Below are positions 1 to 64,000 of a stretch of DNA of 64,000 bases, piece by piece. The notes under the pieces are model-generated. The model did no database searches. It was given only the letters and a program-made list of their open reading frames with translations, and was not told where the DNA came from. This stretch comes from Lacibacter sp. H407 (GTDB lineage Bacteria > Bacteroidota > Bacteroidia > Chitinophagales > Chitinophagaceae), in the NCBI RefSeq assembly GCF_037892605.1, contig NZ_JBBKTU010000001.1, forward strand, positions 1,240,001-1,304,000, read 5' to 3'. Position 1 is the stretch's first letter; the number at the start of each line of letters is the position of its first letter. A program made the position numbers and the translations under genes.

Positions 1-2
1 TT

Positions 3-47
3 ACACTGGAGCATGATCCTGACGGGCCGTATAAACTGCGGCTTTGA
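3..47 (+). CDS. possible 3' tail of a gene cut by the window edge
   Basis: Reading frame 3 is open from the first base to a TGA at 45-47 and encodes a short hydrophilic tail ending in PYKLRL. It lies 135 nt upstream of the first complete gene on the same strand. Fifteen codons cannot identify a family, and an open frame of this length is expected by chance, so this is only a candidate C-terminus. Confidence 0.25.
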   Translation, partial: TLEHDPDGPYKLRL

Positions 48-182
48 TAATTATTGCTCATCAAAAAAATAGAAGATCGCAGCATTCACAGTTATTGCCT
101 TTTTTGACTCAACCATGAAAACAACTTTCGTTGTTGCGCATATTTGTAAATCTTTGCTTACAATCAGCAAAGCTATCACTGC

Positions 183-878
183 ATGAACAGAAGAAAACCA
201 ACCGTACTGCCGCAAACGATTGTCTGTATCCTTTTGGCAACAATGTTACTCGGAGCGTGTATCAGTCCACGTAAAACCGATAAATGGGTTGCCAATTATT
301 ACGGCAGTGTACCTGCACCCATTAAACGAAAAAACGACCTGGTTACAGTACAATCGACTGTTGCATCGATGGGTTCGGTACTTTCCGAGAGCCGGAGAAA
401 ATCTGTAAGCGTATTACCGTTGATCGTTTACTGGAAATGGAATTATGTAAATGCCTGCCAGCTCAATCCGCAAATGGCACTGAATAATTTTACAACAACT
501 GTAAACAGTTATGCCGTTCGTGTGCTGAAACCAAAACTGCCCAACCAAACCATGGAGTTAACCGTTGAAAAAATTCCTTCGGCGTTCGACCTGGATAATA
601 CCGGGCATTATATTTTTCTGGGACTTTATGGTGCCGGCTGGGAAACCGTAACGCTGCTGCCGCAGGAACATGCATTGCAGGTTTCTTACAAAGTGATCAA
701 CGCTGATAAAAGCATTGCCAAAACAGGAACAGTAACAGTGCCGATTTCGGTACAACCGGTAAAAGCAGGACTGTATCAATCGGTTAAGAAAAAAATGGGA
801 CTTTATTTGCAGCAGTACGATGCTGCAATGACGCTCATGGGCCGCAAACTGGTGGATAAGCTCGCAACAGAATTGTAA
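183..878 (+). CDS. uncharacterised lipoprotein
   Basis: Encodes 231 residues that I do not recognise. The N-terminus is basic (MNRRK) followed by a hydrophobic segment and the lipobox LLGAC, so Cys26 is the likely lipidated residue and the protein should sit in the inner or outer membrane facing the periplasm. The mature part is soluble, with mixed beta-rich sequence and no repeats or catalytic motif that I can name. The ATG is preceded by an A/T-rich leader without a Shine-Dalgarno sequence, as is normal in Bacteroidota. A strong hairpin terminator follows 25 nt after the stop, so the transcript ends here and the next gene has its own promoter. Confidence 0.75.
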   Translation: MNRRKPTVLPQTIVCILLATMLLGACISPRKTDKWVANYYGSVPAPIKRKNDLVTVQSTVASMGSVLSESRRKSVSVLPLIVYWKWNYVNACQLNPQMALNNFTTTVNSYAVRVLKPKLPNQTMELTVEKIPSAFDLDNTGHYIFLGLYGAGWETVTLLPQEHALQVSYKVINADKSIAKTGTVTVPISVQPVKAGLYQSVKKKMGLYLQQYDAAMTLMGRKLVDKLATEL

Positions 879-902
879 ACAGCCTTACATTAAAAAAGAA
901 GC

Positions 903-926
903 GCCTGCCGTCCGGCAGGCTTTTTT
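903..926 (+). terminator. Rho-independent terminator after the lipoprotein gene
   Basis: An 8-bp perfect GC-rich stem (GCCTGCCG with CGGCAGGC) closes on a minimal loop and is followed directly by six T residues. It stands 25 nt after the stop of the gene ending at 878 and is oriented for the plus strand. Confidence 0.9.
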
Positions 927-1096
927 ATTATAAATATCTATGTTCTGTGTTTGGTACAAGTCTGCGGTATTATTGTCTATTGTTATAAATCTTATACTTT
1001 AATTATATTCAAAACACAAGATTGTATTCCCCTTTTCGTCGATAAAGCAAATCAACAAACTGCTTTCACTTTACGAACAGTACGTTAGAAAACACG

Positions 1097-3286
1097 ATGT
1101 ATTCAAAACATATCCTGAACCTAACCCGGAATCAACAAAAAAACAAGTCCAAAACCAATAACAATCAGATGGCAAAAAATCGATCGTTCAACAGGATGTT
1201 CCGCTTTCATCAGCAATCAATACTTTTTGTTTGCATGTTCCTGTTTACAATAGCAGGTACAAGAGCGCAAAATACCCTGCCCGCAAAAAAGAATACCAAC
1301 AAGTTTATTCATAAAAGAGCAGGAAATCCCTACCTGCCATTGTGGGAACATTTACCCGACGGTGAGCCCCGTGTGTTTGAAGATCCTGACACGCCGGGAA
1401 AATACCGGGCTTATATCATTGGCTCACATGATCTGCGAGTGAACAGTTATTGCGGCCCCGACATTCGTATCTGGTCGGCACCGGTAGAAGACTTATCGAG
1501 TTGGCGAGATGAAGGCCCTGTGTTTACCTACCCGATCGACAATCAGTGGGATGTAATGTATGCCCCCGATCTCGTAGAAGTAAAACGTAAGAACGGTAAA
1601 AAGGAATACTACCTGTACCCTCACAGTCGTGGTCGCAACCGGGAAGCGATGGTGGTAAAGGGAGATCGTCCTGATGGTCCTTTTACTCCCATCAACTTAA
1701 CAGCAGATGGTAAGGCAACTGTACCTGGAAGTATTTTAGGTTTCGACCCTGCCGTGTATGTTGAATACATCACCGATCCAAAAGATCCTGATTACGCAAT
1801 TGGTTTCCGTGCCTATGGTTACTGGGGTTTTCAGGGTTCATCTGCAGCACAATTAGATCAGAATACGATGTACACGCTGCGTCCCGGCACCAGCATTCTC
1901 AAACCATTTTTACCTGCAAGCGCACGATATGGCGGAGCACTTCGTGAACCCGCAGGCACTGTGTATCCCAGCATTTTCCCGAATGAAGATCTGGGAACCT
2001 TCAACTTTTTTGAAGCATCATCTATCCGCAAAGTGGGCAACAAATTTGTGACCGTGTACAGTGGTTATTCCGGACCTGACTATGGATTGACCAGCTCTAA
2101 CTCTACATTGCGTTATGCGTATGCCGACTCTCCTTTAGGCCCATGGAAAAGCGGTGGTGTATTGGTGGATTCCCGTGCGCCGGTTCTCAATCAGGATGGA
2201 ACAGCTTTGCAAACAAGTTACTCCGGACATAATACACATGGAAGTATACAGGACATCAACGGTCAGTGGTATGCGTTTTACCACCGGCCGCCCCGGGGTT
2301 TTGGTTATGCACGTCAGCCAATGGTAGCCCCCGTTACGGTGATTGCCGATGAAAAACCGGTAGCAGATGGTGGAAGAGTTACCATCAGAGCATACGATCC
2401 TTATGCAACAGATAAGTTGTGGACCGCAAAAGACAACCAGGGAAAAGAATACAAAGGTGCCGAAGTTACTTCGGAAGGTTTTCATTTCTATGGCCTCGAT
2501 CCCTATCAATATTATTCAGCAGGATATGCCTCTTATCTTTCAACTCCGGCCACCCAACAAGATTCATGGGATATCTGGGATAATCATATGCCGATTGAAA
2601 AAGTAAAAAACGGCCACATCATCGGTTATAAATATTTCGGATTTGGTGGGCTGTCGCAAAATAAAAACGGGTTGAAAGCTTTTGAAGGAACGAAGCCGGG
2701 TAACCAAACGAAGTTTCATCTTTTCCTGACACCCACTACAACAAAATCGTTCAAGGTGAATGTATGGATTGACGGGCCTTGGGATAATGCTACATGGAAA
2801 GGCAAAAAGATCGGTGAAGTAATTGTTCCTGCAAATTCCAAACAGGAGGTTACGCAATTCACGATTGATGTAGCGAAATATGTAGACAACCTGGATAAAA
2901 AGCATGCAATCTTTTTAGTAGCAGATGGAGATAGCACAGATGTACTGTTCAACTTAAGTGGACTTGGTTTCAGTTCAAAGACAAAGAAATTGGTACGTCC
3001 CGTTGTTCCTGTTGTTAACATTATGGTCAATGGAAAAGCAATTGATATTCCTGCTACGCCGGTAAGATCTACCAATGCAAATGGCATTACAGAATACAAT
3101 ATTTACCAGGCAACAGTGAAAGTTCCCGCAACTACAACAGCCATACCGAAAGTAACAGCATCTTCGAACAACCGCACTGTAAAAGTGAGCATTACGCAAG
3201 CTTCGTCAAAAGAGGGAAATGCGGTTGTAAAATTTGATTACAAAGGCGTTGTAAAAACGTACAATGTGATGTTTGTCCCGGAATAA
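1097..3286 (+). CDS. secreted glycoside hydrolase, family 43-like
   Basis: Encodes 729 residues with a five-bladed beta-propeller hydrolase of the GH43 type. Candidate catalytic residues are the Asp in RVFEDPD (about 96), the Asp in MYAPDLVEV (about 158) and the Glu in FFEASSIRK (about 306), matching the base, pKa modulator and acid of the family. GH43 enzymes cleave arabinose- or xylose-containing polysaccharides; the exact substrate cannot be read. After the propeller come a carbohydrate-binding-like beta domain (about 470-650) and a C-terminal extension with Ig-like character. A signal peptide ends at GTRAQ (about residue 58). The first 24-33 codons look unlike a signal peptide, so translation may really start at the ATG at 1169 or 1196. 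It stands alone, without SusC/SusD partners, and converges on the next gene. Confidence 0.8.
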   Translation: MYSKHILNLTRNQQKNKSKTNNNQMAKNRSFNRMFRFHQQSILFVCMFLFTIAGTRAQNTLPAKKNTNKFIHKRAGNPYLPLWEHLPDGEPRVFEDPDTPGKYRAYIIGSHDLRVNSYCGPDIRIWSAPVEDLSSWRDEGPVFTYPIDNQWDVMYAPDLVEVKRKNGKKEYYLYPHSRGRNREAMVVKGDRPDGPFTPINLTADGKATVPGSILGFDPAVYVEYITDPKDPDYAIGFRAYGYWGFQGSSAAQLDQNTMYTLRPGTSILKPFLPASARYGGALREPAGTVYPSIFPNEDLGTFNFFEASSIRKVGNKFVTVYSGYSGPDYGLTSSNSTLRYAYADSPLGPWKSGGVLVDSRAPVLNQDGTALQTSYSGHNTHGSIQDINGQWYAFYHRPPRGFGYARQPMVAPVTVIADEKPVADGGRVTIRAYDPYATDKLWTAKDNQGKEYKGAEVTSEGFHFYGLDPYQYYSAGYASYLSTPATQQDSWDIWDNHMPIEKVKNGHIIGYKYFGFGGLSQNKNGLKAFEGTKPGNQTKFHLFLTPTTTKSFKVNVWIDGPWDNATWKGKKIGEVIVPANSKQEVTQFTIDVAKYVDNLDKKHAIFLVADGDSTDVLFNLSGLGFSSKTKKLVRPVVPVVNIMVNGKAIDIPATPVRSTNANGITEYNIYQATVKVPATTTAIPKVTASSNNRTVKVSITQASSKEGNAVVKFDYKGVVKTYNVMFVPE

Positions 3287-3321
3287 AATACACTACACTT
3301 CTACAGCATTCGATGAGCATA

Positions 3322-3359
3322 AAAGAAGAAGGAAGTACAGTTGTACTTCCTTCTTCTTT
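3322..3359. terminator. bidirectional terminator hairpin between convergent genes
   Basis: A perfect 18-bp inverted repeat (left arm from AAAGAAG, right arm ending CTTCTTT) with a 2-nt centre fills the gap between two convergent stops at 3286 and 3381. Purine-rich and pyrimidine-rich arms give a U-rich 3' side in both directions. Its core GGAAGTACA...TGTACTTCC recurs in the hairpin at 11214-11245. Confidence 0.75.
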
Positions 3360-3380
3360 ATACATTATAAAATCAGCCGT

Positions 3381-6300
3381 TTAATTTTTTGGCTTCGCCG
3401 GAGTTGGATAAGCCGGTGGTTTTATGTCCATCGCCGGTAACTTACTCAACTGATCCATCAATTCTTTCACTGCACGTTCCAGTTGCGGATCACGACCTTC
3501 CTGCAACGATTTTGCATCTTGTCTTACTTCAATATCCGGTGGTACACCTTCATTTTCTGCCACCCACTTTCTGTTGATGGGATCGAATACTGCATTATCC
3601 GGCGCCGTTAGTGCGCCACCATCTACCAGTGAATAATGCACCGATGATTTTACCAAGCCGCCCCATGTACGTGCACCAATCAACAAACCTGCTTTTTGCT
3701 GACGGAAGGCCCATGGAAAGAAATCACCACCGGAACCCGCCTGTTCATTGATCAATAATACTTTCGGTCCAAGAATACCGGCAGGTAATTTCATTGCCTT
3801 ACCGTTGGGCACTTCGTTGGTGAGTGATGCACGTAAAGTGCGTGTCATCAGATCAACCATATAATCATCTAATAATCCGCCGCCGTTAAAACGTTCATCA
3901 ATCACTGCACCCAGTTTATCCTGTTGTGCAAAATAGTAACGGTTGAAACTTACAAAGCCACCGCCACCTGTGTTGGGTACCCACACATAGGCCAGCTTTC
4001 CACCCGACAAACTATCAACCAACCTGCGGTTATCTTCTACCCACACACGTTGACGCAATGCATTTTCATTCCGCAAAGGTTTTACAATTTCTTTCCAATG
4101 ACCTTCGAATGCAGGTTTGCTGTTGATGTGTAACACCGTTTGTACATCCGCTGTTCCATCCAATGCTTTGTACGGATCATCACTTGCTGTTAATTCTTTT
4201 CCATTGATACCAACGAGATAATATCCGTTTTCCATTTTTATTCCGGGGCGATCAAGCGGGCTGCTTAATCCCGGATTCCAACTTTCAGTATTGTAGATGC
4301 GTGTAATTTTCCAACGTCCGTTTTCTGCTGCAAGATCTGCACCGAGTAAACCTACACTCGGGCTTTCAACTTCCGGAAAGTCGCCGCCAAAAACAAAACT
4401 ATGTCCCACACTTAATTCACCATTTACCTGATCGAGAATATAGGTAAGATCGGCTCTGTGTTTGATGTACGGAACAAGCGGTGCATACCGTTGATACACC
4501 TCGTTCCAGTTGCGGCCATGCATATTGGGATCGTAGAAATAATCACGCTCATAACGCCATGCTTCTTCAAACATTTGTTTCCACTCTTCACCACGATCGA
4601 GCTGCATGCGCAGATCGGTCTTCAGATTTTTTCCATCATTTCCATTGGGGCCGCCGGTGTTGATCACTTTCCATACACCCATTACATTGGCCAGCATTTT
4701 CTTTCCATCGGTTGATACACTTACACCATTCGCACCCGGTAAAAATTCTTTCGCTTCTTTTGATTCGAGTGTGAATTTATGTAACACACCCGGTCTGTTT
4801 GGTACACGTTCGTTGATGAACACCGTGCCTGCTGGTCCTGCAATTACATCAAAGTAATTTCGTTTTGGAATCGGCAATGGAATAGTGCGTCGTTCGATCG
4901 CATCAAAATCGATCAGCACCGCTTTATCTTCTTTTGGTTTATCCGTTGCAGGTTTCGGTTCTTCCTTTGGTTTCTCTTTTGGTTTTTCTTCCGGCTTAGC
5001 ATCTGTTTTTGCTTCCGGTTTTTGTTCGGGCTTCACTTCTTCTTCATCGCTTGTTGGTTTAAACGGCGATTGATCACCCTTGCGCAAATTGATCACATAC
5101 GCTTCATATTCCGGCCGTGCATTTTGTGAACTGGTATTGGCCCAGCCACTGCCCAATGCAACTTCGGTACTTGCTAAAAAGTAAAGATGTTTATTGTCTT
5201 TATCCCATGCCGGACAAAACGCATCTGCAAAACTGTTGGTCAACGATTGGACCGTTTTGGTTTTTACATTGTACACTTTGATACTGCGCAACATGTTGAC
5301 ACCGGTTTTACTATACGCCAACCATTGTCCATCGGGACTCCAGGTTAGACCCATTCCTCCACGTTCAATATTTACGCCACCCACATCAGCAGTAGTAATA
5401 TTGCCACTTGCCAATTCCACAATACGAACACGCAGATCATCATCAGCAAATGCAATGTATTTTCCATCGGGACTCCAGGTTGGTTCCCACGCCATTTTCG
5501 ATTCGCCAATGGAAATGCTGCGGGTTTTGCCCATGCCATCTTGTGGCGCCAGCATTAATGCATAGCCTTTTCCACCGGCATCAGAAAACCACGCTACGTC
5601 GTTACCAAGCGGCGACCACATTGGTGCCCGATCAGCCGTACCGGAACTTTGAGTGATGTTGCGTACATCACCATTCTCAGCAGGCACAGTAAAAATTTCA
5701 CCTCTTGCTTCAACAATGGCACGCTTGCCTGTTGGTGAAAGTGATGCCCACGAAATACGACGGCTCACATTTTCCCAACGTGGTGCCGACCATGGAAAAT
5801 CGCCCACTACTGTAATGTCGAGTTGTTTTTGATTGCTTCCATTCAGATCGATGCGATGCAACCAGCCTTCCCGTTCGTACACTAACGTAGAGCCATAACC
5901 GCTTAGCCATTTTACATCAGCACCGGTAAACTTTGTCAACTGTGTAAGTGTACCTGCTCCGGGCGTGTAACTCCAGATATTTGAAACGCCACCGTTGCGG
6001 TCGCTCATGAAATAAATTTTATCACCCAACCAGATTGGTTGAAGATCAGTACTGCGATCGTTGGGTAATAGTGTTTCGCTGTAGTCAGCAAGGTTGAGAA
6101 TAATAAGCGGCGTGTTTTGTCCGCCACGATACGCCCGCCATTCTACATCCCAGCGATCCATTTTATCGATCACCATTCGTTTGCCATCCGGCGAATAACT
6201 TCCATCAAAGCCCCATTGTTTGGCCAGCAATGTAGATGGACCGCCTGTTGTTGGCACTGTCCACAAACGCAAATAAGTTGATGGTGCGGTTTCCCGTTCC

Positions 6301-6713
6301 GATGCATACAGCACTTGTTTTCCATCGTTACTCCAGCCACGTGCAACAGAGGGCGATGGATGCCAGGTAAGCCTTGTTGCTTCGCCGCCTTTGCTTGGTA
6401 CAATGTAAACAGATTGACTTCCGCTGCGGTTGCTGGTGAAGGCGATCCATTTTCCATCGGGTGAAAAATGCGGATCGGTTTCTACAGCGGGTGTGCTGGT
6501 TAAACGCAGTACATTCTGTCCGTTGAGATCGCTGATCCACAGATCGGCACCATACACAAACACAATTTGTGTGGCACTGATATCGGGTTGACGTAACAGG
6601 CGTGTGCTTTGTGCCTGTAAGCTTTGTGTTGTCAACAACACAATTGAAACAATGAGTAAGAAGCATTGCCGTTTTACAAACGCAACGCATGTTTTGGATG
6701 ACAAGAAATTCAT
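3381..6713 (-). CDS. tricorn-like S41 family protease, secreted
   Basis: Encodes 1110 residues with the domain order of tricorn protease: signal peptide (ends about 35 at LQAQS), a TolB/WD40-like propeller made of repeated (S/T)PDGKWIAF-type blades (about 40-540), a Lys/Pro/Glu-rich low-complexity linker (about 560-610), a second propeller-like part, a tricorn core, a PDZ domain and a C-terminal S41 (Tsp/CtpA) protease. The probable nucleophile is Ser994 in the motif GSGGD, preceded by the NGGG-containing ERFNGGG strand. The family degrades peptides; in this phylum these enzymes are periplasmic or exported. Length matches the family. The A/G-rich region upstream holds no clear promoter, but the 22-bp dyad at 6821-6842 lies in the shared intergenic region. 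Confidence 0.9.
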   Translation of the reverse strand: MNFLSSKTCVAFVKRQCFLLIVSIVLLTTQSLQAQSTRLLRQPDISATQIVFVYGADLWISDLNGQNVLRLTSTPAVETDPHFSPDGKWIAFTSNRSGSQSVYIVPSKGGEATRLTWHPSPSVARGWSNDGKQVLYASERETAPSTYLRLWTVPTTGGPSTLLAKQWGFDGSYSPDGKRMVIDKMDRWDVEWRAYRGGQNTPLIILNLADYSETLLPNDRSTDLQPIWLGDKIYFMSDRNGGVSNIWSYTPGAGTLTQLTKFTGADVKWLSGYGSTLVYEREGWLHRIDLNGSNQKQLDITVVGDFPWSAPRWENVSRRISWASLSPTGKRAIVEARGEIFTVPAENGDVRNITQSSGTADRAPMWSPLGNDVAWFSDAGGKGYALMLAPQDGMGKTRSISIGESKMAWEPTWSPDGKYIAFADDDLRVRIVELASGNITTADVGGVNIERGGMGLTWSPDGQWLAYSKTGVNMLRSIKVYNVKTKTVQSLTNSFADAFCPAWDKDNKHLYFLASTEVALGSGWANTSSQNARPEYEAYVINLRKGDQSPFKPTSDEEEVKPEQKPEAKTDAKPEEKPKEKPKEEPKPATDKPKEDKAVLIDFDAIERRTIPLPIPKRNYFDVIAGPAGTVFINERVPNRPGVLHKFTLESKEAKEFLPGANGVSVSTDGKKMLANVMGVWKVINTGGPNGNDGKNLKTDLRMQLDRGEEWKQMFEEAWRYERDYFYDPNMHGRNWNEVYQRYAPLVPYIKHRADLTYILDQVNGELSVGHSFVFGGDFPEVESPSVGLLGADLAAENGRWKITRIYNTESWNPGLSSPLDRPGIKMENGYYLVGINGKELTASDDPYKALDGTADVQTVLHINSKPAFEGHWKEIVKPLRNENALRQRVWVEDNRRLVDSLSGGKLAYVWVPNTGGGGFVSFNRYYFAQQDKLGAVIDERFNGGGLLDDYMVDLMTRTLRASLTNEVPNGKAMKLPAGILGPKVLLINEQAGSGGDFFPWAFRQQKAGLLIGARTWGGLVKSSVHYSLVDGGALTAPDNAVFDPINRKWVAENEGVPPDIEVRQDAKSLQEGRDPQLERAVKELMDQLSKLPAMDIKPPAYPTPAKPKN

Positions 6714-6820
6714 GTAATGAAATTTGAGATGAAAAGAAAAGACAGGATACTAATATAAGTGCAAAATGGGAGGGATACAAATGAAAAAAAGGAAGTCAAT
6801 ACTTATTTTCTTCCACATTA

Positions 6821-6842
6821 GAATACCCACTAGTTGGTATTC
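6821..6842. promoter_or_regulatory. 22-bp dyad in a divergent intergenic region
   Basis: GAATACC and GGTATTC form 7-bp arms around a central ACTAGT palindrome, with one mismatched position on each side, giving an almost perfect 22-bp palindrome. It lies between the divergently transcribed protease gene (starts 6713) and lipoprotein gene (starts 6981), a usual place for a dimeric repressor or activator site. No regulator in the window is assigned to it. Confidence 0.4.
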
Positions 6843-6980
6843 ATTAAATGAAATCTACTCGCTATCTTCAATCGTTCGTGCCTGACTGTTATATTCCAAA
6901 TAGCAATAAGGTCAAAATTAGCACCAAATCAATATTTCTTTCGTTCAAATTAACCTTAGGGGTTGTCTTAAAAATTTTTT

Positions 6981-8744
6981 ATGAGAAAGTACTCAATGCT
7001 CTTTTTATTCGCTTTAATTTTTTGTACATCATGCAAAAAAAATGAAAGATCCCAAACCGATACACCCAACACAATCAATAAAATGACCGGTAGAATAGTT
7101 TGGCCAGCAAACTTAAACTTAGATACAACCGGGGTTAAAGTTTCAACATTTCATAGTGCCGCTTCCATAAAAGAAAATGGATTCATAGTAGACACGATTA
7201 ATAAGTTTTCGACAGTATTTGTAACAGATTCGAAGGGAGACGTTAAGATGATGAGATATAACTATCCCGGGCAAAAGGATAATGACATATCAATAAATTC
7301 AACTGCTTTAGCACTGATCATGAATGCACCTATAGTTACCTCCTTATCCGATGAAGGACAGCTAGCAATGATTAATAAAATACAACTTGACTCTAATTTT
7401 CCGTCCTTAGTTGATGAGATTAAAAATGCAATTACTTTGAACAAAAGTATTATTGATACCACCAACACATCGTTAATACTTGCAACCAGTAAATTGTTTG
7501 AAAGTGCTTCCAGATATAGACTTAATACTTATAGACCTGTTCCTTTAAACATAAAAACGGCCAATCCGGGTACTTTTTCCTTTGCAAATAATAACGTTTC
7601 GCATAAATATGTGATTGGTATTTACAAGAACAATGGTCGTATTGAAAAGCTTGTTGTGAATGGAACTCAATCTTTTGCGGCTTCTTTCAAAGACGTGATA
7701 GATGGTGTATTTGGAAACGGATATTCATCACCTGATTCGAAAATTTTTTCTACTGCAGAAGATGGAACACTTGAATTTAGAATACGGTCGGGTGCACCTG
7801 GTACTGATGATAACAGCACAGAATATAAAGAAGCATTTAAGGAAAATATTGTAGAGTATATTTTCACGTTGGTAAAAAGCAAAATGCCTCTTGACAGCAA
7901 GTGTACGAAAAATGCATACGATGGTATTAAATCAACGATAGAAAGCACACAAGCTTTTTCTAAAGCAAGTACACCGGCTGACTTTGCGAGTACTGCCTTG
8001 GGTTTTTGTTCGGATTTGTTTAATACCAGAGCTTCTTTATTTGAAGATTGCTCGAATTATAAAGATCCAAACTACAAAAACCCTTATTGGATTGCCGCTG
8101 GTAAATTTTTCAAATTCTTTGATAAGGTTGGCAAAGTAGGGCAAGGTTTAAATATAGGTATGCATGTTTATGATCTTTATAATTCACGAGCTGCTATTGA
8201 TACATGTTTTGAAGTCTTGGATAAAAAAGTTGGTACATGCATTTATTCTGTTGCAGGATGGTACAAGGGTACTTATACAATAGGAGTTTCGGGTGATGAC
8301 TATTGTGGTAATGACTTTGGAAAGAAAGGATCTTTTTACTTATATATTGGCGTAAATGACAAAAGAGGAGGTTTAATAAAAAGTTTCAATAGCACCTTTC
8401 CCGATTTATTAAATAATCTTAATGGACCAATCATTCGGTGGAGTGATGGCACTGTATCATGTGAACTTCAGGGAGGGATTGCAAACAGTAGTGGAGGAAT
8501 AAGTGGTATGGAGTTACCTCTTATTGTAATTAGAAACGGTAAAATGAGCACAACGAATTATGGGCGTGCAATTTATAGTGTAGATACAAATATCAGACCC
8601 GGCAAATGTCCTAGTGCAGGCATCAGCAAGTACGACTTCTATTATCCAATAAATCAGCTTTCGGGAGAATTTTTCCATGCAACTTCTCCCCCCCCAGAAC
8701 TAATGCAATCTGAAGTACAATCCATTCTAAATACCGTACAATAG
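6981..8744 (+). CDS. uncharacterised lipoprotein, 587 residues
   Basis: I do not recognise the family. The N-terminus MRKYSMLFLFALIFCTSCKK is a clear lipoprotein signal with Cys18 as the lipidation site followed by two Lys. The mature protein is soluble, contains several Cys (for example in DSKCTKN, LGFCSD, DTCFEV, VGTCIYS, DDYCGNDFG), and has a C-terminal beta-rich part that could hold disulfides. Its codons are noticeably more A/T-rich than those of the flanking genes (long runs of A and T, many AAA and ATA codons), which may mark recent acquisition. It stands alone: divergent from the tricorn-like gene and convergent with the regulator downstream. No clear terminator follows. Confidence 0.75.
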   Translation: MRKYSMLFLFALIFCTSCKKNERSQTDTPNTINKMTGRIVWPANLNLDTTGVKVSTFHSAASIKENGFIVDTINKFSTVFVTDSKGDVKMMRYNYPGQKDNDISINSTALALIMNAPIVTSLSDEGQLAMINKIQLDSNFPSLVDEIKNAITLNKSIIDTTNTSLILATSKLFESASRYRLNTYRPVPLNIKTANPGTFSFANNNVSHKYVIGIYKNNGRIEKLVVNGTQSFAASFKDVIDGVFGNGYSSPDSKIFSTAEDGTLEFRIRSGAPGTDDNSTEYKEAFKENIVEYIFTLVKSKMPLDSKCTKNAYDGIKSTIESTQAFSKASTPADFASTALGFCSDLFNTRASLFEDCSNYKDPNYKNPYWIAAGKFFKFFDKVGKVGQGLNIGMHVYDLYNSRAAIDTCFEVLDKKVGTCIYSVAGWYKGTYTIGVSGDDYCGNDFGKKGSFYLYIGVNDKRGGLIKSFNSTFPDLLNNLNGPIIRWSDGTVSCELQGGIANSSGGISGMELPLIVIRNGKMSTTNYGRAIYSVDTNIRPGKCPSAGISKYDFYYPINQLSGEFFHATSPPPELMQSEVQSILNTVQ

Positions 8745-8875
8745 TCATCTTATGCGGAGTTGATAATTCATTTCTTCTCAGCAATGATCCCATAAATGCA
8801 GATGATTAACTGCAACAAGCGAGGGGGCATTTTGCTTAGAAAAAAAGTGCATGAAGAAAATTGCATTCTCCCACT

Positions 8876-9766
8876 TCAACTCTTCTCTTCCTCAATCTGC
8901 AACTTATATCCCTTGCCATGAATACTGATAATTTTTACAGCGGTATCCTGTTCTAACTTCTTCCGCAGTTTCGACATAAATACATCGAGGCTGCGGCCCA
9001 CAATCACACCTTCATCTTCCCACACTTCTTTTTGCAACCTGTTACGATCAATGATCTGGTTAGGTGCCGCTGCAAGGATGCCGAGCAACTTCGATTCTTT
9101 ACTGGTTAAAATAATTTCTTCGCTGCCAATCACCAATCGTTGTGTTTGTTCATAAAACAAATAATTGCCGATTCGGAATGGTTGATTGTTAGTACCGGTT
9201 GTGATTGATTCTATCGTTTCGTTCGTTGCTGTAGATTGCTGTTTGATGCGCCATGCAATAATGACTGCACTGAGCAATAGCAACACACCGGCACCCATTA
9301 ACCAGGTGGCGGCACGGAATGGTTTGTCACGAAAACTGATGAGAATACTGTAAGGCTTGGCCGGCTGGATGCGGCCGACACAGGGTACAATGTTTTCCTG
9401 CTCACTGCCAAGTATGGCATAACCGAAAATTACTTTATCCGTTTGCGGTTCGGTAACCTGTACAATATAATTGCCGGGGAGCTGGTTGCGGCTGATGATG
9501 CGACCAATGATCTTCACCAGCGAATCGGGCTTAAATGAAAAACTGCTGCGAAAAGGAATTTGAAATTCGTTTGCTGAAATACGGTTGATGGGCGATACTT
9601 GTGTGGTACTGTCGTTGCTGTACAATAAAATGCTGTGGGCGATCTGTCGCATCACGATCATTTCTTTGGCCGAATCAAATTCGGTTTTGCTGGCTTGTTT
9701 TGTTACAAAACCAACCAACAGCAACAGTGCGCCTGCCACAACCAACGACAGTATCTTCCCTTTCAT
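8876..9766 (-). CDS. membrane-bound winged-helix transcriptional regulator
   Basis: Encodes 296 residues if translation starts at the ATG at 9766; an upstream extension to 9862 would spoil the N-terminal membrane segment. Layout: transmembrane helix about 5-22, a periplasmic domain of about 130 residues, second helix about 153-173, Thr/Asn-rich linker, and a C-terminal OmpR/ToxR-type winged helix (about 196-291; motif LTSKESKLLGIL, recognition part GRSLDVFMSKLRKKL, wing IISIHGKGYKL). This is ToxR-like but inverted, with the DNA-binding domain at the C-terminus. It should bind DNA while anchored in the inner membrane and respond to a periplasmic cue. It is divergent from the propeller lipoprotein at 9998, and the phased TTTAC repeats between them are the obvious candidate target. 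Confidence 0.8.
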   Translation of the reverse strand: MKGKILSLVVAGALLLLVGFVTKQASKTEFDSAKEMIVMRQIAHSILLYSNDSTTQVSPINRISANEFQIPFRSSFSFKPDSLVKIIGRIISRNQLPGNYIVQVTEPQTDKVIFGYAILGSEQENIVPCVGRIQPAKPYSILISFRDKPFRAATWLMGAGVLLLLSAVIIAWRIKQQSTATNETIESITTGTNNQPFRIGNYLFYEQTQRLVIGSEEIILTSKESKLLGILAAAPNQIIDRNRLQKEVWEDEGVIVGRSLDVFMSKLRKKLEQDTAVKIISIHGKGYKLQIEEEKS

Positions 9767-9883
9767 TTGCTCATAATTATTTGATGGAGACGAATGAAAC
9801 TGCAAAGGCAAAAGATCATACAAGAAATTTACCTGCGCTGTTTCCTGTTCAAAATTAATCAATCCTTGCCGGCAAGCGCTTTG

Positions 9884-9933
9884 GTTTACAAAGGTTTTAC
9901 ATCCGTTTACAATCTATTTACAGGGGTTTTACC
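9884..9933 (+). promoter_or_regulatory. array of five helically phased TTTAC repeats
   Basis: TTTACA occurs at 9885, 9896, 9906 and 9917, and TTTACC at 9928, so the starts are 11, 10, 11 and 11 bp apart. All copies have the same orientation and so face the same side of the helix. OmpR/PhoB-type winged helices bind tandem half-sites with this 10-11 bp period. The array ends about 22 bp before a -7-like TACTTTAG (9955-9962), placing the last copy at the -33 position of a promoter for the propeller gene at 9998. Confidence 0.6.
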
Positions 9934-9961
9934 GGTTAAGCCTTGCCGGCAGTGTACTTTA

Positions 9962-9988
9962 GTGAAACAGCCGGCAATCCGGTTTCAC
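9962..9988 (+). promoter_or_regulatory. 5' leader hairpin before the propeller lipoprotein
   Basis: GTGAAA pairs with TTTCAC and, inside a 3-nt bulge, CCGG pairs with CCGG around a CAAT loop. The hairpin ends 9 nt before the ATG at 9998, so in the transcript it would lie just upstream of the ribosome binding area. Alternatively the GTGAAAC/GTTTCAC arms are a protein-binding dyad. Confidence 0.35.
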
Positions 9989-9997
9989 ACAAACAAC

Positions 9998-11095
9998 ATG
10001 TATATGAAATACTTTCCCTTGTTACTATTCGCTTTGGTCATCAGCTCTTGCAACGGACAAAACAATCCAAACGAAGCGGCCATCCTGAGTTCCATCACCG
10101 AATCGATCAGTAATGGTCAGCCTCAAACAGTGCCGAAAGTGCCGGTGTATAATTTCTTATCCGTGAAGTTGATCACGGCACCCGATCCTTCGTTGCAGGT
10201 AAGTGAATACGTCCGTTGTATGATCCAGGATAAAAAAGGCAATATCTGGTTTGGTACCAACAACGAGGGCGTGTGCCGTTATGATGGCGAACGCTTTTTC
10301 TACTATGCTGAGAAAGACGGGCTTGCCGGAAATGCAGTGCGACGGATACTGGAAGATAAAAAAGGAAATATCTGGCTGGCCACCAACAATGGCGTGACGA
10401 TGTATAACGGAACAACATTTATCCGATTCAGCGAAGCAGATGGCCTGAGTTCAAACGATACCTGGAGTATGTTGCTCGACAGTAAAGATCAACTTTGGGT
10501 GGGAACGATGGAAGGTGTTTGTGTGTACAACGGAACAAGCTTTACAAAAGTGGATGTGCCGCTTGTGAGTAACAGCACAAGAGCGTCACGCTTTTCAACC
10601 AAACTGGTTTGGAGTATGTATGAAGACAAGAGCGGTGCTATCTGGTTTGGTACCGATGGTGATGGTGTAAAAAAATTCGATGGCAAAACCTTTACCAACT
10701 ATTCCGAAGCGGATGGATTGGCTGGTAACAATGTGTTATCCATTACCGCCGATAAAGCCGGCAATCTTTGGTTTGGAACATGGGGCAAGGGTGTAAGTCG
10801 TTTCACTGCCAACGGATTTCAGAATTTCAGTGATAAGAACGGACTGGCAAGTAACGATGTGTGGAGTATGTTGGTGGACAATCAGGGAAATTTATGGATG
10901 GGCACATTGGGTGGCGGCATCAGCAAATTCAACGGCGCCACTTTTACAACCTACACCGAACAGCAGGGCCGCACCAAAAATCATGTGCAAAGCATTTTGC
11001 AAACAAGAAATGGTGAAATGTGGTTTGGTTTTTCAGGTGGTGTGTTTCGGTTGAGGGAATCGACGCTGGTTAATTTTATAAAAGAAGGTTGTTAG
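9998..11095 (+). CDS. beta-propeller lipoprotein (two-component regulator propeller repeats)
   Basis: Starts at the ATG at 9998 (or 10004): MYMKYFPLLLFALVISSC is a lipoprotein signal peptide, while upstream codons cover the control region. The mature protein is almost wholly Reg_prop repeats, each with the signature DxxGNIWFGTxxxGVxxYDG followed by FxxYxxxDGLxxNxV; about seven blades are visible. Such propellers are normally the periplasmic sensor half of hybrid two-component systems in Bacteroidota, but here no histidine kinase, Y_Y_Y domain or transmembrane helix follows, so it is a free sensor or binding lipoprotein. It is divergent from the membrane winged-helix regulator, which suggests the two form one signalling unit; this is inference from position. 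Confidence 0.85.
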   Translation: MYMKYFPLLLFALVISSCNGQNNPNEAAILSSITESISNGQPQTVPKVPVYNFLSVKLITAPDPSLQVSEYVRCMIQDKKGNIWFGTNNEGVCRYDGERFFYYAEKDGLAGNAVRRILEDKKGNIWLATNNGVTMYNGTTFIRFSEADGLSSNDTWSMLLDSKDQLWVGTMEGVCVYNGTSFTKVDVPLVSNSTRASRFSTKLVWSMYEDKSGAIWFGTDGDGVKKFDGKTFTNYSEADGLAGNNVLSITADKAGNLWFGTWGKGVSRFTANGFQNFSDKNGLASNDVWSMLVDNQGNLWMGTLGGGISKFNGATFTTYTEQQGRTKNHVQSILQTRNGEMWFGFSGGVFRLRESTLVNFIKEGC

Positions 11096-11213
11096 AAAAG
11101 GTTTGATTAATGTTCAATGATAGATGTAACACAAGCTGTCGGTGCAATTAGCATCGATGGTTTGCGTTTTTTGGAATTTGAACCGCTCCAGCGCAGCACT
11201 CTCTTCTATAAAA

Positions 11214-11245
11214 AAAGGAAGCACAACTTTCGCTGTACTTCCTTT
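11214..11245 (-). terminator. terminator of the SNF2 helicase gene
   Basis: Arms AAAGGAAGCACA and TGTACTTCCTTT pair over 12 positions; the single non-Watson-Crick position becomes a G-U wobble only in the minus-strand transcript. The minus strand continues into a run of seven T. It lies 37 nt beyond the stop at 11282 and may also stop transcription from the convergent gene ending at 11095. Confidence 0.7.
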
Positions 11246-11250
11246 GTATT

Positions 11251-11274
11251 TTTCGTGACTTTGTGCCTTTGTGG
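11251..11274. repeat. three tandem 8-bp units of CTTTGTG type
   Basis: TTTCGTGA, CTTTGTGC and CTTTGTGG follow each other without a gap. Sequences of this kind appear as short intergenic repeats in many unrelated bacterial genomes; its copy number here cannot be judged from one window. It lies just outside the 3' end of the SNF2 gene. Confidence 0.35.
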
Positions 11275-11281
11275 CAATGCG

Positions 11282-14200
11282 TTAACTAAACAAATACTCC
11301 ACATCTTCTCTGCTCAAACTCTTCACAAATCCGTTATCATCAGCAATGAGATCACGTGCAAGTGAACGCTTGCGTTCCTGGAGTTGTAAAATTTTATCTT
11401 CAATGGTATCCTTACAGATCATACGATAGGCAAAGATGTTATTCGTTTGCCCGATACGATGTGTACGATCGATGGCTTGCTGCTCAACAGCAGGGTTCCA
11501 CCATGGATCAACAATGTACACATAGTCGGCAGCAGTTAAGTTCAAACCCACACCACCGGCTTTTAATGAAATAAGGAAGACTCTTGTTTCTTCGTTGTTC
11601 TGAAAATCCTGCACCGCTTTTTCACGATCAGCAGCTGAGGTACTTCCGTCAAAGTATACAAACGGAATATTCAGCTCCTCCAATTTTTCTCTGATCAATG
11701 CCAGCATACCAAGGAACTGAGAGAACACCAAGGCTTTGTGGTTGCCCATGTTCTCTTCAAGTTCACGCACCAGTTCATCCAGCTTAATGGAATGATTTGG
11801 CAACTTCTCTGCTTCATTTAAAATGAAAGGAGAATCACAGATCTGTCGAAGTTTCATCAAACCTTGTAAGATGGTTAATTGCGATTGACCAATACCCACC
11901 TCTTCAATGGTACCAAGAATTTTTGAACGGTATTCGTTACGGTACGCATCATAAATTTTGCGTTGCTCGGTTTCCATTTCGCAATACAAAATGCTTTCTG
12001 TTTTTTCCGGAAGATCTTTTGCCACTTGTTCTTTTGTTCGGCGCAGAATAAAAGGAAACAACAGTTTGCGTAAATGATCTTTCTGTTCTTTCTCACCAAA
12101 CTTATCAATCGGTGTTGCAAAATCGTTACGGAAATGTTCAACTGTTCCCAGCATACCGGGATTGAGGAAGTTCATTTGTGCATACACATCAAATGTATTG
12201 TTCTGCAACGGCGTACCACTCATACACAAACGATGTTTGCTTTTGAGCAGACAAGCTGCTTTCGCTACTTTACTGTTTGGATTTTTGATGGCCTGGCTTT
12301 CATCCAGCACCACACAATCAAACGCCTGTTCACTTAATAATTTAATATCGCTGCGGAGTGTTCCGTACGTGGTGATCACTACATTGAACTGATCGAAGAA
12401 CGCTTTATCACGGTTGCGTTGTGCACCATGATGAATATGATAGGTGAGTGATGGTGTAAATTTCTTGATCTCATTTTCCCAGTTATACATCAGCGTGGTG
12501 GGACAAGCAACCAATGCTTTCAGTTTACCATGCTTAGTTTGCATGTGTTGCAAAAACGATAGTGCCTGGATGGTTTTACCCAAACCCATATCATCAGCCA
12601 ATATTCCACCCCAGCCCACTTCACTTAAAAAGTTGAGCCAGTGAAAACCACTTTCCTGATACGGACGAAGAATCGGTTGCAGATGCGCAGGCGGATCCAC
12701 TTTCTTAATGTGTTTGAATTCACGCAGGCGTTCATACTTTTCTTCGAGTTGGATCATCAACTCTTCTTCATTCCTGTTTTCGTACAGCTCATCAATAACG
12801 CTGATATGGTATTTCGATAAACGAAGTTGATCATGTTTGTTCTCACCCACACGGAAGAGCATGGAATAACGCTTGATCCATTCTTCCGGTAACACACCTA
12901 AGGTTCCATCCTGAAGCTGAACAAGTGATTGCTTGTTGGCTAATGCTTTCTTTACTTCTGCAATGCTCACACTCTGATCGCCAAACACTACTTTCACTTT
13001 TGCATCAAACCAATCAACACCATTGCTGATGTAAATTTCTGTTTTTGGTTTGGCGGTGTTGAATCGGAAATTTTTGAGTACTTCCCAACCTTCCACCGGT
13101 ACTTTCATTTCCTTCATCGCATCCACAAACAAAAAGAACCAGTTGTTCTTTAATACCTCAGCACCTTTCAATGCCAGTTGTGCACCACCTTCAGGTTTTA
13201 TGAATTGAGAGTGGAGCTTCTCTACTTTTTCAATGAACTCATTTTCTTTTTCACGGTTGCGGCTCACCACAATTAATCCATCTTCTCCGGGGAGAATAAT
13301 TTCTTCTTTATCAGTCGGACGAACTTTGTATCCCTTGTAGCTGAACGTTGGCACCATCACCAAATAATCACCTCGCTCCTGTAGCTGCAACGTAATATCC
13401 GGTTCGCCTGATTTTACTTCTTTGATCAACGCCGGATCAAAATCCACATGATAATCACGTGCAATTTTTAATGCTTCCTTTTCAAGAAATGCAGAAAGAT
13501 CTGCATTACTGATCATTCGGTTTTTTGTAGATACACTGTCAATTACATGTTGAGCATCTTCCTGTTTGTCCCAGGTACGTGCTTCACCATTTAATAAAAA
13601 AATGAGCGGACTGTTCCAGTCATTTTCGTGCACATCCATCGGCACACCGTTGATCTTTACTTTACAACTCCATTCCCATTTATTCTTTTGTTGTTTTAAT
13701 TCAAAGAAGGGTTTGAGGAAGGTGCCGGTTGTAGTAACGTGTACAAGATTTTTAGTTTTGAACTCTTTTCCTTTCGGCAACAGCAAAACCGGAGAGTTGG
13801 TCTCAGCAAATAATTTTTGAATGCGTGGTAACAAATATTCCAGCATCAAGGTCTTGGTATCTTCAGGCAGATCATCTTCTTCATGATGAATAATATTTTC
13901 CCAGATACCCGAGAATGGTGAGTTGCGGTTTACAAACTTGCTGATCTCTGCCGGTTGTAACCTCCGCAGAAGTTGCAATAACAGTTTATCATTCTCTGAA
14001 AGATCTTCTGTTTCAATAAACTTACTTACGTCTAGCTTTTCAACTGTATCTACAAACTCGCCACTGTCTTCACTTACTTCACCTTTTACTACTTCAATAC
14101 TGAAATAAGGAAACAGTTTGCTGTTGTTGTTCAACACCACACCCAACCGAATTTCATTTTTCTTTTCTTCTTCTGTTTCAACTGCCACTTCTGCTTCTTC

Positions 14201-15040
14201 TGTAACAGTTTCAGCTACCGGTTCGGGTTGCTTTTTCAATGTAGAAGGTTCTACACGTTTTACACCCGGATCTAATACACGCAGAAACGGTTTGCCATCT
14301 TTATAAATGAACTCGAATTTTTCTTTCCAGTTATCGTTCAACGAATAACCATAAATACCTAACAGCTTTCCTTTTTCTTTATCCATGTTACGGATGCTGT
14401 CGAAGTACATGGGCCCGTGTGAGTTGAGCAGTTGCATAAACACAATGGCTTTGTGTTCGCAAATAGCATGTGCATTCTCACCACAGGTACAGGACGTATC
14501 AAAATTGCGTTCGTCGTTTTTCTGAATGGTAACCGGCCATGTTTCACCGTTCATTTGCAATTCCGCTTTTACACATTCATCTTTTGCTGACAGGATGGAA
14601 GCTTTATTGCTGCGCAGAAATACTTCCGCATCATCCAGTGCAGCAGCCGCTGTTAATGTGCGGATGATCTTCAATTCGATATTTTTCATTTTCACCACGG
14701 TGTGGCGCTGATCGTGTCGAAGATCTTTGATGCCGAGAATGTTTTTATCGATAAGATCCTGCAGTTGAAACAACGAGGCCACTTCATGGCGGCAAATATC
14801 GCCCAGGTTATACGGACAACTGCAACGCACATTCATGGCGTTTGCATCTTTGTACTTCTGAATATAGACTTTGTAAAATGTGGAATACGAATCATCACGC
14901 ACACGAAACACCACTGTGCCCATAAGCTCATCGTGTTCCACCAATTCGGCAAAACCAATGGCATGAATTTTTTTTCCTCTACGGATCACTTCTTCGGTAC
15001 CGTGATTATAAGCAAACTTCAACAGGTGTGGTAATGCCAA
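11282..15040 (-). CDS. SWI2/SNF2 family DNA-dependent ATPase with SWIM zinc fingers
   Basis: Encodes 1252 residues. The N-terminal 200 residues hold two SWIM-type CxC...CxH motifs: C73, C75, C83, H85 and C184, C186, C194, H196. A long middle part without a named domain (about 200-760; a Glu-rich stretch near 290) precedes the RecA-like pair: Walker A DDMGLGKT at about 813, Walker B variant DESQ at about 911, motif III SGTPLQNN, and C-terminal motifs including SLKAGGVGLNL and the arginine motif DRTHRIGQ. It therefore remodels protein-DNA complexes by ATP hydrolysis; bacterial relatives include RapA and other SWIM-SNF2 proteins. The first codon is a TTG; MALPHLLKFAYNHG fits well as an N-terminus and no better ATG exists upstream. 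It is monocistronic, with its own terminator. Confidence 0.9.
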   Translation of the reverse strand: MALPHLLKFAYNHGTEEVIRRGKKIHAIGFAELVEHDELMGTVVFRVRDDSYSTFYKVYIQKYKDANAMNVRCSCPYNLGDICRHEVASLFQLQDLIDKNILGIKDLRHDQRHTVVKMKNIELKIIRTLTAAAALDDAEVFLRSNKASILSAKDECVKAELQMNGETWPVTIQKNDERNFDTSCTCGENAHAICEHKAIVFMQLLNSHGPMYFDSIRNMDKEKGKLLGIYGYSLNDNWKEKFEFIYKDGKPFLRVLDPGVKRVEPSTLKKQPEPVAETVTEEAEVAVETEEEKKNEIRLGVVLNNNSKLFPYFSIEVVKGEVSEDSGEFVDTVEKLDVSKFIETEDLSENDKLLLQLLRRLQPAEISKFVNRNSPFSGIWENIIHHEEDDLPEDTKTLMLEYLLPRIQKLFAETNSPVLLLPKGKEFKTKNLVHVTTTGTFLKPFFELKQQKNKWEWSCKVKINGVPMDVHENDWNSPLIFLLNGEARTWDKQEDAQHVIDSVSTKNRMISNADLSAFLEKEALKIARDYHVDFDPALIKEVKSGEPDITLQLQERGDYLVMVPTFSYKGYKVRPTDKEEIILPGEDGLIVVSRNREKENEFIEKVEKLHSQFIKPEGGAQLALKGAEVLKNNWFFLFVDAMKEMKVPVEGWEVLKNFRFNTAKPKTEIYISNGVDWFDAKVKVVFGDQSVSIAEVKKALANKQSLVQLQDGTLGVLPEEWIKRYSMLFRVGENKHDQLRLSKYHISVIDELYENRNEEELMIQLEEKYERLREFKHIKKVDPPAHLQPILRPYQESGFHWLNFLSEVGWGGILADDMGLGKTIQALSFLQHMQTKHGKLKALVACPTTLMYNWENEIKKFTPSLTYHIHHGAQRNRDKAFFDQFNVVITTYGTLRSDIKLLSEQAFDCVVLDESQAIKNPNSKVAKAACLLKSKHRLCMSGTPLQNNTFDVYAQMNFLNPGMLGTVEHFRNDFATPIDKFGEKEQKDHLRKLLFPFILRRTKEQVAKDLPEKTESILYCEMETEQRKIYDAYRNEYRSKILGTIEEVGIGQSQLTILQGLMKLRQICDSPFILNEAEKLPNHSIKLDELVRELEENMGNHKALVFSQFLGMLALIREKLEELNIPFVYFDGSTSAADREKAVQDFQNNEETRVFLISLKAGGVGLNLTAADYVYIVDPWWNPAVEQQAIDRTHRIGQTNNIFAYRMICKDTIEDKILQLQERKRSLARDLIADDNGFVKSLSREDVEYLFS

Positions 15041-15380
15041 GCGATTTGAGTTTTTTCTTGTTCAGAATAACGATTGCTTCACCTCATTAAACAGAATGAA
15101 AACAGGGTCCGTTCAAAAAAGGGTAATCTGCAAAAGTAAAGGCTTTCACAGCACATTTCCCGTTAAAAAAAGAAAGAAATATCAACAGTGATGATGTGAT
15201 TGTTGAACAGGAAAAGGTTCATATCTTTACAGGTTTTGTTATTGCGAACCCGGGCCTCAAATTACACGAACCTGTCTGACGGAAGGCAAGTCTGCACGAA
15301 TGAAGAATAGGGAACGCCACGGATGAACACAAATAAACGCAGGTAAATTATTGACTATTGTTCATTGCCAATTAATTCTT
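15041..15380. other. gene-free stretch between SNF2 and comB
   Basis: No reading frame with coding character is present. The part next to 15040 should hold the SNF2 promoter, but I see no good TTTG/TAnnTTTG pair on the minus strand. Around 15315-15343 the text CCACGGATGAACACAAATAA resembles a dispersed intergenic repeat type and has a rough 8-bp period, mirroring the CTTTGTG units on the other side of the SNF2 gene. Nothing else is recognisable. Confidence 0.5.
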
Positions 15381-16112
15381 CTATCCTTTCAACAACATTC
15401 CTTCTTTATACAACGGTAATACATTCGCTACATCAGGTGTCATACAAAAGCGGATGTCTTCAATCAAACCAAAACGATCTACCAAGCGATGGTAGTGAGT
15501 AAGCTTTGGAGCAAAGCCATGCAGATCATCTTTCACTTGCTGGTATTGTAATTCAGCAGTGAGTGAACTATCGCAATGAATGGTAAAGTTTTCTTTAATG
15601 CGGCTGATGACAGCACCGGCAAACAAGGTATCTTCTAAATTGAAACGATCTTTCCAACCGGCACAACCCAACACCACATTTTTGTTTTGCTTGATAAGAA
15701 AATCACACACTGCACTTAAATTGGGAAACGATCCGGTGATAATGGTATCTGCTTCGTTATCCAATGCCATCTGCAATAAACGGGTACCGTTTGTGGTAGT
15801 GAGAACCAATGTTCTGTTCTCAATAAATTCACGATTGTATTCAAGCGGTGAATTACCATGCTGCAACCCTTCTGCAATTTGTCCGTCACGTTCGCCGGCT
15901 GCGATGCTTCCATTGATATTTTTACTTAAGGCAATTGCCTTAGCTACTTCATCAACAGGTATTATACATTGGGCACCGTTGTATAATGCAGATGCAATGG
16001 TTGAGGTTGCACGAAACACATCAATGATCACAACGACTGCATTTCGCAGATCGTATAAATGTAACAGCGCAGGAGAGAGACAGGTATAAAGCGTGGGTTT
16101 ATTGTTTGCCAT
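15381..16112 (-). CDS. comB: 2-phosphosulfolactate phosphatase
   Basis: Encodes 243 residues from the ATG at 16112 (MANNKPTLYTCLSPALL). ComB family features are present: VVVIIDVFRATSTI near the N-terminus (metal-binding Asp), GERDGQ, FENRTLVLTTTNGT-like block reading ENRTLVLTTTNGTRLL, and VVLGCAGWKDRFNLEDTLFAGAVI near the C-terminus. The enzyme is Mg-dependent and releases phosphate from 2-phosphosulfolactate, first found in coenzyme M synthesis; in Bacteroidota it probably belongs to sulfolactate or sulfonolipid metabolism. No other gene of that pathway is adjacent. The cytosolic protein has no signal peptide; the longer frame upstream to 16157 would be a non-ATG extension. Confidence 0.85.
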   Translation of the reverse strand: MANNKPTLYTCLSPALLHLYDLRNAVVVIIDVFRATSTIASALYNGAQCIIPVDEVAKAIALSKNINGSIAAGERDGQIAEGLQHGNSPLEYNREFIENRTLVLTTTNGTRLLQMALDNEADTIITGSFPNLSAVCDFLIKQNKNVVLGCAGWKDRFNLEDTLFAGAVISRIKENFTIHCDSSLTAELQYQQVKDDLHGFAPKLTHYHRLVDRFGLIEDIRFCMTPDVANVLPLYKEGMLLKG

Positions 16113-16191
16113 GAAGCTGCAAAAATAAGAAAGAGCAGGCAATGCTGATGTAAACAAAATCGATCTGTTTCAACAACAGCTACTTTTTTTT

Positions 16192-18288
16192 CTACTGTCC
16201 CACTACTAATTTGCCGGTGACCGATTCGTTGTTTTCAACAATGCGGTAACTGTAATATCCTTTTCGTAAATGGTGAAACGGGAATTGTGCACGGCCATTT
16301 ATTATTTCCGCTGTGAATACGAGTTGCCCTGTTGCATTATACAACATGAACTGTGCTTTCCGGTTTTGTACAGTTTTCCTGTAGAGCGAAACGCTGTTCC
16401 CTTCGCTGCTGCTCCACACTTGCCACTGTTTGCTTTCTTCTCCTTTTACAAACACCACGCTGGAACCAACACGATGATCATCCAGATCTTTTTGAACCAG
16501 ACGATAGTACCAGTCATACGGACCAGCTGTTGCATCAATAAAATTGTATTGTTGCTGTTCAAGCGAAAACTCTTTCCCTTTTACAAAACCGATCGGTTGA
16601 AAATTTTGTGCATTCTCACTTCGTTCAATAATAAAACCATCATTGTTCAGCTCCTGAATGGTTTTCCAGGTAAGTTGATTATTTGCTTTGCTGATGCGTT
16701 TTGCTTTTAATTCACCCATGGTAATGGGAAGGGCTACACAACTTCCAGATGCAACTGCCACCGTGGGTGTGCCCGAACCGGGCGGATCGAAACAAGTTGC
16801 ATCATCGGAGTACGCAAGTTTATCATTTCCTGCTGCTATGTCGTTGGGTGATACTGTTCTTGTGATAATTCCATTGGCAAGTGCATAATGCATTGTTGTG
16901 CCCGGTGCAATTACATGGCCTAACCCTTGCGCATGTCCTAACTCATGCAACGCCACCGACTCAAAATCAAACTCCGAAGAAGTTGGGGCACCCGGTCCAT
17001 ACTGCCAATTGAAACCTGTTGCTGGAATATCTCTGAACTGTATATCAATATCCCTTAACCACCACACTGTACTTGCCTGTGTACAGGAAACAGTAGCAGC
17101 AGCATCGAGGTTACTGATGCATTCGGCCAATGTTCCTTCGGGAAGAGATGCATTAAAGAAGACTGCATTCACTCCATCGTTTGTTGCCGTTTCAATATTG
17201 GTTGTTCCGTTTGCATGAAAATTGATACCTGTTCCACAACGCCATGTGATCAACGCCCGGTTAAAAGAAGCAACGGCTGCAGTATTGGCTGCAAACGCCG
17301 TGTTGAAGTTAAATGTATAGCCACCTGCTCCATCAAGATTTCGTAAGTAATAACGCTGACGTGTAAGCGCTGTAAAACCATCAAAATTATTATTCACCTC
17401 GATGTGTGCATACTGCACAGTAAGATTGCTAGAGGAGGTAAACAATCCATCTACATTGATAGGCCCTGTACCTGCACCGGCCGGTACTTTTGTGATAATC
17501 GTATTGTCTTGCCATGAAATAATATCGCTGCTTAACCCTGTAGAAAACATTGTAGCGCCACCATCATCAGCATTGGTGAAATAAACCGAACCGGGTGTTG
17601 TTCCAAATCCACTGCCGCTGATCGTGATCTGATCGCCGGTTACAACCGTTCCTGCTCTTGTTGTACCAGGTGTAAAAGAAGTGATAGCCAGCGTTCGGTT
17701 TGCAATTGAATTTTCTGTTACTGCTTTATATTTTTTTCCCTCAGGTGTAAGTGCTTCCTGTTTTGTTATTTGTTGAATGCTGTTGAACAGATCAGCTTCG
17801 TTTTGTTTTCGTTGCTGCATCACATCAACATATAGTCCCATCGACTGTTGCATGGCGCCCTGTGCACCTGCAAATGGAATGGTTTGTATTGATAGTTTAT
17901 ATCGACTTCGAATTTGTTTGTTTTCTTTTTTTGCGTCTGCCTTTTGCAAAAACAAGACATAACTCATTTGCGGTTGTAATTGCAACGATGGATAAACAAT
18001 GGTAGAACGATTCTTCAATACACCTCCTTCTGTAATTACAAACAGTTCCTGCATGGGCTGTTGATTTTTTAGCCATGCCTTGATTGCAATTTTATTCAGC
18101 GTGTACACCCGCATGGTAGCAGAATCCAGAAAGCTTTGTTTATCGAGTACAGTGCCGGAAATAATCAGTTCGCTTTTACTAACCCGCTCGTTTAATGAAA
18201 CGGGCACCATCATACATTGTGTAAATGCGTGGGGAAGAATAGAAAAAAAAGTCAGAGCAGTAAGCAGGATGCTCTTTGCTGGCTTCAT
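16192..18288 (-). CDS. T9SS-exported metzincin-like protease with IPT/TIG domain
   Basis: Encodes 698 residues from the ATG at 18288; the seven codons upstream begin with TTG. A signal peptide (MKPAKSILLTALTFFSILPHAF) is followed by an N-terminal domain, an IPT/TIG immunoglobulin-like domain (about 200-290), and a matrixin-like catalytic domain with the zinc motif HELGHAQGLGH (about 448-458) and a Met-turn in TTMHYA about 8 residues later. The C-terminal 90 residues (from NQLTWKTIQELNNDGFIIERS to LRKGYYSYRIVENNESVTGKLVV) are a type A sorting domain, so it should leave the cell through the type IX system and be anchored or released at the surface. Likely substrate: extracellular protein. Gene stands alone between unrelated neighbours. 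Confidence 0.85.
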   Translation of the reverse strand: MKPAKSILLTALTFFSILPHAFTQCMMVPVSLNERVSKSELIISGTVLDKQSFLDSATMRVYTLNKIAIKAWLKNQQPMQELFVITEGGVLKNRSTIVYPSLQLQPQMSYVLFLQKADAKKENKQIRSRYKLSIQTIPFAGAQGAMQQSMGLYVDVMQQRKQNEADLFNSIQQITKQEALTPEGKKYKAVTENSIANRTLAITSFTPGTTRAGTVVTGDQITISGSGFGTTPGSVYFTNADDGGATMFSTGLSSDIISWQDNTIITKVPAGAGTGPINVDGLFTSSSNLTVQYAHIEVNNNFDGFTALTRQRYYLRNLDGAGGYTFNFNTAFAANTAAVASFNRALITWRCGTGINFHANGTTNIETATNDGVNAVFFNASLPEGTLAECISNLDAAATVSCTQASTVWWLRDIDIQFRDIPATGFNWQYGPGAPTSSEFDFESVALHELGHAQGLGHVIAPGTTMHYALANGIITRTVSPNDIAAGNDKLAYSDDATCFDPPGSGTPTVAVASGSCVALPITMGELKAKRISKANNQLTWKTIQELNNDGFIIERSENAQNFQPIGFVKGKEFSLEQQQYNFIDATAGPYDWYYRLVQKDLDDHRVGSSVVFVKGEESKQWQVWSSSEGNSVSLYRKTVQNRKAQFMLYNATGQLVFTAEIINGRAQFPFHHLRKGYYSYRIVENNESVTGKLVVGQ

Positions 18289-18364
18289 CAGGATACGATT
18301 TATGTACAAGTATAACTATTAAAGGTTATTTGTACAAAATATCAACAGCAGGAAAACACTTAAA

Positions 18365-18835
18365 TTATAATAAAGCCTGCCACTTCGTGCTTTCCGCATA
18401 CTCACGAATCGTATTGTTTCGTTTCTCGATAAGTAGTTTCATATAACCCGTGAGATAAATACGATTGAAGAGTTTTCCAACAGCACCATATGGTACTTCA
18501 AAAACCACTTCGTCGATCATGATGGTTCCATTGTTAACAGCTTTGAAATGATGTTTGTGTTCGTACGAAACAAAGTCTCCTTTCTCCATAATGTCTTCAA
18601 AATAATCAGGGCTCTTCATCTCGGTGATCTTCACCGTCATGAACCGTGTTTTATAAAGATGCTTCGCTTTCCATGTAACGTACTCTCCTTGTTTAATAAG
18701 GCCCGATGTAACACCACCCACAGCTTCTTCGTTATTATCCTGTTGCGAAATTTTATGCAACCCAATGTGCCTGCTAAGATCAAACACACGTTCAATGGGC
18801 GCTGCAATAAATGTGGTAACGTGAATAGATGGCAT
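18365..18835 (-). CDS. SRPBCC (START-like) ligand-binding family protein
   Basis: Encodes 156 residues. The opening IHVTTFIAAPIERVFDLSRHIGLHK is the typical first strand and helix of the SRPBCC fold, and the C-terminal helix (VGKLFNRIYLTGYMKLLIEKRNN) closes the cavity. The family covers polyketide cyclase-like and cell-division-inhibitor SulA-like (TIGR-type) annotations; no catalytic residue can be assigned. It has no signal peptide. Its start is 22 nt after the gcvT terminator hairpin, so it is transcribed separately. Confidence 0.75.
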   Translation of the reverse strand: MPSIHVTTFIAAPIERVFDLSRHIGLHKISQQDNNEEAVGGVTSGLIKQGEYVTWKAKHLYKTRFMTVKITEMKSPDYFEDIMEKGDFVSYEHKHHFKAVNNGTIMIDEVVFEVPYGAVGKLFNRIYLTGYMKLLIEKRNNTIREYAESTKWQALL

Positions 18836-18856
18836 AGAAAGTGGTTGTTTAAAAAA

Positions 18857-18889
18857 CGATGAGTCACCTTTTTCGTTGGTGACTCATCG
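18857..18889 (-). terminator. terminator of gcvT
   Basis: A perfect 12-bp stem (CGATGAGTCACC with GGTGACTCATCG) with a 9-nt loop lies 50 nt beyond the gcvT stop. On the minus strand it is followed by six T. It separates gcvT from the SRPBCC gene. Confidence 0.9.
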
Positions 18890-18939
18890 GCTGCTATTTA
18901 TCAGCAAGAATAATGCCTTTTACTTTTACAGAACATTTT

Positions 18940-20025
18940 TTACAGGAAGGGAGTCTTTACTACTTTTGCTTTCAACAGTTTATCACGAACCTCCACATAG
19001 ATCTCGGAATCAAAATTGGCATGAGAGGTTGCCACGTAGCCAAGCCCGATCGCTTTTTGTAACGAAGGAGATTGTGTGCCGCTGGTTACCTTGCCAATTT
19101 CATTACCATCTGCATCTTTGATCTTGTAATCATGTCGGGGAATACCACGATCGATCATTTCAAAACCAACCAGCTTGCGTTTTACTCCTTCAGCTTTTTG
19201 TTTTTCTAAAATTTCTTTGGCTGTAAAGTCTTTGTTGAATTTTGTAACCCAACCGAGCCCACCTTCTAATGGTGTTGTTGTATCGTCAATATCGTTGCCG
19301 TATAAACAAAAACCTTTTTCTAAACGCAGTGTATCTCTTGCACCAAGTCCTATCGGTTTAATACCTGCGGATTTGCCCGCTTCAAAAATGGCATCCCATA
19401 TTGTATCTGCAGCACCATTGCTGTCTTCAAAATAAATTTCAACTCCACCTGCGCCTGTATAACCGGTTGCACTTATCAATACATTATCAACTCCGGCAAA
19501 TGTTCCTTTTACAAAAGTGTAATATTTGAGGTTGAGGATATCCATTTCAGTAAGCGGCTGCAGAATTTTTGTTGCGTTGGGACCTTGTATTGCAAGTAAG
19601 CAGGTTCTTTCACTGATGTTGTGCATCTCAACATTATTGGTATTGAACTGCTGGATCCAGTTCCAGTCTTTTTCAATGTTGCTGGCATTTACCACCAACA
19701 TATATACTTTATTTTCTTCCACACAATACACCAAAAGATCATCCACGATACCACCTTGTGCATTCGGAAGGCAACTGTACTGTGCTTTTCCATTGCTGAG
19801 TTTAGCCGCATCGTTGCTGGTAACACGTTGTATAAGATCCAACGCTCCTTCGCCTTTTAAAATGAACTCACCCATGTGACTCACATCAAACACACCTGCG
19901 TTGTTACGTACAGCTGCATGTTCATCATTAATACCGGTATAAGAAATAGGCATATTGTAACCGGCAAATTCGGCCATCTTCGCACCAAGAGCAATGTGTT
20001 TGCTTGTAAAGGGGGTTGATTTCAT
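18940..20025 (-). CDS. gcvT: aminomethyltransferase, glycine cleavage system T protein
   Basis: Encodes 361 residues of normal length. It transfers the methylene group of aminomethylated lipoate on GcvH to tetrahydrofolate, releasing ammonia. Family blocks are easy to see: N-terminal [50 protein letters not shown], the folate-site Asp region [40 protein letters not shown] and the C-terminal [13 protein letters not shown]. Cytosolic. gcvH and gcvP are not neighbours, as is common in this phylum. It has its own terminator. Confidence 0.95.
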
Positions 20026-20099
20026 TTTTCAATCGTTTGTGATGGGCACAAAAGTAAAGGAAGCAGGAGAATGAACGATGAGAAGTTTTGAAAAACAGG

Positions 20100-20117
20100 A
20101 TCGTTTGAAAAAACGAT
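20100..20117 (-). terminator. weak hairpin after the GNAT gene
   Basis: ATCGTTT and AAACGAT form a perfect 7-bp stem with a 4-nt loop 19 nt beyond the GNAT stop. The stem is A/T-rich and the following minus-strand T tract is interrupted, so termination efficiency is doubtful; the region also holds the gcvT promoter. Confidence 0.35.
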
Positions 20118-20135
20118 TGCACAAACTGTACGCTA

Positions 20136-20651
20136 TTAACTTCGGTTCCAACTGCTGCGATCTAAAATGTAAACAGCTGTTTCGTCTTCACCAAATGTTC
20201 TCTTTTCAACAAACCGAAAACCTAGTCGTTCATAAAAACGATGTGCTGCTGTATTGGAAAGAAGCGGATCAATAAGAATGGCGGTAACATGTTCATTTGC
20301 AAAACAGCGTTCAATGGCCAGCTGCATCATGCGTGTACCGTAGCCTTTATTCAGGTGTTGTTGTTCACCGATCCATATATCGATAGCACGAAGATTTTGT
20401 TCAACATCGCCCCAGTAATGCGTTTCTTCCAAAGCCGGATCAATGATCTGCACAAAACCAATTGGCACGCTGTTTAGTTCTGCCATCAGTTGTTCACGCC
20501 AGGAAAAAAGTTTCAGCAATTCTGTTGCCCACTCCCAATCATCGTTGGGGTCGGAATCAATGACATGTTGCTGCTGATCCCAATATTCGAGTGTGGGCAA
20601 ATCTTCAATGGTAGCCGCACGAAGCGTGATGACTTGTGATAATTGATCCAT
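20136..20651 (-). CDS. GNAT family N-acetyltransferase, AAC(6')-like
   Basis: Encodes 171 residues from the ATG at 20651 (MDQLSQVITLRAATIEDL). The acetyl-CoA site is in IDIWIGEQQHLNKGYGTRMMQ (the Q/RxxGxG/A equivalent is NKGYGT) and the C-terminal NTAAHRFYERLGFRFVEKRTFGEDE closely follows the AAC(6')-type signature with the catalytic-region Tyr. Relatives acetylate aminoglycosides or other amines; chromosomal copies like this often have a non-resistance substrate, which cannot be read from sequence. An upstream extension to 20705 would overlap the small membrane protein gene and is rejected. Confidence 0.85.
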   Translation of the reverse strand: MDQLSQVITLRAATIEDLPTLEYWDQQQHVIDSDPNDDWEWATELLKLFSWREQLMAELNSVPIGFVQIIDPALEETHYWGDVEQNLRAIDIWIGEQQHLNKGYGTRMMQLAIERCFANEHVTAILIDPLLSNTAAHRFYERLGFRFVEKRTFGEDETAVYILDRSSWNRS

Positions 20652-20680
20652 CGCACAAGCTTTGGTTTGCTCCAATAAAA

Positions 20681-20782
20681 TTACCGAAGATAACCCAGCA
20701 GCCAAAGCAATCCGTAGAGAATGGCAATGATCAGAAAACTGATGAGCAGTACTTCTGAGATCTTTTTAATTCTTGATTTCAT
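20681..20782 (-). CDS. 33-residue single-pass membrane protein
   Basis: An ATG at 20782 opens a frame of 33 codons ending in TAA at 20681, 29 nt before the GNAT start. The peptide begins MKSRIKKISE (net positive) and then has one hydrophobic helix (about residues 11-32, rich in Leu/Ile with YG and WLLG). The positive-inside rule puts the N-terminus in the cytoplasm. It is too short for a family call. The gene order and spacing suggest co-transcription with the GNAT gene. It may be real, since the tail is not just random A/T-rich sequence, but only expression or conservation would prove it. Confidence 0.5.
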   Translation of the reverse strand: MKSRIKKISEVLLISFLIIAILYGLLWLLGYLR

Positions 20783-20864
20783 GACAAGGTGATTTGAATT
20801 GAATCAACGGGAAAACCCGTTATGTATTCAATGATATGATAAGGTAATGGTTAATGCGGATGTA

Positions 20865-21335
20865 TTAATGATCTACGCTGATGATGCGTGTTACTTTCCA
20901 GCCTTGTTCTGTTTTTTTCCAGGTATGGATAAACTTGAAAACACCACAATCCATCTTTCCGTTTTCCATATGGCAGAATCTGTGTTGTGCAATCTGAACG
21001 GCACCATAGCCGGGAATGGGATATACTTCCATCGTTTCTTTCAACAATTCCCGTTTCAGATCCGGAACATTTTTCTTTATTCGTTCAAACGCTGCAATGT
21101 TATCTGCATAAAACGTAACAACGGTCCTGTCGTGATAAAATTCAAGTGTTGAATCCATGTAACTGCTGAAAACCTTCACGTCTTTGTTGAATGCAGCAAA
21201 CCATGCACTGTCTAATTTGAAAATAGTTTCAAACAATTCTTTGTCGTGCTGTTTTTTATTTGTTCGCTGTGCATGTGCTGCACCAAATACAACGATCGCA
21301 ATTAATACAGCAGTAATAAACTTCAGTTTACGCAT
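20865..21335 (-). CDS. exported SnoaL/DUF4440-like protein
   Basis: Encodes 156 residues from the ATG at 21335; upstream codons to 21431 run through the terminator hairpin of the preceding gene and are not coding. A signal peptide (MRKLKFITAVLIAIVVFGAAHAQ) precedes an NTF2-like cone: LDSAWFAAFNKDVKVFSSYMDSTLEFYHD, then KRELLKETMEVYPIPGYGAVQIAQHRFCH and the final strand FKFIHTWKKTEQGWKVTRIISVDH, which is the typical ending of SnoaL-like/DUF4440 proteins. The fold binds small hydrophobic ligands or acts as an isomerase; no function can be assigned. The protein should be periplasmic. Confidence 0.8.
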   Translation of the reverse strand: MRKLKFITAVLIAIVVFGAAHAQRTNKKQHDKELFETIFKLDSAWFAAFNKDVKVFSSYMDSTLEFYHDRTVVTFYADNIAAFERIKKNVPDLKRELLKETMEVYPIPGYGAVQIAQHRFCHMENGKMDCGVFKFIHTWKKTEQGWKVTRIISVDH

Positions 21336-21386
21336 AAATAAGGTTGAATGGTTGATGATGACTGTTGTGTAAGCGCCTGAAAAAAA

Positions 21387-21416
21387 GCCCCTCCGTTTTT
21401 TGCAAAACTTCGGGGC
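21387..21416 (-). terminator. terminator of the PspC gene
   Basis: GCCCC and GGGGC form the base of a hairpin, with an inner stem of GTTTT and AAAAC separated by a purine internal loop. On the minus strand seven T follow. It lies 28 nt beyond the stop at 21444. Confidence 0.7.
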
Positions 21417-21443
21417 CGTTGGCTGTTCCAACTTTAACCGAGG

Positions 21444-23675
21444 TTATAGTGCGTTAATAGTCATTGGTTGTATGATCACAGCATCGGTATTGGGTGCTGC
21501 TATCCGTTCAACGATCTGTTTTGCCGGGGTAGTAGGTGTTTTTGGTGCTTCAGGATTGTAACGGTAGCGAAGGCTGTCGTTTTCTTTCTTCCTGTTTTTT
21601 AATTCTTCTTCTTTTTCCTGCAACTCTTTCTTTTCACGTTCCAGGCGCTCCAGTTCGTTTTCAATTGTTCCTTCTTCACGCTCAATTTTCTGTATCTTAT
21701 CTTTTCCATCTACACGCTCCAATCCATCTTCTGTCATTATATATTCAACATCTGTATCATTCCACCCACTGTTGCTCCAGCGATGATCATCTTCCCACTC
21801 CCAATCGCCACCACGACCGTTGAAGGTAATGTTATGCCACTCTAAACGATCAACACTTCTGTCGATATAGATTCGTTTGCCAACCGGAACTTCAATACTT
21901 ACAACCACTCGCTGGTTGCGGAACTTTGATTGTTCACTCACTGTAAATCCTTTGTTCAATGAAAGCACACTGTCTTTGAAATTCAGTCCGTATTTGATTG
22001 ATTGTGCACTGTTGTATGCTTTGTCTCTTGTTGGTCCTGAGCTGCGTTTATCATACTTCACATGAAACAGGCTGTCGGTACTTTTTACGATGCGTAAACG
22101 GATGCTGTTGATATATAAACTGTCGCCATCCATGCTGAACACATCATCTATTCCAAATGCACGGCCATATACTTTTACTTTTTCTGTTGGCACTTTCACG
22201 ATCATTTTACCTGCAACCGGTTGTGCAATTTCCACTACCTGTTGTTCCTGTGCTGATACACGGAAGTTGTTCACGAATGATGATACCAGGATGATAAAGC
22301 AAACCAAACCTAAGAACCATAAGAAACCGAATGTGTAACCGAGATAAGGATTGCGGCTTTTTGAACCGATGATCTTACGGATCACCCAGGTTAACAATGC
22401 AATCACCGGTACAAGCATGAACAGTAACAATGTTCCCCAAGCCGCTACATGTTGCCATGTGCCTTCTAAGAAAAATCCTTTAAAAGGGAAGGCTGCTACA
22501 CCGGCGAATGTTACACCGATCAACGCCATCAATAAAGAAAATGCTATAACACCGGCAACAAACAAAAAGAATGCTTTGAACAACACACCAATTGCATGAC
22601 CGATACCACTTCCTGCACTGCGTGCAATAGGTGCTGCTTCTGTTGCGAAGGCTCTGCTTTTTGTTCCCATTTCGGAACTGATGCGTTGTGCCCCTTCACT
22701 TATTGTTGAGCTTACACGTTGTGCGCCTTCTTTTATTTCTTCACTCATTTGTGAAGCTCTTTCTTTAATAGTACCACCGGTACCAAGTTCTTCCTGTACT
22801 GCATTTTTAATACTGTTCACATCGATCTTTTCACCACGCATCTGCAGTTTTTCAGTTGCACTGCTGGCCAATGGTAATACGATCCAGAGAATCACATAAA
22901 TCACAAACAGTGTTCCGCCAAAACCGCCGAAGATGAAATCAGGTTCAAAATCAAAGTCGAACATTGCATTGCGGAAGATCGAAGAAATGATTCCAAGAAT
23001 GAGTGGTAATGTAAACACTACACGTGGAATCCAAACAGGTATATTAAAGTAGCTCGCTAAACCACTTGCCACACCACCAATCACTTTATCATCGGGGTTG
23101 CGGAACAAACGCTTGCGGATATTTGTTTTGAGATCTTTGATCGGTAACACGATCCACAATACAATATAGATGAGTACACCTGTACCAAAACCACCAAAGG
23201 TGATAAGGGCAAACAGAATACGTACTACTGTAGGATCGATCTTTAAATAATGTGCCAATCCGCTACAAACACCACCCAACACTTTATCGTTGGCATTTCG
23301 GCCGAGACTTCCACGTGGCTCTTCAGAAGCTGTTGCGAAAGCAGATGATGTAGACGATGTTGATGATGAAGTTGAGCTACTATGGCCGGTTGATGCACCT
23401 GTTTCATTATCCATTTGCTCAAAATCTTCCACACTACCCATGCTGCTGCAAATAGCGGTTACCTTTTCTTCGGTAATACAGGTAGCGCCTTTTTTCAGGT
23501 CTTCATCAAACAACTCAGCAATACGATCTTCAATATCATTGATGATCTCATCACGTCCTTCTTCATTGGCAAAATAGCGGCGCAGACTTTCGGTGTATCT
23601 CTGCAATTGTTCAAAAGCCGCTTCCTCAATGGGTATTACCCGGCCCTTGAAGTTTATATTAATTACCTTTTTCAT
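21444..23675 (-). CDS. PspC domain envelope stress protein
   Basis: Encodes 743 residues. The first 90 residues form a small soluble domain (MKKVININFKGRVIPIEEAA) seen in front of PspC in this phylum. Two consecutive PspC domains follow, each with the signature K(V/I)xGGVxSGLAxY and one or two membrane helices (about 125-185 and 190-275). Then come an amphipathic stretch with repeated (S)EGAQRISSE motifs, a four-helix membrane part (about 355-480), a DUF4097-like beta region (about 500-640), and a Glu/Lys coiled coil near 660-700. PspC proteins sense membrane damage or phage-shock conditions; the rest is inferred. It is 19 nt downstream of the PadR regulator, with which it forms an operon. 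Confidence 0.85.
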   Translation of the reverse strand: MKKVININFKGRVIPIEEAAFEQLQRYTESLRRYFANEEGRDEIINDIEDRIAELFDEDLKKGATCITEEKVTAICSSMGSVEDFEQMDNETGASTGHSSSTSSSTSSTSSAFATASEEPRGSLGRNANDKVLGGVCSGLAHYLKIDPTVVRILFALITFGGFGTGVLIYIVLWIVLPIKDLKTNIRKRLFRNPDDKVIGGVASGLASYFNIPVWIPRVVFTLPLILGIISSIFRNAMFDFDFEPDFIFGGFGGTLFVIYVILWIVLPLASSATEKLQMRGEKIDVNSIKNAVQEELGTGGTIKERASQMSEEIKEGAQRVSSTISEGAQRISSEMGTKSRAFATEAAPIARSAGSGIGHAIGVLFKAFFLFVAGVIAFSLLMALIGVTFAGVAAFPFKGFFLEGTWQHVAAWGTLLLFMLVPVIALLTWVIRKIIGSKSRNPYLGYTFGFLWFLGLVCFIILVSSFVNNFRVSAQEQQVVEIAQPVAGKMIVKVPTEKVKVYGRAFGIDDVFSMDGDSLYINSIRLRIVKSTDSLFHVKYDKRSSGPTRDKAYNSAQSIKYGLNFKDSVLSLNKGFTVSEQSKFRNQRVVVSIEVPVGKRIYIDRSVDRLEWHNITFNGRGGDWEWEDDHRWSNSGWNDTDVEYIMTEDGLERVDGKDKIQKIEREEGTIENELERLEREKKELQEKEEELKNRKKENDSLRYRYNPEAPKTPTTPAKQIVERIAAPNTDAVIIQPMTINAL

Positions 23676-23694
23676 AATAATAACAGTTTAATGG

Positions 23695-24093
23695 TTAAAG
23701 TGGACTTTCAGATGTTGGAGGATGAACCTGTACGCTTTCGCCGGTAACGGTAGCATTGACCCTTCCGTTCTTCTTGGTAACGGCTTCAACCGAACTGGAC
23801 ATTTCGTTCCATGTTTGTTCCAGCTCTTTGTAAAAGGCAGCTCCTTTTTCTGTTAGTGCAAAATATTTACGGGGTGGTCCGCTGCTGCTTTCAACCCAGC
23901 GGTACGTTAGCAAATCGGCATTCTTCAATCGGGTAAGTAGTGGATACAGGGTTCCTTCGAGGATGTTAAGGTTTGCCTTTTTCATTTCCTCTATAATATC
24001 ACTGGGGTACACCTCGCCCCGTTGGATAACGGAGAGAATGCAAAACTCCAGGACTCCCTTGCGCATCTGGCTTTGTGTGTTCTCGATATTCAT
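23695..24093 (-). CDS. PadR family transcriptional regulator
   Basis: Encodes 132 residues. The PadR winged helix covers about 8-95: MRKGVLEFCILSVIQRGEVYPSDIIEEMKK, NILEGTLYPLLTRLKNADLL and the wing RWVESSSGPPRKYFALTEKG. It lacks the long C-terminal helix domain, so it belongs to the short PadR-s2 class, which dimerises through the last helix (about 95-115). The gene sits directly upstream of the PspC gene. The promoter at 24199-24229 carries an inverted repeat over its -33 element, the expected arrangement for autorepression. Confidence 0.9.
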   Translation of the reverse strand: MNIENTQSQMRKGVLEFCILSVIQRGEVYPSDIIEEMKKANLNILEGTLYPLLTRLKNADLLTYRWVESSSGPPRKYFALTEKGAAFYKELEQTWNEMSSSVEAVTKKNGRVNATVTGESVQVHPPTSESPL

Positions 24094-24422
24094 AACCTGA
24101 GGAGTTTGTTTGTTTGGGTGAAAGGTGGTGGAGAAGTTGTACGGAGAGCTCTTCCTTTTTGCTTCTGCCTTCCAATCACCTTAATTACATTGACAAAACA
24201 AAGCTAAGTGAAAATTCAGTACTATGCAACACAAAGTACCATCTTTTTTTTAGTAGCTGGCAGAAAACGATAGTATAAAAATATCAAAATGCTGATTTTC
24301 AACACTTTCCCTTCCAAAAAAAATTTTAGGAAATTGAAAATATTTTTCGCTCATTGTCGGATTTTTGGAAAATTTAGTAGAAATCGGACAGAAACAACCT
24401 GATGGGACGAGTTTTGGGGAGA
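24094..24422. other. gene-free stretch upstream of padR
   Basis: The right part of the leader of padR (24094-24240) holds the promoter and the inverted repeat described separately. The remainder to 24422 is A/T-rich with runs of A and T, contains no coding frame and no hairpin that would serve as terminator for the fatty acid hydroxylase gene ending at 24423. Confidence 0.5.
24199..24239 (-). promoter_or_regulatory. padR-pspC promoter with overlapping operator-like dyad
   Basis: On the minus strand TTG at 24229-24227 and TAGCTTTG at 24206-24199 are 20 bp apart and match the Bacteroidota -33/-7 pair. The arms GTACT (24219-24223) and AGTAC (24235-24239) form an inverted repeat with an 11-bp spacer centred exactly on the -33 element. 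This is a likely PadR operator. Confidence 0.55.
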
Positions 24423-25247
24423 CTATTTCTCCAGTTTACCGAACGGCTTTTTCATCAGCGTTACCACATCTTCATCCTTTTCTTCGGGATAGTAGCGGTC
24501 GAGGCCATAACGCACCTGCTTAATATCCAGGCTGGAAAATGTGCCCAGCAGCCGGTCCCAAATGGAAAACACGGCACCATAATTACTATCGGTATAAGGT
24601 TGCTTCCAGTGATGATGCACTTTGTGCATGTTGGGTGAAATGAGAAACCAGCTGAGCGCTTTGTCAAGTTTTACGGGCAGGCTGATGTTGGCGTGTGTAA
24701 AGGCGGTAGCCAGCACAACCAGTGTTTGATAGATCATAACACTGTACATCGGTGCGCCAGAAATAAAAATGAGCAGTAAAAAGAAAATACCTCTCAACAA
24801 ACTGTCGCCGGGATGGTGGCGTAGGCCCGTTGTTACATCCACATTGGTATCACTATGATGGATGAGATGAAAGCGCCACAACACCGGTACTTTGTGCATC
24901 ACCAAATGCACCAGCCAGCTGCTGAAGTCGAGCGCAAATACACCAATAAAGATCGATACCAGCACATTCGCATTGGTCCAGTACACCAGTCCAAACTTTG
25001 CATCGGCACACCAATCGCTCAACCCAACAATTAAAATTGCAAGGAATGTATGGATGATGAGATGAATAACAGTGAATACAAAATTGACACCTGCGTGGCG
25101 CAGTTTTGTTTTTTTGTAGTTGAGTGAAAACAGTGGAATAGCACCTTCAATGATCCAGAACAACAGCAAGCCGCCTACTAAAATGGCCATCCGTTCAAGC
25201 GGACGTTGTTCAAGTGTTTGAAAATGTTCAAGGATTTGATTCCACAT
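24423..25247 (-). CDS. sterol desaturase / fatty acid hydroxylase family membrane enzyme
   Basis: Encodes 274 residues with about four or five membrane helices. The eight-histidine di-iron signature of the superfamily is complete: HLVMH, then HLIHH, then the C-terminal HKVHHH. Enzymes of this type insert oxygen into or desaturate lipid chains (fatty acids, sterols, carotenoids) using O2 in the inner membrane; the substrate cannot be told. In Bacteroidota similar genes are often linked to ornithine- or sulfonolipid synthesis, but no such partner is adjacent. Start ATG at 25247 fits, with the first helix beginning near residue 20. Confidence 0.85.
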   Translation of the reverse strand: MWNQILEHFQTLEQRPLERMAILVGGLLLFWIIEGAIPLFSLNYKKTKLRHAGVNFVFTVIHLIIHTFLAILIVGLSDWCADAKFGLVYWTNANVLVSIFIGVFALDFSSWLVHLVMHKVPVLWRFHLIHHSDTNVDVTTGLRHHPGDSLLRGIFFLLLIFISGAPMYSVMIYQTLVVLATAFTHANISLPVKLDKALSWFLISPNMHKVHHHWKQPYTDSNYGAVFSIWDRLLGTFSSLDIKQVRYGLDRYYPEEKDEDVVTLMKKPFGKLEK

Positions 25248-25311
25248 GGCGTTCGATTTCGTCCAAAAGTTACGAAGTGATCGGCTGATAGAGAAAAAAT
25301 GTTTAGTCCTG

Positions 25312-25734
25312 TCAAACGACGGCGTCCGACGGTTTTTCTTTCACTTCTTCAAACTCATTTCCACAATCAAAACAATGATATACTTTTTTAGCACCAATAG
25401 CCATATCGCCCAACAGAAACGTAAAGATGGCGCTGAACCAATTGGATGGTTTCCGGTTGCTCACAATGTGTTCAACATTCAATGAGCCGCAGTTGATACA
25501 GGCTCTGTTTTCTTTTGCTTTGTTGATGAGAACTCGCAGTAACCCGGCAGCCCGTTCGCTTTGTGATTCATGCACCATGAGTTTGATGCCGCCGAGTGCA
25601 TTGGTTAAGATAGGATCGATGGTAACCGTAAACTCATCTTTGAGCCAGCAATTGATGCCTTCTTCCTGGAGTTGCATGAGGTGAAGGTTAGCATCAATGT
25701 AATTGTCGTATGTGTTAACGAGGGTGTAGCTCAT
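25312..25734 (-). CDS. DUF2007 domain protein
   Basis: Encodes 140 residues. The first 70 residues match the DUF2007 (putative signal-transducing protein) fold: YTLVNTYDNYIDANLHLMQLQEEGINCWLKDE and GGIKLMVHESQSERAAGLL. The C-terminal part holds a zinc-ribbon-like pair, CINCGSLN and HCFDCGNEF, with a hydrophobic stretch between them (WFSAIFTFLLGDMAIGA). The role is unknown. It is cytosolic or membrane-associated, and 64 nt upstream of the hydroxylase gene in the same direction. Confidence 0.8.
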   Translation of the reverse strand: MSYTLVNTYDNYIDANLHLMQLQEEGINCWLKDEFTVTIDPILTNALGGIKLMVHESQSERAAGLLRVLINKAKENRACINCGSLNVEHIVSNRKPSNWFSAIFTFLLGDMAIGAKKVYHCFDCGNEFEEVKEKPSDAVV

Positions 25735-25816
25735 TGTCTAATTTAGGAACTAATATTTGATTATCACCTTAATGAGAATAAGTCTGAAATTCCTAATTTT
25801 AAACAGATCTAATAGT

Positions 25817-26290
25817 ATGAACACAACGCAACCACTTACCTCTTTAATAAAACACACCCGCCAAGTTCAATATTTGTATCTGATACTGATTGCATGGACA
25901 ATCATTGGTTTTCTCTTTCGATGGGATAATAATATGCAGGTTGGCTGCACCATTCAAAGTGACAATATTCTAGGACAGGATAATATTTTTTTTAGCGCTA
26001 CATCAATTATCCTTTTAACACTAGGCGTTTCTTTTCAACGCAATAACGAGCGAATCTGGTTCCTCTTTTTAGAATTGCTGTATTGGCTACTGAAGTTGTT
26101 TTATTGGAAAGGTGGCTACGGAGTAGGCATTGGCGGAATACCAATTTTTACGGTAGTTTTCTTTGATATGATTGCTTTGTTTCTGCGCATTATGCTGCTG
26201 AATGCTACGCTTGAGTTTAAGTTTGCAAATAATTATATTCTTATTCCATTGTTCATATTTTTTTATGTAAAGCTGTATTTTTTCCAATAA
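25817..26290 (+). CDS. uncharacterised integral membrane protein
   Basis: Encodes 157 residues from the ATG at 25817 (MNTTQPLTSLIKHTRQVQ). Four to five hydrophobic helices are visible, with aromatic-rich loops (RWDNNMQV, YWKGGYG). No family was recognised. The A/T content is higher than in neighbouring genes. It is convergent with the next gene and ends inside the A-run of the hairpin at 26295-26316. Confidence 0.6.
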   Translation: MNTTQPLTSLIKHTRQVQYLYLILIAWTIIGFLFRWDNNMQVGCTIQSDNILGQDNIFFSATSIILLTLGVSFQRNNERIWFLFLELLYWLLKLFYWKGGYGVGIGGIPIFTVVFFDMIALFLRIMLLNATLEFKFANNYILIPLFIFFYVKLYFFQ

Positions 26291-26294
26291 AAAA

Positions 26295-26316
26295 ATCCCG
26301 CCTTACCAAGCGGGAT
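26295..26316 (-). terminator. terminator between convergent genes
   Basis: ATCCCGC and GCGGGAT form a 7-bp stem with an 8-nt loop, followed on the minus strand by seven T. It serves the gene that ends at 26337 and may act in both directions. Confidence 0.8.
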
Positions 26317-26336
26317 CAAATACCTAAACGATATCA

Positions 26337-27032
26337 TCAATTCTTTCCAAATACAATTTCTGCTCCAAGTTGAAAACTTCGTGGCAGCGGTGTCTTGTAA
26401 GGGGGCTCACTACCTTCAGGTGCTGAGCGGTAGGCCGGAATTAAACCAATATGTCCACCAGCCAATAAGCGGATGACGCCCATATTTTTTACAGTAAAGT
26501 TCAAACTGATATTACCTAACAACCCGGCATAACCCAACGGCTTTTCATACTTGTTGCCAAATTCATAATCTGCAGCTCCGGTTTTTTTAATGGTGCCTTT
26601 GTATTGCAACGGCACAGCAAGATAACCGCCCACGTTCATTCCCAATGGCAGCACGCCAAAGAATCGTCCGTAACCGCCAACTGTAATTGGCAACTCAATC
26701 GCTGAAATTTTGAGTTGAGTTCCCGAGTACTGTCCTTCTTTAATATTGATGTTGTTTGAACGGAGTGCTAACCCGATTGTTTTGTACGAATGAAATCCAA
26801 GGTTGTTTTGTCTGAGATATGATTGCCTGCTCAACTGCAGATAAAATCCCTGCCGGCCCATTTTTACTTCACCAAAATCTTCGCCGCTGAAGGTTGCGTT
26901 TTGCACAGGAAGTGCCAACTGGACACCAAGGCCTTTTCCAAAATCATCCTGTGCATGTATATGATTGGTGCTGATGATAAATACAATGAAAAGAATAATG
27001 ATTCCTCTTTTGGCGTGTTTTTGTTGCTGCAT
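26337..27032 (-). CDS. uncharacterised outer-membrane beta-barrel-like protein
   Basis: Encodes 231 residues. A signal peptide (GIIILFIVFIISTNHIHAQ) is followed by alternating polar and apolar beta strands with many Gly and aromatic residues (for example GFYLQLSRQSYL, VGGYGRFFGVLPLGMNVGGYLAVPLQYKG, ISLNFTVKNMGVIRLLAGGHIGL) and the C-terminal strand SFQLGAEIVFGKN. This pattern suggests a small outer-membrane barrel, comparable to the Bacteroidota PorT/OmpW-like families, but no family can be named. Flanked by its own terminator, and separated from dnaN by another. Confidence 0.65.
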   Translation of the reverse strand: MQQQKHAKRGIIILFIVFIISTNHIHAQDDFGKGLGVQLALPVQNATFSGEDFGEVKMGRQGFYLQLSRQSYLRQNNLGFHSYKTIGLALRSNNINIKEGQYSGTQLKISAIELPITVGGYGRFFGVLPLGMNVGGYLAVPLQYKGTIKKTGAADYEFGNKYEKPLGYAGLLGNISLNFTVKNMGVIRLLAGGHIGLIPAYRSAPEGSEPPYKTPLPRSFQLGAEIVFGKN

Positions 27033-27114
27033 ACAATGTGTTTGATTTTTTGCTGGCTAAGTACGCCAGCATTTCTCAAACAATTGTACCCGCCACAGGG
27101 TATATTGAATAAAA

Positions 27115-27140
27115 AAGTCCCGCCATTGTAAGCGGGACTT
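27115..27140 (-). terminator. terminator of dnaN
   Basis: AAGTCCCGC and GCGGGACTT form a perfect 9-bp stem with an 8-nt loop; on the minus strand a T-run follows. It lies 52 nt beyond the dnaN stop. Confidence 0.9.
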
Positions 27141-27191
27141 CTATTGTTAGTTTTGGTTTCGACTTTTGCTTTAAGGTTATGAGTTTCCGTA

Positions 27192-28307
27192 TTATTGATT
27201 CAACATCAACGGCATCACCAGCATCAACACATCTTCACCTTCGTTTTGTTCGGTTGGTTTAATGAGGCCAGCTTTGGTAGCAGTGCTGAGTTCCATTCTT
27301 ACTTCGTCTGTTTCAACTGCATTCAACATTTCTACTAAAAATTTTGCGTTGAATGCGATCTGCATGTCTTCACCATCATATTGGCATTTCATGCGTTCGT
27401 TTCCTTCAAAGCTGAAATCAACATCCTGTGCGGCCAATTGTAATTGACTGCCACCGATGCTCAATACAACCTGGTTGGTGCTCTTGTTACTGAACACGCT
27501 TACACGACGCAATGCACCGGCCAGTTCATTGCGGCCGGCAATCATGCTGTAAGGATTGTCAGCAGGGATCACCACTTTGTAATCAGGGAAACGTGCATCG
27601 ATCAACCGGCACACCAATTCTGTAGTGCCATGCACCACAAACAAATGATTGCTGTTATAAGATAAAGTAATTTCATCGCCATTATCAGGCAATGCTGTCT
27701 TTAATAAGTTCAATGGTTTTTTTGGAACGATGAAGTTTTCGCTCTTCGGGCAACTTACATCGGTACGCTTGTAACGCACCAACCGATGTGCGTCTGTTGC
27801 AACAAAGGTCAATCCTTTTTTATCTAGTTCGAAATACACACCCGTCATGGCTGGACGCAGATCATCATTACTTACCGCAAACAAGGTTTTGTTGATAGCA
27901 GTAACCAATGCGGAAGAAGTAGTGGTGAATGATGTGGTATCATCAGCCACCGGTTCTTTTGGAAAGTTATCAGGGTTTTCGCCCATCACTTTATACTTAC
28001 CGCTGTCGCTGGTAATTTCAATCCCAAAGTTCTTGTCAATATTAAACGTTAATGGTTGATCCGGTAAATTCTTTAATGTATCCATCAGAATACGAGCAGG
28101 AATACAAACACGACCATTGTCTTTTGCTTCAATATCCATGTGGATCTTCATCACTGTTTCCAGATCGGTAGCTACTACCGTGAGTTTGTTCTTATTGATC
28201 TCAAACAAAAAATCTTCCAGAATGGGCAATACGGTGTTGGCATTGATTACACCATTGATCTGCTGCAGTTGTTTCAGTAAAGCCGATGACGAAACGATAA
28301 ACTTCAT
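27192..28307 (-). CDS. dnaN: DNA polymerase III sliding clamp (beta subunit)
   Basis: Encodes 371 residues, the usual length, with the three-fold repeated clamp domains. Recognisable blocks are MKFIVSSSALLKQLQQINGVI, LEDFLFEINKNKLTVVATDLET, KYKVMGENPDNFPKEP, RPAMTGVYFELDKKGLTFVATDAHRL, NAKFLVEMLNAV and the C-terminal LMLVMPLMLNQ, where peptide partners dock. The clamp tethers the replicative polymerase to DNA. In this phylum dnaN is normally not next to dnaA, and neither dnaA nor recF or gyrB is beside it here. It lies about 9 kb from the candidate origin region at 37.2-37.8 kb. Confidence 0.97.
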   Translation of the reverse strand: MKFIVSSSALLKQLQQINGVINANTVLPILEDFLFEINKNKLTVVATDLETVMKIHMDIEAKDNGRVCIPARILMDTLKNLPDQPLTFNIDKNFGIEITSDSGKYKVMGENPDNFPKEPVADDTTSFTTTSSALVTAINKTLFAVSNDDLRPAMTGVYFELDKKGLTFVATDAHRLVRYKRTDVSCPKSENFIVPKKPLNLLKTALPDNGDEITLSYNSNHLFVVHGTTELVCRLIDARFPDYKVVIPADNPYSMIAGRNELAGALRRVSVFSNKSTNQVVLSIGGSQLQLAAQDVDFSFEGNERMKCQYDGEDMQIAFNAKFLVEMLNAVETDEVRMELSTATKAGLIKPTEQNEGEDVLMLVMPLMLNQ

Positions 28308-28495
28308 AACGCTGTTCTTAATTTAATAACGGGGAAGGTAAGGCATTTTTGCCTGTTACCGCTGCAAGATAAGGGTTAAATTATCAACTTGTTTTGTAGA
28401 AAAAGCGAACGTTATGCTCCTGCTCCTGTTCATAGAAAACAACAAAACTTTCAGGCAAAATCGCCGTACATTGGGCACTCATTTATTGATTGCAA

Positions 28496-29821
28496 ATGCT
28501 GGATAAACTATTTCGTTGGGTAAAGAAAAAGGATAGCCCGGAAGCTGTTGCGCCGCCGATTACATTTGGACGGTACAGCGACAACAATAAAACATTGCTG
28601 AAAACAAAACGGTGGGCCGACGCCGATAACCTGTTTAAAGAAAACAAACATCACGAAAGTATTGAGGCGTTTTTTGATTACCTGCGGGATGATACCGTTC
28701 AAAATGTACACACATCTCGTGACGGTGCTGAGAATGTGTTTCGTTTTTACCAAGGCAGCAAAATGGTGCGGGGCAGTTACAATGCAAACAGTTTAACGGC
28801 CGAGGTTACGTTGGCTCGGATGGCAAAACCTTCGGTGCCTGTGATGCGCCGGTTGCTGGAACAGAATTTCAATTTGTATTATTCCCGTTATGCCATGGAA
28901 GGCGAACGGCTTTGTATGCGTTTTGATACAGAGATCAATACAGCCAATCCGAACAAACTCTATTACGCATTTAAAGAACTGGCCACAAGAGCCGATAAGC
29001 AGGATGATCTGTTGATCCAGGATTTTCAAAATCTGCAACCCATCGATACGGAGCATATTGAAGTAATTCCTGATGCTGAAAAAGAAGTGAAGTACAATTA
29101 CCTGATGCAGTGGATCAAGGAAACTGCCGAAGTGATTGATCCATTGGATGCAGAAAAAATGAGCACGGCTATTACCTACCTTTTACTCAATCTTGCTTAC
29201 AGGATCGATTTTTTATTGGTGCCAGAAAGCAGATTGTTATACGATCTGGAAGATCTGGTAACCATTTATTTTGTAAAAGACGAGAAGCCCGTGGCCGAAA
29301 AAAACAAAGCCATGTTGCAAGCGTTTTTGAAGATGATGAACAAGCCGAAAGAGGATGTGTTTCCCTGTTTGTTTCGCAGCAAACACAGCTTTGCTATAAC
29401 ACAACCGCAAACACAAAAAATTATTGCCGACAGCATTTTTGCTGCCAACCAGGCGATGGTTTGGTTTCGGGAAAACAATCATCCTTACATTGCTCAGCAG
29501 ATCAGTGAATATGGATTAGCTTATTGCCAGTATAATTTCAGTTTGCCAAAACCGGTGAGTGATCTCTACCTTATTCTCATGAAGGTTTCGTATGATGATT
29601 TTTTCCGGGAGCTTGGTTTTACAGAAGAATTCTACAACAGCGACCGGAACCGTTTCAACCGGGAGCTGATCGAACAAAAGATCAAACAGATCATCAACGA
29701 GTGGAAAGAAAAATATCCGCAGATCAACTTTAAAACAGAAAATCTGAAGTACGATTCCCTGTTGAGTTTTACACAATCATTTACTGCAGAAGTAGAGTTT
29801 GTAAACACTGAGGTCAAGTAA
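28496..29821 (+). CDS. uncharacterised cytosolic protein, paired with a trypsin-like protease
   Basis: Encodes 441 residues from the ATG at 28496; a TTG two codons upstream is less likely. I do not recognise the family. It has no signal peptide or membrane segment and is mostly alpha-helical, with a charged N-terminus (LDKLFRWVKKKDSPEA) and a helical middle (LDAEKMSTAITYLLLNLAYRIDFLL) that could be a TPR-like array. It lies 23 nt upstream of the protease gene and is on the same strand, so the pair is probably an operon and the two proteins may act together. Confidence 0.6.
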   Translation: MLDKLFRWVKKKDSPEAVAPPITFGRYSDNNKTLLKTKRWADADNLFKENKHHESIEAFFDYLRDDTVQNVHTSRDGAENVFRFYQGSKMVRGSYNANSLTAEVTLARMAKPSVPVMRRLLEQNFNLYYSRYAMEGERLCMRFDTEINTANPNKLYYAFKELATRADKQDDLLIQDFQNLQPIDTEHIEVIPDAEKEVKYNYLMQWIKETAEVIDPLDAEKMSTAITYLLLNLAYRIDFLLVPESRLLYDLEDLVTIYFVKDEKPVAEKNKAMLQAFLKMMNKPKEDVFPCLFRSKHSFAITQPQTQKIIADSIFAANQAMVWFRENNHPYIAQQISEYGLAYCQYNFSLPKPVSDLYLILMKVSYDDFFRELGFTEEFYNSDRNRFNRELIEQKIKQIINEWKEKYPQINFKTENLKYDSLLSFTQSFTAEVEFVNTEVK

Positions 29822-29844
29822 ATCATTAAAATCAAAAGTCCATC

Positions 29845-30948
29845 ATGCCATCAGCGGTCGAGATAGTTGATTCGTTTAAAGATGCCATCATACAAATTGC
29901 CACACAAACCGGCACGGGTACCGGTTTTTATTTAAAGCAATACGATCTCATCGTCACCAATAATCATGTGATTGATGGAAATGCAGAAGTAACCATTGCT
30001 GGTAAGCAATTTGAAAAAGCATTGAGCAGGGTTTGGTACACCGATCGTAAACATGATCTGGCATTTATTCAACCACCTCATCAGTTGGAGTTGCCTTTTA
30101 TTACACTTGGAGAATATGCACGGTTGAAAGATGGTGATCCTGTTATTGCTATCGGTCATCCGTATGGATTAAATTATACAGCTACACAAGGTGTTATTTC
30201 AAAAGTAGATCGTGTACGTGAAGGACTAAAGTATATCCAGATCGATGCAGCCATCAATCCCGGTAACAGCGGCGGTCCGTTGGTGAATATGAGTGGTGAA
30301 ATCATTGGTGTAAACACATTCATTATTCGTGGTGGCGATAATCTTGGTTTTGCATTACCGGAGCAATACCTGCGAACAGCGTTGGAAATCTATGCGCCCT
30401 ACAGAGGACAGCCTTCAACCCGTTGTCATGCATGTGAGTTTTTAGTATTACCTGAAAATTTAGACAGTGGCAAATATTGTCCCTCCTGTGGTACAGAAGT
30501 GAAGCTGCCCGAAATGCCGAAAGAAGAATATGAACCCGTAGGAGTTGGTAAAACCATTGAAAATGTACTCAAAGCATTGGGGAAAGATATTAAGCTGGCT
30601 CGTGAAGGTGTGAATACCTGGAGTGTGAAAGAAGGCAGCGCAAAAATCATCATCCGTTACAATCCTGAAAATTATTTTATTGCCAGCGATGCCTATTTGT
30701 GTTTGCTGCCCAACGATACATTAAAAATAAAACTGCTCTACGAATTTCTGCTGCACGAAAACTATCACAACAAAGGGTTGGTTTTAAGTTGTATGAATCA
30801 AAACATCGTACTCAGTCGCATTATTTATGACCTGGACCTTGCGCAGGAAAATGGCGAACAATTATTCCTGCAACTGTTTCAAAAAGCAGATGCTTATGAT
30901 GATCTGCTGAAGAAACAATATGGCTGTTTGGAGCGAATTGAAGAATAG
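29845..30948 (+). CDS. cytosolic trypsin-like serine protease with zinc ribbon and YbjN-like tail
   Basis: Encodes 367 residues. Residues 1-185 form a DegP-type (S1C) trypsin fold with His41 (TNNHVID), Asp71 (KHDLAFI) and Ser142 (NPGNSGGPL), so the triad is complete. No signal peptide or membrane anchor is present, and no PDZ domain follows. Instead there is a zinc ribbon with C194, C197, C212 and C215, then a helical-beta C-terminal domain (about 235-367) resembling YbjN or type III chaperone-like folds. This is an intracellular protease, unlike periplasmic DegP. The gene is coupled to the unknown gene upstream (gap 23 nt). The aminotransferase after it has its own promoter. Confidence 0.8.
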   Translation: MPSAVEIVDSFKDAIIQIATQTGTGTGFYLKQYDLIVTNNHVIDGNAEVTIAGKQFEKALSRVWYTDRKHDLAFIQPPHQLELPFITLGEYARLKDGDPVIAIGHPYGLNYTATQGVISKVDRVREGLKYIQIDAAINPGNSGGPLVNMSGEIIGVNTFIIRGGDNLGFALPEQYLRTALEIYAPYRGQPSTRCHACEFLVLPENLDSGKYCPSCGTEVKLPEMPKEEYEPVGVGKTIENVLKALGKDIKLAREGVNTWSVKEGSAKIIIRYNPENYFIASDAYLCLLPNDTLKIKLLYEFLLHENYHNKGLVLSCMNQNIVLSRIIYDLDLAQENGEQLFLQLFQKADAYDDLLKKQYGCLERIEE

Positions 30949-30980
30949 AAAATCGCCGTATGGCCTCAAAAAGCGAACAC

Positions 30981-31013
30981 TTGATCGTTTTTAATGGTCT
31001 TATCCTACTTTTG
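30981..31013 (+). promoter_or_regulatory. promoter of the aminotransferase gene
   Basis: TACTTTTG at 31006-31013 is a perfect TAnnTTTG -7 element. TTG at 30981-30983 lies 22 bp upstream. The expected transcript start is about 31018, leaving a leader of roughly 15 nt before the ATG at 31034. Confidence 0.55.
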
Positions 31014-31033
31014 CGCTTTCTTAAAATTGAAGT

Positions 31034-32290
31034 ATGAAGCTTTCCCATCTCTCCGAAACATTGGTTGGTTCCGAAATTGTGAAACTGGGTAACCAGATCA
31101 AAGAGCGTATGCGCCAGGGGGAACATATTTACAATTTTACCATCGGCGATTTTGACAGTTCTGTATTTCCCATTCCACAGGAGCTGGAAGATGAGATAGT
31201 AGCTGCTTACAAACATCATTTTACCACGTACCCTGCAGCAGAAGGAATTTTGGAATTGCGTCAAAGTGTATCGCAGTTTTTAAAAGAGCGTGAAGGATTG
31301 GAGTATGGGGTAAATGAAATACAAATTGCAGCCGGTGGCCGTCCGTTGATCTATTCGATTTTTCGTGCGTTGGTTGATAAAGGAGATAAAGTGATTTATG
31401 CTGCACCATCCTGGAACAACAATCACTATGCACATTTCACAGATGCTGAACATGTGTTGATCGAAGCAACACCTGAAAATAATTTTATGCCTACGGCCGA
31501 TGAAATAAAACCTCATCTTAGAGGTGCTACTTTGTTGTGTTTGTGTACGCCGCAAAATCCAACGGGCACCATGTTTCCAAAAGAAGAACTGGAAAAAATA
31601 TGCGATCTCATTCTGGAAGAGAACAGCACACGCAAAGAAGGTGAGAAGAAATTATTCTTAATGTTTGATCAGATGTACTGGACGTTAACCTTTGGTGATA
31701 ATGTTCATTACAATCCCGTTTCACTTCGTCCTGCTATGCGTGATGTTACTGTGTTTGTGGATGGTATCAGCAAAGTGTTTGCTGCAACGGGTGTACGTGT
31801 TGGCTGGTCGCTTGGACCGGAGTTGATCATCACAAAAATCAAAGCTATTCTTTCTCACGTGGGAGCCTGGGCACCAATGGCTGAACAAAAAGCAACAGCA
31901 AAGTATTTATTACAGAAAGACAATATCGATCGTTACCTCGTCAACTTCAAGCAGGAAATCTATTATCGTTTGGAAGAAATCTCCAAAGGGTTTTCACAAA
32001 TGAAAAGCGAAGGTTTCAATGTGGATGTGATTGCACCACAGGGCGCCATTTATCTGACCATTAAAGTGGATTTAGTGGGAAAGAAAAAAGCGGATGGTGT
32101 GTTGCTGCAAACACAAGCTGACGTAACTCAATACTTACTCGATGAAGCGAAGCTTGCCATTGTTCCTTTCTATGCATTTGGTGCGGAACGAACTTCTCCC
32201 TGGTATCGACTGAGCGTTGGTACTTGTCGCAAGGAAGAAATTCCTGAATTTTTAGGAAAGCTGAAAGAGGCGATGCAAAAGTTGAGTTGA
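31034..32290 (+). CDS. class I/II PLP-dependent aminotransferase (aspartate-type)
   Basis: Encodes 418 residues, the family length. The PLP site lysine is in GISKVFAATGVRVGW, and the Asn and Asp/Tyr cofactor ligands are in CLCTPQNPTGTMF and FDQMYW. The N-terminal NFTIGDFDSS and the C-terminal YRLSVGTCRKEEIPEF with the substrate Arg complete the fold. It moves an amino group between an amino acid and a 2-oxo acid; aspartate or aromatic specificity cannot be settled. Cytosolic, monocistronic, with the promoter described just upstream. Confidence 0.9.
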   Translation: MKLSHLSETLVGSEIVKLGNQIKERMRQGEHIYNFTIGDFDSSVFPIPQELEDEIVAAYKHHFTTYPAAEGILELRQSVSQFLKEREGLEYGVNEIQIAAGGRPLIYSIFRALVDKGDKVIYAAPSWNNNHYAHFTDAEHVLIEATPENNFMPTADEIKPHLRGATLLCLCTPQNPTGTMFPKEELEKICDLILEENSTRKEGEKKLFLMFDQMYWTLTFGDNVHYNPVSLRPAMRDVTVFVDGISKVFAATGVRVGWSLGPELIITKIKAILSHVGAWAPMAEQKATAKYLLQKDNIDRYLVNFKQEIYYRLEEISKGFSQMKSEGFNVDVIAPQGAIYLTIKVDLVGKKKADGVLLQTQADVTQYLLDEAKLAIVPFYAFGAERTSPWYRLSVGTCRKEEIPEFLGKLKEAMQKLS

Positions 32291-32338
32291 TGAGTTGACC
32301 AATCTGCAATAGCGAATAGGCAACATTCACTTTTCCAA

Positions 32339-32806
32339 CTACGATCTCTTAAAGCGAAACAACTTCTGCTTGTCCGCAATCATGAAGTTGCCTTCGTGTA
32401 CAATTTCTACTGCTGTCCGGCTGCAGCATTCGTTGGCACAAAAGTTTTTTACCAGAATATATTGCAACGGCCCGTCTTTGATCTGAATTGCCATTGTATC
32501 AGCAGCGCTCATGGTGCGTAACTGTTTTTTATCTACATCGTTGATCAACTGTACTTGGGTATACGGCGAATTGCTTTTGATGTACAGTTTTATATCGGCT
32601 GCCGTTAAGGTTGGATTGCTGCCGTAAATCAAATCAGCGCCCGTTTGCCCGTCTACAATCGTAAAATTGAAGTTGCTCCAGAATGCAACACAAACAACAG
32701 CAGGGCAAACAACCGGTTCGCCGCAATCAAACCGGTTTTCTGTTTTCTTTTTACAGGAAACAGAAAGGGCTAAGCATGCACAAATGATAAGGAAGGAGTA
32801 TTTCAT
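32339..32806 (-). CDS. uncharacterised lipoprotein with several cysteines
   Basis: Encodes 155 residues from the ATG at 32806; the longer frame reaching 33157 is only the shadow of the opposite-strand gene. The N-terminus MKYSFLIICACLALSVSCKK is a lipoprotein signal with Cys18 as lipid site. The mature part carries CGEPVVCPAVVC near its start and CANECC near its end, so disulfides are likely. It has the look of a small beta-sandwich. No family was recognised. It is divergent from the YjbR-like gene, 57 nt apart. Confidence 0.7.
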   Translation of the reverse strand: MKYSFLIICACLALSVSCKKKTENRFDCGEPVVCPAVVCVAFWSNFNFTIVDGQTGADLIYGSNPTLTAADIKLYIKSNSPYTQVQLINDVDKKQLRTMSAADTMAIQIKDGPLQYILVKNFCANECCSRTAVEIVHEGNFMIADKQKLFRFKRS

Positions 32807-32863
32807 ACGTTGTTGACAACAAAAGAAATAATTTCGTTGCAGCATCTTTCTTAAAATAATTAC

Positions 32864-33190
32864 ATGAACATTGAAACGATACGGGACTACTGTCTTACAA
32901 AACCCGGAACCGAAGAAACACTTCCGTTCGGCCCTGACGTAATTGTGTTTAAAGTAAACAGTAAATCGTTTCTGTTGCTGCCGTTGGATACGGAGCAGCT
33001 TCAGTTCAATGTAAAATGCGATCCTGATCTTGCTCTTGAACTGCGTGAACAATATTCCTGTGTGTTGCCGGGTTGGCACATGAATAAGAAACACTGGAAC
33101 ACCATTGTTGTGGATGGTTCTACACCATCCAAACTGCTGCTGGAATGGATCGATCATTCGTACGATCTGGTCAATAAAAAAAAGAAATAA
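32864..33190 (+). CDS. MmcQ/YjbR family protein
   Basis: Encodes 108 residues. The typical opening MNIETIRDYCLTKPGTEETLPFGPDVIVFKV is followed by the middle KCDPDLALELREQY and the closing MNKKHWNTIVVDGSTPSKLLLEWIDHSYDLV, which is diagnostic of the MmcQ/YjbR fold (a double wing motif once proposed to bind DNA). Its real function is unknown. Small, cytosolic, monocistronic. It converges on the DUF389 gene with a 6-nt gap. Confidence 0.9.
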   Translation: MNIETIRDYCLTKPGTEETLPFGPDVIVFKVNSKSFLLLPLDTEQLQFNVKCDPDLALELREQYSCVLPGWHMNKKHWNTIVVDGSTPSKLLLEWIDHSYDLVNKKKK

Positions 33191-33196
33191 CAGGTA

Positions 33197-34516
33197 TTAC
33201 TTCGGCTTCACTGCTTCATCAAAATATACATTCACTTCCTTTTGTTGCAATCGGATTTGCAGCCAGTTGCGGATCTTTATTTTTTCTGCATTGGAAAGCC
33301 GCCCCGGAGTTGAGGTAAAAGCAACGATCGGTTTCGCTATACTTTTTTTCGCACTGTCAGTAAACTCGAGCGTTTCTGCATACGAACAACTGTACACACC
33401 CGGATAATTTGCCTGAATTTCTTTTAATAGTTGTGCGCCCAGTTGCTGCCGTTTCTGAATACTGTCTTTTTGTTTTTCATTTTGCTCCATTGAAAAAGTG
33501 AGTGCACTGATTTTATTTTTCAGCAGCTCATTTTCATCCAGTTGTTTTTCGTTCAGCGAAAAGCCCTGATCAAAAATCAATTCAGCTTCTTCAAGTTTAA
33601 AATCCTTTGCTTTATTAATAATCCCTTGTTTCGTTTCTTCACTCATCATGTTACCGCCATATACCAATCGAATGGTTTTTCTGGTTGCGTTGATTTCATT
33701 TTTCAACAGATAGGCGCCGCCACTTAACAATACACTGTTCGTGAATTGCTTTGCTCTTTCTGTAAACCGTTCTTTTTGCACTAACTCATAACCAAAATAA
33801 ATGCTGGGTAATAAAGTGATGGCGATGATTAGTGAAATGTATTGATTCACTCTTTTTTTCTGTGCTGTATCTACCAATGTGCGGATAGGAAATTTTAATG
33901 CCTGCGACATTACAACCGATGAAATGCCAATAAACACTGTATTGATGGTAAATAAATAGAACGCACCAAAGAAAAACCCAAACTGTCCGGTTGCCAATCC
34001 ATATCCTGCGGTACATAATGGTGGCATCAACGCAGTTGCAATGGCCACACCGGGAATTACATTTCCTTTCATTCTGCTGCTGATGGCAACAATACCGGCA
34101 AGGCCACCAAACAAAGCGATCAAAACGTCATAAATAGTGGGGCTTGTTCGTGCCAGTAATTCAGAGTGTGCGGTTGATACAGGGCTGATGGTAAAATATA
34201 ATGTTGAGGCCGCAAGACTGGCTACTACTGCAAATAAAAAATTACGCAATGCTCTGCGGAATAATTCAAAATTATACGTAGCTAAACTGTAACCCATTCC
34301 ATTGATCGGTCCCATTAACGGTGAGATCAACATCGCTCCAATAATAACGGCTGTTGAATTCGTGTTTAAACCAACCGATGCCACTATAATGGCAAATACA
34401 AGGATCCATAAGTTGGTGCCTTTAAACGCAATTCCTTTTTCAATTTCTGAATGGATGTTATCAAAATCTTCCAGCTCATCCCGTATATCGATGTAATGTA
34501 AAAATTTTCGAAGCAT
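33197..34516 (-). CDS. DUF389 integral membrane protein
   Basis: Encodes 439 residues from the ATG at 34516 (MLRKFLHYIDIRDELEDFD); the longer frame would begin with TTG at 34570. The DUF389 core is plain: GTNLWILVFAIIVASVGLNTNSTAVIIGAMLISPLMGPINGMGYSLA, then several helices including GLAGIVAISSRMKGNVIPGVAIATALMPPLCTAGYG, about seven helices in total. The C-terminal 180 residues are soluble with a coiled-coil stretch. The family role is unknown. The gene stands between the convergent YjbR gene and the DUF1080 gene, in the same direction as the latter. Confidence 0.85.
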   Translation of the reverse strand: MLRKFLHYIDIRDELEDFDNIHSEIEKGIAFKGTNLWILVFAIIVASVGLNTNSTAVIIGAMLISPLMGPINGMGYSLATYNFELFRRALRNFLFAVVASLAASTLYFTISPVSTAHSELLARTSPTIYDVLIALFGGLAGIVAISSRMKGNVIPGVAIATALMPPLCTAGYGLATGQFGFFFGAFYLFTINTVFIGISSVVMSQALKFPIRTLVDTAQKKRVNQYISLIIAITLLPSIYFGYELVQKERFTERAKQFTNSVLLSGGAYLLKNEINATRKTIRLVYGGNMMSEETKQGIINKAKDFKLEEAELIFDQGFSLNEKQLDENELLKNKISALTFSMEQNEKQKDSIQKRQQLGAQLLKEIQANYPGVYSCSYAETLEFTDSAKKSIAKPIVAFTSTPGRLSNAEKIKIRNWLQIRLQQKEVNVYFDEAVKPK

Positions 34517-34597
34517 CGGGTAATGGTTTTGAATGTTGCGTAATCTGGCTAAGAGTTGAAAAACCGGCAATCAGTTGCTTCGATTTATCAGCAAACG

Positions 34598-35233
34598 CTA
34601 AAGGATCTTTACACGAATATTTTTATATAGAACAATACTGTTTGGATCATGTCCCTGTAATGCAATGGTTCCACTGCTGAGTAAACGTTCTTCCATTCCT
34701 TTTGGCCGGGTGGCGTTCCCCGGTTCAGTATAATCGTTCACGAGTTGATCGTTGATCTTTATCTGGATGTTTTTTCCTTTTACAAGAATGTGCATCGTAA
34801 ACCACTCATCATCTTTTACAAAAACTTCTTTCAAATCCTGTATGGCGTATAAACTGGCAGTGCGTCGCCAATCTGTTTGCGAATTATTCACCTGTACTTC
34901 ATATCCTTTTTTTGGCCATGAACTTTCCTGAAACAATGTATGAATGTATACACCAGAGTTTGCGCCCGGCTTGGTCATAATATCTAGCTTTAATTCGAAG
35001 TTTGTGAAGTTGTGATTTCCAACAGCACCATCATAAAATAAATGCGCCACTTTTCCATTTACAATAATGGCACCATCCTGCACTTTAAATGTTTCAGCAT
35101 TTGTTCCCACTTTCCATCCATTGAGTGTTTTACCATCAAATAATGAAATCCATTCTTCGTTCTTTTCTTGCTTAGGAAGAGAGGTAAATGAAAGTGAAAA
35201 GAACAGCAGGCAAAGCAATAGAATGATCCGCAT
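34598..35233 (-). CDS. DUF1080 family exported sugar-binding or hydrolase-like protein
   Basis: Encodes 211 residues with a signal peptide ([20 protein letters not shown]). The DUF1080 (3-keto-disaccharide hydrolase type) concanavalin-like fold is clear from [44 protein letters not shown], the GYEVQV strand with [11 protein letters not shown], the [21 protein letters not shown] strand and the closing [24 protein letters not shown]. The family includes periplasmic proteins that act on sugar derivatives. It is single and not part of a polysaccharide locus, so the substrate is unknown. Confidence 0.85.
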
Positions 35234-35304
35234 AAAATTGTTGTTTGTGTAATTGATTCTCTAAAGTATCAAATATGTTTTTGTAACCGGCTTTTCTTTG
35301 TGCG

Positions 35305-35334
35305 TTTGCTTATGCAAATCTTATTTTACATTTG
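35305..35334 (+). promoter_or_regulatory. kdsB promoter, possibly leaderless
   Basis: TTTG at 35305-35308 and TACATTTG at 35327-35334 are 18 bp apart. Only 4 nt separate the -7 element from the ATG at 35339, so if this promoter is used the transcript would start at or within the start codon. Confidence 0.45.
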
Positions 35335-35338
35335 TTAC

Positions 35339-36055
35339 ATGCGCATTATTGCTGTTATTCCCGCCCGTTATGCAGCCACACGTTTTCCTGCAAAACTCAT
35401 GCAGTTATTAGGTGATAAAACAGTTATTCGACATACATATGATAATACTGTGGCAACAGGTTTGTTTGATGAAGTATTGGTTGTTACCGACAGTGATCTT
35501 ATTTACACAGAGATCAGCAACAACGGTGGTAAAGCAGTGATGAGTTTGAACGAACATGAAAGCGGTACCGATCGTATTGCTGAAGCAGTAAAGGCGATGA
35601 ATGTGGATGTGATCATTAATGTGCAGGGCGATGAACCTTTTGTGCAAAAAGAATCGCTTCAAAAATTATGCGGTTTGTTTACTGATACCTCGGTACAGGT
35701 TGGCTCGTTGATGCATCTTATCAGCCATAAAGAACAGATCAACGACCCAAATTGTGTGAAAGTAGTGGTGAATCAGCAAATGAATGCCTTGTATTTCAGC
35801 CGGAGTGTTATTCCCTTTCAGCGTGATGAATCTGTTTCAGTTCCGTATTACAAGCATATTGGTATGTATGGCTTCCGCAAGCAAATTTTGCTTGATTTTA
35901 CCCAATTGCCCGCCTCTTTACTGGAAAAAACAGAGAAATTAGAGCAATTACGCCTGCTGGAGAACGGAATCAATATCCGAATGGCAGTAACAGAACCTAT
36001 TGGTATTTCGATTGATACTCCGTCTGATCTGGAGAAAGCCCGGAAATTACTCTAA
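35339..36055 (+). CDS. kdsB: 3-deoxy-manno-octulosonate cytidylyltransferase
   Basis: Encodes 238 residues from the ATG at 35339: [21 protein letters not shown] is the family N-terminus, so the upstream extension to 35300 is not coding. Further signatures are [49 protein letters not shown] and HIGMYGFRK. It couples KDO to CMP, the activated form added to lipid A during LPS core synthesis, in the cytosol. No other kds gene is adjacent. A terminator with a T-run follows about 100 nt beyond the stop. Confidence 0.95.
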
Positions 36056-36158
36056 GTAAAAACCGCTAACTTTTAAAAAAAAGTGCAAAACATTTTCGGA
36101 TTGTCGAAAACGTTTCTATCTTACACTCGGTTTTTCATAGGATATTGGATTTTAAAAC

Positions 36159-36188
36159 GGGGCAGGATTTCTATCTGGCCCCTTTTTT
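36159..36188 (+). terminator. terminator of kdsB
   Basis: GGGGC-AG pairs with CTGGCCCC with one bulged base, around a 9-nt loop, and six T follow. It lies in the gap between the convergent kdsB and nadA genes. Confidence 0.7.
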
Positions 36189-36211
36189 ATTTTACAGCTT
36201 TCCGGAGAAAA

Positions 36212-37225
36212 CTAGATTAATCCGAACTGTGCACTCAATTCCAACATACGATCAATTGGTTTTTTTGCTGCCAATCGCAGTTCTTCATCCATTAAAATTT
36301 CAGGCATTTCATATTCCATACACAGGTAAATTTTTTCCAGTGTATTCCGTTTCATGTGCGGACAGTCGTTACATGCACATGCATTATCAGGTGGTGCGGG
36401 AATAAATGTTTTGTGTGGATTACTCTTGATCATTTGATGGAGAATACCGGTTTCTGTAGCCACAATGTATTCCTGGCTGGCATCTTTCTCTGTGTATTTC
36501 AATAACTGTGTTGTGCTTCCAATAAAATCTGCCAGCTTCAATACAGGTTCCTCACATTCAGGATGTGCAATTACTTTCGCTTGCGGGTGGCGAATTTTAA
36601 GCTTCGTAATTTTTTCAACACTGAATATTTCATGTACCATACAGGCACCATTCCACAACACCATGTTGCGGCCCGTTACTTTGTTGATGTAAGCACCTAA
36701 ATTTTTATCGGGCGCAAAAATGATTTTCTGTTCTGCCGGTAAGCTTTCTACAATTTTTTGTGCATTGCTGCTGGTGCAAATAATATCGCTCAGGGCTTTT
36801 ATACCGGCACTGCAGTTGATGTAAGAAATCACAAGATGATCCGGATGCTTTTGCTTGAACTGCTCAAACAGAGGCGGCGGACAACTGTCGCTGAGTGAAC
36901 AACCTGCTTTCAGATCAGGGATCACTACTTTTTTCGTTGGGTTGAGGATCTTGGCAGTTTCAGCCATGAAATGCACGCCGGCAAAAACAATGATATCAGC
37001 ATCCGTTTTTTCAGCTTTCTGTGCCAAGCCTAAACTATCGCCGATGTAATCGGCCACATCCTGAATATCGGGCTCCTGGTAGTAGTGCGCCAGAATAATT
37101 GCATTTTTTTCTTTTTTGAGCCGCTCAATTTCAGCGAACAGATCTAATTCCGGATCCAGCTCAATATTTAAAAATCCATTTTTTTCTATGTTTATCTTTG
37201 GATCAGTTACAAGCATTGTGTTCAT
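36212..37225 (-). CDS. nadA: quinolinate synthase A
   Basis: Encodes 337 residues from the ATG at 37225 (a GTG codon precedes it). The three cysteines that hold the [4Fe-4S] cluster are expected in SCPP ([10 protein letters not shown] block or INCSAG), GAC (WNGACMVHE) and the C-terminal [11 protein letters not shown]. Other family blocks are [41 protein letters not shown] and HPECEEPV. It condenses iminoaspartate with dihydroxyacetone phosphate to quinolinate, the de novo NAD precursor. nadB and nadC are not neighbours; the nadD fragment at the right edge is far away. The gene-free region upstream starts right here. Confidence 0.95.
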
Positions 37226-37820
37226 CACGCTTTGTTTAAATTTGATTCGAAACTATGCTAAATTTTTTTAGCTGTTTTGCCGTAGTATATCTTAATAGAT
37301 ATCTATTTATTTAATAAACTACTATTACTATGTATGTGAATTCGTGGATATCTGCTTTGTCAATTGTTTTGCAAAGTTAGTAATGACAGTTTTATTCACA
37401 TCAATTCCCATTTCATCCACATTGGTATATGCGGCAGCAGTAAGCAAACAAGCCTGTTGTTCACAACTGTGGATTCAAAAAACGTTGTACAACTAACATA
37501 CTCAATTCTGTTTTTTGTTGTGTTAGCCGGGAGGGGATAAACAGGGGTTTGTAAACGTGGTTTTGGAAGCCTAACCCAACTTCAACAGATGTCAACGAAC
37601 CATTCACGAACTTATGCCAGCTAAATTGGCGCATATCCACAGCTTTTGATGGTTATTAACAGGGCTATTGTGAATTGATAAATCTGATTTTTGAAACATC
37701 CCACCCCATCTTTTCTAAAACCTTTACCCTGTGCAGATTACGGGAGTTTTCCACAATTTGTTCAAACCTCTTTTTCCCCCTATTTTTGCCGCTCACTTTT
37801 ATAACGTACAATATACTATT
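37226..37820. other. candidate chromosomal replication origin (oriC)
   Basis: This is the longest gene-free stretch in the window. It has an A/T-rich block (about 37250-37335) next to a cluster of DnaA-box-like 9-mers: TTATTCACA (37392, exact TTATNCACA), TCATCCACA (37413), TTGTTCACA (37457), ATATCCACA (37633), TTATTAACA (37653) and TTTTCCACA (37747), plus weaker inverted matches such as TGTGGATTC (37468) and CGTGGATAT (37343). My own rough expectation for boxes with at most one mismatch in 600 bp on both strands is about one. No gene, tRNA or riboswitch was recognised. Origins of Bacteroidota often lie apart from dnaA, so this is plausible but unproven. Confidence 0.45.
37757..37788 (+). promoter_or_regulatory. 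promoter of the SurA/PpiD-like gene
   Basis: TTTG at 37757-37760 and TATTTTTG at 37781-37788 are exactly 20 bp apart, a textbook Bacteroidota -33/-7 pair. The expected start at about 37793 leaves a leader of about 28 nt. The -33 element adjoins the TTTTCCACA box at 37747-37755. Confidence 0.75.
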
Positions 37821-39944
37821 ATGTCGATTATTCAGCAGATTCGTGAAAAGTATGCAGCCGTGAGCATTGCTGTGATTGCTTTGAGCCTTATCGGATTTAT
37901 TCTTACAGATTACTTTGCCGGCCGTGGCAGTGGTGCCGGTTCGCAACCTTCTTCCATTGGTACGGTAAACGGAAAAGATATTGATATTACCGTTTTTAAT
38001 GACCGTTTGACGGAGATGGAAAACGGATATCGCCAGCAGGGAATGGATGTAAATGATGAAATGCGTCAGCAATTGATCGATATGTTGTGGACGAACGAAA
38101 TTGAAGAAACCATTCTTACAGCTGAATATGAGAAGCTTGGTTTAACGTTTTCCGGCGCTGATCTCAACGATGCGTTGTATGGTAATAACCCACCACCTGT
38201 ATTGGCACAACAATTCAAAGATCAACAAACAGGTGCATACGATGCAAATGCTGCCCGCCAGTTTATCAATTCGATGCGTAGTAAAAAAGCGAACGATCCG
38301 CAGCGCATGTATGTAGAGCGGAATATTATCGATTACCTTATTCAAAATGGTTTACGTACCAAGTACGGAGCCTTACTCGCAGGTAGTGCGTTTTATCCAA
38401 AATGGTTAAGTGATAAAGATCTCACCGATCAAAGCAGCATCGCTTCAATCAGCTATGTAGCTATTCCTTATACTACGATCAGTGATAGTGCAGTAAAAGT
38501 GACGGATGAAGATATTAATGCGTATGTACGTAAACATAAAAACGAATTTAAGCAGGAAGAAAGCCGTGCTATTTCATATGTAATATTTGATGCTGCTCCT
38601 AATAAGGCTGATTCAAATTTTGCGTTAACAGAAGTAAACAAGCAATATGCAGCGTTTGCAGCTTCAACAGATCCGGCTCAGTTTCTGGTAGCTAACAACT
38701 CTACTACTGCTTATTATGATGGTTTTGTATTGAAATCAAGTCTCCAGGTACCCAATGCAGATTCAATTCGCAATCTGCCTGTTGGTGGAGTGTTTGGACC
38801 TTATCAGGATGCCGGCAATTATGTAATTGCGAAAATGATCGCAAAGCGTGAAATGCCCGATTCAGTTAAGAGTCGCCATATTTTAATTGGAACAAGAGAT
38901 CCGCAAAGCGGACAGGTAATTATGGATGACAGTACTGCAAAAGCAAAAGCAGATAGTATTGCCGGTGCAATTGCAAATGGTGCTGACTTTAAAACATTGG
39001 CTGCACAGTTTTCTACCGATCCTGGTAGTAAGGATAAAGGTGGGGAGTATGAATTTTCTTCACAGCAGTTTGGCAGCATTGCCAAAGAGTTTGCCGAATT
39101 TATTTTCTACAATCCAAAAGGAACAAAAAAAGTAGTGAAGACCGATTTCGGTTATCATGTAATGGAAGTGTTGGAACAAAAGAAAATAGAACCAGCCTAT
39201 AAAATTGCCTACTTCTCAAAAACGGTTGAGCCGAGTGATGAAACCATCAGTGCAGCAAGCACTGCAGCAGCGCAGTTTGCAGCAGAAAGCCGCAATGCAA
39301 AACAATTTGAAGCAGCAGTAACGTCGAAGAAACTTGTGCCACGTGTAGCAGAAGTTCGTCCGAACGATTATACCATTATTGGATTGGGAAGTGCCCGCAG
39401 TTTGATCAAATGGGTGTATGAAAATAAAACAGGTAATGTATCAGAACCTACTAATCTCGGCGATAAGTTTATTGTAGCATTGATCGCTGAATCAAAAGAA
39501 GAGGGTTTACCTGATGCTAAAACAGCACGCATTCAGGTTGAAAGTATTATCCGTAATCAGAAGAAGGCTGCAGAGATCATTGGGAAAATTGGAAATAACA
39601 GAGATCTTGGTGCCATTGCCACAGCATTTAAAACAAACGTGTTGAATGCAGATAGTATTTCTTATTTCTCTCCGTTTATTCCAGGTATAGGTATGGAGCC
39701 AAAATTAACCGGTGCAGCATTTAACCCGGCAGTAAAAGGAAAAGTAAGCGAACCGATTCCGGGCAATAGTGCAGTGTACGTGATCAACACTACCAATGTT
39801 GGTTTGATGCCGGCGGGTAATGCTGACTATAGCGGTCGTCGTATGCAAATGGAACAGGGTATGAAGCAGAATGGACCAAATGCTGCCTTACAGGCCTTAA
39901 CAAAAGCAGCCACGGTAAAAGACAGAAGAATCAAGTTTTATTAA
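37821..39944 (+). CDS. membrane-anchored peptidyl-prolyl isomerase, SurA/PpiD type
   Basis: Encodes 707 residues from the ATG at 37821 (MSIIQQIREKYAAVSIAVIALSLIGFILTDYF), which starts with a basic patch and a single membrane helix, so the bulk is periplasmic and anchored. A SurA-N like chaperone part (about 45-210) precedes a parvulin rotamase domain (about 345-450: SRHILIG, ADFKTLAAQFSTDPGSKDKGGEYEF, FGYHVMEVLEQ). A second rotamase-like segment follows (about 480-700). The protein assists folding of outer-membrane and exported proteins. In Bacteroidota this long form is common and may be essential. It has its own promoter and terminator. Confidence 0.9.
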   Translation: MSIIQQIREKYAAVSIAVIALSLIGFILTDYFAGRGSGAGSQPSSIGTVNGKDIDITVFNDRLTEMENGYRQQGMDVNDEMRQQLIDMLWTNEIEETILTAEYEKLGLTFSGADLNDALYGNNPPPVLAQQFKDQQTGAYDANAARQFINSMRSKKANDPQRMYVERNIIDYLIQNGLRTKYGALLAGSAFYPKWLSDKDLTDQSSIASISYVAIPYTTISDSAVKVTDEDINAYVRKHKNEFKQEESRAISYVIFDAAPNKADSNFALTEVNKQYAAFAASTDPAQFLVANNSTTAYYDGFVLKSSLQVPNADSIRNLPVGGVFGPYQDAGNYVIAKMIAKREMPDSVKSRHILIGTRDPQSGQVIMDDSTAKAKADSIAGAIANGADFKTLAAQFSTDPGSKDKGGEYEFSSQQFGSIAKEFAEFIFYNPKGTKKVVKTDFGYHVMEVLEQKKIEPAYKIAYFSKTVEPSDETISAASTAAAQFAAESRNAKQFEAAVTSKKLVPRVAEVRPNDYTIIGLGSARSLIKWVYENKTGNVSEPTNLGDKFIVALIAESKEEGLPDAKTARIQVESIIRNQKKAAEIIGKIGNNRDLGAIATAFKTNVLNADSISYFSPFIPGIGMEPKLTGAAFNPAVKGKVSEPIPGNSAVYVINTTNVGLMPAGNADYSGRRMQMEQGMKQNGPNAALQALTKAATVKDRRIKFY

Positions 39945-39967
39945 TTTTTTAAGCATCGAATAACAGG

Positions 39968-39996
39968 TGGGCATAACGGAAGTTATGCCCATTTTT
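39968..39996 (+). terminator. terminator of the SurA/PpiD-like gene
   Basis: TGGGCATAAC and GTTATGCCCA form a perfect 10-bp stem around a GGAA tetraloop, followed by five T. It lies 23 nt beyond the stop. Confidence 0.9.
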
Positions 39997-40104
39997 ATGC
40001 ACAGTAGTTTTACGATAGAAAGAATGAAAAAACACGTGCCTGATACATGGTAAAAAGGGAAGTTGCATATTTGAAGTAATTTTACTATCTCAATATAAAA
40101 TAGT

Positions 40105-40623
40105 ATGAGCAGTGTGATAGTAAATAAAGTAGCAGAAAGTGCGTTGCAAACCATCGACCTTGAAGCCTGGATACCAACCGAAGAGCCCGTAGTGTTTGAT
40201 CTGAAAGATTTTCTTTTCATGGGATTGATCGTAAAAGAAAAAGAATTCAGAGCATCACTGCAACAAACAGATACCAGTGTATTTAATGGCAAGGTTGTGT
40301 TGGTTACCTGCAGTGCTGATGCCATTATTCCTATGTGGGCCTATATGCTGGTTGGAGCCTTATTGCAGCCGGTAGCAAAAGAAGTGGTATTGGCATCAAA
40401 AGAAGAATGGAAAAAACGAAAGTTATTAGAAGCAATTGCGGCACTGGATATTTCTACTTACCAAGACCAGCGTGTAGTAATCAAAGGATGTGGGGACGAA
40501 CCAATTCCCGAAGCAGCATATCTTGAAATTACCAGCCGGTTACGACCTGTAGCGAAAAGCATTATGTACGGCGAACCATGCAGCACTGTTCCAATTTTTA
40601 AACAACCAAAACCAACTGCGTAA
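40105..40623 (+). CDS. DUF2480 family protein
   Basis: Encodes 172 residues. The family opening VNKVAESALQTIDLEAW and the signature blocks DLKDFLFMGLIVKEKEFRASL, DAIIPMWAYMLVGALLQPVAKEV and VVIKGCGDEPIPEAAYLEIT make the call safe. DUF2480 proteins are nearly restricted to Bacteroidota and have no known function. Cytosolic, no signal peptide. Six bases after its stop a small gene begins on the same strand, so the two are probably one operon. Confidence 0.85.
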   Translation: MSSVIVNKVAESALQTIDLEAWIPTEEPVVFDLKDFLFMGLIVKEKEFRASLQQTDTSVFNGKVVLVTCSADAIIPMWAYMLVGALLQPVAKEVVLASKEEWKKRKLLEAIAALDISTYQDQRVVIKGCGDEPIPEAAYLEITSRLRPVAKSIMYGEPCSTVPIFKQPKPTA

Positions 40624-40629
40624 AACTCA

Positions 40630-40971
40630 GTGCCACTCAACGACTTTCGTAACTACCACCCTTACCGGCTCACTCCCAGGCAACGAAAGTTCCTCAAGCA
40701 GTGGGAAAAACGACGGGAGATTCCGAGGTGGAAATATATTGTCTATCACGGTGTGTTACGGGAGGGATTGATCTGTATGCTCATCATCAAGTTGCTGCAG
40801 TTTGTGTTTGATCCGCAGGCGTTTTCCGGCTTTTATTTCAATGCAATGGGTATTGTATTTCTTGTACTTGAAATTTGTTTCTGGTTAGGCGGCGGCGGTA
40901 TCATTGGTTGGTTTAAGCACCGCAGCTTTGAAACAGAATATGAAATGCTCAAAAGCATGGAGCATTTTTAA
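40630..40971 (+). CDS. small membrane protein with GTG start
   Basis: Encodes 113 residues starting with GTG at 40630, 6 nt beyond the DUF2480 stop. A basic N-terminus (RQRKFLKQWEKRREIPRWKYIVYHG) is followed by two membrane helices (VLREGLICMLIIKLLQFVF and AMGIVFLVLEICFWLGGGGIIGWF) and a short C-terminal tail. No family was recognised. Translational coupling with the upstream gene is likely because of the short spacing and weak start codon. It runs to within 2 nt of the convergent gene's stop. Confidence 0.65.
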   Translation: MPLNDFRNYHPYRLTPRQRKFLKQWEKRREIPRWKYIVYHGVLREGLICMLIIKLLQFVFDPQAFSGFYFNAMGIVFLVLEICFWLGGGGIIGWFKHRSFETEYEMLKSMEHF

Positions 40972-40972
40972 T

Positions 40973-41491
40973 TCAATCTTCTACTTCCACGATCATCTCT
41001 ATTTCTACCGCAATATTGGAAGGAAGTGCCACCATCCCCATGGCAGCTCTTGCATGTTTTCCTTTTTCACCAAACAAAGCAACTAACAGATCACTGCAGC
41101 CATTGATCACTTTTGGATGATCTGTAAAATCGGGCAAACAGTTTACATAGCCGTTTACTTTTACAATTCGTTTTACTTTACTTAAGTCGCCACCCAAGGC
41201 ATCTTTTAATGTAGCGATAAGACTCAACGCTGCAATTTTCGCCGCTTCATATCCCTGTTCAATACTTAACTCTTTTCCCACTTTCCCTGTAACATTTGTT
41301 CCGTCTGTTTTTGATGGTCCATGGCCGGCAAGAAAGATCAGGTTACCTGTGCGTACATACTTTACATAATTCGCAATGGGTTTACTTACGGGAGGCAACT
41401 CCAACCCAAGTTGTTTTATTTTTTCATCAACCGTTTGTGCATGGAGTGATAGCGAAGAACAAATGAACAGCAGCACGATAAAATATTTCAT
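40973..41491 (-). CDS. exported RidA/YjgF family protein
   Basis: Encodes 172 residues with a signal peptide (MKYFIVLLFICSSLSLHAQ). The mature part is a RidA-like fold: KPIANYVKYVRTGNLIFLAGHGP, GYEAAKIAALSLIATLKDALGGDLSKVKRIVKVNGYVN, and the closing GKHARAAMGMVALPSNIAVEIEMIVEVED, where the Arg of ARAAMG corresponds to the conserved substrate-binding Arg of the family. Cytosolic RidA deaminates reactive imines and enamines; an exported version should act on a different, periplasmic, substrate. It is 29 nt downstream of corA on the same strand and may share its transcript. Confidence 0.8.
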   Translation of the reverse strand: MKYFIVLLFICSSLSLHAQTVDEKIKQLGLELPPVSKPIANYVKYVRTGNLIFLAGHGPSKTDGTNVTGKVGKELSIEQGYEAAKIAALSLIATLKDALGGDLSKVKRIVKVNGYVNCLPDFTDHPKVINGCSDLLVALFGEKGKHARAAMGMVALPSNIAVEIEMIVEVED

Positions 41492-41520
41492 ATCAATTTT
41501 ATTGAGTTAATAAGCAACAA

Positions 41521-42615
41521 TTAAAACCAGCCTCTCTTTCTGAAAAGATAAAGCATCACCATGGGGATAGCAATCATCATAACGCAAGCCAGATAAAAGC
41601 CCCACTTATGATGGCCATAAGGAATCACATCAAAATTCATCCCGAACATACCGCCAATTACTGTAGCCGGCGCCAGCAAACAAGTTACAATGGCCATCAC
41701 TTTCATTACTTCATTCATCTTCAGGTTGACATTACTCAAATAGAGATCGTGTAAGTTCATCATCATATCACGATAGTTCTCGGCCAGATCATTTGCCTGT
41801 ACAATATGATCATAAATATCTTTAAAATATTTTTCAGTTCGTTCTTCCAGCAAATCACTTTCACTGCGAAGAATTCCATTCACCATATCACGTACCGGTG
41901 TAATGTTTCGTTTGAGTACGATCATTTCTTTGCGTAGCTGATTAATTTTGGCGAGCGATCGTTTATTGGCGTTTCGGATAATATCTTCTTCCAGTAACTC
42001 AATTTTATCACTCAGCTTTTCCATCACCACAAAATAATTATCAACGATCATATCAATGAGTGAGTAGAAGAGATAATCGGTGCCGCTTTGCCGGATCTTA
42101 TTATTCCGGAACTGAAGTTTATCACGTAATGGATTAAACACGTCTCTTGATGCATCTTCCTGAAAACTCAACACAAATTTTTTACCGAGTACGATCGAAA
42201 TCTGTTCCGTTTCTACGGTTGATTCCTTTTCATTGAAGTAAAGCATATTCAATAAGCAAAAGATCACGCCGTCAATATCATCCATCTTGGGACGTTGGCC
42301 AATACTCAGTATATCTTCCAGCACAAGCGAGTGAATATCGAAGTGATTGCAGATCTCTTCAATATCTTTTCGCCGTATTCCGTCTACATTGATCCATGTT
42401 ACAGTTGCGGAGTTTTTATACAGGAATGCATCTTTTGCCTCTGCCAGTTTTTGCTGGTGCAGTTTTTCTGCATCGTAATCATACACATATAAGTTGATCT
42501 GTTCGGGTTCTTTCCGCTGTGGAATTACGGTTGGGTTTACGTGGAGAATACGCTTGGTGCGAAGCAGGTTCAGCGGATTTAACACAAGGTCTAAATAGGA
42601 GCTGCGTTTGGCCAT
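41521..42615 (-). CDS. corA: CorA family magnesium/cobalt transporter
   Basis: Encodes 364 residues from the ATG at 42615 (MAKRSSYLDLVLNPLNLLRTK); an in-frame ATG at 42642 would add 9 residues. The large soluble N-terminal domain has the usual INVDGIRRKDIEEICNHFDIHSLVLEDIL block, then the long helix, and two C-terminal helices with the GMN selectivity motif in FGMNFDVIPY. The C-terminus is positively charged (RKRGWF). It is a pentameric Mg2+ or Co2+ channel of the inner membrane. No Mg-sensing leader was seen upstream. Confidence 0.92.
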   Translation of the reverse strand: MAKRSSYLDLVLNPLNLLRTKRILHVNPTVIPQRKEPEQINLYVYDYDAEKLHQQKLAEAKDAFLYKNSATVTWINVDGIRRKDIEEICNHFDIHSLVLEDILSIGQRPKMDDIDGVIFCLLNMLYFNEKESTVETEQISIVLGKKFVLSFQEDASRDVFNPLRDKLQFRNNKIRQSGTDYLFYSLIDMIVDNYFVVMEKLSDKIELLEEDIIRNANKRSLAKINQLRKEMIVLKRNITPVRDMVNGILRSESDLLEERTEKYFKDIYDHIVQANDLAENYRDMMMNLHDLYLSNVNLKMNEVMKVMAIVTCLLAPATVIGGMFGMNFDVIPYGHHKWGFYLACVMMIAIPMVMLYLFRKRGWF

Positions 42616-42669
42616 AACGAAAGTTTGAACGAATTTAAACATTCATTACGCATCTTCACAAGTGTTATG

Positions 42670-42677
42670 TAGCTTTA
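42670..42677 (+). promoter_or_regulatory. -7 element 4 nt before a start codon
   Basis: TAGCTTTA matches TAnnTTTG in seven of eight positions counting the free ones. It ends 4 nt before the ATG at 42682, the same spacing as in the kdsB promoter, so the transcript may begin at or in the start codon. Confidence 0.35.
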
Positions 42678-42681
42678 AGAC

Positions 42682-43173
42682 ATGATTCGATATCTCATAA
42701 CCTTTTGCCTTGTTGCACTTGTTGTGGCCTGCAACAACGAAGCTCCCAAAGAACCCGCTTCAGCCGAAGCAACTCCTCCACAACAATGGTTTGTTACCGA
42801 TACAGTAATTGTATGGGATTGCAGCGCCGAAGACAAGGATCGTAAAAAGATCTTCTCACCCAAAGATTCTGTAACAGTACCGGAGGCATTTATTAATGGC
42901 ATCAATAAAACGTACAGCGAAATTAAAATTGAATTTGACAGGTTAACAGCCGATACGCTTTTTGTAAAAATCCCTGATGCTTCATGGTTAACCGACCGTG
43001 CCGGTAACACAGGTGCTGAACAATATCTTTCATTTGCTGCATTAAATCTTCTTGAAACAAGAGGCGTAAAATATGTGCATTTTGATTTTACAGCGGGTGT
43101 ACATGCACGGCCTTCAACCTGGAGCATGAAAGACTTCAGCGACTGGACCTTAAACCCATCATCTGTTCAATAA
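42682..43173 (+). CDS. uncharacterised lipoprotein
   Basis: Encodes 163 residues. The signal MIRYLITFCLVALVVACNN puts the lipid on Cys17. The mature part begins with a disordered Glu/Ala/Pro-rich stretch, then a compact domain with strands such as YSEIKIEFDRLTADTLFVKIP and a C-terminal region with Phe, Asp and Ala-rich sequence (AALNLLETRGVKYVHFDFTAG). Some similarity to GerMN-like folds can be argued but I would not call it. It is 5 nt upstream of the beta-lactamase-like gene and is surely co-transcribed. Confidence 0.65.
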   Translation: MIRYLITFCLVALVVACNNEAPKEPASAEATPPQQWFVTDTVIVWDCSAEDKDRKKIFSPKDSVTVPEAFINGINKTYSEIKIEFDRLTADTLFVKIPDASWLTDRAGNTGAEQYLSFAALNLLETRGVKYVHFDFTAGVHARPSTWSMKDFSDWTLNPSSVQ

Positions 43174-43178
43174 ATTGT

Positions 43179-44057
43179 ATGAAGCAATGTTTTCTTTTGT
43201 TTGCACTCCTTGTTGGAATGCAAGTTGTCTATGCACAAAAAACAGATCAGAAATTACAACGAAAAGTAGAAGAACTTATAAAAGGCTTTCAGGGTGATAT
43301 TGGAATTTATGTGAAGAGTTTGAAAACCGGAAAAGTGGTTGCTGTCAATGCAGATTCTGTTTTTCCTACTGCAAGCATGGTAAAAGTGCCCATTCTCATT
43401 GGTATTGTTGATAAGCTGAATAAAGCCGAATTAAATTATCATCAGTCGCTTTTGTACAACGATTCATTATTGTACGAAGGTGTAGATATACTTGGCTCTT
43501 TTAAAAACAACGAGAAGATCGATCTTTCAAAAGTGCTGATGTTGATGCTTACCACCAGCGATAACACGGCCAGCCTTTGGTTGCAAAGCCTCGCAGGAAC
43601 CGGAACACGTATCAACCAACTCATGGATAGTCTTGGATACAAACACACAAGAGTAAACTCAAGAACAACAGGCCGTGAAAACAATCGGACAATGTATGGT
43701 TGGGGACAAACAAGCGCTTTTGAAATGGCGAATCTGTTTGAGCGGATCTATAAGAAAGAAATTTTTAGTGACAGCAGTTGCATTCAGATGATGCGTTTGT
43801 TGGGCCGTAATTACTGGGACGAAGAAGGCCTCTCTGCTATTCCGCCAACCGTTGAAGTGTTTAGTAAAAACGGTGCAGTGAATGCCAGCCGGAGCGAAGT
43901 AATGTTAGTAAATGCGCCGCATCATCCATATGTTGTGTGTATTGTTACCAAAAACAATAAAGACCAAAGCTGGAATGCAACAAATGAAGCCTGGGCCCTT
44001 ACCAGGCAACTATCTGCACTTCTCTGGAACTATTTTGAACCAAAGATGAAACCGTAA
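43179..44057 (+). CDS. class A beta-lactamase-like serine hydrolase
   Basis: Encodes 292 residues with a signal peptide (MKQCFLLFALLVGMQVVYAQ). Motif 1 is S66-M-V-K69 in FPTASMVKVP, the acylation Ser/Lys pair; motif 2 is S127-D128-N129 in LTTSDNTAS. The omega-loop Glu is probably Glu167 in GRENNR, but the usual E-x-E-L-N context is missing. Motif 3, normally KTG or KSG, reads KNG (230-232). The fold is that of beta-lactamases, but the changed motif 3 and shortened loop make ordinary penicillin hydrolysis uncertain; the protein could be a hydrolase with another substrate or a weak lactamase. Coupled with the lipoprotein gene in front. Confidence 0.8.
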   Translation: MKQCFLLFALLVGMQVVYAQKTDQKLQRKVEELIKGFQGDIGIYVKSLKTGKVVAVNADSVFPTASMVKVPILIGIVDKLNKAELNYHQSLLYNDSLLYEGVDILGSFKNNEKIDLSKVLMLMLTTSDNTASLWLQSLAGTGTRINQLMDSLGYKHTRVNSRTTGRENNRTMYGWGQTSAFEMANLFERIYKKEIFSDSSCIQMMRLLGRNYWDEEGLSAIPPTVEVFSKNGAVNASRSEVMLVNAPHHPYVVCIVTKNNKDQSWNATNEAWALTRQLSALLWNYFEPKMKP

Positions 44058-44153
44058 CACAACACACATTAAAATTTATCGTTAAAAGCAGAGAATAAAT
44101 CCAAACTGGTATTTACTTTGAAGTAATTGAATCAACCACAAAATCCTGAATAC

Positions 44154-45299
44154 ATGAAACAACTTTTACCTATCCTCACACTTATACTCCTGCTCAGCTC
44201 CTGCGGTGGCAGTAAAAGCAGCACACGTGGCGATCAAAAAGATCTTGCCACGCTCATCAACAGATTGAATAAGAAAGGAAGCGACGAAAAAATAATTGCT
44301 GATTTGCAGGAAGTATATGGCAACGCCTATCTCAGAGCAACGCAACGGTTGGAGAACTATCGGTATGATGCTGCTCCACAAAAATGGGATAAGATCATTC
44401 CGGAACTGGAAGGATTGCATCGTATGTACGAAACCGTTAGTCAAAGCGCCTATGCTGTGCGTTTGGTAAAACCGGCAAACGTTTATCCGCAGTTGGTTGC
44501 AACGAAAGATTCTGCAGCAGCAGATTATTATGAATTCGGAAGAAGTCAATTGGCTCAACAAACACGAGAGAATAATAAAGAAGCATACTATGCCTTTCAA
44601 CGGGCACAACAATATGTTCCCAACTATCGTGATGCAAAATTGCAGATGAAGGAAGCCTTCGACCGCAGCATCATCAATGTGCTCATCAATCAAATACAAT
44701 ACGATCAGTTTGGAATGGGTGGCAACAATTGGGGATGGAATCAATACGCCAATCGTGACAGGCAGCACCAGGCAAATATTATCCGTGATCTTGGTGGACA
44801 AAATTCAACAACCAACCCTGCCCGCTTTTTTGATGAATACCAATTACGCAGCATGGGTACAGGTCCGGATCTGGTAGTAGATCTTGTTTGGAGAAATCTT
44901 CGCTTCGATCAACCGTACGATCAAACACGATCCTACAATCGCAGTAAGCAAATTGAAACAGGAAAGGATACAGCAGGTAAACCCATCTATCAAACGGTAA
45001 CTGCTACTGTTCGTGTTACACAACGATTACTCAATGCTGATGCGGATATGAATGTAATTATAACAGATGCCGTAAGCCGCAATCAGATCAAGTGGGATCG
45101 ACTTCCCTCTGAATTCAGATACAATTATGAATTTGCAACTTACACAGGCGACAGGCGTGCGTTGGAAAGTAATGATCTTACACTCATCAATCGCAGTCAA
45201 AATCAACCCTTGCCAACAAAAGAAGATGCTATGGCAGAAATGATGCAACGTATTTACAGCAATCTTGTAAGCCGCATACGAAGTACAGTAAGTTGGTAA
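44154..45299 (+). CDS. uncharacterised lipoprotein, 381 residues
   Basis: Starts at the ATG at 44154: MKQLLPILTLILLLSSCGGSKSS is a lipoprotein signal with Cys17. The mature part begins with an alpha-helical, TPR-like half (LATLINRLNKKGSDEKIIADLQEVYGNAYLRATQRLENYRYDAAPQKW; YYEFGRSQLAQQTRENNKEAYYAFQRAQQYV), then a beta-rich half with PDLVVDLVWRNLRFDQPY and ATVRVTQRLLNADADMNV. This layout suggests a surface or periplasmic scaffold protein. No family was recognised. It may belong to the operon of the preceding genes; the gap is 96 nt. Confidence 0.75.
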   Translation: MKQLLPILTLILLLSSCGGSKSSTRGDQKDLATLINRLNKKGSDEKIIADLQEVYGNAYLRATQRLENYRYDAAPQKWDKIIPELEGLHRMYETVSQSAYAVRLVKPANVYPQLVATKDSAAADYYEFGRSQLAQQTRENNKEAYYAFQRAQQYVPNYRDAKLQMKEAFDRSIINVLINQIQYDQFGMGGNNWGWNQYANRDRQHQANIIRDLGGQNSTTNPARFFDEYQLRSMGTGPDLVVDLVWRNLRFDQPYDQTRSYNRSKQIETGKDTAGKPIYQTVTATVRVTQRLLNADADMNVIITDAVSRNQIKWDRLPSEFRYNYEFATYTGDRRALESNDLTLINRSQNQPLPTKEDAMAEMMQRIYSNLVSRIRSTVSW

Positions 45300-45311
45300 A
45301 TCGAAAGGATT

Positions 45312-47432
45312 TTATTTGAGCAGTTGATACGCCAGCAAACTTATAAAGTAGGCTAAGGCTGTCATGTAGGCAAGTTGGATCATAGGCCACTTCCAACCCT
45401 TTGTTTCCCGCTTTACTACAGCAAGCGTACTCATGCATTGCATGGCAAGCATGTAAAAGATCATGAGAGAAACGCCGGTTGCGAGGCTGTACACTTTTGT
45501 GCCATCTGCTTTTACTGCAGCGCCCATTTTTTGGCGAAGTGTTTGCTCATCAGCACCATCACTATCCACAGCATATAAAGTTGCCATGGTTCCAACAAAC
45601 ACTTCACGGGCTGCAAAAGAAGTAATCAGTGCAATCCCGATTTTCCAATCGTAACCAAGTGGCGCAATTACCGGTTCAATGTATTGACCCATTACGCCGG
45701 CGTATGAATTCTGAAGAAGGGCGGTTTGTTTTTCTTTTTCCAGCAACTCTGTTTGATTTGGGTTTGCTGCAATGCGTTGTGCAAATTCTGTATTCACTTT
45801 TTCAATTCTGTTGCCCGGTCCGTACGAACTGAGCGCCCACAATAACAAACTGATCACCATGATCACTTTACCGGCATCGAACACAAAGATCTTTGCCTTT
45901 TCGATCATTGTAAACAACACGTTCTTATAACGGGGATGACGATAGAGCGGCAACTCAAGAATAAAGAAACTTTTTTCTTTGAGGTTGATAAATCGCTTGG
46001 CGACATAAGATACTACCAATGCTATAAGTACACTGAATACATACAGACCCATCATCACCAATCCTTGTAAACTGAGAAAGCCGAGATAATATGTTTTTGG
46101 AATCACTAAGGCAATCAGGATGGTGTACACAGGAAGCCGTGCACTGCAACTCATCAATGGTGTAACCAATATTGTAAGCAAGCGCTCCTTTTGATTTTCG
46201 ATATTCCGCACACTCATGATGGCAGGTACAGCACACGCAAATCCGCTGATCATGGGCATCACACTCTTTCCGTTCAATCCCACTTTTCGCATGATCTTAT
46301 CCGTTAGGAAACCGATCCTTGCCATATATCCTGTTTCTTCGAGTATAGTGATCAAGCCAAACAGGATCATGATCTGTGGTACAAATACAAAGATGCCGCT
46401 GAGTCCGGCCAATACACCATTCAGAAAGATGTCAGTAAAAACATTTTCGGGCAACCAGCTGCTGAACCAGTTCGATGCTTTCAAAAAGAAAAGCTCGATC
46501 ATGTCCATGGGATATTGCGCCAACCAGAAAATACTTTGAAACAACAGGAACAGCACAAACAACAAAATGGCGTAACCCCAGGTACGATGGAGCAACACCC
46601 GATCAAGCTTTTCAGCGATCAGTTGTTTTTTTACCGGCGATTTTTCGGAGATCGTTGTTTGTACAATTTGCTTGATGCGTTGATAACGCTGCATGATTTC
46701 TTCTGCCTGCAAACGGGTGTGCTGTACTTTATTCTTCACCTCTATCTGTTCGATCTGCTCCTGCATTGCATCACTCAATAAAAACGATTCGTGATTGATA
46801 AGATGATGAATGGCTGCATAATCGCTGAGGTGAGGTAACAATTCTTTTACTTCTGTTACCGCATCTGTCGCAAGTGCTTTATTGGGAATAAAATCGAAGG
46901 CCGGTGGCCGGTAGCGTTGCAATGCAGTTGCTTCAATCGCTTTCTTTAATGCATCGATGCCTTTGTTTTTACGGGGGTTCACCGGAACAACAGGAATACC
47001 CAGCTCACGTTCAAGCGATTTAATGTCGATGATGATGTCTTTCTTTCTGGCCACATCCATCATGGTGAGCGCCAGCACTGCCGGGATTTTTAAGTCGATG
47101 ATCTGCGAAACAAAAAGAAGGTTCCTTTTTAAGGTGCTGGCATCGGCCACTATAACAACTACATCTGCTTTAACGTCTTTATCCTGGTTCATCAACACCC
47201 TATAGCTTACCCATTCATCTGCTCTTCTTGGATAGAGACTGTACGAGCCCGGAAGATCGATCAGCTCTGCTTTGATTCCATCAGCAACAGAAAACCCACC
47301 TGTTTTTTTATCAACCGTAACTCCGGGAAAGTTACCTACTTTCTGATTTAAACCGGTTAGTGTGTTAAATAAGGAGGTTTTGCCGCTGTTAGGATTTCCA
47401 ACTAATGCAATATGAATGTTGTTTGTGGCCAT
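45312..47432 (-). CDS. feoB: ferrous iron transporter FeoB
   Basis: Encodes 706 residues from the ATG at 47432 (MATNNIHIALVGNPNSGKTSLFN); the longer frame to 47531 is non-family sequence. The N-terminal small G protein has G1 GNPNSGKTS, G3 DLPGSYSL and G4-like LTMMDVA, then the GDI-like part, and about eight membrane helices including the gates GVLAGLSGIFVFVPQIM and GFACAVPAIMS and the last SLMIFYMLAMQCMSTLAVVKRETKG. It imports Fe2+ across the inner membrane driven by GTP. No FeoA domain is fused and no feoA gene is adjacent. The two-Cys motif in IPxMS CSARLP (LMSCSARLPVY) is present. Confidence 0.95.
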   Translation of the reverse strand: MATNNIHIALVGNPNSGKTSLFNTLTGLNQKVGNFPGVTVDKKTGGFSVADGIKAELIDLPGSYSLYPRRADEWVSYRVLMNQDKDVKADVVVIVADASTLKRNLLFVSQIIDLKIPAVLALTMMDVARKKDIIIDIKSLERELGIPVVPVNPRKNKGIDALKKAIEATALQRYRPPAFDFIPNKALATDAVTEVKELLPHLSDYAAIHHLINHESFLLSDAMQEQIEQIEVKNKVQHTRLQAEEIMQRYQRIKQIVQTTISEKSPVKKQLIAEKLDRVLLHRTWGYAILLFVLFLLFQSIFWLAQYPMDMIELFFLKASNWFSSWLPENVFTDIFLNGVLAGLSGIFVFVPQIMILFGLITILEETGYMARIGFLTDKIMRKVGLNGKSVMPMISGFACAVPAIMSVRNIENQKERLLTILVTPLMSCSARLPVYTILIALVIPKTYYLGFLSLQGLVMMGLYVFSVLIALVVSYVAKRFINLKEKSFFILELPLYRHPRYKNVLFTMIEKAKIFVFDAGKVIMVISLLLWALSSYGPGNRIEKVNTEFAQRIAANPNQTELLEKEKQTALLQNSYAGVMGQYIEPVIAPLGYDWKIGIALITSFAAREVFVGTMATLYAVDSDGADEQTLRQKMGAAVKADGTKVYSLATGVSLMIFYMLAMQCMSTLAVVKRETKGWKWPMIQLAYMTALAYFISLLAYQLLK

Positions 47433-47548
47433 GTAAGGAAGTGCAAATGTAGGAGCAAATTTTTTGGGTGATTTACGAAGTTTGGAAACATTCCAGTTTA
47501 AACGACCCATTTCCGGAGCTGACATTGCCAATCATCTTTTAAATTTCT

Positions 47549-47587
47549 GTTTCTAATGTCAGGATAGCTTTCATCTGTTTAACTTTG
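47549..47587 (+). promoter_or_regulatory. promoter of the M28 peptidase gene
   Basis: TAACTTTG at 47580-47587 is a perfect TAnnTTTG -7 element, 23 nt before the ATG at 47611. A weak TTTC-like -33 element lies about 27 bp upstream. Confidence 0.5.
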
Positions 47588-47610
47588 ACAAAATCACAGA
47601 AGTACATTAC

Positions 47611-49248
47611 ATGAAAAACGTTTTCTCTTTTCTTCTTCTCGTTTGTTTATTTTTCTCAGCATCCGCACAAAAGGTCAGCAAAACAGATCGTGTTACATTG
47701 GAAAACCTGAAAGGGCACGTAAGCTATCTTGCCAGCGATCAACTGGAAGGCAGGCGAACCGGAACAAAAGGCGAAGAGCTCGCCAGTAAATATATCAGTG
47801 AGCAATTTCAAAAGAACGGGTTGGAGCCAAAGGGAGAAAATGGATTCCTGCAGACGTTTGAGATCAATGAGGGAAAACAGGTAATGCCTTCTTCGTTCTT
47901 CATCATCGATGGTGAACATTTAAAACTTGAGAAAGATTACTTTCCCTTTAGCTGGAGTAAGAATGGAACTGTTGAAGCGGTGGCAGCGGCAGCTTTGCAC
48001 GAAGGTGGTGGTGCGTGGTTTTGGGATATCAAAGAACTGTTACAGGATAATGCAAACAATCCGCATTTTGATTTGATCAATGCGATCCGGGAAAAAGAAA
48101 AGGATGCTGCACAGAAAGGAGCCATCGCATTGATTCTTTACAACAGCGGAGCAAAAGAGGCTGTGGTAAAATATGATGGAAAAGATCGGTCTGTATTATC
48201 ATCCATTCCCGTTATCTGGTTAGAAAAAAAATGGGCCACAAAAATTGCTGCCGAACCATCGCACATGATGGATATTAATATCAAGATTGAACAAGGGGAG
48301 AAGATCCGGAAAGGGTACAATGTTGTAGGCTTTATCAATAATAACGCTGCCAATACAGTTATTCTGGGTGCTCACTATGATCATCTTGGATATGGAGAAG
48401 ACAATAACTCCCGTCATACAGGACAGGTATCTATTCATAATGGAGCCGATGATAATGCAAGCGGCACTGCAGCTTTGATCGAGTTGAGTCGGTTATTAAA
48501 ACTTGAAGGAAATAAAACAAGCAATTATCTGTTTATTGCATTCAGCGGTGAAGAGCTTGGTTTATTTGGTTCAAAATATTTTACAGAGCATCCAACAGTT
48601 CCACTTACATCAGCGAACTATATGATCAATATGGATATGGTGGGGCGTTTTAGTGATACAGCCAAATCAATTACCATTGGTGGTATTGGCACATCACCTT
48701 CATGGGGTGAATTGATCAAAGAAAAAAAGCCCGTATTCAATATTAAAATTGACAGCAGCGGAACAGGCCCAAGCGATCATACCTCATTTTACCGGAAAGA
48801 TATGCCGGTGTTATTTTTCTTTACAGGCTTGCATACCGATTACCATAAGCCAAGTGATGATTTTGATAAGATCAATTACAATGGTCAACTGCTTGTTGTA
48901 AAATATATAACACGACTTGTGGCACGCAGCAGCAAAGAACCGAAGCTGGCATTTACAAAAACAAAAGAACAACAAACTACTACTTCAGCAAGATTTACTG
49001 TGAGTATGGGAATCATGCCCGATTATACGTTCAGTGGTGGCGGCGTAAAAGTTGATGGCGTTAGTGAAGGTCGTGCTGCACAAAAAGCCGGCGTAAAAAC
49101 AGGCGATGTAGTTACAAAACTGGGCGAGTTTACGATTACTTCAATGGAAAGCTATATGCAGGCGTTGAGTAAATTCAAGAAAGGGGATGCAACAAAAGTG
49201 AAAGTAAAACGTGGCGCAGAAGAACTGGAATTTGATATTAATTTCTGA
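47611..49248 (+). CDS. secreted M28 family aminopeptidase with PDZ domain
   Basis: Encodes 545 residues with a signal peptide (MKNVFSFLLLVCLFFSASAQ). A PA domain (about 90-230) is inserted before the M28 zinc catalytic part. Zinc ligands and catalytic residues can be seen in VILGAHYDHLGY (His, Asp), NGADDNASGTAALIELSRLL (bridging Asp), FSGEELGLFGSKYF (Glu acid and Glu ligand), MINMDMVGRF (Asp) and DHTSFYRKDMPVLFFFTGLHTDYHKPSDD (His). A C-terminal PDZ domain (about 470-545: GVSEGRAAQKAGVKTGDVVTKLG) follows, unusual for M28 peptidases but typical in this phylum. It is translationally coupled to the IPExxxVDY gene: the stop TGA overlaps the next ATG. Confidence 0.92.
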   Translation: MKNVFSFLLLVCLFFSASAQKVSKTDRVTLENLKGHVSYLASDQLEGRRTGTKGEELASKYISEQFQKNGLEPKGENGFLQTFEINEGKQVMPSSFFIIDGEHLKLEKDYFPFSWSKNGTVEAVAAAALHEGGGAWFWDIKELLQDNANNPHFDLINAIREKEKDAAQKGAIALILYNSGAKEAVVKYDGKDRSVLSSIPVIWLEKKWATKIAAEPSHMMDINIKIEQGEKIRKGYNVVGFINNNAANTVILGAHYDHLGYGEDNNSRHTGQVSIHNGADDNASGTAALIELSRLLKLEGNKTSNYLFIAFSGEELGLFGSKYFTEHPTVPLTSANYMINMDMVGRFSDTAKSITIGGIGTSPSWGELIKEKKPVFNIKIDSSGTGPSDHTSFYRKDMPVLFFFTGLHTDYHKPSDDFDKINYNGQLLVVKYITRLVARSSKEPKLAFTKTKEQQTTTSARFTVSMGIMPDYTFSGGGVKVDGVSEGRAAQKAGVKTGDVVTKLGEFTITSMESYMQALSKFKKGDATKVKVKRGAEELEFDINF

Positions 49249-49685
49249 TGTCGAAACTGAAAATCGATAATGAACTGTTGGCAGAAGAGTTTTTTGAAAA
49301 AACGCTTTTGCTGGGTGTCATGGCTCCCATGAACAGTCATCAGTTTGTATGGCAGGTAAACCAATCGATGCGTTTCGATTTTCGAATTAACGATGAGATC
49401 GAAATTCAGCTCAGCAAAAAGAAACGGCAATATTTTTTTTCGGTGTATGAATACAGAGAGCCAAACATGGCCCTTGAATATTATCTCTACAAAAATCAAT
49501 TTGATGGAGAGTATCTTTTACCGGAGTTCAAACACCTGGATTATTTGTGGCTCACTAAAGGGGATCTGCCCGGTAAAGAAGATGAAAGTAAATTAGTGAA
49601 CGATATCCGCAATATTCCCGGCGTTCAGTTAGTAGTAGAGTTGACCAATGAAAAGATCAAGCACAAACAACACCTTATTTTCTAA
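49248..49685 (+). CDS. IPExxxVDY family protein
   Basis: Encodes 145 residues. The start overlaps the M28 stop in ATGA. The family signature IPExxxVDY appears here as LPEFKHLDY in [15 protein letters not shown]. The rest is [46 protein letters not shown] and the C-terminal [17 protein letters not shown]. The family is restricted to Bacteroidota and has no known function; its usual neighbours include tRNA and pyruvate kinase genes, not seen here. No signal peptide. Confidence 0.85.
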
Positions 49686-49702
49686 CAATAAAAGCAAGTG
49701 AT

Positions 49703-49933
49703 ATGTGGACAGAAACAGACAATAAGCTTTATCGGAAATTCGAGTTCAATAATTTTTCAGAAGCGTTTGCTTTTATGACAAGGGTTGCTATTGAAGCAGA
49801 AAAAATGAATCATCATCCGTTGTGGACGAATGTGTGGAACAAAGTTGAGATCTGGTTGAGCACACATGATGCCGGTGATATAGTTACCGAGAAAGATAAA
49901 AAGCTCGCCGAACGTATCGACAAGCTTTTATAA
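49703..49933 (+). CDS. 4a-hydroxytetrahydrobiopterin dehydratase
   Basis: Encodes 76 residues. Short PCD/DCoH fold: [66 protein letters not shown]. The catalytic His pair in MNHHP and the later THDAGD are typical. It dehydrates pterin-4a-carbinolamine in aromatic amino acid hydroxylase recycling, or acts as RuBisCO-like chaperone paralogues do; without a hydroxylase neighbour the role stays open. It is 17 nt after the IPExxxVDY stop and probably co-transcribed with it. Confidence 0.9.
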
Positions 49934-49935
49934 AT

Positions 49936-49959
49936 TCGTCTAACGGCCTTGTCGGACGA
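49936..49959 (+). terminator. weak terminator after the dehydratase gene
   Basis: TCGTC and GACGA form the base of an imperfect hairpin over the convergent junction, with one mismatch and a wobble inside. A T-tract follows after a short A-rich gap. Confidence 0.4.
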
Positions 49960-49970
49960 TTAAAAGTTTT

Positions 49971-50303
49971 TTATTTAATAAACTGAAACCATTGCTGAAA
50001 AAGTGGTCCTACCACCGGCAATGGTTTTTCTTCGCCATTAATTGCGGCCAATAAGCCAAGTACCCAAAGCACTACGAGTAAGATCCAGACGATGGGTGAA
50101 AGAAAGCCGATAAATGCAAACCCCCAAAAGAGCATTCGAAACAAAATTGAGCAGGCTACACCTAATACAAACAAGCCAAAACTTTGTCTTAAATGAAAAG
50201 TTGCCAATGAGCTTTTAGGATTGAGACTTCCAAAAGAAACAAAAGCAATGATCCAGCCGATGATGGTAAGATAGCTTACCCAGGCAATCGTTTTTGCATC
50301 CAT
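49971..50303 (-). CDS. small DUF4870-like membrane protein
   Basis: Encodes 110 residues from the ATG at 50303 (MDAKTIAWVSYLTIIGWIIAF). Three or four membrane helices are visible: VSYLTIIGWIIAFVSF, then LRQSFGLFVLGVACSILFRMLFW, then GFLSPIVWILLVVLWVLGLLAAING. The pattern FHLRQSFGL and the final GEEKPLPVVGPLFQQWFQFIK is that of DUF4870/Tic20-like proteins. The role is unknown. It ends the minus-strand series beginning at the selenium cluster. Confidence 0.7.
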   Translation of the reverse strand: MDAKTIAWVSYLTIIGWIIAFVSFGSLNPKSSLATFHLRQSFGLFVLGVACSILFRMLFWGFAFIGFLSPIVWILLVVLWVLGLLAAINGEEKPLPVVGPLFQQWFQFIK

Positions 50304-50367
50304 AATAATTGGTTTAAGTTGATTACAGACAACTAATATAATCACCAATCATTTCTATTGCAATACA

Positions 50368-51426
50368 TCAGACCAAAACCTGAATAACCTTTTCAGCTTT
50401 GGGGATTAAACGACCGATTGGTTCAGTAAACGCAGCTAAACCGTTATCAATAAGAAGTTGTTGAACAGTGGCCAATTCGTTCTCCTTTACAGCGATCAGC
50501 AAGCCACCATTTGTTTGTGGATCGGGCAACAGGTTAAACGCTTCCATCACATTTACACCTGTACCAAAACCAACTTTTGTACTATAGCTGTTCCAGTTTC
50601 GGTAGGTTGCATCAGGAACAATGCGTTGCGCCAAATATTCTTTTGCGGGAGCAAGAAATGGAATTTGTGCATACTGTAGCTCAGCAGATACATTACTTCC
50701 TTCCGCCATTTCAATCAAATGACCCAGCAATCCAAAACCGGTTACATCTGTCATCGCTGTTACTGCTGATGATTTACCAAGCAGCTCACCTACTTTGTTC
50801 AATTGCATCATTTGTGTAGCGGCGATTCCAATATGTTCTTCTTTCAACACATTTCGTTTTTCAGCTGTGCTTAAAATGCCCACACCAATTGGTTTGGTTA
50901 AGAGAAGATGATCTCCTTCACCAGCCGTATTGTTTTGTTTGAGATTCGTGTTGACAACTATTCCAGTCACCGCTAAACCAAAGAACGGTTCGGGCGAATC
51001 AATGCTATGCCCACCAGCTAATGGAATACCTGCTTCATTACAGGTTGTTCGTGCACCATCCAACACCTTTTGTGCCAATGAGGCGGGTAATTTTTCAACA
51101 GGCCATCCTAAAATAGCAATGGCAAGTATTGGTTTTCCTCCCATGGCATATACATCGCTGATGGCATTAGCTGCAGCAATACGTCCAAAGTTGAAGGCAT
51201 CATCCACAATGGGAGTAAAAAAATCTGTAGTAGATATCATGGCTGTTCCATTACCAAGATCGTACACAGCAGCATCGTCTTTACTGCTGTTACCAACTAA
51301 TAGATTGGGATCGCTGATCGTTGTTAAACCCGATTGAAGTATTTGTTCCAATACGGCAGGTGCAATTTTGCAACCACAACCGGCACCGTGGGAAAACTGA
51401 GTAAGCTTGATGGTTTCTGTAAGCAT
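50368..51426 (-). CDS. selD: selenide, water dikinase
   Basis: Encodes 352 residues from the ATG at 51426; two more codons upstream are possible. The catalytic region is SHGAGCGCKIAP with Cys17, Cys19 and Lys20, in the same positions as the E. coli enzyme, so this is the cysteine form and needs no selenocysteine. Other blocks are DDAAVYDLGNGTAMISTTDFFTPIVDD, NAISDVYAMGGKP, AGGHSIDSPEPFFGL and DVTGFGLLGHLIEMA. It makes selenophosphate from selenide and ATP, which MnmH, encoded 2.6 kb upstream in the same cluster, uses for tRNA. selA, selB and a SECIS element were not seen, so the locus fits the selenouridine-only trait. Confidence 0.95.
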   Translation of the reverse strand: MLTETIKLTQFSHGAGCGCKIAPAVLEQILQSGLTTISDPNLLVGNSSKDDAAVYDLGNGTAMISTTDFFTPIVDDAFNFGRIAAANAISDVYAMGGKPILAIAILGWPVEKLPASLAQKVLDGARTTCNEAGIPLAGGHSIDSPEPFFGLAVTGIVVNTNLKQNNTAGEGDHLLLTKPIGVGILSTAEKRNVLKEEHIGIAATQMMQLNKVGELLGKSSAVTAMTDVTGFGLLGHLIEMAEGSNVSAELQYAQIPFLAPAKEYLAQRIVPDATYRNWNSYSTKVGFGTGVNVMEAFNLLPDPQTNGGLLIAVKENELATVQQLLIDNGLAAFTEPIGRLIPKAEKVIQVLV

Positions 51427-51449
51427 CTGCAAATGTAAACAAGGAATGC

Positions 51450-52325
51450 TTACTTGCGGCGTATCTGCACTGCAGCACTCTTCTTTGTATCGGATGTAAA
51501 ACGCACTTCAAAGCGTTTGTCTCCATCTCTTACAATTAACACACCTGTGTTGGGTGGAACTGTTCCTTGGTTTTCTGCAAACAGTGTAAGCACAATACCA
51601 TTGTTGCCCGATGGGATGGCGATTATTTGTTTCAATCCGGTGGCTGTTAATGCAACTTTATTTAACAGAACGGAATTGTTGGAAAAAACAGACACACTGT
51701 CGCCGTCAATCAAACCATCATCATACAGTTCAATAAAGATGGAATCAGAAGATGTTTCAATTATCTGTACAATATTCTTTAAACGTGAAGCAAGTTTCAT
51801 CGAATCTTCATTGAGCGGCCTTGTTTTTTTTGTTTCATCCGTTGACTCAATTACTTTTTTCTGTTCCAGTATTTTTATCAGTCCTGATTTAGATGGGTCT
51901 TCTTCTTTTTGCAAAAACGTTTTTCCTTCTTCTACAAACAATTGTGTGGTTCGTTTATTGGCTTGTTTCCATTCGCCTGTTACTTCCTGTTGACCGGCAT
52001 TTAAAAAAAGAATATGACTTTGCAATACACCACCATCACCCGGAGGATTTTGATAGATCGTTTTCTTTTCTGTTACTACAAAATAATCATCGAACACATT
52101 GCCGGTTACTTCGCAAACGGCGTAGTACTGACCATCAATTAATGTGGAATACGAATAACCGGTTAGTTTGTTACCGTCCTGGAAAAGTAACAGTTCATAT
52201 TTGTAAGAAGCTGATTGTTGTAATGGATGATTGCTTGTAAACCTGCCACGCCACAGTCCTGCTACCGATTGAGCAGAGGAGATTAATGTACTAAAGAGAA
52301 AGCAAACCAGCAGTATCCTTTTCAT
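51450..52325 (-). CDS. uncharacterised exported protein, paralogue of its neighbour
   Basis: Encodes 291 residues from the ATG at 52325 (MKRILLVCFLFSTLISSAQ, signal peptide). An N-terminal beta domain (GLWRGRFTSN ... KLTGYSYSTL ... GEWKQ) is joined by a helical, Lys-rich linker (about 150-190) to a C-terminal domain of about 100 residues (IELYDDGLIDGDSVSVFSNN, LTLFAENQGTVPPNTGVLIV, the final IRRK). The same two domains form the ends of the next protein upstream, with about half of the residues alike. No known family. The position between mnmH and selD suggests a link to the selenium locus, but the signal peptide argues for another, envelope, role. Confidence 0.75.
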   Translation of the reverse strand: MKRILLVCFLFSTLISSAQSVAGLWRGRFTSNHPLQQSASYKYELLLFQDGNKLTGYSYSTLIDGQYYAVCEVTGNVFDDYFVVTEKKTIYQNPPGDGGVLQSHILFLNAGQQEVTGEWKQANKRTTQLFVEEGKTFLQKEEDPSKSGLIKILEQKKVIESTDETKKTRPLNEDSMKLASRLKNIVQIIETSSDSIFIELYDDGLIDGDSVSVFSNNSVLLNKVALTATGLKQIIAIPSGNNGIVLTLFAENQGTVPPNTGVLIVRDGDKRFEVRFTSDTKKSAAVQIRRK

Positions 52326-52361
52326 AGTACAAAGAAAACAATTCAACTTGAATCAGAATTG

Positions 52362-54071
52362 TTATTCTTTTCGTCGAATAACGATCGATGAACTTTTGTT
52401 AAGTGTTGAACTGAAGTTTACCTGGTAACGCTGATCGTTGGTGGTGAGAACGAGTAAACCGGTATTTGGCGGAATAGATCCGAGGTTTTCAGCGAAGAGT
52501 GTAAGTTGTACAACCTCACCCGGTCTGATGGCAATTGTGTGTTTAAAGGCCTGTGCCCTTAAACCAACTTTAGCAAGCACCATTTCATTATTCAGGAACA
52601 CACTTACTGTATCACCATCAATTTCACCATTATCATACAATGACAATACAACACTATCGCCTGTTACTTCCAATGCTTCAATAATTTCAGTTGTACGTTT
52701 AATGATCATTGGATTATTGATCACCGGTGGCTTGCCGGAAGCAACCGGTTGATTATTCTTATCTTCTTTCGTGATTTGTCCGATCGATGTAATACCTGCT
52801 TCTGTTTGCTGTTGTTGAACAGGAGGGTTTGTTACAACAGGAGTTACAGGTTTTGTTTCAGGTTTGTTGGCAGCAGTTGTTGTTGGTTGTTGCTTTGGTT
52901 GATTGACTGCAACGGATGTATTATTTTTTACCGAATCTTTTGATGGTACAGTGGTTGGTTTGTTCGGTGTGTTAGTAACCGGTCTGCTATTGTTTGAAGG
53001 TTGATTGGTTTGTTGTTTGGGCTGGTTAACAGCTACATCTGTTTTTTGTACGTTGCTCTTTTGTTGATTAGCAGCTGCAGTAGTATTGCTTTGTATTGAA
53101 TCTTTTGACTGTACAGTTGTTGGTTTACCCGTTGTGTTAGCAGCGGGTTGATTATTGTTTGCTGGTTGATTGGTTTGTTGCTTTGGTTTATTAACTGCTA
53201 GATCTGTTTTCTGTATGTTTGATTGCTGTTGAACACTTGTTGTGTTAGGAGAAGTTTGAATCGAATCTTTTTTTGCAACAGGTTTACCTGCTGTATTCTT
53301 TGTGGTTTGATTGTTTTGTTGTTTTGGTTGATTGACTGCTACATCGGTTTTTTGAACGTTCGTCTGTTGTTGGTTCGCAGCAATACTTGTATTGGTTTGT
53401 GCTGAGTCTTTTGCTGTTGGTAGTTTTACAGGTTGATTGCTTGTTGTTGGCTGATTGATTTGTTGTGTCGGTTCGGTTTTAGCAACATCTGTTTTTGCAG
53501 GCTGTTCTTTCTTTGTTTCAGGTGTTGTAATCGGGGCAGACACAAGTACAGGTTGCGGTTTTGTTTTTTCTTCAAACAGCATTTCGGTTGCCAGCTGCTT
53601 GTCTTCCAAACGATTGTATAGTTGCGTTGCAAGATAATTTTGTTCTCTCCGTACAGCAATGGAACCGGTAATTGGTAAATATTTTTTTGTACGGCTTGTG
53701 CTCCATTCGCCGGGCATTACCGAAACAGTATCATGATCGGTTTGTATCTTAAAGAACATAACGGTCTTTACACCACTTGTTCTTTCTTTGAAGTTATTGG
53801 AAACCGATTTTTCATCTTCTACGATTAGTACGCTATCGGCAACACGGGCAGTCACTTTTACCAGATTGTAATACAACACATCTTCAACAATAAACAGCCG
53901 GTGGCAATACCCCATCAGCTTTCCGTTTTTTTCTTTAAGTGTGAGTTCAAAATCGATTGTGTATTTAGGACTGTCAACTTCCATTTTTCCTTTGTACACA
54001 CCGGTTACCACCTGCGATGTAGCTGTGAATAAGAAAAAAGAAAAAAGAGTGAGTAGTAAAAAGTTTTTCAT
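52362..54071 (-). CDS. uncharacterised exported protein with repeat linker
   Basis: Encodes 569 residues. Signal peptide MKNFLLLTLFSFFLFTATSQ, N-terminal domain (about 22-140: GVYKGKMEVDSP, LMGYCHRLF, GEWSTSR) and C-terminal domain (about 465-569: LSLYDNGEIDGDTVSVFLNN, LTLFAENLGSIPPNTGLLVL, VIRRK) match the smaller downstream paralogue. Between them lie about 230 residues of Gln/Asn/Thr/Pro/Lys-rich sequence, about three and a half copies of a 47-55 residue repeat that begins KDS and contains NVQKTDVAVNQPKQQ. The linker must be disordered and is expected to sit outside the cytosol. No function is known; MnmH is encoded 15 nt upstream and the smaller paralogue 36 nt downstream. Confidence 0.75.
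   Translation of the reverse strand: MKNFLLLTLFSFFLFTATSQVVTGVYKGKMEVDSPKYTIDFELTLKEKNGKLMGYCHRLFIVEDVLYYNLVKVTARVADSVLIVEDEKSVSNNFKERTSGVKTVMFFKIQTDHDTVSVMPGEWSTSRTKKYLPITGSIAVRREQNYLATQLYNRLEDKQLATEMLFEEKTKPQPVLVSAPITTPETKKEQPAKTDVAKTEPTQQINQPTTSNQPVKLPTAKDSAQTNTSIAANQQQTNVQKTDVAVNQPKQQNNQTTKNTAGKPVAKKDSIQTSPNTTSVQQQSNIQKTDLAVNKPKQQTNQPANNNQPAANTTGKPTTVQSKDSIQSNTTAAANQQKSNVQKTDVAVNQPKQQTNQPSNNSRPVTNTPNKPTTVPSKDSVKNNTSVAVNQPKQQPTTTAANKPETKPVTPVVTNPPVQQQQTEAGITSIGQITKEDKNNQPVASGKPPVINNPMIIKRTTEIIEALEVTGDSVVLSLYDNGEIDGDTVSVFLNNEMVLAKVGLRAQAFKHTIAIRPGEVVQLTLFAENLGSIPPNTGLLVLTTNDQRYQVNFSSTLNKSSSIVIRRKE
52872..53411 (-). repeat. in-frame tandem repeats in the linker
   Basis: Residues 221-400 of the long paralogue consist of units starting at Lys221, Lys268, Lys323 and Lys378, of 47, 55 and 55 residues with a partial fourth. 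Each unit contains KDS, N(V/I)QKTD(V/L)AVN(Q/K)PKQQ and a Gln/Asn/Thr tail. DNA units are therefore 141-165 bp and diverged; recombination between them should change linker length. Confidence 0.75.
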
Positions 54072-54086
54072 GCTGTCTGTGTTTCG

Positions 54087-55166
54087 CTACAGTTCTTTTT
54101 GCGGAACCTGCAGCTGTAAAAGTTGTTTCGTATTGGATTGGTCAACGGTTTTACAGGGTATTTTGTATAATAACGCTTCCAGGTTCTCTCTATTATGCAG
54201 CCCCTTGGAATACCACTTGTCGTAATAGGTAAGTAAGATACGAAAACAATCTTCGGTCCTGTCCTCAATCAAAGCATTCACCGCTTCTTTGGTTTCGAGG
54301 CCGCCCAGTCTTTTTTTGATACGGATCACAGCATTTACGAGGCGTTCCTTCTCTAATTTGCCATATTCCAGCACAATATGCTTCAACCGTTCTTCGAAAG
54401 GAATGTCTACAAAGTACACTTCCGTCTGCCGCATTTGTTTCCAGATGTTGATGGGGATATTTACGTCGCCAATACGCTGACTTTCATCTTCCAGCCAAAT
54501 AGGCTTATTGCTGATTGAAGCTGCGGAAAGCGCCAACGCCAGTTTATTTTCAAACTGTTCTTGTGAAGGCTGTGCCGGCATTCCGATATTGCCAAAAGCG
54601 GAGCCTTTGTGGTGTGCGAGACCTTCAAGGTTGATGGTAGTTTCACCTTGTTTTTGCAGATCCTCCAGCAAATATGTTTTGCCGCTGCCCGTGTAACCTC
54701 CAAGAATACGGAACTGATATTGTTTTTCAAATTGGCTTAACCCCCATTTCCGAAAGGATTTATAGCCCCCCGCCAACGTGTACACTTTAAAACCATATAG
54801 ATCGAGCAGCCACGCCACCGCTCCGCTGCGCATACCGCCACGCCAACAATGAACGAGCAGCGTCTTGTTCAATGAGGCATCTTTGCCGATTGTCTTTTGC
54901 CAATTGTTTATTATTCCTTCTGCTTCCTCCACCATTTTCCGCATCTTCACTCCAAAATAGTCAAGACCGAATTTGATGGCTTGTTCTCTGCTTTGTTGTT
55001 TGTAAGCAGTACCTACCACTTTACGTTCTTCATCGCTAAACAAAGGAAATGAAATTGCATTGGGGAGATGGGCATGTTTGTATTCGCCCGGACTACGAAC
55101 GTCAAGAACAGCATATTGTACTGACAACTTTAAGAATTCTTCGATATCAACTTTCGTAACAGCCAT
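54087..55166 (-). CDS. mnmH: tRNA 2-selenouridine synthase
   Basis: Encodes 359 residues. The rhodanese half has the active-site cysteine Cys107 in LLVHCWRGGMRSGA; the second half has the P-loop GGYTGSGKT (157-164), required for binding the geranyl or selenophosphate-loaded tRNA step. MnmH converts 2-thiouridine at the wobble position of Lys, Glu and Gln tRNAs into 2-selenouridine with selenophosphate from SelD. selD is four genes downstream in the same transcription direction. The stop of the preceding gene is only 2 nt upstream. Confidence 0.93.
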   Translation of the reverse strand: MAVTKVDIEEFLKLSVQYAVLDVRSPGEYKHAHLPNAISFPLFSDEERKVVGTAYKQQSREQAIKFGLDYFGVKMRKMVEEAEGIINNWQKTIGKDASLNKTLLVHCWRGGMRSGAVAWLLDLYGFKVYTLAGGYKSFRKWGLSQFEKQYQFRILGGYTGSGKTYLLEDLQKQGETTINLEGLAHHKGSAFGNIGMPAQPSQEQFENKLALALSAASISNKPIWLEDESQRIGDVNIPINIWKQMRQTEVYFVDIPFEERLKHIVLEYGKLEKERLVNAVIRIKKRLGGLETKEAVNALIEDRTEDCFRILLTYYDKWYSKGLHNRENLEALLYKIPCKTVDQSNTKQLLQLQVPQKEL

Positions 55167-55168
55167 TG

Positions 55169-55663
55169 CTAGTCTTCCTCTGGTTTGATTTTTTCATTGC
55201 TTCGTAAGGAGAGAAGATACCCTTTTCTGGTTTTCAGGATTCCTTTCTTATCAAACGTTTTATTGTTGTTTATTACTGTAATGCCACAATATTCTTTTTC
55301 ATCTTCTGAATTCCAGGTTTCATATATCTCATACTGAGCTTCATTATTATGAAACGAAAGAAATGCATAATTCATTGCAGCGTTTTGTTTGCCTCCGCCA
55401 CGGCTATATCCTTTGAATCGAAACTTTTGCCAAGAGGTTGAGTCTAAAGTTTCCGGATAGACTAACTCAATGTTTGTTTTTGTTCCAAACCGGTAAGCAA
55501 TATACTTTTCATTTTTTTCCATACAGACAGAAACCCATTTTTTATTCTGTAGTTGAAAAGCAAAGATTACTTTTTCATTTTCGCCACAAAGTTCAGCTGT
55601 TAGCTGTGAAAAAGTTGTGATTGTATTAAAGGATAAAAGAAGGAATAATATAATTTCTTTCAA
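55169..55663 (-). CDS. uncharacterised exported protein, TTG start
   Basis: Encodes 164 residues if translation starts at the TTG at 55663 (LKEIILFLLLSFNTITTFSQ, a signal peptide); the ATG at 55732 would give a non-hydrophobic N-terminus and overlap the small membrane protein gene. The mature domain (LTAELCGENEKVIFAFQLQNKKWVSVCMEKNEKYIAYRFG, WQKFRFKGYSRGGGKQNAAMNYAFLSF) is a beta-rich fold without a known family. Its stop is 2 nt from the mnmH start. It appears to be the second gene of a six-gene selenium cluster. Confidence 0.6.
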   Translation of the reverse strand: MKEIILFLLLSFNTITTFSQLTAELCGENEKVIFAFQLQNKKWVSVCMEKNEKYIAYRFGTKTNIELVYPETLDSTSWQKFRFKGYSRGGGKQNAAMNYAFLSFHNNEAQYEIYETWNSEDEKEYCGITVINNNKTFDKKGILKTRKGYLLSLRSNEKIKPEED

Positions 55664-55692
55664 GTTTGATGGTTGTATAGTGGTAATATAAT

Positions 55693-55881
55693 TTATCTGT
55701 TTCTGCGTGCTGCAACAATGGAAATAAGCCACAGTACAATCGACAAGCTGAAAAATACAATGGTCACTTGTTTGGCTTTCAGAAACAATTGCAGATCACT
55801 TGTCATAAACCAGGCATAGCACATAATAAGAAATGCAAGAAAACCAATGGCTCTGCAAATATTTCCAATTGTATAAATCAT
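55693..55881 (-). CDS. small two-helix membrane protein
   Basis: Encodes 62 residues from the ATG at 55881. Two hydrophobic helices (IGNICRAIGFLAFLIMCYAWF and TIVFFSLSIVLWLISIVAA) joined by a short polar loop, ending in ARRNR. No family was recognised. It is the first gene of the minus-strand run leading to mnmH and selD, just downstream of the terminator at 55895-55918. Confidence 0.6.
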   Translation of the reverse strand: MIYTIGNICRAIGFLAFLIMCYAWFMTSDLQLFLKAKQVTIVFFSLSIVLWLISIVAARRNR

Positions 55882-55894
55882 GTACAAATAAAAA

Positions 55895-55918
55895 AGTCCT
55901 GCTTCTGAAAGCAGGACT
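55895..55918 (-). terminator. terminator of the small lipoprotein gene
   Basis: AGTCCTGC and GCAGGACT form an 8-bp stem with an 8-nt loop; on the minus strand a run of T follows. It lies 8 nt beyond the stop at 55926 and separates that gene from the selenium cluster. Confidence 0.85.
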
Positions 55919-55925
55919 GTATCGT

Positions 55926-56234
55926 TTAATTTTCTTTGATCTCGATGTTTACTTCTTTTCCCTTCTTCTCCACGTTGAGCTTTCCACCATCGCCGGTTTT
56001 TATTTCCACTTTGCCATCTTTCCCTTCAATCTTGATCCCGTCTTTAGAATTGATCTTGATACTCGCTGAATCATCTCCTTGAATTGAAATGCCTTCTTTA
56101 CTGATTTTTATTTCACCAGAGTCGCCACTGATCTCAATGTTGGTTTCGCTTGTTTCTTTTTCGTTGTCAGATTGCTGTGTGTTGTCGCAACTGAATAATG
56201 AAAGAAGTAACAGCGATGTGATAAGTTGTTTCAT
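55926..56234 (-). CDS. small lipoprotein with repetitive beta pattern
   Basis: Encodes 102 residues. Signal MKQLITSLLLLSLFSCDN (lipid on Cys16). The mature part is a strict alternation of short strands with period about 10-14, e.g. GEIKISKEGISIQGDDSASIKINSKDGIKIEGKDGKVEIKTGDGGK, rich in Lys, Gly, Ser, Ile. This looks like a small beta-helix or DUF4097-like fragment. Its function is unknown. It is downstream of rho (gap 21 nt) and may be co-transcribed with it. Confidence 0.7.
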   Translation of the reverse strand: MKQLITSLLLLSLFSCDNTQQSDNEKETSETNIEISGDSGEIKISKEGISIQGDDSASIKINSKDGIKIEGKDGKVEIKTGDGGKLNVEKKGKEVNIEIKEN

Positions 56235-56255
56235 ACTGTAAAGTTTTTAAAACGA

Positions 56256-57914
56256 TTAACCATTCATACTGATGAGGAATTCATTGTTGTCTTTTGTGCC
56301 ACGCATATGTTGTAACAACGTATTGATGGCTTCTTCCGGATTCATATCGCTCATGTGTTTACGTAACACCCACATACGTTTCGAAGTATCCTTGTCGAGC
56401 AACAGATCATCACGGCGTGTACTTGAACCAACGATGTCAATTGCAGGGAACACACGACGGTTGGCAAGCTTACGGTCAAGTGCCAATTCCATGTTACCGG
56501 TTCCTTTAAATTCTTCAAAGATCACCTCATCCATTTTACTACCTGTATCAACAAGTGCAGTTGCAATGATGGTTAACGATCCGCCGTTTTCAATTTTACG
56601 TGCAGCACCAAAAAACTGTTTTGGTTTCTGCATGGCGTTTGCTTCCACACCACCACTTAATACTTTACCACTTGATGGTGCTACTGTATTATGTGCACGG
56701 GCCAAACGTGTAATTGAATCTAACAGAATTACAACATCATGTCCGCACTCAACCAAACGCTTAGCTTTCTGTAAAGCGATGGTACTTACTTTCACGTGTT
56801 TCTCTGCAGGTTCATCAAACGTGCTGGCGATCACTTCTGCTTTTACACTACGTTCCATATCTGTTACCTCTTCCGGACGCTCATCAACCAGCACAATCAT
56901 CAAATAACATTCCGGATGATTTTCTGCAATGGCATTGGCCAGTTCTTTTAACAACATGGTTTTACCCGTTTTTGGCTGGGCAACGATCAAACCACGTTGT
57001 CCCTTACCAATTGGCGTAAACAGATCCATGATACGGGTACTGTAATTATTCGAAGTAGTAGTAAGATTTAATTTTTCATACGGGAACAATGGTGTGAGAT
57101 AATCAAACGGTACACGGTCACGCACTTCGTCGGGGCGCTTTCCATTGATCGTATCTACTTTTAATAAAGCGAAATATTTCTCACCTTCTTTTGGCGGACG
57201 TACCGATCCATAAACTGTATCACCTGTTTTTAAGCCAAACAGTTTGATCTGTGATGGAGATACATATACATCATCCGGACTTGACAAATAGTTGTAATCA
57301 CTGCTTCGCAGGAAACCATATCCATCAGGCATCATTTCTAATACACCTTCGCCCTGGATGATCCCATCAAATTCGATATTGAATGCCTGTTCACGTTTAT
57401 TATTTTGAAACGGACGTTGCTGTTGTTGTTGTGAAGGACGCTGTTCATTCGGTTGCGGATTCTCCGCTTCCTGGTTCGACTCTTGTAAGAGTTCACCCAA
57501 CTCCATTTCCGGAGGACCGGCAACGAAATCATCTTCACCGGGCAACGTAAAACCGGGAGGAATAATTGGCTGTGGTTTTTCAACCACTTTTTTGATTGGT
57601 TTTTTGGCAGCTGCTGCAACAGGTGCAGGCGCTTCCTCTTTTTTCTTTTTCACTTTTGGTGCTGTTGTTTCCAGATCACCACTTTCTACTACGGCTTCTT
57701 CAGTGCCTGAAGCAGTGGTCGTTTTGATAATACGCTTGCGTTTGCCTTTTTCATCGGCACCTTTGTTTTCACTTGCCATAACCGCCTGTTTATCGAGAAT
57801 TTTATAAATAAGTTCTTGTTTGTCCATTTTCTTGGAACCTGTAAGTTTTAGTTGCTCAGCAATATCAAGCAACTCAGGAACGAGCATGTCGTTCAATTGG
57901 AGGATGTCGTACAT
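56256..57914 (-). CDS. rho: transcription termination factor Rho
   Basis: Encodes 552 residues, longer than the 419 of E. coli because of an insert. N-terminal Rho_N (about 1-45), then a disordered low-complexity segment (about 48-178) rich in Lys, Glu, Pro and Gln, then the RNA-binding cold-shock domain ([23 protein letters not shown]) and the RecA-type ATPase (Walker A PKTGKT about 314-319; RARAHNT for the Q loop region, and the R loop [15 protein letters not shown]). Hexameric ATP-driven RNA translocase that stops untranslated transcription. The insert is typical for this phylum; in Bacteroides Rho the disordered region has been linked to condensate formation. Confidence 0.96.
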
Positions 57915-58178
57915 AAAAAATTTAGTTCATTAACACGGGTGGGTAAATCGTTAGACTTGTTTTAATCTGAAAGTATGTGTTGCTAAAGTTTAAGGGAACT
58001 TGGAGCGACCGAATTTGATGAGCTTGATGAAGTCGGATTTTAAATATCGGTCAGATTCCACTGCAATGTTACGGTAAATTTGGAAAAAGCAAAAAAAAAC
58101 GTATGGCGGGCATTTATCATGGTTTTACCTTTCTCAGGATGGTTCAGTAAAATACAAGCTTTCTGATAGTGGAGTAAT

Positions 58179-58186
58179 TATCTTTG
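58179..58186 (+). promoter_or_regulatory. -7 element of asnS
   Basis: TATCTTTG matches TAnnTTTG and lies 21 nt before the ATG at 58208. No good -33 element was recognised at the right distance. Confidence 0.45.
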
Positions 58187-58207
58187 CCGCTCAAAATTTC
58201 AGTGTTT

Positions 58208-59656
58208 ATGTTCAACAAACGGATCAAGATCAAGGAATTGCTTAGTTGGGAACCAAAGGAGCAAGAGATAACTGTCATGGGTTGGGTGCGTACATTTCGA
58301 AATAACCAGTTCATTGCTTTGAATGATGGAAGCACCAATAACAATCTGCAGGTAGTATTGGAACTGGGGAAGTTTGATGAAGAACAACTGAAACGAATCA
58401 CGACTTCCGCTTCGTTGAAAGTCACCGGAACGTTGTTGCCCTCATTAGGGAAGGGTCAAAAGCTGGAACTGAAAGCTGCTACCATTGAAATACTGGGCGA
58501 TAGTGATGCTGAGAAATATCCATTGCAACCCAAAAAACATAGTCTTGAATTTTTGCGTGAGATCGCTCACCTACGTTTTCGCACCAACACGTTTGGTTCC
58601 GTGTTTCGTCTGCGTCATGCATTGGCATTTGCAGTACATAAGTTTTATAACGAGAAAGGATTTGTTTATCTCCACACACCCATTGTTACAGCCAGCGATG
58701 CGGAAGGTGCCGGCGAAATGTTTCGGGTGTCAACACTGCCGTTTGATAATCCTCCCCGCAATGAAGATGGAAGCATCAACTTTAAAGAAGATTTTTTTGG
58801 AAGAGCTACTAACCTCACTGTAAGCGGACAGTTGGAAGGTGAATTAGGGGCAACTGCATTTGGTGAGATCTATACATTCGGTCCAACCTTCCGTGCAGAG
58901 AACTCAAACACGGCACGACATTTAGCTGAGTTCTGGATGATTGAACCGGAAATGGCGTTTTGTGATTTAGAAGATAATATGAACCTCGCAGAAGAGTTCA
59001 TCAAATACATCATTCGCTATGCAATGGAAAATAACCGGGAAGACCTGGAGTTTCTTGCACAACGATTAGCAGATGAAGAGAAACAACTCCCGCAAGACAA
59101 ACGTAGTGAAATGGGATTGATTGAAAAACTCGAGTTCGTACTCAACAACGATTTTGAACGCATCACCTATACACAGGCGATTGAAATTCTACTACAATCA
59201 CCAGCGTACAAAAAGAAAAAGTTTCAGTACGATGTAAAGTGGGGTATTGATATGCAGAGTGAACATGAGCGTTACCTTGTTGAAAAGCATTTCAAAAAAC
59301 CAGTGATTGTTACGAATTATCCCGCAGCAATTAAAGCGTTTTATATGCGTCAGGACGATGGTTGCGAACCCGGAAAGGAAACAGTTGCAGCGATGGATAT
59401 ACTGGCACCGGGCATTGGTGAAATTGTAGGTGGTTCACAACGGGAAGAACGGATGGAGAAACTGGAACAGCGGATGAAAGAAATGCATGTGCCCGCTGAA
59501 GAACTCTGGTGGTATTTGGATACAAGGCGTTTCGGTTCAGTACCACATGCCGGTTTTGGACTTGGTTTTGAGCGTATGGTGCAATTTGTAACAGGGATGG
59601 GAAATATCCGTGACGTAATTGCTTTCCCCCGCACTCCGAAGAACTGCGAGTTTTAA
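58208..59656 (+). CDS. asnS: asparaginyl-tRNA synthetase
   Basis: Encodes 482 residues from the ATG at 58208 ([33 protein letters not shown]); eight codons further upstream are not needed. An OB-fold anticodon-binding domain (about 10-110) precedes the class II core with motif 1 ([26 protein letters not shown]), motif 2 ([30 protein letters not shown]) and motif 3 ([27 protein letters not shown]). It charges tRNA-Asn. Start fits the family. The lipoprotein gene follows 52 nt downstream and has its own -7 element. Confidence 0.96.
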
Positions 59657-59685
59657 GCAACAAGCAGCAAAGAATTTCGTTTTAG

Positions 59686-59693
59686 TATCTTTA
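59686..59693 (+). promoter_or_regulatory. -7-like element before the lipoprotein gene
   Basis: TATCTTTA is one base from TAnnTTTG and ends 15 nt before the ATG at 59709. Confidence 0.35.
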
Positions 59694-59708
59694 AGCAAAA
59701 CCTCAACC

Positions 59709-60386
59709 ATGCAAAAAAGCCTTTTTATTTGTACAATCCTGTTCATTGTTTTGTCGGCCGGTAATTGTAAAAAGCCGGGTAACGATAACCCTCCGGCAGC
59801 CGAAAGTACATATCAGCCATTGACCGTTGGCAGCGAATGGAACTATACGGTGACGGGGAGCAATGCAGGAGCATTTAAAGTAACCATCCTCAATCGAGAT
59901 ACAACAGTTAACGGAAAAACCTATAGCGTAGCCAGCAACAGTGCAGGCCCGAATGAATACTATGCAAAATTTTCCAGCGATTATCTTAGGTTTAATAAGT
60001 TTCCTGAACTCAACAACCAGCTTATCGAGTTACTGTATTTGAAAGATAATCTTGCGAAAGGGCAAACGTGGACAGAAACAAAAACGATTAATGCAACAAT
60101 TACTGGTCTGGGTACGGTACCAGTTACAGCAACATTGGTATTTACGATTGCAGAAAAGGGAATTGATCATGTAGTTAACGGTGTTACATTTAAGGATGTA
60201 ATAAAAGTGACGGTTGTTCCTTCTTTTACAGCCTTTGGAGCAGGTGTTCCGGTTGATTCACACGACCTGCAATATTTCTACGCAAAAAATATAGGATTGA
60301 TCTACAGCAAGGCCAGTATTGTCATCAGCTTTGCTGCTATAAATTCCAGCTCAGAAACAAAACTGGGTGCTTATACCATTAAATAG
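59709..60386 (+). CDS. uncharacterised lipoprotein
   Basis: Encodes 225 residues from the ATG at 59709; the 30 codons upstream are leader. Signal MQKSLFICTILFIVLSAGNCKK with Cys20. The mature part begins KPGNDNPPAAES (flexible) and then a beta-sandwich with YQPLTVGSEWNYTVTGSNAGAFKVTI and a C-terminal IGLIYSKASIVIS strand, a pattern seen in Bacteroidota lipoproteins of unknown role. It converges with the DUF3089 gene, with 2 nt between the stops. Confidence 0.75.
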   Translation: MQKSLFICTILFIVLSAGNCKKPGNDNPPAAESTYQPLTVGSEWNYTVTGSNAGAFKVTILNRDTTVNGKTYSVASNSAGPNEYYAKFSSDYLRFNKFPELNNQLIELLYLKDNLAKGQTWTETKTINATITGLGTVPVTATLVFTIAEKGIDHVVNGVTFKDVIKVTVVPSFTAFGAGVPVDSHDLQYFYAKNIGLIYSKASIVISFAAINSSSETKLGAYTIK

Positions 60387-60388
60387 TT

Positions 60389-61441
60389 TTATTTCTTTTG
60401 TTGCAAATATGAACTGATTCGCTGTGAAAGGTTTTCTCTTACAGAATAATAGAAGAGATTGAAATCGCCTGCATGATAATTCTTTGTTTTCAAAAACATA
60501 CCAAAAGGAAACTTTGGCTTGTTGATCCACAGCGCACCGTTAACAATACGGGCACCGTTTGTATGCCGGTATGGTTTATTGAATTTAAATAAAACAGCTC
60601 CTTTATTTTCTTTTCTTGAAATGGCAGAATCCGATAATGACCAACTCAACGGATTTACGACCCAGCTGTTTCCTTTTTCCCGCTCAATATAATCCGGTAA
60701 ATAGCCTTCACGAAATGTACGCCAGGTTACAAAGCACTGCGTATCTGTTGGATCGGTACATGGAGTGAGTTCTGTAAAATAATTTTTCGGTACAGTTAAG
60801 CCAACAATGTACGCACACACTAATTGTTCCTTCAACAGTTTGTTTTCAAAAAATTCTTCTAGTAGTCGGCCTGCATGCAATGTTCCCTGGCTATGCGAAG
60901 CAATAATGATCGGCCGGTTTTTATTGTGATTTTGAAGATAATAGAGAAAAGCTGCTTTTACATCAGCATAGGCCAATTCCATAGCAGCGTTGGCGTTCGT
61001 TGTATCGGTTGAAAAGAATGAATAGATATGTGCCTGCCGGTAACGGGGCGCATATACGTTTGCACTTCCGTTAAACAAGCTGGCTTGGTACAAAATGGAA
61101 GTATAGTCGGTTTTTGCATTAATGTCGGCATCATTGATTGCAGCGTTCCAAACAATTCCCTGCAGATTTTTTGCGGTGAGTGTAGTGGGGTGAATAAAGA
61201 ATACGTCGGCCAGTTGTTCAGTTTTTTGATTTCGTAAGGGTTTGGGAATACTGTCCGACGGGTCCTGCTTGAGGGGATGTGCAGCCCAAAAGCGAAGATC
61301 AGCATAGTTTGGAAGACTATCTGCAGCCTTCAGCTCACGTGCATAGTTGCTGGTATGAGTGTGATATGATGATGAGCAACTGGCAAGCAGAACACTAATA
61401 AAAAGGAGGCTCCAGAAAAAACCTTTCGTTGATTCAATCAA
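60389..61441 (-). CDS. DUF3089 alpha/beta hydrolase lipoprotein
   Basis: Encodes 350 residues starting with TTG at 61441 (no ATG is available before the signal). Signal MIESTKGFFWSLLFISVLLASCSS with Cys22. DUF3089 is recognised from ADVFFIHPTT, APRYRQAHIYSFF and the nucleophile elbow ASHSQGT (Ser of GxSxG-like SHSQG), with IVGLTVPKNYF and FCTDPTDTQCFVTWRTF further on. It is a lipase/esterase-type fold; the substrate is unknown, and it should be tethered in the envelope. Confidence 0.8.
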   Translation of the reverse strand: MIESTKGFFWSLLFISVLLASCSSSYHTHTSNYARELKAADSLPNYADLRFWAAHPLKQDPSDSIPKPLRNQKTEQLADVFFIHPTTLTAKNLQGIVWNAAINDADINAKTDYTSILYQASLFNGSANVYAPRYRQAHIYSFFSTDTTNANAAMELAYADVKAAFLYYLQNHNKNRPIIIASHSQGTLHAGRLLEEFFENKLLKEQLVCAYIVGLTVPKNYFTELTPCTDPTDTQCFVTWRTFREGYLPDYIEREKGNSWVVNPLSWSLSDSAISRKENKGAVLFKFNKPYRHTNGARIVNGALWINKPKFPFGMFLKTKNYHAGDFNLFYYSVRENLSQRISSYLQQKK

Positions 61442-61510
61442 TTTTGTAATTTTTGCAAGTCAAACCTACTATAATTGAATCGAATAGAGTACTAATAAAA
61501 CGTGATAGTT

Positions 61511-62455
61511 ATGACAATTCCAGTTGTTGATCTTGCAGAGTTTACCAGTGGTGACGTAGTTTTAAAACAAAAATTTGTAAATGAATTGGGCCGTGCTTAT
61601 GAAGAGGTTGGTTTTGTAGCGGTAAAAAATCATGGTGTTCCAGATGATTTAATAGCCGATCTGTATAAATATGTACAGCAGTTCTTTTCATTGCCACTTG
61701 AAAAAAAGAGAGAGTATGAAATTCCTGATCTGGCAGGACAACGTGGTTATACATCGTTTGGAAAAGAACATGCGAAAGGAAGTGATGCACCGGATCTGAA
61801 AGAGTTTTTTCAATATGGACAAAAAGCCGAAGGTGAGGAATATATACCGGAGGAGTATCCGGATAATGTTCAAGTGAACGAGATTTCTGCATTCAACCCA
61901 ACGTTTCACGAGTCGTATCGAGCATTTGAGGAGTCGGGTAAAAAACTGTTACAGGCCATTGCACTGTATCTTGGACTTGATGAGTTTTATTTTGATCAAT
62001 GGGTGCGTAACGGGAATTCGATTCTTCGTGCTATTCATTATCCTCCCATTACCAATGAGCCGAAAAGTGCGATACGTGCCGAACAACATGAAGATATTAA
62101 TTTGATCACACTGTTAGTTGGTGCTTCCGCTGATGGTTTGCAAATTCTTACAAAACAAAATGAATGGGTAGGCGTTACTTCATTGCCGGAACAAATAGTA
62201 GTGAACGTAGGTGATATGTTGCAACGGCTTACCAATAACAAATTACGCTCAACCACACACCGTGTTGTAAATCCTCCACGTGAGTTATGGCACACGTCCC
62301 GCTTTTCAATTCCATTCTTTTTGCACCCGAAAGGAAATATGTCCTTAGCATGTTTGGATAGTTGTATTGATGAAACAAATCAAAAACATTATCCGGATGC
62401 AACAGCAGGTGAATATTTGGATGAACGCTTGCGTGAAATTGGTTTAAAAAAATAG
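61511..62455 (+). CDS. isopenicillin N synthase family 2-oxoglutarate/Fe(II) oxygenase
   Basis: Encodes 314 residues from the ATG at 61511. The double-stranded beta-helix has the iron ligands His-x-Asp in EQHEDINLITLL and the distal His in THRVVNPP, and the cosubstrate Arg in SRFSIPFF. The N-terminal half IPVVDLAEFTSGD and GFVAVKNHGVPDDLIADLYKYVQQFF is typical of the DIOX_N domain. These enzymes hydroxylate or cyclise small molecules using O2, Fe2+ and often 2-oxoglutarate. Substrate unknown. The chromate transporter gene follows closely, so they may share a transcript. Confidence 0.9.
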   Translation: MTIPVVDLAEFTSGDVVLKQKFVNELGRAYEEVGFVAVKNHGVPDDLIADLYKYVQQFFSLPLEKKREYEIPDLAGQRGYTSFGKEHAKGSDAPDLKEFFQYGQKAEGEEYIPEEYPDNVQVNEISAFNPTFHESYRAFEESGKKLLQAIALYLGLDEFYFDQWVRNGNSILRAIHYPPITNEPKSAIRAEQHEDINLITLLVGASADGLQILTKQNEWVGVTSLPEQIVVNVGDMLQRLTNNKLRSTTHRVVNPPRELWHTSRFSIPFFLHPKGNMSLACLDSCIDETNQKHYPDATAGEYLDERLREIGLKK

Positions 62456-62521
62456 ACAGCGAAACAACTTAAAACGCATCACCTGAAATTTATCCGGCAC
62501 ATTCCTTTTTTAAAAGCTGTA

Positions 62522-63700
62522 TTGCTTTACACGCTCACTGCATTCGGTGGGCCGCAAGGGCATATTGGAATGCTGATGAAAATATTTGTAAAGCGACGCA
62601 GAGATTTAACGGAGCAGGAGTTGACCGATCTCATCTCGTTCTGTCAGTTGCTTCCTGGTGCAAGTTCTACACAAACCATTACACTTATCGGTTATAAACG
62701 GGGAGGCTTACCACTTGCATTGGTTACACTCATTGTGTGGGTGTTACCTGCTTGTTTAATAATGGGTGGGCTTTCGTTCTTTGTACATTTTCTTGACAAA
62801 AAAGCACTGCACACGGATATTTTCAAATTCTTACAACCGATGGCCGTTGGCTTTCTGATCTATGCTGCATGGAGTACTTACAAAACAGCTGTGAATAATC
62901 AGATCACCCGTGTCATCATGGTAGTGGCGGCTGTAGCCGTTTATTTATTTTTTAAAACGCCTTGGGTGTTTCCCATCATTCTTATTGCTGCAGGTGTTGT
63001 TACAAATTTTAATAAGAAACGTATTCCGCAAAAAGAAATACCTCGCCGAAAAGTAAAATGGACCAATATCTGGATGTTTGCTTTTGTATTTATTGTTGCC
63101 GGTTTTTTGAGTGAAACTGCAAGAAAGCAACAATGGGAAAACCGGCGTGCTTTTAATTTATTTGAAAATTTTTATCGTTTTGGAAGTTTGGTTTTTGGAG
63201 GTGGACAGGTATTAGTGCCAATGATGTATGAGCAGTTTGTAATTCGGGAGAAAACGCAATACATGACGGGAGAAGAATTATTAACTGGTGCGGGTTTTGT
63301 GCAAGGAGTGCCGGGTCCTGTTTTTTCAATGGCATCTTATGCGGGTGGCATGGCCATGCGTGATTTGGGGAAAGAGCAACAGGTGCTTGGAATTATCATC
63401 GGAGCCGTCGCAATTTTTTTACCGAGTCTGTTATTGGTGTTATTCTTTTTTCCGATCTGGAATAATCTAAAAAAGTATGCAGTTGTATACCGATCGTTGG
63501 AGGGGATCAATGCTGCAACGGTAGGTCTAATGGCAGCTTCTGCCTTTTATGTAGCAAGAGATATTTCCATTCTTGATATGAAGGCGATCAGTTATCTTAA
63601 TCTGATGGTTATTTTTTCAACAACAGTTTTGTTGACAACTACAAAAATTCCGCCACCGGTAATTGCATTTGTTTGTCTGCTACTCGGCTGGATTTTTTAG
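62522..63700 (+). CDS. chrA: chromate transporter family protein, two-domain
   Basis: Encodes at least 392 residues from the TTG at 62522. The frame stays open back to the preceding stop at 62455, and the upstream codons [13 protein letters not shown] look like the true family N-terminus, so a non-standard CTG start at 62483 is possible. Two homologous halves are visible, each beginning with a conserved block: [16 protein letters not shown] with [20 protein letters not shown], and [18 protein letters not shown] with [20 protein letters not shown]. About ten membrane helices. The family exports chromate; many members have other anion substrates. Its 3' end overlaps nadD by 21 nt. Confidence 0.85.
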
Positions 63701-64000
63701 TTTGTAATATCCAGCACTTTCAATTTCATCACACACAATATCGGGAACAAGATAACGGATCGATTTGCCTTGTTGAATTAACTCACGGATATGTGTAGCC
63801 GAAATTTCTAACAGAGGCGCCTGCAACACTGTTAGTTGTTTTACATTCGGTTGAACGGCGGGGAAGCCGGGTCTTGTATAAACATGAATCGGATAATTAT
63901 TCATGATCGTTTCTGCATTCTTCCATTTATCAAGATTTTGCAAACTGTCACTTCCCATTATGATCGTGAACCGGTGTTGAGGATATTTTTCCTCCAGGTA
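63680..64000 (-). CDS. nadD: nicotinate-nucleotide adenylyltransferase, 5' part outside the window
   Basis: The C-terminal 106 codons are present; the gene continues beyond 64000. Signatures are [27 protein letters not shown] and [31 protein letters not shown], where ISATxIR is the ATP-binding ISSTxIR motif of the family. The enzyme makes deamido-NAD from nicotinate mononucleotide in the cytosol. The stop TAG overlaps the last codons of chrA. Confidence 0.92.

Follow-up and report, generated by a model that had tools for sequence, protein, structure and literature searches.

The five TTTAC words at 9885-9932 in the 64,000-nucleotide stretch of Lacibacter sp. H407 DNA analysed here (hereafter the window) are, on the strength of sequence comparisons, a genuine control site that recurs across Bacteroidota beside the gene for a membrane-spanning DNA-binding protein, and they most likely form the operator of the divergent gene at 8876-9766. 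The link between array and regulator is well supported by comparison across genomes, the regulator itself being most likely a one-component activator of the ToxR type whose activity depends on thiol chemistry in the periplasm. We posit that it binds the array head to tail, activates the neighbouring propeller gene and uses Cys129 of its periplasmic domain as a thiol switch, a reading to which we assign a probability of about 0.8; the parts that we infer are binding, the sign of the effect (activation, not repression) and the thiol step. The features concerned, in window coordinates, are the following.

9885-9932, plus strand: putative operator array of five TTTAC units, reading toward the propeller gene
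8876-9766, minus strand: membrane-anchored winged-helix regulator of 296 aa (predicted transmembrane segment 2-25, periplasmic part 29-145, transmembrane segment 152-180, Trans_reg_C 216-289)
9323-9688, minus strand: code for the predicted periplasmic domain (residues 27-148), with no Pfam family, PDB sequence match or clear PDB fold match
9380-9382, minus strand: codon of Cys129, the sole cysteine of the window regulator's periplasmic domain
9955-9962, plus strand: candidate -7 element TACTTTAG, an imperfect TAnnTTTG match 27 bp from the last TTTAC start
9998-11095, plus strand: exported Reg_prop beta-propeller (Pfam) with a lipoprotein-like start (VISSC), the adjacent predicted target
11087-11092, plus strand: C-terminal Gly-Cys codons of the propeller (FIKEGC-stop), from the sequence

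The first-pass annotation had described five TTTAC words in one orientation, at steps of 10-11 bp and placed between divergent genes, and both the words and their setting are borne out. The units start at 9885, 9896, 9906, 9917 and 9928 on the plus strand (steps of 11, 10, 11 and 11 bp), between the genes at 8876-9766 (minus strand) and 9998-11095 (plus strand). A three-unit pattern has three matches in the window, all within the array, against 0.00 expected from 100 dinucleotide shuffles, and 20,000 shuffled versions of the 300-bp region preceding the regulator gave chains of at most two units, so that the notion of such arrays being equally common in random intergenic sequence fails. The operator arrays of PhoB, PhoP and OmpR (pho box, PhoP boxes) consist of direct repeats about one helical turn apart that run in one direction and end near the core promoter, and the window array shares this layout, with at least three direct repeats at helical spacing before a promoter that is recognised by consensus only. 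The fold of the presumed binding protein, a PhoB-class winged helix, is also alike; the TTTAC(A) word, the Bacteroidota -7 box, a membrane-anchored regulator that lacks a receiver and a common variant with 9+12 bp steps set the present system apart.

The winged helix of the regulator is evident from a match to Trans_reg_C (PF00486) over residues 216-289, at 66.8 bits against a gathering score of 26.2. An AlphaFold2 model (mean pLDDT 88.9) comprises a helix at 2-25, a compact domain at 29-145, a second helix at 152-180 and a winged helix at 197-291, with a pTM of 0.54 that makes the relative placement of the domains untrustworthy. The modelled winged helix superimposes on those of SaeR (Z 14.5, 99 aligned residues, 2.1 Å), ToxR (Z 14.1, 98 residues, 2.1 Å) and PhoB (Z 12.8, 102 residues, 2.6 Å), and the CadC DNA-binding domain is also among the structure matches within this Z range of 12.8-14.5. 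No receiver domain was found: Pfam finds Trans_reg_C alone, residues 1-180 are predicted to form a helix-domain-helix unit, and the NCBIfam response-regulator models, among the 25 of 35 matches listed, begin no earlier than residue 165, with scores far under cut-off. The first-pass view of a PhoB/OmpR-type regulator thus needs correction, in that the protein is predicted to be a one-component regulator anchored in the membrane and to have no receiver. A winged helix, a membrane segment and a periplasmic domain in one chain are the layout of ToxR and CadC, and the predicted membrane architecture, with transmembrane segments taken from the helices of the model, agrees with it. ToxR and CadC carry an N-terminal winged helix and a single transmembrane segment, whereas here the domain order is reversed, with the winged helix C-terminal, two hydrophobic helices predicted to span the membrane, and a periplasmic domain of no Pfam family and no clear fold match in the PDB. 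The array is thus of the PhoB-box kind, and the regulator appears to work like ToxR or CadC but to break their domain order. Its nearest named relatives among the matches listed are from Lacibacter cauensis and L. luteus (67% identity) and a Chitinophagaceae MAG (65%).

Among 294 genomes of the family Chitinophagaceae, 80 have a homologue of the regulator (E <= 1e-25). Upstream regions were collected from the family genomes and from named organisms among the best 80 of 563 confirmed matches, including Chitinophaga, Mucilaginibacter, Pedobacter, Flavobacterium, Chryseobacterium, Algoriphagus, Emticicia and others. Fifty of the first 88 distinct regions carry at least three exact 10/11-bp units on the strand reading away from the regulator, compared with 0 of 88 on the opposite strand and 0 of 8800 shuffles. 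A relaxed test that admits two spacing forms found an array upstream of 134 of 152 distinct regulators, again reading away from the regulator (reverse strand, 0 of 152; Markov-resampled sequences, 2 of 3040). In a phylum-wide sample of 296 genomes, a profile of the periplasmic domain recovered it in 22, which indicates that the system is scattered rather than universal.

The second array form, TTTACAAAGTTTACATTTTTATTTACA, has steps of 9+12 bp and is about as common as the first: 69 of the 152 loci show 9/12 spacing, 57 show 10/11, eight are mixed and 18 have no array. The 10-11 bp spacing put forward in the first-pass annotation therefore holds in the window but not as the general form of the array, and we gave up the idea that strict 10/11 spacing is universal, given that 38 of the 88 first-set loci are without three strict units and 24 of these 38 fit 9+12 bp. 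Spacing class is associated with the type of recognition helix in the regulator. Beside regulators of the ISRN type there are 20 arrays with 10/11 spacing, three mixed arrays and none with 9/12 spacing; beside those of the GRSLD type there are 34, five and 69, respectively, with 18 loci lacking an array (p 6e-9, which, like the other p values given here, overstates independence because the loci are related by descent).

These comparisons bear on which protein reads the array. PhoB/OmpR-type regulators bind repeats of such layout, and the winged helix of the regulator has matches (E <= 0.001) at five further places in the genome, both of which would suit an ordinary response regulator acting at the array with the neighbouring gene there by coincidence. 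We consider this very improbable because the array tracks the membrane-anchored gene (at the 134 of 152 loci counted above) and its spacing follows the recognition helix of that protein, and because in three target-bearing genomes where the periplasmic domain was not found (G143, G174 and G213) no array was found before the target gene. A purely structural origin of the words is harder still to credit: TTT phased at 10-11 bp can curve DNA, and TTT does recur here every 10-11 bp, so that the T-tracts might bend the DNA by themselves with no specific protein involved, but the AC(A) that follows TTT is conserved too, a second form with 9+12 bp steps exists, and the array goes with one particular regulator gene.

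At the level of whole genomes, the three-unit pattern was found in 50 of 80 family genomes with the regulator and in 12 of 214 without it (Fisher p 3.8e-24; hand count, among the matches listed). A backwards control pattern gave 30 matches in 24 of the 294 family genomes (hand count), a frequency at which the 12 matches in regulator-less genomes amount to background, as do some of the 50; at least four of the latter genomes (G094, G131, G225 and G314) match the pattern only away from the regulator. Thirty-nine chains at 37 loci were picked as seemingly not adjoining a regulator. Nine of the ten four-unit chains among them precede an exported gene that by eye resembles a target family; on inspection, L236 adjoins a regulator relative, two chains (L246) adjoin a regulator fragment and L237 lies about 2 kb from a regulator, and no target was found within 450 bp of the four-unit chain at L242. 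Among the 29 three-unit chains, two stand before genes with a TAGGTTTG box that encode exported proteins of a family named beta-lactamase-like by eye, and one is the cut edge of a regulator-adjacent array. Three-unit matches in general were not accepted as sites, as the remaining 26, many of them within ORFs, precede no target-like gene.

A -7-like element about 22 bp past the array, as claimed at first pass, is present as TACTTTAG, which begins 22 bp past the end of the last TTTAC unit (9932) and departs from TAnnTTTG by having one base too few between TA and TTT. TAnnTTTG is the sigma A -7 consensus of Flavobacterium psychrophilum according to an excerpt of PMC9723704. In the 50 strict arrays the TAnnTTT core starts either 26/27 bp (13 arrays) or 37/38 bp (25 arrays) after the start of the last unit, with no overlap between the two groups. 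It is absent from both registers in the other 12, including the window and its near relatives L020, L021 and L022, in all four of which TA stands at 27 bp and the box is one base short or altered; L020 and L022 have TAATTTAG at the position equivalent to TACTTTAG. Arrays of the 9/12 form have the core at 37/38 bp in 34 of 69 cases. A sigma-70 style promoter scan was uninformative, with five promoters found and 5.2 expected. Two positions one helical turn apart are the register expected of an activator on one face of the DNA. Were the same regulator instead to repress, its multimers on the array blocking the divergent promoters, the proximity of the array to the regulator gene would be readily accommodated, as it often lies only about 40-55 bp from the estimated start codon, a distance at which binding could also shut the regulator's own promoter; a repressor needs no helical phase, however, and the -7 core keeps to one of its two registers in 38 of the 50 strict arrays, which makes repression improbable in our judgement.

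We thus favour activation, in which the regulator would be anchored in the inner membrane and expose its winged helix to the cytoplasm. Several copies would bind the TTTAC units head to tail along one face of the DNA, and the bound row, in a fixed helical register with the -7 box, would contact RNA polymerase and turn on the propeller gene. The PhoB/OmpR-type row in contact with polymerase that had been proposed fits the sequence tests, in that the array tracks the regulator, the spacing tracks the recognition helix and the register is kept in most strict arrays; binding and activation are its conditional steps.

The window occupies positions 1240001-1304000 of contig 1 in a genome of 4.87 Mb. 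A search of the whole genome for the three-unit pattern, suggested at first pass, returned four places, so that the array is not unique. Three of these, all on contig 1, are arrays of four to five units before exported propellers that end in Gly-Cys: the window array (tail KEGC) and two four-unit arrays at distant genes, at 188072 (KGGC) and 1210943 (NRGC). The two BNR propellers behind the distant arrays are 55% identical and were the sole two matches of that search in the genome. Since the genome has one regulator with this periplasmic domain, that protein would be the natural reader of all three arrays and may thus serve the two other exported propeller genes as well as its neighbour. The fourth place, on contig 2 at 77105-77130 (L011:5106-5131, minus strand), has three units, the last 58 bp before a gene for a 591-aa lipoprotein-like product without a Gly-Cys tail; it belongs to the 26 three-unit chains set aside above and may be either chance or a further target. 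In hybrid two-component systems of Bacteroidota the Reg_prop propeller is associated with a transcription regulator; here, in contrast, there is no kinase, and the propeller is a separate, exported protein that is itself the predicted target. Some neighbours of the distant genes may be mentioned. Behind the array-driven BNR propeller gene at L010:5051-6130 (contig 1, about 1211-1215 kb) lies a long gene of the same strand (6251-9535), possibly in one operon with it, whose product by eye resembles the tricorn-like protease at 3381-6713 of the window. A thioredoxin-like ORF with WCGPCK (by eye) follows the other distant target (L009:6405-6803, contig 1, about 189 kb) and touches the thiol theme.

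Across genomes the predicted targets are exported proteins of several folds, many of which share the terminal cysteine. A gene pointing away from the regulator lies within reach at 138 of 152 loci (none in 14), and 81 of these 138 first genes, which were counted from 75 aa upward and some of which may be spurious ORFs, encode a Cys end, 71 of them a Gly-Cys end; some gene of the run ends in Cys at 90 loci. These tail counts cover loci without a detected array too. Among 353 distinct ORFs of at least 150 aa in a set of the same loci that are unrelated to first genes or regulators, three end in Cys and one in Gly-Cys; with target homologues left in, which were removed for this count, the figure is 17 of 460. 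When the products are grouped by sequence (206 proteins, at most three from each run), a terminal Cys is present in 49 of 50 members of a 180-aa family (36 of the 49 have no other cysteine), in 26 of 27 BNR propellers, in 19 of 75 members of a merged Reg_prop/YceI/190-aa cluster and in 0 of 9 members of the beta-lactamase-like cluster. Two singletons also end in Cys, a protein with a TonB_C-like end at L029 (E 0.00058, below cut-off) and a small lipoprotein-like protein at L194, a locus without an array by the relaxed test. Representatives of the target clusters belong to unrelated Pfam families or to none, so that common descent does not explain the shared tail. The thiol arms of SoxY and DsrC bear a cysteine on a short C-terminal tail; the present tails differ from them in that Cys is the very last residue, mostly after Gly, and occurs on several exported folds.

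Two further observations concern the composition of these clusters. A 190-aa exported family (FSGEWKSKESISMGGN) adjoins targets at L084, L091 and other loci; its L084 member has no Pfam match, and the members inspected do not end in Cys. The 522-aa first-gene products at L080 and L206 seem by eye to join Reg_prop and YceI-type regions in one chain and so to connect two target families.

A search that started from the target found the 180-aa exported protein in 33 of 195 family genomes. Of 30 loci, 19 have a 9/12-type array within 400 bp upstream, among them 7 of the 13 loci without a regulator in the stretch. Three of the other six lie about 1.4 to 1.8 kb from a regulator, probably inside a target operon, and the other three are those of G143, G174 and G213. 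The Gly-Cys tail is kept at all 30 loci, these three genomes included, which implies that the tail either has a use beyond the regulator or outlives it, and weakens the idea that the tail requires the regulator.

The periplasmic domain of the regulator, modelled alone, has a mean pLDDT of 93.5. No match was found among PDB sequences and no family in Pfam; matches of single alignment members to 12 Pfam families, each from one member and none better than E 0.0085, were put down to chance. Against PDB folds the best Foldseek E was 0.083, and the best VIA match, to AlaX (Z 6.6, 93 aligned residues, 3.5 Å), is below the tool's informative level; AlaX and the Hsp90 N-domain were not taken as relatives (Z < 8). 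None of the 168 aligned regulators (152 once duplicates are removed) lacks Cys129, which usually lies within [PA]CxGR. Two further periplasmic cysteines are both present in 117 of the 152, both absent in 31 and present singly in four, and because these two largely co-occur the number of periplasmic cysteines is odd in 149 of 152. Judging from this pattern, the extra pair probably forms a disulfide and leaves Cys129 free in the monomer. Presence of the extra pair was tested for association with the tail cysteine of the target, and none was found (p 0.21).

In the reading that we prefer, the periplasmic thiol state or occupancy would set the output of the regulator, with the probably unpaired Cys129 as the switch, by way of a disulfide between two regulators, a mixed disulfide with the terminal thiol of an exported product, or reaction with a small molecule. 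Redox roles of periplasmic cysteines are described for ToxR/CadC-type regulators in excerpts of several papers (PMC6242745, PMC5430869, PMC8359183, PMC7265457, PMC3483227, PMC3096576), and the ToxR cysteines form inter- and intramolecular disulfides according to an excerpt of one of them (PMC6242745), a precedent for a disulfide between regulators. The most far-reaching version would be a form of envelope signalling in which an activator with a new periplasmic domain and an obligate free thiol controls, through the array, exported Gly-Cys-tagged proteins with unrelated folds whose tail thiols transiently form mixed disulfides with Cys129. If so, the cell would monitor the thiol-tagged proteins that it makes, by their amount, their export or their redox state. 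We regard this version as unlikely. Cys129 is invariant also where the targets have no tail, and together with the tails in genomes without a detected regulator this means that the two thiols need not be partners; those tails also lead us to weight regulator-regulator or other chemistry above a model built on product tails. That Cys129 acts through regulator-regulator disulfides or small-molecule chemistry, with the Gly-Cys tails serving sorting, sulfur or metal chemistry, comes close to an even chance in our estimation. The persistence of tails in 3 of 3 examined loci from genomes without a detected regulator domain and the retention of Cys129 beside tail-less targets speak for such a separation, but the occurrence of tails on Pfam-unrelated folds that share the regulator suggests a common partner or a common chemistry.

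Literature searches of open-licence PMC papers, covering titles and the starts of abstracts, found no description of the array, the periplasmic domain or the tail among the entries listed. The operator motif lets a regulon be read directly from Bacteroidota genomes, and it connects a class of membrane-bound one-component regulators with exported proteins of unknown function, namely propellers, YceI-like proteins and unclassified ones. The shared Gly-Cys tail leads to a direct prediction on periplasmic thiol chemistry, for which the 180-residue family, with its last residue as the sole cysteine in most Cys-ending members, offers a simple handle.

Two gene neighbourhoods may be added. In the window, the gene at 6981-8744 (plus strand) encodes a protein of 587 aa that starts like a lipoprotein (TSCKK) and has no match in Pfam at E 0.01. 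The target side of L164 and L194 (Agaribacillus aureus and a Cyclobacteriaceae MAG) holds a permease-like gene of about 815 aa, which at L194 comes behind the small Gly-Cys-ending protein.
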